Part shown: piece after piece, positions 1 to 33,071 of the stretch
Numbering within the stretch: position 1 is the first letter of the stretch
Layout: every line of letters begins with the position of its first letter
NCBI GenBank assembly: GCA_003158475.1
Contig: PMJR01000034.1
Span: 1-33,071 of the forward strand
Direction: 5' to 3'
DNA length: 33,071 bases
Origin: Ignavibacteriota bacterium
GTDB lineage: Bacteria; Bacteroidota; Ignavibacteria; UBA10030; UBA6906
The notes under the pieces: model-generated
The model's database searches: none
Seen by the model: the letters and a program-made list of their open reading frames with translations, nothing else
What the model was told of the DNA's origin: nothing
Program-made: the position numbers and the translations under genes

Positions 1-15
1 TTGAGCTACTCACGT
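1..15 (-). tRNA. Possible 5' end of a tRNA (perhaps tRNA-Trp), cut by window edge
   Basis: Read on the minus strand, the last 15 bases are ACGTGAGTAGCTCAA. That is a 7-nt acceptor-like arm, then the T8-A9-GCTCA signature that opens a tRNA D-arm. A tRNA-Trp gene after rpmG and before secE is common in bacteria, and bacterial tRNA-Trp usually starts with A. The anticodon lies outside the window, so the identity is inferred from context only. Confidence 0.4.
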
Positions 16-152
16 ATCGCTCCCTGGTTCGCGGAGCACGCAACCTCACAGCCGGAGCGCAAAGGAAAGAATCCAGAATCTGTCCCGAAATGTGAAGACG
101 CAGTGGCGCGGTTCCCGCCTGCCGGCCAGAGCGCCGGACCGGTCCCTCCCGC

Positions 153-302
153 CTACCGCGTTTCCTTGTGGGTCGTGTGCTTGCCGCAGTGCCTGCAGAA
201 CTTCTTGTACTCGACCCGACCGGTCTGCTTCTTCTTGTTCTTGGTGGTCGAGTAATTGCGTCTCTTGCAGTCGATGCATTCCAACGTGATGATGTCTCGC
301 AC
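153..302 (-). CDS. rpmG: 50S ribosomal protein L33
   Basis: This 49-residue protein is the large-subunit ribosomal protein L33. It begins with GTG, read as Met, and the N-terminus [12 protein letters not shown] is typical of the family. The C-terminus has [15 protein letters not shown], the usual L33 ending. Cysteines 9, 12, 36 and 39 form two CxxC pairs, so this is the zinc-ribbon (C+) form. An AAGG lies about 9 nt before the GTG. The gene is last in the visible stable-RNA operon, 49 nt after tRNA-Thr(GGU). In many bacteria rpmG lies between tuf and tRNA-Trp/secE/nusG. Here the tRNAs are present but tuf is absent. The length and all family hallmarks are intact. Confidence 0.95.
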
Positions 303-351
303 GGCGTCGCCTTACGGTTCTGTGATGTCTGTTCTATCCGTTTCTCTGCTG

Positions 352-424
<73 letters not shown>

Positions 425-436
425 GGAGATGAGAAC

Positions 437-462
437 AATTGAAAATGGAAAATTGAAAATCG
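437..462. repeat. AT-rich direct repeat in tRNA spacer
   Basis: Two copies of AATTGAAAAT (437-446 and 451-460), offset by 14 bp, lie in the 63-nt spacer between tRNA-Gly and tRNA-Thr(GGU). The stretch 434-470 is strikingly AT-rich in an otherwise GC-rich window. In the operon transcript it would be an unstructured U-rich segment that could serve as a processing site. That role is inferred. Confidence 0.6.
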
Positions 463-487
463 AGAAAACAAACACCCAGCACACCAG

Positions 488-560
488 AGCGGGAGACGGG
501 ACTCGAACCCGCGACCAACAGCTTGGAAGGCTGTGACTCTACCAACTGAGTTACTCCCGC
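488..560 (-). tRNA. tRNA-Gly (anticodon UCC)
   Basis: This 73-nt cloverleaf has acceptor stem GCGGGAG/CTCCCGC, a D-arm TAACTCAGTTGGTAGAGT, anticodon stem ACAGC/GCTGT enclosing CTTCCAA (anticodon TCC), and T-arm GGTTCGAGTCCC. The discriminator is U, as in most bacterial tRNA-Gly. CCA is not encoded. It is third in the operon, equivalent to glyT of E. coli. Confidence 0.96.
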
Positions 561-621
561 AACAATCCACATTGCACGAACCCTTCCTGCCGGATGACAC
601 TCGACAGATTTCGCTCGGAGG

Positions 622-705
622 TGGGCAGGGGAGGATTCGAACCTCCGAAGGTGCGAGACCGACAGATTTACAGTCTGTTGCGTTTGACCGCTTCGCTACC
701 TGCCC
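622..705 (-). tRNA. tRNA-Tyr (anticodon GUA)
   Basis: This 84-nt class II tRNA has acceptor stem GGGCAGG/CCTGCCC, anticodon stem ACAGA/TCTGT around CTGTAAA (GTA at 671-669), a long variable arm, and T-arm GGTTCGAATCC. The discriminator is A. The long variable arm and GUA anticodon identify tyrosine. It is second in the operon. Confidence 0.96.
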
Positions 706-762
706 GACAGGACTCATGGAGACCCAATACCTGCGCCGGGCCCGGACATAGTTGTTTTAGAG

Positions 763-835
763 AGCTGGCGATGGGACTCGAACCCGCAACCTGCTGATTA
801 CAAATCAGCTGCTCTACCAATTGAGCTACGCCAGC
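763..835 (-). tRNA. tRNA-Thr (anticodon UGU)
   Basis: This 73-nt cloverleaf has acceptor stem GCTGGCG/CGCCAGC, D-arm TAGCTCAATTGGTAGAGC, anticodon stem GCTGA/TCAGC around TTTGTAA (anticodon TGT) and T-arm GGTTCGAGTCCC. CCA is not encoded. It is the first gene of the operon, about 85 nt downstream of the predicted transcription start. Confidence 0.96.
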
Positions 836-927
836 AGGCAAAACCATACGCCCCCCGTCGCCTCTCGCATCAGTGGCGGGTAATCATTGAGCCTGCAATG
901 GGTTAGGATTTGAGAGCTGAGCATACT

Positions 928-955
928 AATATAACAAATTGCAGTTCAGAGTCAA
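928..955 (-). promoter_or_regulatory. Sigma-70 promoter of the tRNA-rpmG operon
   Basis: On the minus strand, a -35 box TTGACT (955-950) and a -10 box TATATT (933-928) are separated by 16 bp. Each matches the sigma-70 consensus at five of six positions. Transcription would start near 921, about 85 nt before tRNA-Thr(UGU). The site lies just past the 3' end of the DUF2723 gene, giving the stable-RNA operon its own start. Confidence 0.75.
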
Positions 956-1002
956 CACTAAACCGATTCCCTGGGCGTCCTTGGGCGTTTTCCGGGGTCG
1001 AT

Positions 1003-2853
1003 TCAGTGCGGAAGAAGGGCCGCCAGCCGGAGGCTCCTGGGGGAGGCAGGTTCATAAAAATTGGCGTTTTCAAGACATTTTCTGGCCTCTTGGGCGTCAT
1101 GGAAATTCGCAAGGAAATACTCTCCCCTCGAAAGAAAGGCATCCGCGTAGAGCCGGTGTATCATATCCTCCAGCCTTCCCCTCCGGGGGAATGCGCGGAA
1201 CCTGAATTGAGGGAAGGGGGAAGGGATCTCCCCCCTGCCGGCGGAAAGGCGGAACGCGAGCCCCTCCGGCAGCCTGGCAAGCCCCGGCGTGAAGGCGGGC
1301 TCGATTTCCCCCGTGACGTACACCGGGTGCGAGGTCATGCTGTGACGAATGAACGACTCAATCATTCCGACATATTTCGCCTGGATCTGGGCGGGATCAT
1401 ATGGCAGGCCGTGCTCAAAGAGGTCCACCTGGGCGAGGAAGGCGTTCACCTCGAGCCTCGAAGATGCGATGAGCCACGGCCGGCGATGTTCCAGTTCCTT
1501 CAGGTACCAGGAGCGCCTGAGAAGTTCTTTGTCGATCACCGTGACGTCAGGACGAAAGTGTCCCACGATCTGATAGTAATATGACGCCGACACCCAGTAA
1601 TCCCACTGGTAGGAAATGACAACGGCATCCGGCCTGAGGGAGGAGAACATATTTGTCGTATAGTCCTCGACGAGGTGATCGTCGCTCTCGTCGGCATCAC
1701 GGAAATGCGCCAGGACCGGTATGACGCAGATCGCGAGAAGCGCCAGGGGAACCAGATTCCCTCTCCGGGGGAACCGGGCGGACGCCAGCGCCGCCGCCGC
1801 CGAAAGACCGACAGCCGCGGTCATTCCCACGCAGACGTACGAGAGGAGGAAATATGAATCTATGTCGTGGATGTCGTAGTTCGCCGCATAGGCGATGCAC
1901 ACGAGGAACAGCAGAGTCACACCGAACGCAACGCGCCGGTTCCCCCGCCAGAGCGCAAATGTTCCCGCGATCGAGAGGAGAAGTCCCACGTAGGCGAACT
2001 CGAACGGGAGGTCCCGGATGAAATATGAGATCTGTCTCCCCACGACATCCATGGAAGAGAACATCCAGACCTGGTACTGTTTCCCGGTGAAGTGCCAGAG
2101 GAAACGTTCCATGTTGACTGCATATCCCCAGTTGAGGATCGGATCCCGGGATGCGCGGAGAGGGACGTAGAGATACAGTGAGAGGCCCGCCAGGAAAGGA
2201 AGCGACATTCTCATAAGCCGGTTCCACGACCCGCGCGAGCCCCCGTGACGGGTGAAGTAAAGGTAGAGCAAGCCGGGCGCAAGGAGAACCGTGGTCATGT
2301 GATTCGTAAACGCGAGTCCTACGGTGTAGGCGAACATGTACCAGTGCCTTTCGCCCGGGGCCTCCCCCGGCAAAGGAAAACCCGACCGCAGGAATTGGAG
2401 AAGTACGAGAGAGACCAGAAGGAGGTGCAGGGGGTAGACCTCCACCTGGAGGGCCTGGGACCAGTACGTCGCCGAAAATGCGAGCATGAGCGCCCCGCCG
2501 CACGCGGAGACTGTCGGGAATGAACCGGCGGACGGCTTCCTTCCGGAGAGGAGTATGACCCGCCGGAACACGAGGACCAGAATCCCCGAGGCGGCCGAAC
2601 AGAAGAGCGCCGCCATGAGGTTCAGCCGGGCGATTTCTGCGTGCGCCACCGGGAGACGGGAGAACACCCACCCCAGGAGCGTGTAGAACGGATACCCCGT
2701 CGGGTGGGCGATACCGAGCGTGCAAGCGACAGTGGAGAGTTCGCCGCTGTCAATGAACCCGACGCCCGGGGCAACGGTGATGCTGTAGACCGCAAATGCC
2801 GCGAGGCCGGTGAGGAAGGCCGCGGTCCCCGGCCGTTTCAGGCGTATCTTCAC
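1003..2853 (-). CDS. DUF2723 multi-pass membrane protein (GT-C-like)
   Basis: This 616-residue membrane protein carries the DUF2723 hallmarks near its N-terminus: a first hydrophobic segment (about 11-28), then the acidic loop GFIDSGELS (D35, E38) and LGIAHPTGYPFYTLLG. Many further hydrophobic segments run to about residue 370, followed by a soluble C-terminal part that ends in a short helical, TPR-like stretch. The architecture resembles GT-C glycosyltransferases that use lipid-linked sugars, and DUF2723 proteins have been linked to protein glycosylation in Bacteroidetes. The exact donor and acceptor cannot be read here. The GTG start overlaps the glnE stop (GTGA), implying translational coupling. 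Many DUF2723 proteins have longer TPR tails, so this is a short version. An antisense frame on the plus strand is a shadow. Confidence 0.85.
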   Translation of the reverse strand: MKIRLKRPGTAAFLTGLAAFAVYSITVAPGVGFIDSGELSTVACTLGIAHPTGYPFYTLLGWVFSRLPVAHAEIARLNLMAALFCSAASGILVLVFRRVILLSGRKPSAGSFPTVSACGGALMLAFSATYWSQALQVEVYPLHLLLVSLVLLQFLRSGFPLPGEAPGERHWYMFAYTVGLAFTNHMTTVLLAPGLLYLYFTRHGGSRGSWNRLMRMSLPFLAGLSLYLYVPLRASRDPILNWGYAVNMERFLWHFTGKQYQVWMFSSMDVVGRQISYFIRDLPFEFAYVGLLLSIAGTFALWRGNRRVAFGVTLLFLVCIAYAANYDIHDIDSYFLLSYVCVGMTAAVGLSAAAALASARFPRRGNLVPLALLAICVIPVLAHFRDADESDDHLVEDYTTNMFSSLRPDAVVISYQWDYWVSASYYYQIVGHFRPDVTVIDKELLRRSWYLKELEHRRPWLIASSRLEVNAFLAQVDLFEHGLPYDPAQIQAKYVGMIESFIRHSMTSHPVYVTGEIEPAFTPGLARLPEGLAFRLSAGRGEIPSPFPQFRFRAFPRRGRLEDMIHRLYADAFLSRGEYFLANFHDAQEARKCLENANFYEPASPRSLRLAALLPH

Positions 2854-5813
2854 TCTGAAAGCCCCCCCCCGGGTTCGGGAGTCGCATGTTCCAGGAAAGC
2901 CGCGATCCCGAGAAACTCCTGCCTGACTCGTTTCATGGTTGCGGCCACACGCGATTCCAGGGCCGTCCCCGAAGAGCCGTCATAGAGGCGGGCCAGGCGC
3001 TGGAGCTTCTCCCCCTCGGGGAGAACCCATCCCCTGTCTTCGAGGCCGATACGCAGGAGCAGCTCGAGCCTCCGGTACATCGCATAAGCGGATGCGAGAA
3101 ATGCCGGTTCGCCCCCCATTCCGGGAGGCAACCAGGCCTGCTTCAGGATCGCACTCACCCTTTCCCCCCTGATCTCCGGTCTCGATCCCCCCCATCTCAG
3201 CTGGATCATCTGCACGATGAATTCCACGTCGGCCATCCCTCCGGGACCATGTTTGAGATCGATGAAGCTCCGCCTGCGGGTTTTGGTTCGCGTTTCCATC
3301 GCGCGGCGCATCGCGACGATCTTCTCCGCCCAACCGGGCGGAAGGGGGGTGTCGTACACCCATGAGGAGACGAAGGCCGCCACGTATCCCCCTACCGCGC
3401 GGTCTCCCGCCACGAACCGAAGCCGCGTCAACGACTGACGTTCCCAGAGAGACGCGCGCGTGGCGAGGTATTTCGCGTACGGAGCCGCCTGCACCACAAG
3501 CGGCGCGCTCTTCCCTTCCGGCCGGAGCCGCACGTCTGCCTCGTACAGCCTCTGGCCCGAAGAGGAAGCGGTTATTCCCCCCAGAATCCGTTCCGCCGTC
3601 TGCTCCTGTGCGGGTCGTGCGGAGTCTCCGGCATCCCCCGCAACGAAGAGAAGATCAAGGTCGGCATCAAACCCCAGCTCTTCCGTGCCGAATTTCCCGA
3701 GCGCGAATACCGCCAGTGAAGGAAAGGACTTCTTTCCTCTCCGTCGCACGGCGGCGTGCGATGCAATCACGACGGCGGAAGCGATGGCGGAGATTTCCCC
3801 CGTCAGCGCGTCGAAGTCGGTGAACCCGAGGAGATGCCGCACCCCCGCCATCAGCTCATGACGTAACTTGAAACCGGCCACATCGCGCAAGCCCGGGGGA
3901 CTCAGATCACGGGAAGAGGCACCACCCTCCTGCTCTGAGGATATCATTTCCAGGAGCAGCGGTTGCCTCCCGAGTTCGCGTGCAAAGCGGGGGCTGACGG
4001 CGCATATCGTGAGTATGAACTTCCTGAAGCCGGGATCGCCTAGCTGAAGGCTGAAGAGCTGAGGGACCGGCTGCGCCGTCGCCAGGAGAGTGACCGATGT
4101 AAGGGTGACGTCGGGATCCGGTGTCGCCACGATCCCGTCGAAAAGCACGGGAGCAACGGAGGCGAATGCCTCCCTGGCGCGCGCATCAGGTCCGGGCATC
4201 CCGGCCGGCGCTCCCCAGCGGGAGAGGAGTCTGATGTTGTGCGCCGCACTTTGTACATCGTGAAACCCCATTCCACGTACGGCACGGTCCACCGATCGTT
4301 CATCCAGCCCGCCGCCGAGAAGAGCCTGTATGCCGACGCCGGCAGTTTCGCCGTCCCCCCCCAGGACCTGTTCGAATATCTTCCTGACAGCCCCGAGATT
4401 CGCATCAAGTGCACGGCGCAGTTCGGCCCCTCCGGAGAATCCCGTCCTTCTCGCAAGGACCTCGAACGCGCGCCCCTCGCGGGGGAGCGTGTGCGATTGT
4501 GTGTTGAGCATCATCTGAAGCCTGTGTTCGATTGTCCGATAGAGCGTGTAGGCCTCACGCAGCGTCTCATGTTCCTCATGCGTGAGGAGGCGATGCTCTT
4601 TGAGGGCGACGAGCGCCCTGAGCGTGTTGGATTCCCGTAGTGCCGCGATGCTCCCCCCGTTGATGAGCTGGAGGGTCTGCGCAACGAATTCGATGTCACG
4701 AATACCGCCGGCCATGAGCTTGATGTTCGGCTCATCGGCAACCTTCGCTTCGATCCGGGACTTGATCCGCGCCACAGACGATGCAGGGTGTTCGTACAAC
4801 GTGCGGGGATAGACGAACGGTTCGAGTTTCCGGAGGAATTCTCCCCCGAACCCTGTGTCGCCTGCGACCGGGCGGGCTTTGATGAGCATCTGGCGCTCCC
4901 AGAGCTCTCCGCGTGACTCATAGTGCGCGAGGTAGGCTTCCATCGAGAGAGCAAGCGCACCTGCTCCCGCGTTCGGCCGGAGCCGGGTGTCCACCCTGTA
5001 CAGCTGTCCTTCGCTGGAAGGCTGAGAGAGATTCCGGACAAGGCGCTCGGAAAGCCTGTTGAAGTAGGCATCGACCCCGGCGGTCAGAGACCCGGCGACT
5101 TCGGGCCGGTCGGCGTAGACGAATATTATGTCGATGTCGGAACTGTAGTTCAGCTCATTCCCTCCGAATTTCCCCAGTCCTATGACGCAGAATGCCTCCG
5201 AGGGATGTCCCTGGCCCGATTCCCCCATCTGGCCGACGGCGATCCGGAGAGCTGCATCCACAACCGCACCTGCGAGCACCGAGAGCTGGGCCGTGGCCGA
5301 GGGGAGATCGGCATACCCCAGTATGTCCTGCGCGCCGATCCGGAGAAGCTCCCTGCGGTGGAGGCGCTTGAGGGCATCAAGGCGCTTTTCCGGTCGTTGG
5401 AACGCGTCCAGAACACGTTCGACTTCGGGGCGCAGGTGGGCCGCGGTGACAGGGGTCGTGAGGGCGTCGGTGGAGGTGAGCCACCGGAACAGGCCGGGCT
5501 CACGTACCAGCACATCGGCAAAATACTGTGAGTAACCGAAAAGGCTGAACAGGAGATCGGCGTATGCCGGATACTGCAGGAGGTCGTTGAAGAGCGTTGC
5601 CCCCCCGAACGCGGTACCGACGAACCGGAGGAAACCCGTAAGGGCCAGATCCGGGTCCGTGGACGATTTCAATCCCCGCAGAAGCGCCGCCGAAAAATCG
5701 GGGAGTGCAAACCGGCTCCCCGAGCGGATGAACATCTCGTGAAGCAACTGTATGCCCCGGTCCGCGCCGGAGGGATTGAAGAAGAGATCCCGGGGAAAAT
5801 CACGTTCGATCAT
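2850..5813 (-). CDS. glnE: Bifunctional glutamine synthetase adenylyltransferase/deadenylase
   Basis: GlnE attaches AMP to, and removes it from, glutamine synthetase, matching its activity to nitrogen supply. This 987-residue protein has the expected two halves. The first nucleotidyltransferase motif, GLGKFGGNELNYSSDID at about 212-230, belongs to the deadenylylating half. The second, ALGKFGTEELGFDADLD at about 700-716, belongs to the adenylylating half. Both keep the paired acidic metal ligands (DxD). Helical GlnE linker signatures such as GGIRDIEFVAQ and GGMADVEFIVQ follow each catalytic domain. The length is close to the usual 940-1000. ATG at 5813 is chosen because family similarity begins there; a GTG at 5858 would add 15 residues through a T7 run. 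Neither has a clear ribosome binding site. Near the 3' end is a G9 run. Confidence 0.92.
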   Translation of the reverse strand: MIERDFPRDLFFNPSGADRGIQLLHEMFIRSGSRFALPDFSAALLRGLKSSTDPDLALTGFLRFVGTAFGGATLFNDLLQYPAYADLLFSLFGYSQYFADVLVREPGLFRWLTSTDALTTPVTAAHLRPEVERVLDAFQRPEKRLDALKRLHRRELLRIGAQDILGYADLPSATAQLSVLAGAVVDAALRIAVGQMGESGQGHPSEAFCVIGLGKFGGNELNYSSDIDIIFVYADRPEVAGSLTAGVDAYFNRLSERLVRNLSQPSSEGQLYRVDTRLRPNAGAGALALSMEAYLAHYESRGELWERQMLIKARPVAGDTGFGGEFLRKLEPFVYPRTLYEHPASSVARIKSRIEAKVADEPNIKLMAGGIRDIEFVAQTLQLINGGSIAALRESNTLRALVALKEHRLLTHEEHETLREAYTLYRTIEHRLQMMLNTQSHTLPREGRAFEVLARRTGFSGGAELRRALDANLGAVRKIFEQVLGGDGETAGVGIQALLGGGLDERSVDRAVRGMGFHDVQSAAHNIRLLSRWGAPAGMPGPDARAREAFASVAPVLFDGIVATPDPDVTLTSVTLLATAQPVPQLFSLQLGDPGFRKFILTICAVSPRFARELGRQPLLLEMISSEQEGGASSRDLSPPGLRDVAGFKLRHELMAGVRHLLGFTDFDALTGEISAIASAVVIASHAAVRRRGKKSFPSLAVFALGKFGTEELGFDADLDLLFVAGDAGDSARPAQEQTAERILGGITASSSGQRLYEADVRLRPEGKSAPLVVQAAPYAKYLATRASLWERQSLTRLRFVAGDRAVGGYVAAFVSSWVYDTPLPPGWAEKIVAMRRAMETRTKTRRRSFIDLKHGPGGMADVEFIVQMIQLRWGGSRPEIRGERVSAILKQAWLPPGMGGEPAFLASAYAMYRRLELLLRIGLEDRGWVLPEGEKLQRLARLYDGSSGTALESRVAATMKRVRQEFLGIAAFLEHATPEPGGGLSE
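2862..2870 (-). repeat. G9 homopolymer at the 3' end of glnE
   Basis: Nine G residues on the coding strand encode three glycines in the last residues of GlnE, three codons before the stop and 9 bp upstream of the overlapping DUF2723 start. Slippage would change the GlnE C-terminus and where its ribosomes stop. Runs of 8-9 G or C also occur in other genes here (8138-8146, 9796-9803, 11776-11784), reflecting use of GGG and CCC codons. Confidence 0.7.
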
Positions 5814-5878
5814 GCGCAATAGTACGAAAAAAACGGCGGAATCTCCATTTCCCCCCACACCGCGGATCCGGAAAGCGG

Positions 5879-5907
5879 TTGCTTTTCCCTCAGGCCGTCG
5901 CTATATT
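5879..5907 (+). promoter_or_regulatory. Sigma-70 promoter of the EthD-crotonase operon
   Basis: The -35 box TTGCTT (5879-5884) and -10 box TATATT (5902-5907) have the ideal 17-bp spacing. Transcription would start near 5914, giving a leader of about 42 nt before the EthD-like gene. The site lies in the divergent gap between glnE and this operon. Confidence 0.65.
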
Positions 5908-5955
5908 TTCGCGGAACCAACGCGGCTCTCCATCCACCGTTCTTGACGGTCTCCC

Positions 5956-6255
5956 ATGATCAAACTCATCGCCCTGTTCCGGAACTCCTCCGAACCCGCA
6001 GAATTCGACAAACACTACTTCGAAGTTCACATCCCCCTGGTCCGCAAATACCCCGGGCTCCGGAAGCTCGAGGTAACGCGCGTGACCGGGGCCCCCATAG
6101 GCGAAGCGAAATTCCACCTCATGGCGGAAATGTATTTCGACACCAAGGATGCGATGGATGCGGCCCTTGCCTCGACCGAAGGGAAGGCCGTCACGCGCGA
6201 TATTATGAGTTTTGCGGCCGATGTCATTACGGTCTTCCACGGCGAAGCCGACTGA
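5956..6255 (+). CDS. EthD-family ferredoxin-like protein
   Basis: This 99-residue protein matches the EthD family, small dimeric alpha-beta barrel proteins. It shows the typical start MIKLIALFRN, the helix segment FDKHYFEVHIPLVRKYPGL with the conserved HxPL region, and the C-terminal strand ADVITVFHGE. EthD proteins often accompany oxygenases and CoA-ester catabolic genes. Some act as accessory factors and some as small enzymes such as cyclases or dehydratases. As first gene after the 5879 promoter and 46 nt before an atypical crotonase, it probably serves the same pathway. No substrate can be read from the sequence. ATG is chosen; no strong Shine-Dalgarno site precedes it. Confidence 0.85.
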   Translation: MIKLIALFRNSSEPAEFDKHYFEVHIPLVRKYPGLRKLEVTRVTGAPIGEAKFHLMAEMYFDTKDAMDAALASTEGKAVTRDIMSFAADVITVFHGEAD

Positions 6256-6301
6256 TCCCGTCACAGCGACGCGCCATGTCCACCACACGCCAGGGACACG
6301 C

Positions 6302-7159
6302 ATGAGCGCCTACAGGGGAAAACCCGCCTCGGAGTTCCGCTTTAGGAACATCAAATACGAAAAAGGGGATTGGCGGGCGACCGTCACGATAAACCGCCCC
6401 GCCGTATACAACTGCCTGGACATCGCGACGCTCCGCGAGTTGGGGGGGGCATTCGAGGACGCCGCATGGGATGACAGGGTCGCCGTCCTTGTGATCACCG
6501 GTGCAGGGAACAGGGCGTTTTGCACAGGGGCGGACATGAAAGAATGGAACAGGGATTTCCTGCGGAAGCCGGGGGATTTCTACAAATGGATGGGCGTCTT
6601 CATCGAAACATTCGACCGGCTGCGCAACCTCGGGAAACCGACGATCGCCCGGCTGAACGGGATGGTGGTGGGGGGCGGGAACGAACTCCAGATGTCGTGC
6701 GATCTCGCCGTCGCCGCGGATGACGTCGTCATCCGGCACGCCGGCACGTCGCGCGGAAGCGTCCCCGCGGCCGGAGCCACGCAATGGCTCCCCCTCATCG
6801 TCGGAGACCGGCGCGCAAGGGAGATCCTGCTCCTGAACGAGGCAATCCCGGCGCGGAAGGCGCTTGCATGGGGTCTGGTAAACCAAGTTGTCCCCCGCAA
6901 AAGGCTCGACCGGGCCGTGGACGCGCTTGCGGAGAAACTTGTTGACAAGCTTCCCGAGTGCACCCGCTACACGAAGCAACAACTGAATTTCTGGCGTGAC
7001 TTCTCCTGGGCGATGACGATAGGTCATGCGCGGGACTGGCTGACCATCCACACGGGCGCAGAGGAGATCGTGGAGGGGATCCGCGCATTCAACGAGAAAC
7101 GGGAGATCGACTACCGGAAACTGAGATCCAGGATGGCCAACGACGACAGGGGGCACTGA
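6302..7159 (+). CDS. Crotonase-fold enzyme, MenB/BadI/Oah-like
   Basis: This 285-residue enoyl-CoA hydratase/isomerase-superfamily protein has the oxyanion-hole segments FCTGADMKEW (about 73-82) and VVGGGNELQMSCDL (about 122-135). The first catalytic-type glutamate is kept (E128). The second, in the GQPEI motif of true hydratases, is replaced by RGSVPAAGATQWLP (about 151-164). That region, and the following RAREILLLNEAIPARKAL, look more like MenB, BadI (2-ketocyclohexanecarboxyl-CoA hydrolase) and Oah/BamA (6-oxocyclohexenecarbonyl-CoA hydrolase), which close or hydrolyse carbon rings. A ring-opening or C-C bond hydrolase is therefore as likely as a hydratase. The start at ATG 6302 has AGGGAC upstream; the frame is open further 5' but overlaps the EthD gene. 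The next gene begins 6 nt after its stop. Confidence 0.8.
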   Translation: MSAYRGKPASEFRFRNIKYEKGDWRATVTINRPAVYNCLDIATLRELGGAFEDAAWDDRVAVLVITGAGNRAFCTGADMKEWNRDFLRKPGDFYKWMGVFIETFDRLRNLGKPTIARLNGMVVGGGNELQMSCDLAVAADDVVIRHAGTSRGSVPAAGATQWLPLIVGDRRAREILLLNEAIPARKALAWGLVNQVVPRKRLDRAVDALAEKLVDKLPECTRYTKQQLNFWRDFSWAMTIGHARDWLTIHTGAEEIVEGIRAFNEKREIDYRKLRSRMANDDRGH

Positions 7160-7165
7160 CGGACC

Positions 7166-9112
7166 ATGACGAGAGTCGCATGCGGCCTTCTGTTCCTCGT
7201 TCCCGCATTCCTGACCGGCTGTTCGGCATCCGGCCCTTCCTTCCAGCTCTGGGAGGAGACCGGGGGGCCGTATGCCCGGAACATCAGCGCCGTCCTCCCG
7301 GACAACAGGATCGCGGGGACCCTTTATGCATCCGCCGGCAGCGGCGAAATCGCCGTCTCGACATCGAACGGGAGATCATGGGCGCATGCGGCCCCGATCC
7401 CGGGAGGTCCGGAGGTCCACCAGCTGATTCAGGACCCGGAGAGTCCCGATCGACTTTTCGCCGCGACCGAGGCCGGAGCATTCGTTTCACCCGACAGGGC
7501 CAGATCGTGGACACCACTGCTGGTGGGCCCGGCCGGGACGGGCGTGCGGGTCATGGCGATAGACCCCTGGTCCCCGTCAACAGTCTATGCGGGGACTGAG
7601 GGGAAAGGCTTCTTCAAATCGTCGGACGGCGGGAGGACGTGGAATGAAATCAACGCTTCTCCGGATCTCCTCCTCTCCGGCGCCGATGTGTATGACATCG
7701 GCATCGATGTCACGAAACCGGACATCGTGTTCGCGGCTGTCTCACAGTACGGCATCATCCGCACCACGGACAGGGGAGCCGGGTGGAAGGGGCTGACGCC
7801 GGAATTCTCCGGGACGGGATCGCGGGCCACACACCTGCTGATCGGAAAAGACGGTCACGGCACACTCCTGTACGGAACCACCTCGGGATCAATCATGAAG
7901 ACGACGAACGGCGGGAGCTCCTGGAGCCCTTCGCGCATAGCGAGGGACTTCGACGGGATCCTCTCCTTTTCCGTTCTCCCGGGCACACCGGACGGCCTGA
8001 TCGCGGGAACGGAGCGGGGGATCATCGTCTCGTCCGACTTCGGCACGAGCTGGGGAGGGACCGGAGGGGAACTGCCGGGGATCCCGACCAGGGTGGCGAT
8101 CGCCGGAGAAGGCTCCCAGGCAACGCTTTTCGCGTACGGGGGGGGGATCGGCCTGCGTGCCTCCGGGGATAACGGGGTGTCGTGGCGGGGGGCGGACCTG
8201 AAACTGGGCGGCTCCACCGTCGACGTACTTGCGATCGACCCGGCAGGGGAACACCTTTTCGCCGCCACGGGAAATGTGTGCATGACATACACGGGAGGGC
8301 CTTCCGGCGCCTGGTCGGACCCGGGTCCCGGCATTACGGGGGGGAACATCCACTCGCTTTCGATCGATCCGTCTGTCCCGGGACTTGTGTATGCCACAAC
8401 TGCGGCCGGCGTGTTCGTCTCGACGGACAATGGCGGGTCGTGGCAGACAACCCCGCGGTCGATGCAAATCTCCCCGTTCCTCTACGAGGCTCATCCCTCC
8501 ATCACAACACGGAGGTTCATGGCGAGCGATCAGGGGATATTCGTTTCGACCGACCGCGGACTGACATGGAATCAGTCGAGGCCGCTCGGCAACCGGTGGG
8601 TCGTCCGCTCACTCACATTCTCCCCGTGGAACGCCGGCACGATCATCGGCGCCACATCCAACGGGGGTGTCATACTCTCACACGACGGCGGGTTCAACTG
8701 GGAGCAGGCGCGTTACGGGATTCCCGGAGACCGGGTTGAATCGGTCGCGCTCGACGAGACCGATCCGGACACCTACTACGCCTATCTGCCCGACGGGAAG
8801 TGTTTCCGTTCACTCAACAAAGGACTCGAATGGAACAGGTATATCCCCCCCTGGAAACCAACAAACAACGTCCGGATCGCCTGCGACAGGCGCGCGACGA
8901 ACAGCGTCGTGGCGTTCGTCGACGGGAGGCATGTGTACTATTCCACTTCCGGCGGCAGAACCTGGATCAAGCTCATCGATGCGGACCTCCACGCCAGCGC
9001 GGTCTCCCTCTGCTGGAACGCGGCCACGATGACGCTGTACGCGGGAGCACGCGACAGCGGCGTGTACAGGCTTCCGCTCGGAAAGAGAATCCGTGAGATT
9101 CTGGGGGAATAA
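7166..9112 (+). CDS. BNR/sortilin-type beta-propeller lipoprotein
   Basis: This 648-residue protein starts with a lipoprotein signal (MTRVACGLLFLVPAFLTGC; lipobox LTGC, lipidated C19), so it should be anchored in the envelope. The remainder is a series of BNR/Asp-box repeats: KSSDGGRTWN, KTTNGGSSWS, SSDFGTSWGG, STDNGGSWQT, STDRGLTWNQ, SHDGGFNWEQ and STSGGRTWIK. They alternate with VYAGT-like strands, as in sortilin/Vps10-like propellers and photosystem assembly factor Ycf48. Such propellers bind proteins or glycans; no catalytic residues are evident. It sits only 6 nt after a cytoplasmic CoA enzyme and 79 nt before another, an unexpected position. It contains a G9 run at 8138-8146. Function is unknown beyond the fold and location. 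Confidence 0.85.
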   Translation: MTRVACGLLFLVPAFLTGCSASGPSFQLWEETGGPYARNISAVLPDNRIAGTLYASAGSGEIAVSTSNGRSWAHAAPIPGGPEVHQLIQDPESPDRLFAATEAGAFVSPDRARSWTPLLVGPAGTGVRVMAIDPWSPSTVYAGTEGKGFFKSSDGGRTWNEINASPDLLLSGADVYDIGIDVTKPDIVFAAVSQYGIIRTTDRGAGWKGLTPEFSGTGSRATHLLIGKDGHGTLLYGTTSGSIMKTTNGGSSWSPSRIARDFDGILSFSVLPGTPDGLIAGTERGIIVSSDFGTSWGGTGGELPGIPTRVAIAGEGSQATLFAYGGGIGLRASGDNGVSWRGADLKLGGSTVDVLAIDPAGEHLFAATGNVCMTYTGGPSGAWSDPGPGITGGNIHSLSIDPSVPGLVYATTAAGVFVSTDNGGSWQTTPRSMQISPFLYEAHPSITTRRFMASDQGIFVSTDRGLTWNQSRPLGNRWVVRSLTFSPWNAGTIIGATSNGGVILSHDGGFNWEQARYGIPGDRVESVALDETDPDTYYAYLPDGKCFRSLNKGLEWNRYIPPWKPTNNVRIACDRRATNSVVAFVDGRHVYYSTSGGRTWIKLIDADLHASAVSLCWNAATMTLYAGARDSGVYRLPLGKRIREILGE

Positions 9113-9191
9113 ACCTCCCCTGCGCAGCGGGTCCGCATCGCCGGCGCACACCGCCGGAAGGACGTCACCCCACCACACTCCACCGGAGAAC

Positions 9192-9971
9192 ATGATCATG
9201 GCATCCGACATCGTCACTGTCACGATAGAGCAGGGATACGCGCTCCTGCAGTTGAATCGCCCGGACGTGTTGAATGCGATCTCCCTTCAACTCATGACGG
9301 ACCTCGTCGCCGCACTCGAAGAGTCGGACGGCGACGACGCGGTGAAGTGCATGATCATCACGGGGAACGAAAGGGCATTCGCCGCGGGGGCCGACATCCG
9401 GGAGATGGCGGAAGCGACGGCGACTGAGATGCTCGCGCGCGACCAGTTCGCCCTGTGGGAAAGGATCAGGAAGGTTTCGAAACCGGTCATTGCCGCAGTC
9501 GGAGGGTTCGCCCTCGGGGGGGGATGCGAGCTGGCCATGGCGTGCGACATGATCATCGCCTCCGAGACCGCAAGGTTCGGCCAGCCGGAGATAACGATCG
9601 GAGTGATGCCGGGAGCCGGGGGGACGCAGCGCCTGACGCGTGCCGTGGGGAAAGCGAAGGCGATGGAAATGGTCCTCACCGGGAGGATGATCACCGCCGA
9701 CGAGGCCCTCAGGTGGGGACTTGTCAACAAGGTCGTCCCCGCGGAGTCGCTCCTCGCGGAAGCACGGGCCTGGGCGGCCGAGATTGCCTCTTCCCCCCCC
9801 CTGGCGGTCCGCCTTGCCAAGGAAGCCGTTCTCACGTCGTTCGACACGACGATCGAGGGGGGACTGGCATTCGAACGAAAGAACTTCTACCTCCTGTTCG
9901 CCACCGAGGACCAGAAAGAGGGGATGCGATCGTTCCTGGAGAAAAGGAGGCCCCAGTGGAAAGGACGGTGA
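9192..9971 (+). CDS. paaF: Enoyl-CoA hydratase, PaaF/crotonase type
   Basis: This 259-residue crotonase should add water across the double bond of 2-enoyl-CoA esters; in the phenylacetate pathway PaaF hydrates 2,3-dehydroadipyl-CoA. Both catalytic glutamates of true hydratases are present: E113 in GGGCELAMACDM and E133 in FGQPEITIGVMPGAGG. The oxyanion-hole segment AFAAGADIREM is at about 62-72. The start is ATG 9192 with GGAG 5 nt upstream; the frame is open further 5' without family similarity, and a second ATG two codons on is possible. The 3' end overlaps paaG by 16 nt. The hydratase activity is well supported. The substrate, and hence the symbol, rests on the neighbouring genes. Confidence 0.85.
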   Translation: MIMASDIVTVTIEQGYALLQLNRPDVLNAISLQLMTDLVAALEESDGDDAVKCMIITGNERAFAAGADIREMAEATATEMLARDQFALWERIRKVSKPVIAAVGGFALGGGCELAMACDMIIASETARFGQPEITIGVMPGAGGTQRLTRAVGKAKAMEMVLTGRMITADEALRWGLVNKVVPAESLLAEARAWAAEIASSPPLAVRLAKEAVLTSFDTTIEGGLAFERKNFYLLFATEDQKEGMRSFLEKRRPQWKGR

Positions 9972-10768
9972 GGGAGAGACCCGCCCCTTCATATGCGACA
10001 CTCCTGTGCACGGAGGACGGGGGAGTGCTCACAATCACCCTCAACCGCCCCAAAAGCTATAACGCTTTCAACGAGGCGATGAAAGAGGAACTCAACAGCG
10101 CGCTGCGGGAGGCGTCCCGGGACGTCGCCGTCCGGTGCATCGTCCTGAGGGGTGCGGGGGAAAAAGCATTCTGCTCGGGCCAGGATTTGAAAGAGCACCG
10201 CGGGACGGGGAGGTCGCTGAAGGAATCACTCGAACGATCGTACAATCCACTCATACGGCGGATGCGGGAGATGGAGAAGCCCATCCTCGGGATGATCAAC
10301 GGCGTGGCCGCGGGGGCCGGATGCAGCCTCGCGCTGGCGTGTGATATGCGCATCATGTCCTCCGACGCCACGCTGATCGAGGCGTTCGTGCGAATCGCTC
10401 TCGTGCCGGACTCGGGGTCGCATTGGTTTCTGGCGCGTCTGGTCGGAATGGGACGTGCATTCGAGTACGCCGCAACCGGCAGGGATATCACGGCCGACGA
10501 AGCTGAGCGGGTGGGGCTCGTCAACCGGGTCGTCCCGCCGGAGCAGCTTGAGGCCTCGACGATGGAACTGGCGCGATCGCTGGCCGCCGGTCCCACACGG
10601 ACAATCGGTCTGATCAAAAGGACTCTCAACCGGGCGCTCGTAACTGACCTGAGCGCGCTGCTGGAATACGAGGCGGCAATCCAGGAGATCGCCTCAGCGA
10701 CAGACGACCACCGGGAAGGGGTCGCCGCGTTCATGGAAAAGCGGAAGGCGGTCTTCATTGGTAAGTAG
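9956..10768 (+). CDS. paaG: PaaG-type ring-epoxide/enoyl-CoA isomerase
   Basis: This 270-residue crotonase resembles PaaG, which converts the ring-1,2-epoxide of phenylacetyl-CoA to oxepin-CoA and also shifts double bonds in later intermediates. As in PaaG, the first hydratase glutamate is absent (AGCSLALACD, S124) and an aspartate lies in the second position (ALVPDSGSHWFLARLVG, D152). The flanking text, FVRIAL then GRAFEYAATGRDITADEA, also fits PaaG. The start is GTG 9956, with GGAGG 5 nt before it, inside the end of paaF, implying translational coupling. The stop TAG at 10766 runs directly into the 11-bp G-rich repeats. PaaG-type activity is likely. Whether the real substrate is phenylacetyl-CoA epoxide depends on the oxygenase next door. 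Confidence 0.82.
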   Translation: MERTVRERPAPSYATLLCTEDGGVLTITLNRPKSYNAFNEAMKEELNSALREASRDVAVRCIVLRGAGEKAFCSGQDLKEHRGTGRSLKESLERSYNPLIRRMREMEKPILGMINGVAAGAGCSLALACDMRIMSSDATLIEAFVRIALVPDSGSHWFLARLVGMGRAFEYAATGRDITADEAERVGLVNRVVPPEQLEASTMELARSLAAGPTRTIGLIKRTLNRALVTDLSALLEYEAAIQEIASATDDHREGVAAFMEKRKAVFIGK

Positions 10769-10810
10769 GGGGAAAGTAGGGGGAAGGTAGGGGGAGAGCA
10801 GGGGGAAAGC
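10767..10810 (+). repeat. Four 11-bp G-rich tandem repeats
   Basis: Units at 10767-10777, 10778-10788, 10789-10799 and 10800-10810 follow the pattern AGGGGG then AARGY or AGAGC. Each has a G5 run, and adjacent runs are separated by 6-nt loops, so the plus strand could fold into a G-quadruplex. The array begins in the paaG stop codon and ends 3 bp before a consensus -35 box. Confidence 0.9.
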
Positions 10811-10813
10811 AGG

Positions 10814-10842
10814 TTGACAATCGGCCGTTTTCTTTCTATCAT
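10814..10842 (+). promoter_or_regulatory. Strong sigma-70 promoter before the PaaA-like gene
   Basis: A perfect -35 box TTGACA (10814-10819) and a -10 box TATCAT (10837-10842, five of six matches) are separated by exactly 17 bp. Transcription would start near 10849, about 36 nt before the ATG at 10885. It would drive the oxygenase, dehydrogenase, thiolase and possibly efflux genes separately from the 5879 promoter. The G-rich repeats abut it upstream. Confidence 0.82.
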
Positions 10843-10884
10843 TTTCCCGAGAGATTCGATCGTTCATTGCCAAGAGGAGACCGC

Positions 10885-11730
10885 ATGCAGACTCCCGCGG
10901 GTGCCACCCGTCCAGCCGCCGAGCGTGAAGCGATCATGCAGGGGAAGCTGTCACGGAAGGAATCGATCGAGAATGTCGATGAGATGAGCGACGAGTACTT
11001 CGATCTGCTGACGAACCTGATGACACAGCAGGCCGACTCGGAACTCGCAGGAGGTTTCGGGTACGTCCCGTGGATCATGAAAGCGCCGACCACGGAGGAG
11101 AAGCTCGTCGTCTCGCAGATCGTGAGGGACGAGGTACGGCACGGCCGCGCCATGTACCGCCTTCTGGAGGATATCGGCGTCCCGGTGGACGACTATGTCG
11201 AGCAGTTCGACTTCACGTACAGGGTCGAAGGAGAGACCGACCTCGGCGCGACCCGCGCAGGGACGGACAAGCGGGTCAATATCTTCTACTACTCGATTGA
11301 CTCCTGGGCGGACTTCGTGATGTTCAACTTCCTCATGGACCGGGGGGCCGGACACCAGCTCGAAGACGTCAAGCATTCCTCGTACGGCCCCTGGCGGCGT
11401 GAGATCGACCGCATATTCAAGGAAGAGCAAACCCATATCGCGCACGGCGACTTCTGGGTGAAACGGCTCGCCCTGGGGAACGAGACCAGGGGGGTGATCC
11501 AGTCGTCGCTCGAGCGCTGGTGGCCCCGCGTGATGGCGATATTCGGAAGGCCCGGGTCGAAGAAGAATGCGCGCTACCGCGCGCTGTCGCTCAAGCTGAG
11601 AGATAATCACCAGGTGCGGCTGGATTTCGAGAAGGAAGTCCGCGAGAAGGCCGAGCAGTGGGGGCTGGTGATCCCCCGCTGGACGCCGGACTGGGAACGG
11701 ATTCCCGACGACGCAGTGATCTCCGGGTAG
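10885..11730 (+). CDS. PaaA-like diiron acyl-CoA oxygenase subunit
   Basis: This 281-residue protein belongs to the PaaA/PaaC ferritin-like family. PaaA is the catalytic subunit of phenylacetyl-CoA epoxidase, which inserts one oxygen atom into the aromatic ring. The diiron ligands are all in place: E53 (ADSELAGG), E83 and H86 (RDEVRHG), D143 (SWADF), and E181 and H184 (KEEQTH). Substrate-side landmarks of PaaA also align, such as APTTEEK, SSYGPW and RWWPRVMAIFG. PaaC lacks the metal ligands, so this is a catalytic rather than structural subunit. It is slightly shorter than E. coli PaaA (about 309). ATG 10885 is preferred because AGAGGAGA precedes it. No PaaB, PaaC or PaaE gene is in the window. 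It could work alone, as BoxB does with its reductase, or with partners elsewhere. Confidence 0.85.
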   Translation: MQTPAGATRPAAEREAIMQGKLSRKESIENVDEMSDEYFDLLTNLMTQQADSELAGGFGYVPWIMKAPTTEEKLVVSQIVRDEVRHGRAMYRLLEDIGVPVDDYVEQFDFTYRVEGETDLGATRAGTDKRVNIFYYSIDSWADFVMFNFLMDRGAGHQLEDVKHSSYGPWRREIDRIFKEEQTHIAHGDFWVKRLALGNETRGVIQSSLERWWPRVMAIFGRPGSKKNARYRALSLKLRDNHQVRLDFEKEVREKAEQWGLVIPRWTPDWERIPDDAVISG

Positions 11731-11737
11731 CCTGCAA

Positions 11738-12589
11738 ATGAAAAAAACCGTCGGCATCATCGGCGCCGGCACCATGGGGGGGGGAATCGCCCAGGTTGCC
11801 GCGCTGGCGGGGTTCGATGTCCTCCTCCATGACGTTTCCGGCGACGCGCTCAAGGCCTCGATGGAGCGGATCAAGGGGGATCTCCGCAAGTCGATGCAGA
11901 CAGGGAGGGCCACCGCCTCCGACGCGACGGGTGCCCTGACCCGCATCCGTCCCCGTCGCGAGTTCAACGACCTGGGAGCCGCCGACGTGGTGATCGAAGC
12001 GGCGGTCGAAGACCTGGAGGTCAAGAAGGAGATATTCCGCGCACTCGACCAGATCGTCGCTCCCCGGGCCATATTGGCCACCAACACCTCTTCCCTCTCC
12101 ATCACATCGATCGGTTCGCTCACGAAGACTCCGGAATCGGTCGTGGGGATGCATTTCTTCAATCCCCCCGCGCAGATGAAGCTCGTCGAGATCGTCAGGG
12201 GGAGCCAGACTTCCGACGAGACCGTGCGCACGGTGTATGAGATGGCGCTTGCGATGGGGAAGACCCCCGTGTTCTGCAGCGACACCCCGGGCTTCATCGT
12301 GAACCGTGTCGCGCGACCGTTTTACGGGGAAGCGCTCCGCCTCCTCGGCGAGGGGACAGCGACAGCCGAACAGATCGACAGGATCGTCAGGCTGTCCGGG
12401 GGGTTCAGGATGGGACCGTTCGAGCTGATGGACATGATCGGGATCGACGTAAACTACGCCGTGACGAAATCCGTTTACGAGCAGTTCTTCCATGAGCCCC
12501 GCTTCCGTCCACACCCGATACAGCGGCGCATGGTGGAAGCCGGAACGCTGGGCCGGAAGACAGGTCTGGGCTTCTACCGGTATGAATAG
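11738..12589 (+). CDS. paaH: 3-hydroxyacyl-CoA dehydrogenase (PaaH/Hbd type)
   Basis: This 283-residue enzyme oxidises 3-hydroxyacyl-CoA with NAD; PaaH does so on 3-hydroxyadipyl-CoA. The N-terminal Rossmann motif is GIIGAGTMGGGIAQ (glycines 9, 11, 14). The catalytic set is complete: S118/S119 (TNTSS), H139 and E151 (GMHFFNPPAQMKLVEI) and N189 (DTPGFIVNR). The helical C-terminal domain ends in the standard GRKTGLGFYRYE. The length equals that of single-domain bacterial enzymes. It starts 7 nt after the PaaA-like gene, with no strong ribosome binding site, and overlaps the next gene by 8 nt. A G9 run at 11776-11784 encodes part of the NAD-binding loop. The enzyme class is secure; the assignment to an adipyl-type substrate rests on the neighbours. 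Confidence 0.88.
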   Translation: MKKTVGIIGAGTMGGGIAQVAALAGFDVLLHDVSGDALKASMERIKGDLRKSMQTGRATASDATGALTRIRPRREFNDLGAADVVIEAAVEDLEVKKEIFRALDQIVAPRAILATNTSSLSITSIGSLTKTPESVVGMHFFNPPAQMKLVEIVRGSQTSDETVRTVYEMALAMGKTPVFCSDTPGFIVNRVARPFYGEALRLLGEGTATAEQIDRIVRLSGGFRMGPFELMDMIGIDVNYAVTKSVYEQFFHEPRFRPHPIQRRMVEAGTLGRKTGLGFYRYE

Positions 12590-13391
12590 GCCCCGGGACA
12601 CAGAGGCGAAGCGGTGCGTCTTCATCGCGGGGGAGTCGCCGCTCGCGGAAGAATACGCCTCGGCCTGCGTCGGGGCCGGGATGGAAGTGGCGGTCAGGTT
12701 CAATGCCGGGAGCGGAGGCAAGCTCCCCGCAGGTGCAGTGCGAAGAGCCCGCGCGGGAAAGAAGGACACGCTCGGAATCGAACTGACGAACACCTCGCGC
12801 GAGACAAAGCGCAAAAACCTCGCCGACATGGACCGGGCGCTCCCGTCCGGTACCCCGATTCTGTCGGCGTCCGCCGCAACCACGGTGGCGGAGCAGTCGG
12901 CATGGGTCCGGGCACCGGAACGGCTCATCGGGATAGCCGCCCTCCCCTCCCTTCTGCAGGGGACGCTTGTCGAGATCGCCCCCTCCCTCCCGGCCGGACG
13001 GCAGGCAATCGAGGCGTCGCAGAGATTCTTCAGGGAGCTGGGGAAGGAGACCTCCGTCGTTCAGGATTCTCCCGGCATGGTCCTCCCGCGCATACTCTGC
13101 ATGCTTGTCAACGAAGCATCGTTCGCGCTCGGTGAAGGGATAGCCCGGCGGGGGGACATCGACACCGCCATGACGCTGGGAACGAACTATCCGCTCGGCC
13201 CTCTTGCATGGGGGATGAAGATCGGATTGGAACAGGTTCGCGCGGTTCTCGAGGGATTGCGCCGCGAATTCGGAGAGGAGCGCTACCGCACAGCCCCGCT
13301 CCTGTCAAGGGGAACACTGGAAGGTTCGGCCGAACGATCAGCCGGCGCCCCGCCCACGCACTCTCAAAAACAACGAGGCAATCGACCGTGA
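12582..13391 (+). CDS. Degenerate 3-hydroxyacyl-CoA dehydrogenase paralogue
   Basis: This 269-residue protein aligns with the preceding dehydrogenase along its length but has lost its key residues. The glycine-rich NAD loop is replaced by VFIAGESPLAEEY. The catalytic histidine becomes A119 (GIAALPSLLQGTLVEI), and the substrate-binding asparagine becomes P169 (DSPGMVLPR); only the partner glutamate (E131) remains. The C-terminal domain keeps NEASFALGEGIA and DIDTAMTLGTNYPLGPL, but the usual GRKTGxGFY ending is missing and a polar tail follows. The open frame is intact over 810 bp, so this looks like a maintained pseudoenzyme rather than decay. The start ATG lies inside the end of the active gene (8-nt overlap), suggesting coupled synthesis and perhaps a heterodimer. 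The function is inferred, not known. Confidence 0.78.
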   Translation: MNRPRDTEAKRCVFIAGESPLAEEYASACVGAGMEVAVRFNAGSGGKLPAGAVRRARAGKKDTLGIELTNTSRETKRKNLADMDRALPSGTPILSASAATTVAEQSAWVRAPERLIGIAALPSLLQGTLVEIAPSLPAGRQAIEASQRFFRELGKETSVVQDSPGMVLPRILCMLVNEASFALGEGIARRGDIDTAMTLGTNYPLGPLAWGMKIGLEQVRAVLEGLRREFGEERYRTAPLLSRGTLEGSAERSAGAPPTHSQKQRGNRP

Positions 13392-14101
13392 CTACCGCAC
13401 GTGGTATGATGACCACACTTCTTGCCCTGCTCCTCTCCGCCTCTGCAGGATCTCAAGTCAAGCCTCTGGCGAAACTTGTCGTTCTGGAAGGGACCCACTT
13501 CGACTTCGGGAAGATATACCGCGGCTCCGTGATGGACCGGAAACTCACGCTGAAAAACGCCGGAACAGACACACTCGTCATGGGAACCATCGGCGTCTCG
13601 TGCGGCTGTACCGGTGCGATGGTCACCGCCGAAAGGATCGCCCCGGGCGGGACCGGGTTCGTCCGGATCACGTTCAATTCAAAGAATTTCTCGGGACCCG
13701 TCCACAAGACGGTGACGCTCAATTCAAACGGCGACAGCCTCGGGTACACGATCATCGAGTTCACGGCATCCGTGATCGATGAAATAGGATTGAACCCGCA
13801 GTCGATCATCGTGCCGGGGGCAGAAGTGAACAAGACGAGCACCGTCGTTCTCACCGTCACCAACAACGGCATGACACCCCTCTCCCTCACCGGGTTCCGC
13901 ACGCAGCTGAAAGGACTCGTTCTGAAACTCCCGCCGGATCCCATCCCCCCCGGAGCCACGGGAGAAATACATGCCGAGTTCACGCCGGACGCACCCTCAC
14001 CCATGCTCACCGAAGGCGTCTTCGTGACAACAAACAACATGAGGCAGCCCGAGGTGTACCTCCAGGTATACGGGGGCGTACGGCAAGCCAAATCTCCGTA
14101 G
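13388..14101 (+). CDS. Secreted DUF1573 protein
   Basis: This 237-residue protein begins with a probable signal peptide: an N-terminal Arg, then MMTTLLALLLSASAGS. The mature part has the DUF1573 signature HFDFGKIYRGSVMDRKLTLKN, cut here to GKIYRGSVMDR, followed by VSCGCTGAM and IAPGGTGFVRITF. A second beta-sandwich, starting near IGLNPQSIIVPG and containing VVLTVTNNGMTPL, gives two immunoglobulin-like (ASH/MSP-like) domains. DUF1573 proteins are common in Bacteroidetes and relatives; their role is unknown. GTG 13388 overlaps the stop of the preceding gene (GTGA), with GAGG upstream. ATG 13406 is an alternative start. It sits between a dehydrogenase-like gene and a thiolase, unusual for an exported protein. 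Confidence 0.82.
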   Translation: MTTARGMMTTLLALLLSASAGSQVKPLAKLVVLEGTHFDFGKIYRGSVMDRKLTLKNAGTDTLVMGTIGVSCGCTGAMVTAERIAPGGTGFVRITFNSKNFSGPVHKTVTLNSNGDSLGYTIIEFTASVIDEIGLNPQSIIVPGAEVNKTSTVVLTVTNNGMTPLSLTGFRTQLKGLVLKLPPDPIPPGATGEIHAEFTPDAPSPMLTEGVFVTTNNMRQPEVYLQVYGGVRQAKSP

Positions 14102-14113
14102 ACGGAGCGGATC

Positions 14114-15328
14114 ATGCCCGATCACCCGAACGCGGTCGTCGTCAGCGCACTCCGGACTCCCGTCGGCAGATACGGGGGGATTCTCCGCGACATGCGGCCC
14201 GACGACCTCGGCGCCTCTGTCATCGAAGCTCTCGTCCGAACGGCACGCCTGGATCCCGCCACCATCGACGACGTGATCTGGGGGTGTGCGAACCAGGCAG
14301 GCGAAGACAGCCGGAATGTCGGGAGAATGAGCGCTTTGCTGGCGGGGCTCCCGTTCTCAGTTCCCGGGACTACCGTGAACCGGCTGTGCGGCTCGAGCCT
14401 CGAAGCGGTTATTCAGGCGGCCAGGGCTGTCCGGACGGGCGACGCGGAGACGGTGATCGCCGGCGGCGCCGAAAGCATGAGCCGCGCCCCCTACGCGGTG
14501 GCGAAACGCCACGGCGGAGGGCTCGGCAACATGACCGCGTTCGATACCGCGCTCGGGTGGCGGTTCCCGAACCCGCGCATGAAGGAGTTGTTCCCCCTGG
14601 AGAGCATGGGGGAGACCGCGGAAAACGTTGCAGAGAGGTTCGGAATCACCCGGGAGGAACAGGACCGCTTTGCCTACGAGAGCCACATGAAAGCCGTCCA
14701 TGCGCAGAGGTCGGGGGTATTCGAAAACGAAATCGTCCCGCTCGAAGCACCGGCCGGGAGGGGCAAATCGCTCCGCGTGACTCGAGACGAGGGACCCCGA
14801 CCGGAGACGTCGGTCGAGAAGCTGGCTGCGCTCCCTCCCGTGTTCCGCGAAGGGGGGACGGTGACGGCGGGAAACTCCTCGGCGCTGAACGACGGCGCCT
14901 CAGGGGTGCTCATCATGAACGAAGCGCGGGCGCGGAGCGCAGGTCTCACCCCGCTGGCCCGCATCGTTTCCTCGGGGGTGGCCGGAGTCGATCCACGCTT
15001 CATGGGAATGGGCCCCGTCCCGGCCACGCAGGCCGCGCTCCGCAAAGCGGGACTCTCGATGGACGACATCGGGTTGATGGAGCTGAACGAAGCATTCGCC
15101 TCACAGTCAATCGCGGTCATGCGGGAACTCCGGGTGCGGCCGGACCGCGTCAATCCGGAGGGGGGGGCCATTGCACTCGGACATCCCCTGGGGTGCAGCG
15201 GGACGAGAATCCTGACAACCCTGTTAAACTCCATGCACCGCCGGCGTGTCCAATGGGGAATAGCAACCATGTGTATCGGGGTGGGGCAGGGAATCTCCGT
15301 CATCGTCGAAAACCAATCAGCCCTCTGA
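14114..15328 (+). CDS. paaJ: 3-oxoadipyl-CoA/acyl-CoA thiolase (PaaJ/PcaF type)
   Basis: This 404-residue thiolase II-type enzyme cleaves 3-oxoacyl-CoA with CoA. The active-site residues are C92 (NRLCGSSLEAV), H357 (GHPLGCSGTR) and C387 (MCIGVGQG). The segment FDTALGWRFPNPRMK, followed by MGETAENVAERFGI, closely follows the DTTIGWRFxNP-(x)-METAENVAE signature of beta-ketoadipyl-CoA thiolases (PcaF, PaaJ). That favours 3-oxoadipyl-CoA as substrate and fits the neighbouring hydratase and dehydrogenase, which would make it from dehydroadipyl-CoA. The ATG has GGAG about 7 nt upstream and lies 12 nt after the DUF1573 gene. The thiolase call is very secure; the substrate specificity is likely. Confidence 0.88.
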   Translation: MPDHPNAVVVSALRTPVGRYGGILRDMRPDDLGASVIEALVRTARLDPATIDDVIWGCANQAGEDSRNVGRMSALLAGLPFSVPGTTVNRLCGSSLEAVIQAARAVRTGDAETVIAGGAESMSRAPYAVAKRHGGGLGNMTAFDTALGWRFPNPRMKELFPLESMGETAENVAERFGITREEQDRFAYESHMKAVHAQRSGVFENEIVPLEAPAGRGKSLRVTRDEGPRPETSVEKLAALPPVFREGGTVTAGNSSALNDGASGVLIMNEARARSAGLTPLARIVSSGVAGVDPRFMGMGPVPATQAALRKAGLSMDDIGLMELNEAFASQSIAVMRELRVRPDRVNPEGGAIALGHPLGCSGTRILTTLLNSMHRRRVQWGIATMCIGVGQGISVIVENQSAL

Positions 15329-15358
15329 AGCAGTTCACCGGACGCGAATCCTTCCGCA

Positions 15359-15754
15359 ATGCCCTCTCCCGCAGACACCGTCCTCGCTTTCATCCAGGCC
15401 ATCAACCGCCACGAGATCGGAGTATTGACGAACCTCATGACGCAGGATTTTGAGTTCGTCGATTCGCTCGGTGTCCGGGAAAGCGGAAGGGACCAGATGC
15501 GCCAGGCATGGATTGCATATTTCTTCATGATCCCCGACTACAGAATCGAGGTTGCGGGTGTTTTCTCGGAGGGGACAAGCGTCGTGGTCACGGGAAAGGC
15601 CTCGGGGACCGTGGCGGTCAGCGGAGAGCTCCCGTCCGCCAACACGTGGGAGATACCGATCGCCGCACAGGCGGAAGTGCGCGACGGACGCGTCGCACGG
15701 TGGCAGGTGTTCGCGGACAACGAACCCGTGCGCCAGATTTTGAACCGCCGGTAA
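15359..15754 (+). CDS. SnoaL/NTF2-like protein
   Basis: This 131-residue protein has the NTF2/SnoaL-like pattern. An N-terminal helix (VLAFIQAINRHEIGVLTNLM) is followed by the FEFVDSLG strand, a central helix ending in FFMIPDYRIEV, and three beta strands finishing with GRVARWQVFADNEPVRQIL. The family includes polyketide cyclases, steroid isomerases and many uncharacterised small proteins that bind hydrophobic molecules in a cone-shaped pocket. The conserved MIPDYR is typical of SnoaL-like polyketide cyclase members. It lies 30 nt after the thiolase and 74 nt before the efflux adaptor, so it could act on a pathway product or side product. No strong ribosome binding site precedes the ATG. No specific reaction can be assigned. 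Confidence 0.8.
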   Translation: MPSPADTVLAFIQAINRHEIGVLTNLMTQDFEFVDSLGVRESGRDQMRQAWIAYFFMIPDYRIEVAGVFSEGTSVVVTGKASGTVAVSGELPSANTWEIPIAAQAEVRDGRVARWQVFADNEPVRQILNRR

Positions 15755-15828
15755 TCGCTCACGCAGACACAAGGTCCTCCGGACAGAGTACACGAATTCT
15801 CTTCACTCCCCGACACACAGGCATCATC

Positions 15829-16875
15829 GTGAAACGGAAATACATCTACTTCATTGCCGTCTGTTTCGTCCTTGTTGCACTCTTCGTCTGGCGTATCGCA
15901 TCCGGCGACCCATCCGCGGACACGCGCAGACAGAGCATTCCCGTGGTGAAGACCGAAAACGCGCTTCGCCAGACCGTACTGTACAATCTCCTCTACACCG
16001 CCGATGTTGCGGCGGTACAACAGGCCGGCATCTACCCCAAAGTGAGCGGCACTCTCGACCATGTCTACGTCGACATGGGATCCCCCGTCAGGCGCGGGCA
16101 GATGCTCGCACTCATCGACACAACAGAACTCTTCCAGACGCGCCAGCAGGCCGCCGCGACGGCGCAAAACGCCCGGCTGACATACCGGCGAACGAAGGAT
16201 CTGTACGATCAGACGCTTGTGGCGGCACAGGATATCGAAAATGCCGAGGCCGCGATGAAAGTGGCGGTCGCCGCCCTCGACATTGCGACGACGCGCCTCG
16301 ACTACGCCAGGATCACTGCACCCTTCAGCGGCACCATCACGAAGAAGTTCCTCGACCCCGGAGCGGTTGTCAGTGCGCTCACATCCACCCTCTTCACCCT
16401 GATGGACCCCGACCGCATGAAGATCATCATCAACATCCTCGAACAGGACATCCCGCGGGTCACGATGGGGCTCGAAGCTTCGGTCTCGGTGGACGCGTTT
16501 CCGGGGAAGAAATTCACGGGAACCGTCTCGAAGTTTTCGCAGGCCGTCGACCTGTCGACCCGGACGATGGCTGTCGAGGTCGACATCCCCAACCCCGGAC
16601 ATCTCCTCGCCCCGGGGATGTTCGCCACCGTTTCTCTCAACGTGGGGCAGAAAAATGATGCCCTCACGCTGCCCACGCAGGCGCTCCTGAAAGACGACCA
16701 GGGTCTGTACGTCTACATCGCCAGGCAGGACACCGCACGCCGTGCGCGCGTCACCGCGGGGAGCGAACAGAACTCCCGCACCGAAATACTCTCCGGCCTC
16801 GAAGGGACGGAGGATGTCATCACCACCGGCCAGCAGTTCGTCAGGAACAACGGTCAGGTGGCAGTCCAAAAATAA
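15829..16875 (+). CDS. RND efflux periplasmic adaptor (HlyD/AcrA family)
   Basis: This 348-residue membrane-fusion protein links the inner-membrane pump to the outer-membrane channel. An N-terminal membrane anchor (YIYFIAVCFVLVALFVW) follows a short basic start. Then come the lipoyl-like half motif VSGTLDHVYVDMGSPVRRGQ, the coiled-coil hairpin (about 105-155) and the second lipoyl half, LDYARITAPFSGTITKKFLD. Beta-barrel and membrane-proximal domains contain SVSVDAFPGKKFTGTV and LAPGMFATVSLNVG. There is no lipobox cysteine, so it is anchored by the helix. The start is GTG 15829, without a strong ribosome binding site; the frame is open upstream but has no family similarity there. The order adaptor-pump-channel is standard. 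Confidence 0.9.
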   Translation: MKRKYIYFIAVCFVLVALFVWRIASGDPSADTRRQSIPVVKTENALRQTVLYNLLYTADVAAVQQAGIYPKVSGTLDHVYVDMGSPVRRGQMLALIDTTELFQTRQQAAATAQNARLTYRRTKDLYDQTLVAAQDIENAEAAMKVAVAALDIATTRLDYARITAPFSGTITKKFLDPGAVVSALTSTLFTLMDPDRMKIIINILEQDIPRVTMGLEASVSVDAFPGKKFTGTVSKFSQAVDLSTRTMAVEVDIPNPGHLLAPGMFATVSLNVGQKNDALTLPTQALLKDDQGLYVYIARQDTARRARVTAGSEQNSRTEILSGLEGTEDVITTGQQFVRNNGQVAVQK

Positions 16876-16890
16876 CTTCTCCACAGCGAT

Positions 16891-19800
16891 ATGTGGCTCA
16901 CGCGGCTGGCTCTCCGGTACCCGATTTCCACGTTCCTCTTCGCGATGACGATCCTCGTCTTCGGGCTCGTGTCGTTCACGCAGCTCCCGGTGGACCTCCT
17001 CCCGAACATCACCGTCCCCGTCGTCTCCGTCATCACATTCTACACCGGGGCGGGCCCGCTCGACATGGAGCAGTCGGTCACCCGCATCATCGAACGGGGG
17101 GTCTCCTCCACCAACAACGTCGATTACGTTGTGTCGTCCACGCGTGAGGGGATCTCTTCCATCCGCATCTACTTCACCTGGGACGCGAACGTCGACGTGG
17201 GACTTGTCGACGTCGTGCAGCACGTCAACAGGATCCTGACGCAGCTCCCCACGGGGATATCGACCCCCGTTGCGCTCCGGTTCGACATTACGAGCCAGCC
17301 GGTCTGCAACATCGCGATCGCCGCCGACATGGACGAGCGGGATCTGTACGATCTCGCCTACAACACCATCGAGCCGCAGATCGAACACCTCTCGGGGGTG
17401 GCGCAGGCGCAGGTCCTCGGCGGGCGGATCCGTGAAATCCACGTCACGCTCGACCAGGACCGTCTCCAGGCGCTCGGGCTCCCCGTCACGGCGGTGTTCA
17501 CCGCGGTGGCCAACGCAAACCTCATCCTCCCGTCCGGAGACCTGAAAACCGGCAAATTCGACTACACGCTCAAGACGGAGAGCCAGTTTAACGTCGTCAA
17601 ACCGATGGGGGACATCGTCCTGAAAGTCGTCAACGAAGTTCCGATCCGCATCAGGGATGTCGGAGCCGTCGAGGACAGCTATCAGGAGCAGACCGAGCTT
17701 GTCCGGATCGACGGCAAGCCGGGGGTGACGATGCGCGTGCAGAAGCTCGCCAACGCCAACACGATCGATGTCGTCGACAATGTCGTCAGGGCGATTCCGA
17801 AGCTGACCGGTGTCCCGCCGAACGTCAAGATGACACTCTCCTTCGACCAGTCGCTCTACATCAGACAGACGATTTCAGGGCTGCAGCGCGAGGCGGGGCT
17901 GGGGGCACTCCTCGCGATGATCATCATCATGCTCTTCCTCCGGAACATCCGCGGGACGCTGATCATTCTCGTCGCAATCCCCCTGTCGATTCTCATCACG
18001 TTCATATGGTTCAGGTTCGGCGGTGACTCGCTGAACATCATGACATTCGGGGGACTGGCGCTTGCCGTCGGGAGGCTCGTGGACGATTCGATCGTGGAGC
18101 TGGAGGCGATCTCGCGCCACTACAACGAACGGAAACCCAACCAGACGAAGATACAGGCGACGCTCGAGGCCGCCCAGGAGGTGGCCTCCCCCATTTTCGT
18201 CTCCACGCTGACGACGGTCATCGTCTTCCTCCCGATCGTGTTCCTTACCGGGATCGCAAAGCTCCTCTTCATCCCGCTGACGATCACGATCGGTGTCGCA
18301 CTCTTCGGATCGTTCTTCGTGTCGCGGACAGTGACCCCGCTGATGTGCCTCAAATTCCTCCCCCCCGAGAAGCACCTGGACAGGGAATCCACGGCGCTGC
18401 CGGACAGGGTGCGCGTCAGGGCGCACGACATGCTCGAGGCGATCGACGGCTGGTACGAAAAGTGGTTGCAGTGGACGCTCGAGCACCGCCGCGCCGTGAT
18501 CCTCGGCATCCTGGTCATCGGAGCGGTCTCGCTCCTGCTGTTCAAGTTCATAGGGACGGAGTTTTTCCCCGAACAGGATGAGGGGCAGTTCACAGTCACT
18601 GTCAAGCTCCCTGTCGGCACACGGATCGAGGAGTCGACACTCGTCTGCGAGGAGATCGAAAAGGTCCTCCAGTCAAACATTCCCGAGATACAGGCCATCA
18701 TCACCGATATCGGCATCCCCACAGCGCGGAGCGGGTCACTGTTCTCAAGAAATTCGGGGACACACGCCGCGAACATCGGCGTGGCACTCGTTCCCCCCGA
18801 GAACCGGAAGCGGGACATATTTGAGATCATCAGGTCGATCCGCCCGAAGCTCGCCAGGATATCGGGCGTGGCCACCTACATCAGCCCGAGCGGTTTTCTC
18901 AGGTTTCTGCTGAACTTCGGCTCCAACGCCCCCATCGACGTCGAGATCAACGGCTACGACATTGACGCCGGAACGGCGCTCGCAAAGACCGTCGCCGGGA
19001 TCGTTCGATCCACCCCCGGCGCCGTCGACGTGCAGGTCACGCGGGAGGACAATCTGCCGGAACTCCGCGTGAAGATCGACCGCGACAAGGCGGGAACGCT
19101 CGGAATCAACGTGGCAAACATCTCGAACACCATAAGCACGTGCATCAACGGGAGCGTCGCCTCGCTGTACACGGACCCTGTCACGGGGAATGAGTACAAC
19201 ATACTCGTGAGGCTCAAGGAGGACTATCGCCAGAGGATTGAAGACCTCAGGAACATTGTCCTTACCTCGGACAACGGCCAGCCCGTCCTTCTGGGAAACG
19301 TCGCTACGATTCTCAAGGACAACGTGCCCGTCCAGATCGACAGAAAATACCAGCAGCGGCTCGTCGAGGTGACCGCGAACGTCCAGGGATCGGACCTCGG
19401 CACTGTGGCCCAGGCCATACAGCAGAAGATCAATATGCTGACGCTTCCCCCCGGATTCGAAATCCGCCAAAGCGGCAACGTCGCGCAGCAAAACAAGACG
19501 TTCCGGGACCTGGGGATGGCGTTCGGGCTTGCGATCATACTTGTCTATGTGGTCATGGCGTCCCAGTTCCAGTCGCTCATCGACCCCCTGATCATCATGT
19601 TCACGGTCCCACTCGGCATCGTCGGCGTCTTCTGGGCGCTCTTCCTCACGAGGACGACGCTTTCCGTGACGTCGTTCCAGGGGGTGATCGTGATGGTGGG
19701 GATTGTTGTGAGCAACGGGATACTTCTCGTCGACTACACCAACCGCCTCCGGCAGAAAGGTGTCCCACTGGAGGAAGCGGTCGTGAAAGCGGGCCGCACA

Positions 19801-20022
19801 CGGCTCAAGCCGATACTCATGACATCGATTGCGACTGTCCTGGGCTTGATCCCGATGGCGATCGGGTTCGGGGGTGAATCGACGCAGGCCCCTCTTGCGA
19901 TCGCGGTGATCGGTGGGCTGACGGTCTCCACGGCACTCACGCTCTTCTTCGTGCCGTCCCTCTACGTGGTGTTCGAAAAACGGTTCAAGAGGGAGATGAA
20001 CGCCCCGGGAGAGGAGGCCTGA
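16891..20022 (+). CDS. RND family inner-membrane efflux pump
   Basis: This 1043-residue pump has full AcrB-type length: two repeats of six membrane helices with large periplasmic loops. It begins MWLTRLALRYPISTFLF, typical of the HAE-1 group. The proton-relay aspartate pair is present in TM4 (LALAVGRLVDDSIVELE). In TM10 the lysine of AcrB is replaced, the segment reading MVGIVVSNGILLVDYTN, as in many MdtB/MexF-like and environmental pumps. The second half opens with HRRAVILGILVIGAVSLLL and continues with FFPEQDEGQFTV. It should export organic compounds by proton antiport. The gene lies 15 nt after the adaptor and abuts the TolC-like gene. No residue set identifies the substrate. Given its neighbours, aromatic acids or intermediates are plausible. 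Confidence 0.93.
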   Translation: MWLTRLALRYPISTFLFAMTILVFGLVSFTQLPVDLLPNITVPVVSVITFYTGAGPLDMEQSVTRIIERGVSSTNNVDYVVSSTREGISSIRIYFTWDANVDVGLVDVVQHVNRILTQLPTGISTPVALRFDITSQPVCNIAIAADMDERDLYDLAYNTIEPQIEHLSGVAQAQVLGGRIREIHVTLDQDRLQALGLPVTAVFTAVANANLILPSGDLKTGKFDYTLKTESQFNVVKPMGDIVLKVVNEVPIRIRDVGAVEDSYQEQTELVRIDGKPGVTMRVQKLANANTIDVVDNVVRAIPKLTGVPPNVKMTLSFDQSLYIRQTISGLQREAGLGALLAMIIIMLFLRNIRGTLIILVAIPLSILITFIWFRFGGDSLNIMTFGGLALAVGRLVDDSIVELEAISRHYNERKPNQTKIQATLEAAQEVASPIFVSTLTTVIVFLPIVFLTGIAKLLFIPLTITIGVALFGSFFVSRTVTPLMCLKFLPPEKHLDRESTALPDRVRVRAHDMLEAIDGWYEKWLQWTLEHRRAVILGILVIGAVSLLLFKFIGTEFFPEQDEGQFTVTVKLPVGTRIEESTLVCEEIEKVLQSNIPEIQAIITDIGIPTARSGSLFSRNSGTHAANIGVALVPPENRKRDIFEIIRSIRPKLARISGVATYISPSGFLRFLLNFGSNAPIDVEINGYDIDAGTALAKTVAGIVRSTPGAVDVQVTREDNLPELRVKIDRDKAGTLGINVANISNTISTCINGSVASLYTDPVTGNEYNILVRLKEDYRQRIEDLRNIVLTSDNGQPVLLGNVATILKDNVPVQIDRKYQQRLVEVTANVQGSDLGTVAQAIQQKINMLTLPPGFEIRQSGNVAQQNKTFRDLGMAFGLAIILVYVVMASQFQSLIDPLIIMFTVPLGIVGVFWALFLTRTTLSVTSFQGVIVMVGIVVSNGILLVDYTNRLRQKGVPLEEAVVKAGRTRLKPILMTSIATVLGLIPMAIGFGGESTQAPLAIAVIGGLTVSTALTLFFVPSLYVVFEKRFKREMNAPGEEA

Positions 20023-21327
20023 ATGAATACCCCACGGCTCTTCCTCGCACTGAGCATTCTGGCTCCCGCATTCCCGCCAGCCCTGGCACAGCAGCTCGAT
20101 ACACTCACACTCGAACGCGCGGTCACACTGGCAATCGCCAATCAACCATCACTCCGCGGGTCCGAGGCGGGAGTCCGTGCAGCCGATGCCGGATTCCGGC
20201 AGGCCCGGGCAGGCTTCCTCCCGTCTGCCGGATTCAGCGCTTCGGACACGCGCACGGGGGGGACTGTCATACTCAGCCCCGCAATCCCCCCCACGCAGCG
20301 GATATACAGCAGCTACTCCGCCGCCCTCCTGGGGAACCTCACGATCTGGGATTTCGGGAAGACAAGCGGCAAAGTTTCTCAGAACAGCTACCTCTATGAC
20401 GCCGCGCACGGCGACTATGCCTCAGCCATCGAAGTCATCGCGTTGAATACGGAGGTCGCCTACCTTGCGTTTCTGCAGGCGCGCCGCGTGGTGACCGTCG
20501 ACGAGGAGGCTCTTGCCACGACATCCCACCATCTCATCCAGGCGAGGGCATTTTACACAACAGGGAGGCGACCGCAGCTCGACGTCACGAAAGCAGAGGT
20601 GGATTCGTTGAACGCGGAAGTGAACCTGATACAGGCGCGGAACACCTACCGGATCGCCAGGCTTCAACTGGAGAACGCGATGGGAGTCCACCCGGCCGCC
20701 GAGTACGCGGTCGTGGACTCGTTCACTGTTCCTGCGACGTCCGCCTCCCTCCAGGAGGCGAGGTCCACGGCTCTCCGGAACCGTCCGGAACTCACTTCTG
20801 CGCAAGCGAGGGTCGATGCCGGCAAGGGGGGAGTCACGGCCGCCTGGGGACAACACCTTCCGACGATCGCCGCGTTCGGAGGCTACACATGGAGTGCTTT
20901 CGATCTCCCCCTTTTCAGCCACTGGAATGCGGGGCTCTCGTTTACGCTCCCGATATTCCAGGGTTTCGCCCTCGATGCAGGGATCGAGCTGGCCGAGGCG
21001 AACAGGGACATGGCGCAATCCAATCTTGACACTCTTACAGAGAGCGTCATGCTGGAAGTCGAGCGGCAGTGGCTCACCGTCAGGGCGGCGGCAGAGCGGG
21101 CGGTCGCCACAGCGAAGCTCGTTCAGGAATCGAGAGAAAATCTGAACCTCGTGGAACGCCAGTACGCCGCGGGCGTGGCGACACCGCTGGACGAGTCGGA
21201 CGCCCGGCTCACACTCTCCAATTCGGAAATCACCGACATACAGGCTCAGTACGACTACCGGACAGCCCTCATACGGCTAAGGCGGGCGATGGGACTGAGC
21301 GTGATACCCGGCCCGCCGCCGCGATAG
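20023..21327 (+). CDS. TolC-family outer-membrane efflux channel
   Basis: This 434-residue protein has a cleavable signal peptide (MNTPRLFLALSILAPAFPPALA, cut about here before QQ, shown in part as LFLALSILAP). Two outer-membrane efflux repeats follow: LTLERAVTLAIANQPSLRGSE and, in the second half, LRNRPELTSAQARVDAG. The long helices contain the usual ARAGFLPSAGF, and in the second repeat GQHLPTIAAFGGY. TolC-like trimers form the outer-membrane duct and periplasmic tunnel of tripartite pumps. The ATG directly follows the pump stop (TGAATG) and has GGAGAGGAGG upstream, the strongest ribosome binding site of the operon. The protein has no lipobox. It completes a full tripartite system. Confidence 0.9.
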   Translation: MNTPRLFLALSILAPAFPPALAQQLDTLTLERAVTLAIANQPSLRGSEAGVRAADAGFRQARAGFLPSAGFSASDTRTGGTVILSPAIPPTQRIYSSYSAALLGNLTIWDFGKTSGKVSQNSYLYDAAHGDYASAIEVIALNTEVAYLAFLQARRVVTVDEEALATTSHHLIQARAFYTTGRRPQLDVTKAEVDSLNAEVNLIQARNTYRIARLQLENAMGVHPAAEYAVVDSFTVPATSASLQEARSTALRNRPELTSAQARVDAGKGGVTAAWGQHLPTIAAFGGYTWSAFDLPLFSHWNAGLSFTLPIFQGFALDAGIELAEANRDMAQSNLDTLTESVMLEVERQWLTVRAAAERAVATAKLVQESRENLNLVERQYAAGVATPLDESDARLTLSNSEITDIQAQYDYRTALIRLRRAMGLSVIPGPPPR

Positions 21328-21567
21328 TTCTGAGGAACGGGACGGATCCCCCCCTTTCTGCAACAAACTCCCCTCCCTCCCGTCATTAGTAGTTGTCAAC
21401 CGATCCCTCCGGAGCCTTGTCTCATTAGATAGAACGACCCACACAGCCAGGTGAAGAGGAACCGGGCACGGGCCGGCAGAGAAATACACAGCGGCCACCC
21501 CGATGCTCAAAGTGCCGCCGCGGGGAATACATCCGCCGCCCAGGGGAGAGTTGAAGAGAAACAGGAG

Positions 21568-21711
21568 ATGAGGAATGAAAAACACGGGTGGCTCGGCGTC
21601 GCGATCCAGGACGTCACCCCCCGGATTGCACGGGAAAAGGACCTCCATGTGAAATCCGGCGCCCTCGTGAACAGCGTTACCGAGGAGAGCCCCGCCCGGG
21701 AGCGGCGTAAA
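21568..21711 (+). pseudogene. Remnant of an HtrA-type PDZ domain
   Basis: Translation of this stretch gives HGWLGVAIQDVTPRIA, then SGALVNSVTEESPA. This is the first half of the PDZ domain of HtrA/DegP-like proteases, whose consensus is RGYLGVxIQDLTP then GALVxxVxxGSPAEKAGL. After SPA the similarity stops. The frame continues only as antisense of the next gene, and another frame reaches a stop after two alanines. No protease domain lies upstream. An AGGAG touches the ATG, so a short peptide could be made, but a decayed fragment is more likely. The rest of 21328-21771 shows no other gene; its 3' end holds the terminator of the convergent gene. Confidence 0.6.
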
Positions 21712-21717
21712 CGTACA

Positions 21718-21748
21718 GGGGGCTCCGGTAATCGCTCCCGGAGCCCCC
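21718..21748 (-). terminator. Terminator hairpin of the sorting-tail protein gene
   Basis: The arms GGGGGCTCCGG and CCGGAGCCCCC (21718-21728 and 21738-21748) form a perfect 11-bp stem with a 9-nt loop, 24 nt after the stop codon of the minus-strand gene. The T-run on the minus side is weak (TGTACGTTTACG). It also lies downstream of the tolC-like gene and could block read-through from either direction. Confidence 0.65.
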
Positions 21749-21771
21749 CCCGCGTTCAGGCGCGGCCCCCG

Positions 21772-23787
21772 CTACTTCAGCAGCACCATCTTTCTCATCG
21801 CCGAGTACGCCGCACCTCCGTCAGGCCCCTTCACCTCGATGCGATAGAAGTAGACGCCGCTTGCCAGCACCCTTCCCGCAGCATCACGACCGTCCCACAG
21901 CGTTTCATGTGTCCCCGCGGTCATGGGACCGTTCACCAGAGTCGCAATCTGCTGTCCCAGGAGGTTAAACACGTTCAGCGTCACCGCGCCCGTCTGCGGC
22001 AGCGAGAAGCTGATGCGTGTGGACGGGTTGAACGGGTTCGGATAGTTCTGCCCGAGGGCGTACGCCTGCGGGACCGCCTGAGCGCCGGAGACCGACGTCG
22101 TTATCCCGAGGGAGAAGTCCTGCGACAGCGCAAATTGCGACGCACCGACGTTGATCATCTGCTCGGCACCGTTGTAGCCCATGATATCGACAGTGAGCGT
22201 TACCGGTCCCGCGGGGAGCGCATCCATGACATAGGACCCCGCACCGTCCGTCACCCCGTACCCCAGCGCGGCACCGCCGGCGTCCTGCGCAACCACGTTC
22301 ACTCCCTCAAGCGGCTGGCCGCCCGATGTGATCCTGCCGGTAAGCGTTGCAACACCGCTGCTGTGTATCTGCACGACACCGATATTGATCCCCGGGACAT
22401 TGGCCGCGACCGTCACCGTGTCTGCGTTCTTCCACCGGATCACACCGAATGCACCCGCTTTGTAGAAGGCGGACGCATACTTGCCGAACGGCACAGCCAG
22501 CACGATGTATTTCCCGGCAAGCAGATGGTCCACAGAGTATTCGCCGAGAGAGTCGGTAAACCCGAACCGGGCCGGCCGGTTCCCGTACAACCGGAGGGGG
22601 AACACAATGATCCGGGAGGGGACCCTGATTCCCGCTGAATCCGCCACGACACCGCTGATGCTGTACATATGCGGCGGATGGTAGGGGTTAAGATTGAAAT
22701 CGATGCCGCTCACGTCTCCATTCAGCGCTATGATCGTCGCCTCGGAGGGCGTGTTTTTGTGGTCATAATACTGCGGGAAGTATCCCCCCTTGGCCGCGAG
22801 TGCAATGTAGGAACGCTGCGAAAGCACCATCGCGTCATACGCTCCTGTGGAGTCGGTCAGTCCCTTCCACGCGACCCCCTGTATGCACCCCAGGTTATCC
22901 ACGACAAGTGTCTCCCCCGGGAGATCCGTGACCGTCTCCCCCGCGGAGGACATCTCATGCATCTCCTGCACTGTTCGCGTAATCGCCACGAGCGCCCCCT
23001 TCAGAGGATTTCCCGCCGAGTCACGCACCGTCCCCGCGAGATGCACAAGCGTCGGAAAGACAAACCGGGCGAGCGCGAAGTTGATCGTATCCGTCCCCCC
23101 GTCACTCACCTTTACCGGCGTGGCATGAACGGGATCGTACGCATCCTTGTACCACTTGGGCTTATAGACGGGGAACGCCACGGGGGTCATGACGAGCCGC
23201 CCCACGAGGAACGGAGGATTGCACAGCACCAGGTACCTTCCCGTGTCAAGCACCGCCGAATACCGACCGAGGCTGTCGGCCCAGGTCTGCGGTATCCAGA
23301 GGATCGGTGCGGCCGGCCGGAAGAACATGACCCGTGAATTCGGAATCGGTTTGCCGCTCACGCTGTCGGTCACCGTTCCGGCGATCCTCCCGGTCCTTTC
23401 TCCGCCGGAGGGTCCGAGCTGCACCCAGGCGAGGTTGCTCTTCCCGCTTTCCCGACTCGTGGAGTCGGGCATCATCCAGACCCAGGTCACATAGTAGAAA
23501 TACGTATGCCCCGGAACAACCTGCCTGTCGTTGTATCCGGTCTTTTCGGTCACGTTGAGGACCTTGAAGGAGACCGAATCGTCCACGGACCGATAGACCT
23601 TGAAGGCGCCAGGCATCACAGGAGGAAGAATTTTGGCCAGCTGCCAATCCAGATCGATGCCCACCGGAAATTGTGCCGTCGCCTGTGCTGTCAGATTGAC
23701 GGGCGGGGGGGGCAATTGCGCGAACGCAACGCCGGCCGGTGCAAGAGAGAGCAGAACCGCAAGGAAACAGTAACCCAGTCGCTTCAT
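21772..23787 (-). CDS. Secreted multidomain protein with type A sorting tail
   Basis: This 671-residue protein has a clear signal peptide (MKRLGYCFLAVLLSLAPAG, then VAFAQ). A fibronectin type III-like domain comes first, with DWQLAKILPP and HTYFYYVTWVW. Several carboxypeptidase-regulatory-like repeats follow, each starting with a G-x-V/I-x-D/S pattern: GRIAGTVTDSVSGKPIPNS, HLAGTVRDSAGNPLKGA, SISGVVADSAGIRVPSR and TLTGRITSGGQPLEGVN. The last 90 residues are a type A sorting domain: NYPNPFNPSTRISFSLP, VFNLLGQQIATL, GVYFYRIEVKG, KMVLLK. Such tails send proteins through the type IX secretion system to the cell surface in FCB bacteria. ATG 23787 has AAGGAGGA 8 nt upstream, so an upstream in-frame start at 23841 is rejected. 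It is likely a surface or extracellular structural or binding protein. Confidence 0.9.
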   Translation of the reverse strand: MKRLGYCFLAVLLSLAPAGVAFAQLPPPPVNLTAQATAQFPVGIDLDWQLAKILPPVMPGAFKVYRSVDDSVSFKVLNVTEKTGYNDRQVVPGHTYFYYVTWVWMMPDSTSRESGKSNLAWVQLGPSGGERTGRIAGTVTDSVSGKPIPNSRVMFFRPAAPILWIPQTWADSLGRYSAVLDTGRYLVLCNPPFLVGRLVMTPVAFPVYKPKWYKDAYDPVHATPVKVSDGGTDTINFALARFVFPTLVHLAGTVRDSAGNPLKGALVAITRTVQEMHEMSSAGETVTDLPGETLVVDNLGCIQGVAWKGLTDSTGAYDAMVLSQRSYIALAAKGGYFPQYYDHKNTPSEATIIALNGDVSGIDFNLNPYHPPHMYSISGVVADSAGIRVPSRIIVFPLRLYGNRPARFGFTDSLGEYSVDHLLAGKYIVLAVPFGKYASAFYKAGAFGVIRWKNADTVTVAANVPGINIGVVQIHSSGVATLTGRITSGGQPLEGVNVVAQDAGGAALGYGVTDGAGSYVMDALPAGPVTLTVDIMGYNGAEQMINVGASQFALSQDFSLGITTSVSGAQAVPQAYALGQNYPNPFNPSTRISFSLPQTGAVTLNVFNLLGQQIATLVNGPMTAGTHETLWDGRDAAGRVLASGVYFYRIEVKGPDGGAAYSAMRKMVLLK

Positions 23788-24080
23788 AGAGAGGTCCTCC
23801 TTGAGAAAGGGTGTGGTGATGCCGGGAATTCTCACATGCACCCTGAGAGATCACAACTGACGTGCCAGCGTCTCAGCAACGCCCGTGCAACCCGTAAGTC
23901 GTTGAAATACAGCCCTCTATGCGTGCCTGGAACAAAGACCACTCCCTCCAGTGAATAGGGAAAATGCGGGAACAGCAGCGCGAAGCGCGGGAACGATCGA
24001 AACCATGCACTTCCCGCACGGTTTCCCGGAAGGGGAGGAAGTCGGGGTGAAGGAGGGCAGAGGGGTGAAGGAACGCAGAA
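23788..24080. other. Divergent intergenic region
   Basis: This gap separates the minus-strand sorting-tail gene from the plus-strand aldehyde dehydrogenase. It holds the Shine-Dalgarno site of the former (23795-23802). A 61-codon frame at 23951-24136 has no recognisable family and no good start. No confident minus-strand promoter is visible; TTGTTC with a distant TGTATT is the best but weak. A plus-strand promoter lies just beyond, at 24081. Confidence 0.6.
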
Positions 24081-24109
24081 TTGATGAATTCCTCTTTTTT
24101 GCCTATCTT
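24081..24109 (+). promoter_or_regulatory. Probable promoter of the aldehyde dehydrogenase gene
   Basis: The -35 box TTGATG (24081-24086) and -10 box TATCTT (24104-24109) have 17-bp spacing, in a locally AT-rich stretch. Transcription would start near 24116, about 40 nt before the GTG start at 24156. Each box matches four of six consensus positions. Confidence 0.5.
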
Positions 24110-24155
24110 CCGTATCGTCTTTTCACAGTACGGTGAGTAACGAAGCGGCGACAGC

Positions 24156-25658
24156 GTGAGACTGTACCAGCTCTTTATCAACGATCAGTTCGTCGACGGG
24201 GAGGAGAAGCGGACGTTTACTTCGCTCAACCCGTTCACCGGCGAAACACTTGCCACGTGCGCCCGGGCGGGAGCCGCCGACGCCCGCCTGGCCGTCCGGG
24301 CTGCACGTTCCGCATTCGATTCGGGGCCCTGGCCCCGGATGAAGCGGGAGGAGCGCTCCGCGTACCTGAAGAAGCTCTCCGACGCACTCAACGCGAACGC
24401 GCCACGGTTTGTCGAACTCGAGGTCGCCGATTCCGGTTCGACGCTCAAGAAGGCGAAAGAGGACATCTACCTGAGCGCCCGGGCGCTCGCGAGCTACGCG
24501 AAGTTCGCTCTCCTCGATCTGACGGAACCGCTTGACACGGTTTCACGCCCGGGGATCAGCACGAACATCCTCCTCCGGGAGCCGGTGGGAGTGGTGGCCG
24601 CGATCATCCCCTGGAACTTCCCTCTGAAGATGGCGGTATGGAAGCTCGGCCCTGCGCTCGCAGCCGGAAACACGCTGGTCCTCAAGCCCTCGGAGGAGAC
24701 TCCCGTCACGGCAATGGAACTCGCCCGGCTCATACACGACGCCGGATTTCCGCCGGGCGTTGTAAACGTTATTACGGGATTCGGTGAGGACGCAGGCGCG
24801 GAGCTTTGCCGCAACCCGCTCGTCGACAAAGTGGCCTTCACCGGGTCGACGGATGTGGGGAGACAGGTGATGCAGGGTGCGGCCGCGACGCTCAAGAACA
24901 TCACGCTGGAGTGCGGAGGCAAGTCGGCCAACATCGTGCTTGACGATGCTGACATCGAACTTGCAGTCGACGGGGCCCTGTATGCGGCGTTTTACCACCA
25001 GGGCCAGTGTTGCGAGGCGGGGAGCAGGCTCTTCCTCCCCGAACGCATCGCCGATGAATTCGTCGAACGGCTGAGGGGGGGCGCCCGCGCCATGAAGATG
25101 GGGGACCCGATGAATGCGCTGACCGATGTCGGGCCTCTCATTTCCCGCCGCCAGCAGGAGTCCGTCCTCGGATACATCGCGCAGGGAAAGAGAGACGGGG
25201 GCGTGCTCGCCACGGGAGGAGGCATCCCGAACTAGTCTTCATGCGCGGGCGGGTTCTTCGTGGAACCGACCATCTTCGACAGGGTGGAGAATTCCTGGAC
25301 GATCGCCAGGGAAGAGATATTCGGGCCCGTCCTTTCCGTTCTGCGGTACAAGGAGACGGACGATGCGGTCCGTATGGCGAACGATTCCGTCTACGGGCTG
25401 GGAGGGGGAGTCTGGTCGAAGGATCCGGAACGGGCGATGGGTATCGCCCGTTCGCTCCGCGCCGGCACGATATGGATCAACGAATGGCATCTCCTCAACG
25501 AACGTGCTCCCTTCGGCGGGTACAAGCAAAGCGGGATCGGAAGGGAATTCGGGCAGGACGGCCTGAAGGAATACACCGAATCGAAACATATCCACGTTGA
25601 TCAGGCGGGCTCGCGCGACAAGAAACCCTGGTACGACGTCGTCGTGCCCAGACATTGA
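24156..25658 (+). pseudogene. NAD(P) aldehyde dehydrogenase with an in-frame TAG
   Basis: A complete aldehyde dehydrogenase frame of 501 codons is interrupted by one TAG (25233-25235, codon 360). The frame is unchanged on both sides, so this is a nonsense codon, not a frameshift. The first part has the cofactor and catalytic residues: IIPWNFPLKMAVWK, K178 (LVLKPSEETP), FTGSTDVG, E252 (LECGGKS) and C286 (GQCCEAGSR). The second part has [21 protein letters not shown] and [11 protein letters not shown], needed for cofactor and subunit contacts. The length with the stop read through is normal for the family (about 500). Other genes here end in TAG, so the code is standard. It could be a recent pseudogene, read-through or a base error; a 359-residue product would probably be inactive. 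The substrate is unknown. The start is GTG 24156. Confidence 0.85.
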
Positions 25659-25698
25659 CCATTCATCATTCATTCACAATCCTGAAAAGGCCAACCCG

Positions 25699-26715
25699 AT
25701 GACCACCAATGCCCGTTGTGCGGCGAGCGTGGCTCTCTTGTTCAGCACGTTCTCCCTTCTCCTGTTCATCGCGGGGTGTGGCGGGGAGAAGAAAATGGAG
25801 CCCGTGAAACCGGGCGAGATGGACACGTACAGGGACCCCGGGTTCGGGTACTCGATCCAGTATCCCAGGGGATGGATGACGAACGCCGAGGTCGGGCGGG
25901 CGGGATTTTACAGCGCACAGGAAGTTGACAAGAAATTTCTCGACCCGACGGGGCAGTTCCCGGACGGTGTTATGATCGGGGTGACCGTCATCCGCTCCTC
26001 CAACCCGGATACGGCAAAAAAGATCATCGACGACATGATCAAGAGCGGGTTCACGGTCACCAAGCCGGAGACCCTCTCGGTCGGAGGCAGACCGGGAACC
26101 CGGTACGGGTACACCGGCCTCTATACCAAGACCGTCAAGGAGACCGGACAGCACATCTACGTCCCCTTCGACACGGTCCTGTACGACATCCGCTGCGCGG
26201 GGTTCGGCGGGTACTTTGACGCATACAGGGAGGTATTCGACGCCTCGTTCGCCACGTTCCAGCTCCCGAAGGCGGCCGTCCCCGGGAAGGACCCGACCCT
26301 CCCGTCGGAAACGCTGACGGAGGCCAACGGGAAGGCCTTTTCGCTCCAGTACCCTGACAATTTCAACGGCATCAGCGTCCCCAAGGGGACGAACGACGAG
26401 GTGATAGAACTGCGCGGGGTCCGCCAGGATTGCTCCATCCGCGTCGACGTCTTCGGCGCGAAGGGCCTGACGGTGGAGAAGGTCTTTGACCAGAACAAGG
26501 GAAAATACAAGGCGACGGCAACGGCCAGGACGACGGTGTCGGGCCTGCCGGCCATGTCGCTGACATATGCCGCCACGCCGAACGTCGAGAGGAGATTCTA
26601 TTTCATCGTGAAGAACGACAAGGTGTTCCGCGTGACGATGGACTGGTACCGTCCCCAGCGCGAGGAGTACCTCACGGCATACGACAGAACCATCAACTCA
26701 CTGAAAATCAAATAG
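25699..26715 (+). CDS. Lipoprotein with two PsbP-like repeats
   Basis: This 338-residue protein starts with a lipoprotein signal peptide: a hydrophobic segment ending LLLFIAGC, lipidated C27. Two related halves follow. The first starts with YRDPGFGYSIQYPRGWM, the second with AFSLQYPDNFNGISVP, and each continues into a mixed alpha-beta pattern ending in segments such as FYFIVKNDKVFRVTMDW. The pattern FxIxYPxxW is that of PsbP-like/DcrB-like domains, which are common in lipoproteins of unknown function. The ATG at 25699 follows AAGG. It begins 40 nt after the aldehyde dehydrogenase and 21 nt before ybjQ, so the three may be co-transcribed. No catalytic residues are evident, and no function is proposed beyond envelope location. 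Confidence 0.75.
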   Translation: MTTNARCAASVALLFSTFSLLLFIAGCGGEKKMEPVKPGEMDTYRDPGFGYSIQYPRGWMTNAEVGRAGFYSAQEVDKKFLDPTGQFPDGVMIGVTVIRSSNPDTAKKIIDDMIKSGFTVTKPETLSVGGRPGTRYGYTGLYTKTVKETGQHIYVPFDTVLYDIRCAGFGGYFDAYREVFDASFATFQLPKAAVPGKDPTLPSETLTEANGKAFSLQYPDNFNGISVPKGTNDEVIELRGVRQDCSIRVDVFGAKGLTVEKVFDQNKGKYKATATARTTVSGLPAMSLTYAATPNVERRFYFIVKNDKVFRVTMDWYRPQREEYLTAYDRTINSLKIK

Positions 26716-26736
26716 ACTAGAGCTGGAGGCAGGTCC

Positions 26737-27066
26737 ATGGATCCCAAACTCGTCACCACGGCATTCACGCTTGACGGCTATCGCATCGTCAGGAATCTCG
26801 GCGTCGTGCGGGGGATCACCGTGCGGTCCAGGTCGATCATCGGCAATATCGGCGCGGGGATCCAGACGCTGTTCGGAGGGAACATTTCTCTCCTGCAGGA
26901 GCTTTGCGAGCGGGCGCGCCAGGAGGCGTTCCTGCTGATGATGCAGCATGCAGCCGAACACGGCGCCAATGCGGTCGTCGGCATGCGCTATGATGCCAAC
27001 GATGTGATGTCGGGCGTGACCGAAGTGCTGGCGTACGGCACCGCGGTCGTACTAGAAAAGGTTTGA
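26737..27066 (+). CDS. YbjQ/UPF0145 family protein
   Basis: This 109-residue protein matches the YbjQ (UPF0145, putative heavy-metal-binding) family. It has the typical strand [20 protein letters not shown] (residues about 13-32), then [18 protein letters not shown] and, near the end, [16 protein letters not shown] and [13 protein letters not shown]. Family members form pentameric rings; metal binding has been proposed but not widely shown, and the role in the cell is unknown. No cysteine-rich site is present here, the only cysteine lying in ELCERAR. GGAGG lies about 8 nt before the ATG. A small hairpin directly follows the stop codon. Confidence 0.88.
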
Positions 27067-27068
27067 CG

Positions 27069-27087
27069 GAAGGGGATGCCCCCCTTC
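27069..27087 (+). terminator. Short hairpin after the YbjQ gene
   Basis: GAAGGGG (27069-27075) and CCCCTTC (27081-27087) form a perfect 7-bp stem with a 5-nt loop, starting 2 nt after the stop codon. No T-run follows, so termination would be weak, or the hairpin protects the 3' end of the mRNA. Confidence 0.4.
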
Positions 27088-27119
27088 TCACCGTACTCTT
27101 ACTCATTCAAAGGTTTCCT

Positions 27120-28106
27120 ATGCGAAGTCTGATCATCTGTTCCGCATTGTGCACGGTTCTCTTTGCCGCTGCACCCGGGGTCTTCAGCCAGCAGCCGATC
27201 CCAAGCCCTCGCGACTCCGTGTTTCTCTCGCTTGACACCAACGTCATCAGCGTGAACTACGGACGCCCGTCGATGCGCGGGAGAAAGATCATGGGGGGGC
27301 TCGTCCCCTGGAACGAGGTCTGGCGCACGGGCGCCAACCAGGCGACCCACCTGAAGACGTCATTCGACATGACGTTCGGCGGGATCCCCGTAACGCGGGG
27401 GACCTACACGCTCTGGACGCTCCCGTCACCGGGGGGCTGGAAGGTCATACTCAACAAGCAGACCGGTCAGTGGGGGACGGTGTATAACGCTTCACAGGAT
27501 CTCGCCCGGTTTGATGCGACAGTTGAGCAGACATCGTCGGCGTTTGAGACGTTTACAATCGCACTGAAGGCGACAGGAAAGACATCGGGGGTGATGATGC
27601 TCATGTGGGAGAACACCTCCGTCTCCGTCCCCTTCCAGAAGAGCGATCATATCCGCCCTCTGAGCGGAGGGGATTCCACGGAACTTACGCTCGGGGGGAA
27701 GAAGGCGGCCATCAGGTACAGCCGCCCCTACATGCGCGGACGCGCAATCTGGGGGGTCGTCGTCCCGAACGATTCTGTCTGGCGCACCGGGGCAAACCTC
27801 GCCACGTCCCTGACGACCGAAGGGGACGTGACGATCGGCGGAAGCAGCGTCCCCGCCGGGTCATACACGCTCTACTCGATCCCCTCGGCGAATGCGTTGA
27901 CGCTGATCATCAGCAAGAAGCCCGGTGGGCGCGAGCCGGCCTACGATCCCAAATCCGACATCGCACGGATCATCATGAAGCAGGAGCGGGCCCCCTCCTC
28001 CATCGACCCTTTCCGGATCTGGTTCGAACGGGACGGGACATCCGGCGGAACGCTCAATATCGGCTGGGGCGACAGGTTCTTCAGCGCGCACGTAGCGGCA
28101 AAATAG
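27120..28106 (+). CDS. Exported protein with tandem DUF2911 domains
   Basis: This 328-residue protein has a signal peptide (MRSLIICSALCTVLFAAAPG, then VFSQQ). Two consecutive DUF2911 domains follow. The first (about 30-175) has NYGRPSMRGRKIMGGLVPW and VWRTGANQATHL. The second (about 185-325) has RYSRPYMRGRAIWGVVVPN and VWRTGANLATSL. Each includes the GTYTL or GSYTL strand and an FRIWFE- or FTIAL-like element. DUF2911 is mainly found in Bacteroidetes and relatives, usually as a single domain; its function is unknown. The duplicated form suggests internal gene duplication. ATG 27120 lies 53 nt after ybjQ. A strong hairpin follows the gene. Confidence 0.87.
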   Translation: MRSLIICSALCTVLFAAAPGVFSQQPIPSPRDSVFLSLDTNVISVNYGRPSMRGRKIMGGLVPWNEVWRTGANQATHLKTSFDMTFGGIPVTRGTYTLWTLPSPGGWKVILNKQTGQWGTVYNASQDLARFDATVEQTSSAFETFTIALKATGKTSGVMMLMWENTSVSVPFQKSDHIRPLSGGDSTELTLGGKKAAIRYSRPYMRGRAIWGVVVPNDSVWRTGANLATSLTTEGDVTIGGSSVPAGSYTLYSIPSANALTLIISKKPGGREPAYDPKSDIARIIMKQERAPSSIDPFRIWFERDGTSGGTLNIGWGDRFFSAHVAAK

Positions 28107-28127
28107 AGAGTCTCATCCGGGAGGAGA

Positions 28128-28163
28128 GCAACAGGGCCCCGCCCGACCGCGGCGCCCTGTTGC
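28128..28163 (+). terminator. Hairpin terminator after the DUF2911 gene
   Basis: GCAACAGGGC (28128-28137) and GCCCTGTTGC (28154-28163) form a perfect 10-bp stem with a 16-nt GC-rich loop, 22 nt after the stop. A T-rich tail is absent (ATATTCCCCC follows). A weak promoter-like pair, TTGCAT (28160-28165) and TACATT (28183-28188) spaced 17 bp, could start the next operon. Confidence 0.55.
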
Positions 28164-28251
28164 ATATTCCCCCCCTCTACCGTACATTAATGCACCTCTC
28201 TGTTCTTGCGGCGTTTTGCACATTCCCGACCTACTCACTCGATAGCAGTGT

Positions 28252-29967
28252 ATGGATATTCAGGGCAAAACCGTGCTCGTCATAGGCGGATGGGGACTCG
28301 TCGGATCGGCGATCTGCCGGCGGTTCATGAACGAGCGTCCGAAACGGATGATCGTCACTTCCCTCACCAGGGCGGAAGCCATGGAAGCGGTGGAGGGCCT
28401 GCGCCATGATTATCCGGACGCACGGAGGAATTTCTTTATTCCCTGGTGGGGAAACATATTCGTCCGCGAGCAGTTGAAAGACATGCCGCGCGAAGCCGTC
28501 CTGTCGAGCCAAAAATACAGGACGATGATCATCGAAGACATCGTCGAGGAGCTCTCCGGGCCGGTCCTGAATCGGTCGAGCCTGTACCGCCTGATCCAGA
28601 AATACAAACCCGATGTCGTCGTCGACTGCGTCAACTCTGCCACGGGGATCGCCTACCAGGACGTATTCCAGGTCGCACGGCAGCTTATCAGGAAGGTGAA
28701 GCACGCGCGTTCCTCCCGCAAGGCCCCGCCGGCGACCCTCTTCGACAGCATCGAGCGGCTCCTCTGCACGCTCTACGTCCCACAGCTCATCCGGCACGTC
28801 CAGATCATGTACCGGTCAATGCAGTTAGCGGGAACCGGCATCTACGTGAAGATCGGGACGAGCGGAACCGGCGGCATGGGGCTGAACATCCCGTATACGC
28901 ACAGCGAGGAACGCCCTTCACGTGTGCTCCTTTCGAAGTCCGCGGTCGCCGGCGCGCACACGCTCCTCCTGTTTCTCATGGGCCGGACACCCGACGCACC
29001 CATCACGAAGGAAATCAAGCCGACCGCCGCTATCGCCTGGAAGAAGATCGCATACGGCGAAATCACACGGCGTGGAAAACCCATCCAGCTTGTGGATTGC
29101 CCTCCTTCCCGGGCGGTCCGCATCGGCAGGGTGCTCCGTCTGCACATACCGGGGGCCGCCACGCCGACCGACCGGACTCTCAAATCCGTGTATATCGATA
29201 CAGGCGAGAATGGGCTCTTTTCCCGGGGGGAATTCGAGGCGATCTCGACTCCCGGTCAGATGGAATTCGTGACCCCCGAAGAAATCGCCGAGAGCACCAT
29301 ATTCGAAATCAGGGCCGGGAACACCGGCCATGACATCATCAACGCGCTTGACAACGCGACTCTGGCACCGACCTATCGGGCGGGGTTCATGTTCAACAGC
29401 GCCATGGACAGCCTCCAGCAGCTCGAGAAGGACCACGGCGTGGACAGCGTCGCGTTCGAGATGCTCGGTCCCCCCCGGCTCTCAAAACTCCTCTATGAGT
29501 CGTACCTTCTCAAGCTCTGCTTTGGAGACATCAGGAGCGTCACGCGGTCCGACGCGACGACGATGAGCCGGCGGCTCGCGGACCTCATCGAGAGAGACGA
29601 CCGGCTCCGATCCCAGATCATATCCATCGGCATCCCGATCCTCCTCCCGGACGGGAAATCCATGCTCCGGGGAGCGTCGATCAAGATCCCCCCGGACCGG
29701 GGGGACGCAACGCTCCGGGTGACGCCGAAGGCGATCGACCAGTGGGCGCACGACGGCTGGGTGGATCTGCGGGAGAAGAACATGACCATCTGGCGCAGGC
29801 GCCTGATGGATATAAGCGGGATGGTTGAAAACCTTCCTGCAGAAGAGACCAGTTCGCGCGTCATGCACAACCGTGAATACTGGAAAAACCTCGCCGAGAT
29901 CGATCCGGGAAAGATCTGCGGATGGATCTTCACGTACGAGGAAAAAGGAAGACGAATGAAGGCATAA
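28252..29967 (+). CDS. Rossmann-fold SDR-like protein, long C-terminal extension
   Basis: This 571-residue protein opens with an NAD(P)-binding Rossmann motif, [20 protein letters not shown] (GGWGLVG at 12-18), as in atypical/extended short-chain dehydrogenases. A strand [16 protein letters not shown] at about 122-137 fits the next half of the fold. The canonical catalytic YxxxK is not evident: [14 protein letters not shown] and [13 protein letters not shown] have Tyr and Lys too far apart. The last 330 residues do not resemble a known domain I can name; they contain [32 protein letters not shown] and a C-terminal segment rich in Trp. There is no signal peptide or membrane segment, so it is cytoplasmic. 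It ends 4 nt before the phosphofructokinase gene, so the two are probably co-transcribed. The substrate is unknown. Confidence 0.7.
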
Positions 29968-29971
29968 CTCT

Positions 29972-31129
29972 ATGAAACGTATCGGCATACTTACGGGGGG
30001 CGGAGACGTCCCCGGTCTCAACCCGTGCATCAAGGCGGTGGTGTTCCGCGCCATCGATGCGGGATATGAAGTCCTCGGCATCCGCCGGGGCTGGGCAGGG
30101 CTCCTGAACTACAACACTGCGGACAAAGAGCACTCTTCGGAGTGGGTCATCCCCCTGACGAAGACGAACACCCGCACGATCGACCGTTCGGGGGGAACGT
30201 TCCTCCATACTTCCAGGACGAATCCCGGAAAAGTCAAGGCATCCGAGACTCCCGGGTTCCTGCGGGACCCCAAGCACCCGTCGGGAGACGGAAGGCTGGA
30301 TTTCACACCCCACATACTCCGCGTGCTCAGCGCGCTGAACGTCGATGCCCTGATCACGATCGGGGGGGACGATACGCTCAGCTACTCGGTCCGGCTCCAC
30401 GAGGAATCCTTCCCCGTGGTCGCCATCCCCAAGACCATGGACAACGACGTGTACGGGACGGATTATTGCATCGGCTTTTCGACGGCGGTGACCCGGAGCG
30501 TTGACTTCATCACCAACCTCCGCACTCCGACCGGCTCCCATGAACGGATCGCGATTGTCGAGCTTTTCGGGCGGAACTCAGGGGAGACCTCGCTGATCTC
30601 GGCCTACCTTGCGGGGGTGGACAGGGCAATCATCTCCGAGGTCCATTTTGACCCCGAGCGGCTGGCAAAATTCCTCATGGAAGACAAAAAGAACAACCCC
30701 AGCAACTACGCGATCATGACAATCTCCGAGGGGGCGCAGCTCGTGGGAGGGAAAATTGTGGAGTACGGCCAAGCGGACGCCTTCGGACACAAGAAGCTCG
30801 GCGGGATCGGGGCGATCACCGGCGACGCAATCCAGAAACTGACCGGATCACACGTCATCTACCAGCAGGTCGCGTACCTGATGCGGAGCGGCGAACCGGA
30901 CGCGCTGGATCGGATGGTGGCGATCAGCTACGCGAGCCTCGCGACGGACCTGGTGTTGAAGGGGGAATTCGGTAAGATGGTTGCGCTGCAGGAGGGGAAA
31001 TACACGGTCAATCCGATCGAGACCATTTCGCAGGGAAAGAAGGTCGTCGATATCGCAGAGCTGTACGACAGCGAGAACTACAAGCCGAAGGTGGCGGCGC
31101 TGCTCGGCAAGCCGATGTTCCTGTATTAG
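29972..31129 (+). CDS. 6-phosphofructokinase, probably PPi-dependent
   Basis: This 385-residue enzyme phosphorylates fructose 6-phosphate. The start [17 protein letters not shown] is typical. The phosphoryl-donor site reads GGDDTLS (131-137), with Asp where ATP enzymes of the E. coli type have Gly. The catalytic loop is [13 protein letters not shown], with K154 in place of Gly and catalytic D157/D159 kept. Asp and Lys at these positions are the mark of PPi-dependent phosphofructokinases, which also run in reverse. The length fits PPi or mixed-clade enzymes and exceeds that of E. coli PfkA (320). Fructose-6-phosphate binding residues are in [20 protein letters not shown] and [10 protein letters not shown]. 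It lies 4 nt after the Rossmann-fold gene and ends in a nested hairpin. Confidence 0.9.
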
Positions 31130-31164
31130 TGGCGCCAAGCTCTGGCGCCAGAAGAGGCGCCACT
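31128..31164. terminator. Nested bidirectional hairpin between convergent genes
   Basis: The outer arms AGTGGCGCC (31128-31136) and GGCGCCACT (31156-31164) form 9 bp. Between them is a perfect 12-bp palindrome, TCTGGCGCCAGA (31141-31152). The structure fills the whole gap between the stop codons of the phosphofructokinase gene and the minus-strand Sel1 gene. It could terminate both transcripts; no long T-runs flank it. Confidence 0.65.
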
Positions 31165-32757
31165 TCAGTCGGGGAGATGGAATTCCGGATCGCCCGGCCT
31201 GATGGCATCATGCATCCGCCGCAACGCGCGGAACGAATCCTGACTCCCGCGCACCGAAGCCGCCCGGTAGTAGAATGCGGCTTCGGCATCCCGGACAGGG
31301 AGCCCTGTGCCTGTCTCATAGCAGTAGCCGAGCCCCACCTCTGCGAGCACCGAACCCTCGTCCGCCGCCCGCTTCAGGATCTGCACCGCCTCACCCCTGC
31401 CCGAAGTATCGGCCGGCGCGCGGAGCGTCGTCAGTGCAATGCGGACCATCGCGTCCTTGCTCCCGAGTGAGGCAGCCCGGGTCCAGAGTTCGGTCGCCTT
31501 TTCCATACTCCGGGGTACCCAGCGTCCCGCGTAGTAGGCAAGTCCCGCTTCGACAAGCGCGGGCGTGTACCCCTTATCCCCCGCCTTCGTCAGAAGCCGG
31601 AATGCCTCGTCACCGCTCAGGTACACCTGTGCCTGTGCGAGCACCCCGTCAAATCCGAGCGCGGAAACTCCCGCCCACGCAAACTCCGCCTCCGGCTCCC
31701 CCTTCGCCGTCCCGGCTTTGATATGCGGGAGCGTGCTTTTCTGCTCGAGCAGCTTCAGGAGGAGCTCCGGGGCCCGGGGAGAATCGAGCCGTACGGCCCG
31801 AACGTAGGCCGCACAGGCCCTGACGGGGTCCTTTGGCACACCGATCCCTTTTTCGTACGAGCGTCCGAGAACCGTCAGCGCCTCGGGGCTCCCCGCATCG
31901 CCTGCCTGGATGATCGCGGCGAATGTCGAAGAGTCAACCTGCGTCTCGGTTTCAAGAAGTTTCGAAATGCCGAGCGCTCTCCTGATCGACGGCGAAGCGT
32001 TTTGTATCGCCTCTCTCAACAGCAGGCTGTCCCCGGACGCGGCGACGGAATCCTGGGCAAAATCGAGGAACACCAGTCCGGTGTTGGGCGATTTCACCGG
32101 AGAAGCCTTCACGCTGTCCTGGCGACCGGGTCCCAGTCCCATCTTCTCCAGGCGGGAAAGTGCCTCCTTCGCCGGCGTGTATCCCGCCTCCGCCGATTTC
32201 TTCACCCAGACGTAGGCGGAGTCGAAGTTACGCGGCACAACGAGATCTTCGGTGAGGAACTGCGCCATAGCATACTCCGCTTCCGCCATGTTTTTCAACG
32301 CACAGGAGCGGAACAGCCGGTAGGCTTCGAAAGGATCCCACTCCACCCCCCAGCCGTTGTAGCACATGATTGCGAAGTTGAACATCGCGGGGATGTAGGC
32401 CTGGTCGGACGCCTTCCGCATCCAGTAGGCCGCCCTGAGCGTGTCAGGAGCCGCACCCCGGCCGAGCAGGTACCGGAGGGAAAGCTCGTGCTGTGCAAGA
32501 ACGTCCCCGGCGTTCGCCTTGCGGGTGACAATGAACGTCTCCCACATCTGGTACAGAGCGTCCGATTGCACGACGAGCGGGGGCTGCGGCGGCGGGCGGT
32601 ATTTTTTGAAGACCGGGCTGTCGCTTTTTTCCTGTGCCGCGAGGGGGGAGAGAGACTCGAGGCACAGCGAGAGCAGGATGCCCGCCGCCAGGGCGATGGC
32701 ACCGGAGCGCGGGGCGATTGCGGAGAATCTCATGCCGGCGGAGGAGGATGACGTCAT
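31165..32757 (-). CDS. Exported Sel1-repeat (TPR-like) protein
   Basis: This 530-residue protein has an N-terminal export signal (hydrophobic AIALAAGILLSLCLESLSPLA, shown here as GILLSLCLESL, ending before AQEK). Multiple Sel1-like repeats of 34-40 residues follow: AQHELSLRYLLGRGAAPD, AMFNFAIMCYNGWGVEWDP, ALTVLGRSYEKGIGVPKDP, ALVEAGLAYYAGRWVPRS and AEVGLGYCYETGTGLPVRD. Sel1 repeats form superhelical scaffolds for protein-protein contact; there is no sign of catalysis. The ATG at 32757 overlaps the stop of the upstream permease gene (ATGA), suggesting coupled translation. An internal Met at 32733 is an alternative start nearer the signal core. The open frame upstream of 32757 overlaps the permease and is rejected. 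It probably acts in the periplasm or envelope. Confidence 0.85.
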   Translation of the reverse strand: MTSSSSAGMRFSAIAPRSGAIALAAGILLSLCLESLSPLAAQEKSDSPVFKKYRPPPQPPLVVQSDALYQMWETFIVTRKANAGDVLAQHELSLRYLLGRGAAPDTLRAAYWMRKASDQAYIPAMFNFAIMCYNGWGVEWDPFEAYRLFRSCALKNMAEAEYAMAQFLTEDLVVPRNFDSAYVWVKKSAEAGYTPAKEALSRLEKMGLGPGRQDSVKASPVKSPNTGLVFLDFAQDSVAASGDSLLLREAIQNASPSIRRALGISKLLETETQVDSSTFAAIIQAGDAGSPEALTVLGRSYEKGIGVPKDPVRACAAYVRAVRLDSPRAPELLLKLLEQKSTLPHIKAGTAKGEPEAEFAWAGVSALGFDGVLAQAQVYLSGDEAFRLLTKAGDKGYTPALVEAGLAYYAGRWVPRSMEKATELWTRAASLGSKDAMVRIALTTLRAPADTSGRGEAVQILKRAADEGSVLAEVGLGYCYETGTGLPVRDAEAAFYYRAASVRGSQDSFRALRRMHDAIRPGDPEFHLPD

Positions 32758-33071
32758 TCGTACCTGAGGGCCTCGATCGGATCGAGGTTGGATGCCTTCC
32801 ATGCCGGATAGACGCCGAACACGAACCCCACGACGGAGCAGGAGACGAGCCCGATGGCCACCCAGTCCCAGGGGATCACCGCGGGGGAATCCGTGAGTAT
32901 GCTGACCACATTCCCCCCCCCAATCCCGGCGAGAACACCCACCGCACCACCGATTTCGCACAGTATCACCGCTTCGATCATGAACTGGCTGAGGATGTCG
33001 GATTTCTGCGCCCCGATCGATTTCCGGATCCCGATCTCGCGCGTCCGTTCGGTCACCGAGACGAGCATGAT
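32754..33071 (-). CDS. MacB/FtsX-type ABC transporter permease, C-terminal part
   Basis: This is the last 106 residues of a permease whose start lies beyond the right edge. The segment MLVSVTERTREIGIRKSIGA is the highly conserved cytoplasmic motif before the third membrane helix of MacB-type proteins. Two hydrophobic stretches follow (MIEAVILCEIGGAVGVLAGI and VAIGLVSCSVVGFVFGVYPA). The protein ends with WKASNLDPIEALRYE, the canonical MacB permease terminus. MacB-like systems transfer lipoproteins, peptides or signals across the envelope by mechanotransmission, with an ATPase usually encoded next to them. The ATPase and the N-terminal helix are outside the window. The stop overlaps the Sel1 gene start, so the two may belong to one system. 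Confidence 0.93.
   Translation of the reverse strand: MMLVSVTERTREIGIRKSIGAQKSDILSQFMIEAVILCEIGGAVGVLAGIGGGNVVSILTDSPAVIPWDWVAIGLVSCSVVGFVFGVYPAWKASNLDPIEALRYE

Follow-up and report, generated by a model that had tools for sequence, protein, structure and literature searches.

A lone PaaA-type diiron protein belongs to a new PF05138 clade and is probably a reduced phenylacetyl-CoA epoxidase

We identify a lone PaaA-type diiron protein, encoded in a 33,071-nucleotide stretch of an Ignavibacteriota draft genome (hereafter the window), as a member of a new clade of the PF05138 family that, judged from sequence, is probably a reduced phenylacetyl-CoA epoxidase (probability roughly 0.6). Its conserved diiron ligands, predicted fold, separate position in the family tree, lack of PaaB and PaaC and conserved gene clusters are shown at this level, and on our best reading the protein would be a single-subunit-type phenylacetyl-CoA epoxidase that replaces PaaABC. 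The window contains the following features:

5956..6252, + strand: EthD-family small protein (TIGR02118, 90 bits), upstream of the crotonases
6302..7159, + strand: further crotonase, BadI/MenB/DpgD-like; start picked among in-frame starts
9192..9971, + strand: PaaF-like crotonase, 49% identical to E. coli PaaF; ATG start chosen by us
9956..10768, + strand: PaaG-like crotonase, candidate epoxide isomerase; top equivalog PaaG (242 bits), 41% identical to E. coli PaaG; GTG start, our choice
10885..11730, + strand: lone PaaA-like diiron protein gene, 281 aa
11738..12589, + strand: PaaH-like 3-hydroxyacyl-CoA dehydrogenase with NAD and C-terminal domains, 50% identical to E. coli PaaH
12582..13391, + strand: additional PaaH-like protein that aligns with the C-terminal half of fused PaaH; its gene overlaps the preceding PaaH-like gene
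13388..14101, + strand: DUF1573 protein, between the PaaH-like and PaaJ-like genes
14114..15328, + strand: PaaJ/PcaF-like thiolase, 53% identical to E. coli PaaJ
24156..25655, + strand: aldehyde dehydrogenase, candidate for the PaaZ-ALDH role, of a type found inside the cluster in relatives

Profile and BLAST matches between 9192 and 15328 agree with the original prediction of PaaG-, PaaH-, PaaJ- and PaaF-like neighbors, and its observation that no other epoxidase subunit lies nearby was reproduced, with BLAST searches using E. coli proteins detecting no PaaB-, PaaC-, PaaD- or PaaE-like ORF within about 11 kb of the lone gene. The window aldehyde dehydrogenase is broken by an in-frame TAG at 25233 that may reflect either a genuine mutation or an error in the assembly; its homologs are intact on the matching contigs of relatives. 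A pseudouridine synthase (c17), an M1 peptidase (c26), a propeller protein (7166-9112) and the DUF1573 protein, which probably lies outside the pathway, were judged bystanders.

The lone gene is preceded by an AGGAG motif, and by profile score its product is a clear PF05138 member and a clear outlier. The protein scores 130.6 bits against Pfam PF05138 PaaA_PaaC (gathering score 28.5) and 119.4 bits against the NCBIfam PaaA equivalog TIGR02156, below the curated cut-off of 280, with homologs from Tumebacillus and another Ignavibacteria genome at 128 and 106 bits. The NCBIfam PaaC profile yields 54.8 bits (cut-off 133), and a score of 29.4 bits against the BoxB profile TIGR03225 (curated cut-off 499) rules out assignment as BoxB. 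A scan of genome contigs recovered 46 relatives with identities of 51-95%, distributed over roughly six phyla or more and spanning Ignavibacteria, Kryptoniota, Tumebacillus and other Bacillota, NC10, Rokubacteria, Elusimicrobia and Calditrichota. Comparison with two congeners, including G001, gave a dN/dS of 0.045-0.059, indicative of strong purifying selection within the genus, and this constraint together with the spread of relatives argues that the ORF is not a chance one.

To locate active-site residues we aligned the lone proteins with E. coli PaaA (from NC_000913) and with 19 PaaA and 16 PaaC sequences from related genomes. The diiron ligands of the window protein are E53, E83, H86, D152, E181 and H184, each invariant in 47 of 47 family members. 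The original prediction was correct that all six PaaA ligands are present but had named D143, an invariant aspartic acid in the motif SWADF, in place of D152, the equivalent of PaaA D126. Residue F134, also invariant (47/47), corresponds to PaaA Phe108, the residue that orients the substrate's phenyl ring (PMC4498308). The PaaA lysine bridge Lys68/Glu49, proposed as an electron relay from PaaE (PMC4498308, PMC7497051), retains its Lys and Glu in all 19 canonical PaaA sequences and is replaced by I79/Y60 in the window protein, with Ile and Tyr in all 47 members; the missing relay counts against the epoxidase reading.

An AlphaFold2 model of the window protein (pLDDT 92.6, from a 43-sequence alignment) most closely matches PaaA chains in VIA-align (Z 28, rmsd about 2.2 Å over 250 residues), followed by SSO1313 (Z 25.6), PaaC (24.2), BoxB (22.6) and aldehyde deformylating oxygenases (19). 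Model residues 12-281 match PaaA residues 1-270, so that the last ~40 residues of PaaA are missing. The window protein shares with E. coli PaaA (PDB 3PW1, 4IIT) its fold, six ligands, phenyl-orienting Phe and surrounding PaaG/F/H/J-like genes, but is only about 29% identical, lies in its own clade, occurs without PaaB and PaaC, lacks the lysine bridge and the C-terminal segment, and has extra residues ahead of the PaaA K103 region. In a maximum-likelihood tree, the lone proteins form one group (support 97/99) apart from PaaA (100/100) and PaaC (100/100), with mean identities of 29% and 22% to the two subunits. PaaC has the PaaA-paralog fold and, as in the lone proteins, Ile at the K68 position, but it forms a separate clade, has Val or Met at the F108 position and, in E. 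coli and many other cases, has lost part of its ligand set. The Sulfolobus solfataricus protein SSO1313, whose structure (PDB 4MUD) was determined for the single protein, has a PF05138-like fold at 24% identity, is shorter (235 aa) and occupies a long branch of unstable tree position. The benzoyl-CoA 2,3-epoxidase BoxB (PDB 3PER, 3PM5) is monomeric, does not need a PaaC-like subunit (PMC4498308) and has a similar core fold (Z about 22), and would on the proposed reading be a fellow diiron aryl-CoA epoxidase; unlike the 281-aa window protein, it is about 475 aa long. An earlier tree placed both BoxB and 4MUD on long branches and was not used for placing them.

Whole-genome searches of the window genome, a 3.75 Mb draft of 153 contigs with 97.85% completeness, found exactly one PF05138 gene, no match to PaaB, no PaaC and no PaaE above cut-off, and a normal paaABCE operon elsewhere in the genome, which the original prediction had named among the observations that would speak against it, was not found. 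No PaaZ equivalog scored above cut-off, and the only matches were ordinary aldehyde dehydrogenases and hydratase fragments. The draft state of the assembly would allow for paaBC genes that are present in the organism and missing from the MAG, but this explanation is extremely improbable given the high completeness, the same pattern in 23 other genomes and the placement of the window protein in a different clade from PaaA. Of 26 genomes carrying the lone family, 24 have neither PaaB nor a canonical PaaA/PaaC pair, and because these include the complete chromosome of Tumebacillus avium, draft assembly is not the reason for the missing partners. The two exceptions are Bacillota MAGs with both lone and canonical types.

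The two types are likewise separated in broader genome sets. Across 60 relatives, window genome included, eight have a lone copy and the remaining carriers are canonical, with no overlap. Among 392 Bacteroidota genomes, 134 have two PF05138 copies at canonical-level best scores, five have one copy (four lone-type by score and one sub-threshold hit), and none has both the lone type and a PaaA+PaaC pair; within the Tumebacillus order, seven of 14 genomes are canonical, four are lone and none is both. Plasmids carried no lone-PaaA members, only canonical PaaA at about 30% identity. Two further arrangements of PF05138 genes were observed. In two genomes from the Tumebacillus order, a further PF05138 pair, diverged and scoring about 190-206 and 37-69 bits, adjoins canonical PaaA/PaaC (G455:C95:15556-17602 and G458:C1:3240190-3242235), and the Rokubacteria genome G076, which carries lone locus L036, has an expansion of six PF05138 genes, most at 45-110 bits.

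PaaA alone is reported insoluble in known systems, where paaB and paaC knockouts block the pathway (PMC4498308), and loss of both subunits would therefore require compensation, a further point against the epoxidase reading. In a 2009 survey of 25 genomes, paaA, B, C and D invariably shared one operon (PMC2653477). One improbable alternative is a multicomponent epoxidase whose PaaC- and PaaB-like partners have diverged past recognition, and two small proteins are candidates for such a partner. In 25 of 47 loci, a small protein of 77-96 aa that carries an invariant FCxGC motif is encoded close to the lone gene, which it follows immediately in Tumebacillus and several Bacillota, and an EthD-family gene is common to the Ignavibacteria and Tumebacillus clusters, directly preceding PaaG in the latter. 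Neither is universal, however, as the EthD-family gene occurs in only 5 of 47 loci and the Ignavibacteria and Kryptoniota genomes that were tested yielded no CxGC protein, and most genomes lack a second PF05138 copy of comparable score. We therefore rejected the CxGC protein as a universal partner and conclude that it is not generally required. The CxGC protein, whose carriers include Bacillota, Elusimicrobia, NC10 and Calditrichota (for example L047:10814-11101, L022:10759-11022 and L037:5742-6008), weakly matches ScdA_N, DUF1858 and the hybrid-cluster-associated redox-disulfide domain rather than PaaB, and its model (pLDDT 83) resembles the small solved proteins 2k53 and 2k5e (TM 0.70-0.75; Foldseek E > 0.1). 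A role in iron loading, repair or electron transfer would be a guess.

Within about 11 kb of the lone gene, best matches to E. coli Paa proteins include PaaG in 30 of 47 loci, PaaH in 30, PaaF in 26 and PaaJ in 15, with an aldehyde dehydrogenase in 18 and PaaB, PaaC, PaaD or PaaE in none; contig ends cut many loci, making these counts lower bounds. PaaG/F/H/J-like neighbors, often with an aldehyde dehydrogenase, recur in Ignavibacteria, Kryptoniota, Tumebacillus, NC10 and Elusimicrobia, and no PaaG or PaaH was found near the lone gene at loci L016, L019, L020, L021, L026, L032 and L046. PaaX and/or PaaK-type genes occur in the clusters of four genomes: Tumebacillus lacus encodes a PaaX at 267.7 bits, above the curated cut-off of 264.55; two NC10 clusters combine a PaaX just under that cut-off (254 bits) with PaaK-type ligases at 590-600 bits (cut-off 646); and one Rokubacteria lone gene sits after a PaaK-type ligase at 575 bits. 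In Tumebacillus, the cluster extends into genes for a ScyB-family amino-acid dehydrogenase and for E1, E2 and E3 of a 2-oxoacid dehydrogenase, which suggests a route from an aromatic amino acid through aryl-pyruvate to aryl-acetyl-CoA, and E1-E3 are also found near the lone gene in several Elusimicrobia and Bacillota. Jointly, the PaaX, PaaK-type and dehydrogenase genes point to phenylacetyl-CoA, and no single one of them proves it.

The original prediction had also allowed for a different CoA ester, which we consider less likely. The same chemistry on another aryl-CoA, such as 4-hydroxyphenylacetyl-CoA or indoleacetyl-CoA derived from tyrosine or tryptophan, would fit the low identity to PaaA, the tested Paa-like neighbors that all score under their equivalog cut-offs with the exception of one PaaX, and the amino-acid dehydrogenase of the Tumebacillus cluster, which is nearest to the tryptophan dehydrogenase ScyB in NCBIfam, although well under cut-off. 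We regard this as unlikely in view of the PaaX and PaaK-type genes, the invariant F108 equivalent and lower-pathway genes that fit those handling a C8/C6 dicarboxylic product.

Among congeners of the window genome, the block is intact in G002 at 85% identity; it is partly lost in G001, where the lone gene persists and PaaF/G, PaaH and PaaJ are gone from the locus (G001:C24:35697-37458), and wholly lost, lone gene included, in G003 (85% complete; G003:C237:8274-9791). The pathway may be under loss in the window lineage, or the protein may be useful without its neighbors. Retention of the isolated gene in G001 counts against the epoxidase reading, as do the in-frame stop in the window aldehyde dehydrogenase and the relatives with no PaaG or PaaH nearby. 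Together with the lost lysine bridge, the G001 locus would suit a non-oxygenase diiron protein, for example a ligand-binding oxidase, deoxygenase or sensor, that lies among beta-oxidation genes by happenstance, but the invariance of the ligands across six or more phyla, the strength of purifying selection and the cluster composition make such a role very improbable.

The proposal of a minimal acyl-CoA epoxidase without PaaB and PaaC gains support from the genome-wide absence of these partners, the separate clade, near-complete mutual exclusion with the canonical pair and conserved paa-type clusters, some of which contain PaaX or PaaK. Its description as self-sufficient went too far, since the lone protein has no reductase domain and would need an outside electron donor. 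Neither candidate donor matched above cut-off in the genomes tested, with BoxA giving no match above 36 bits (cut-off 459), and this counts against the epoxidase reading; the missing PaaE says little and is not distinctive, since no PaaE match above cut-off was obtained either in four related genomes that have canonical PaaABC.

For the reduced phenylacetyl-CoA epoxidase, we infer the oxygenase activity, substrate, quaternary structure and electron donor as follows. The lone protein, probably a homo-oligomer, would act as the oxygenase and, with O2 and with electrons supplied by an unlinked donor, form ring-1,2-epoxyphenylacetyl-CoA, with PaaC and PaaB dispensable. The PaaG-like crotonase would convert the epoxide to the oxepin, whose opening and oxidation would fall to a crotonase and an aldehyde dehydrogenase, and the PaaF/H/J-like enzymes would complete breakdown through beta-oxidation. 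Phenylacetyl-CoA would be supplied by PaaK in some lineages; in others it would derive from an aromatic amino acid via a 2-oxoacid dehydrogenase complex. We judge it somewhat short of an even chance that the clade is, in full, a widespread third branch of the PaaA/PaaC family that acts as a PaaB/PaaC-independent phenylacetyl-CoA epoxidase, uses another electron route with no lysine bridge and no PaaE, has the CxGC protein as a redox or iron-handling helper in some lineages and is linked to aromatic amino-acid catabolism.

We found no prior description of the lone clade in the literature searched, itself only part of the literature. The current view of phenylacetate breakdown, in which the PaaA-containing enzyme begins the attack on the aromatic ring, treats PaaB and PaaC as indispensable, and PaaA and PaaC are promoted as genomic markers of the pathway, with a 2026 survey of 6,536 genomes taking PaaK as its starting point and PaaA+PaaC as markers (PMC13186573). 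Because most lone-gene clusters lack PaaK and none has PaaC, that survey would tend to miss them. If the epoxidase reading is true, a PaaA-type clade would replace the PaaABC core in several phyla along a route that PaaA+PaaC marker surveys miss, and would provide a compact system in which to study the purpose of PaaB and PaaC and whether electron transfer needs the lysine bridge.
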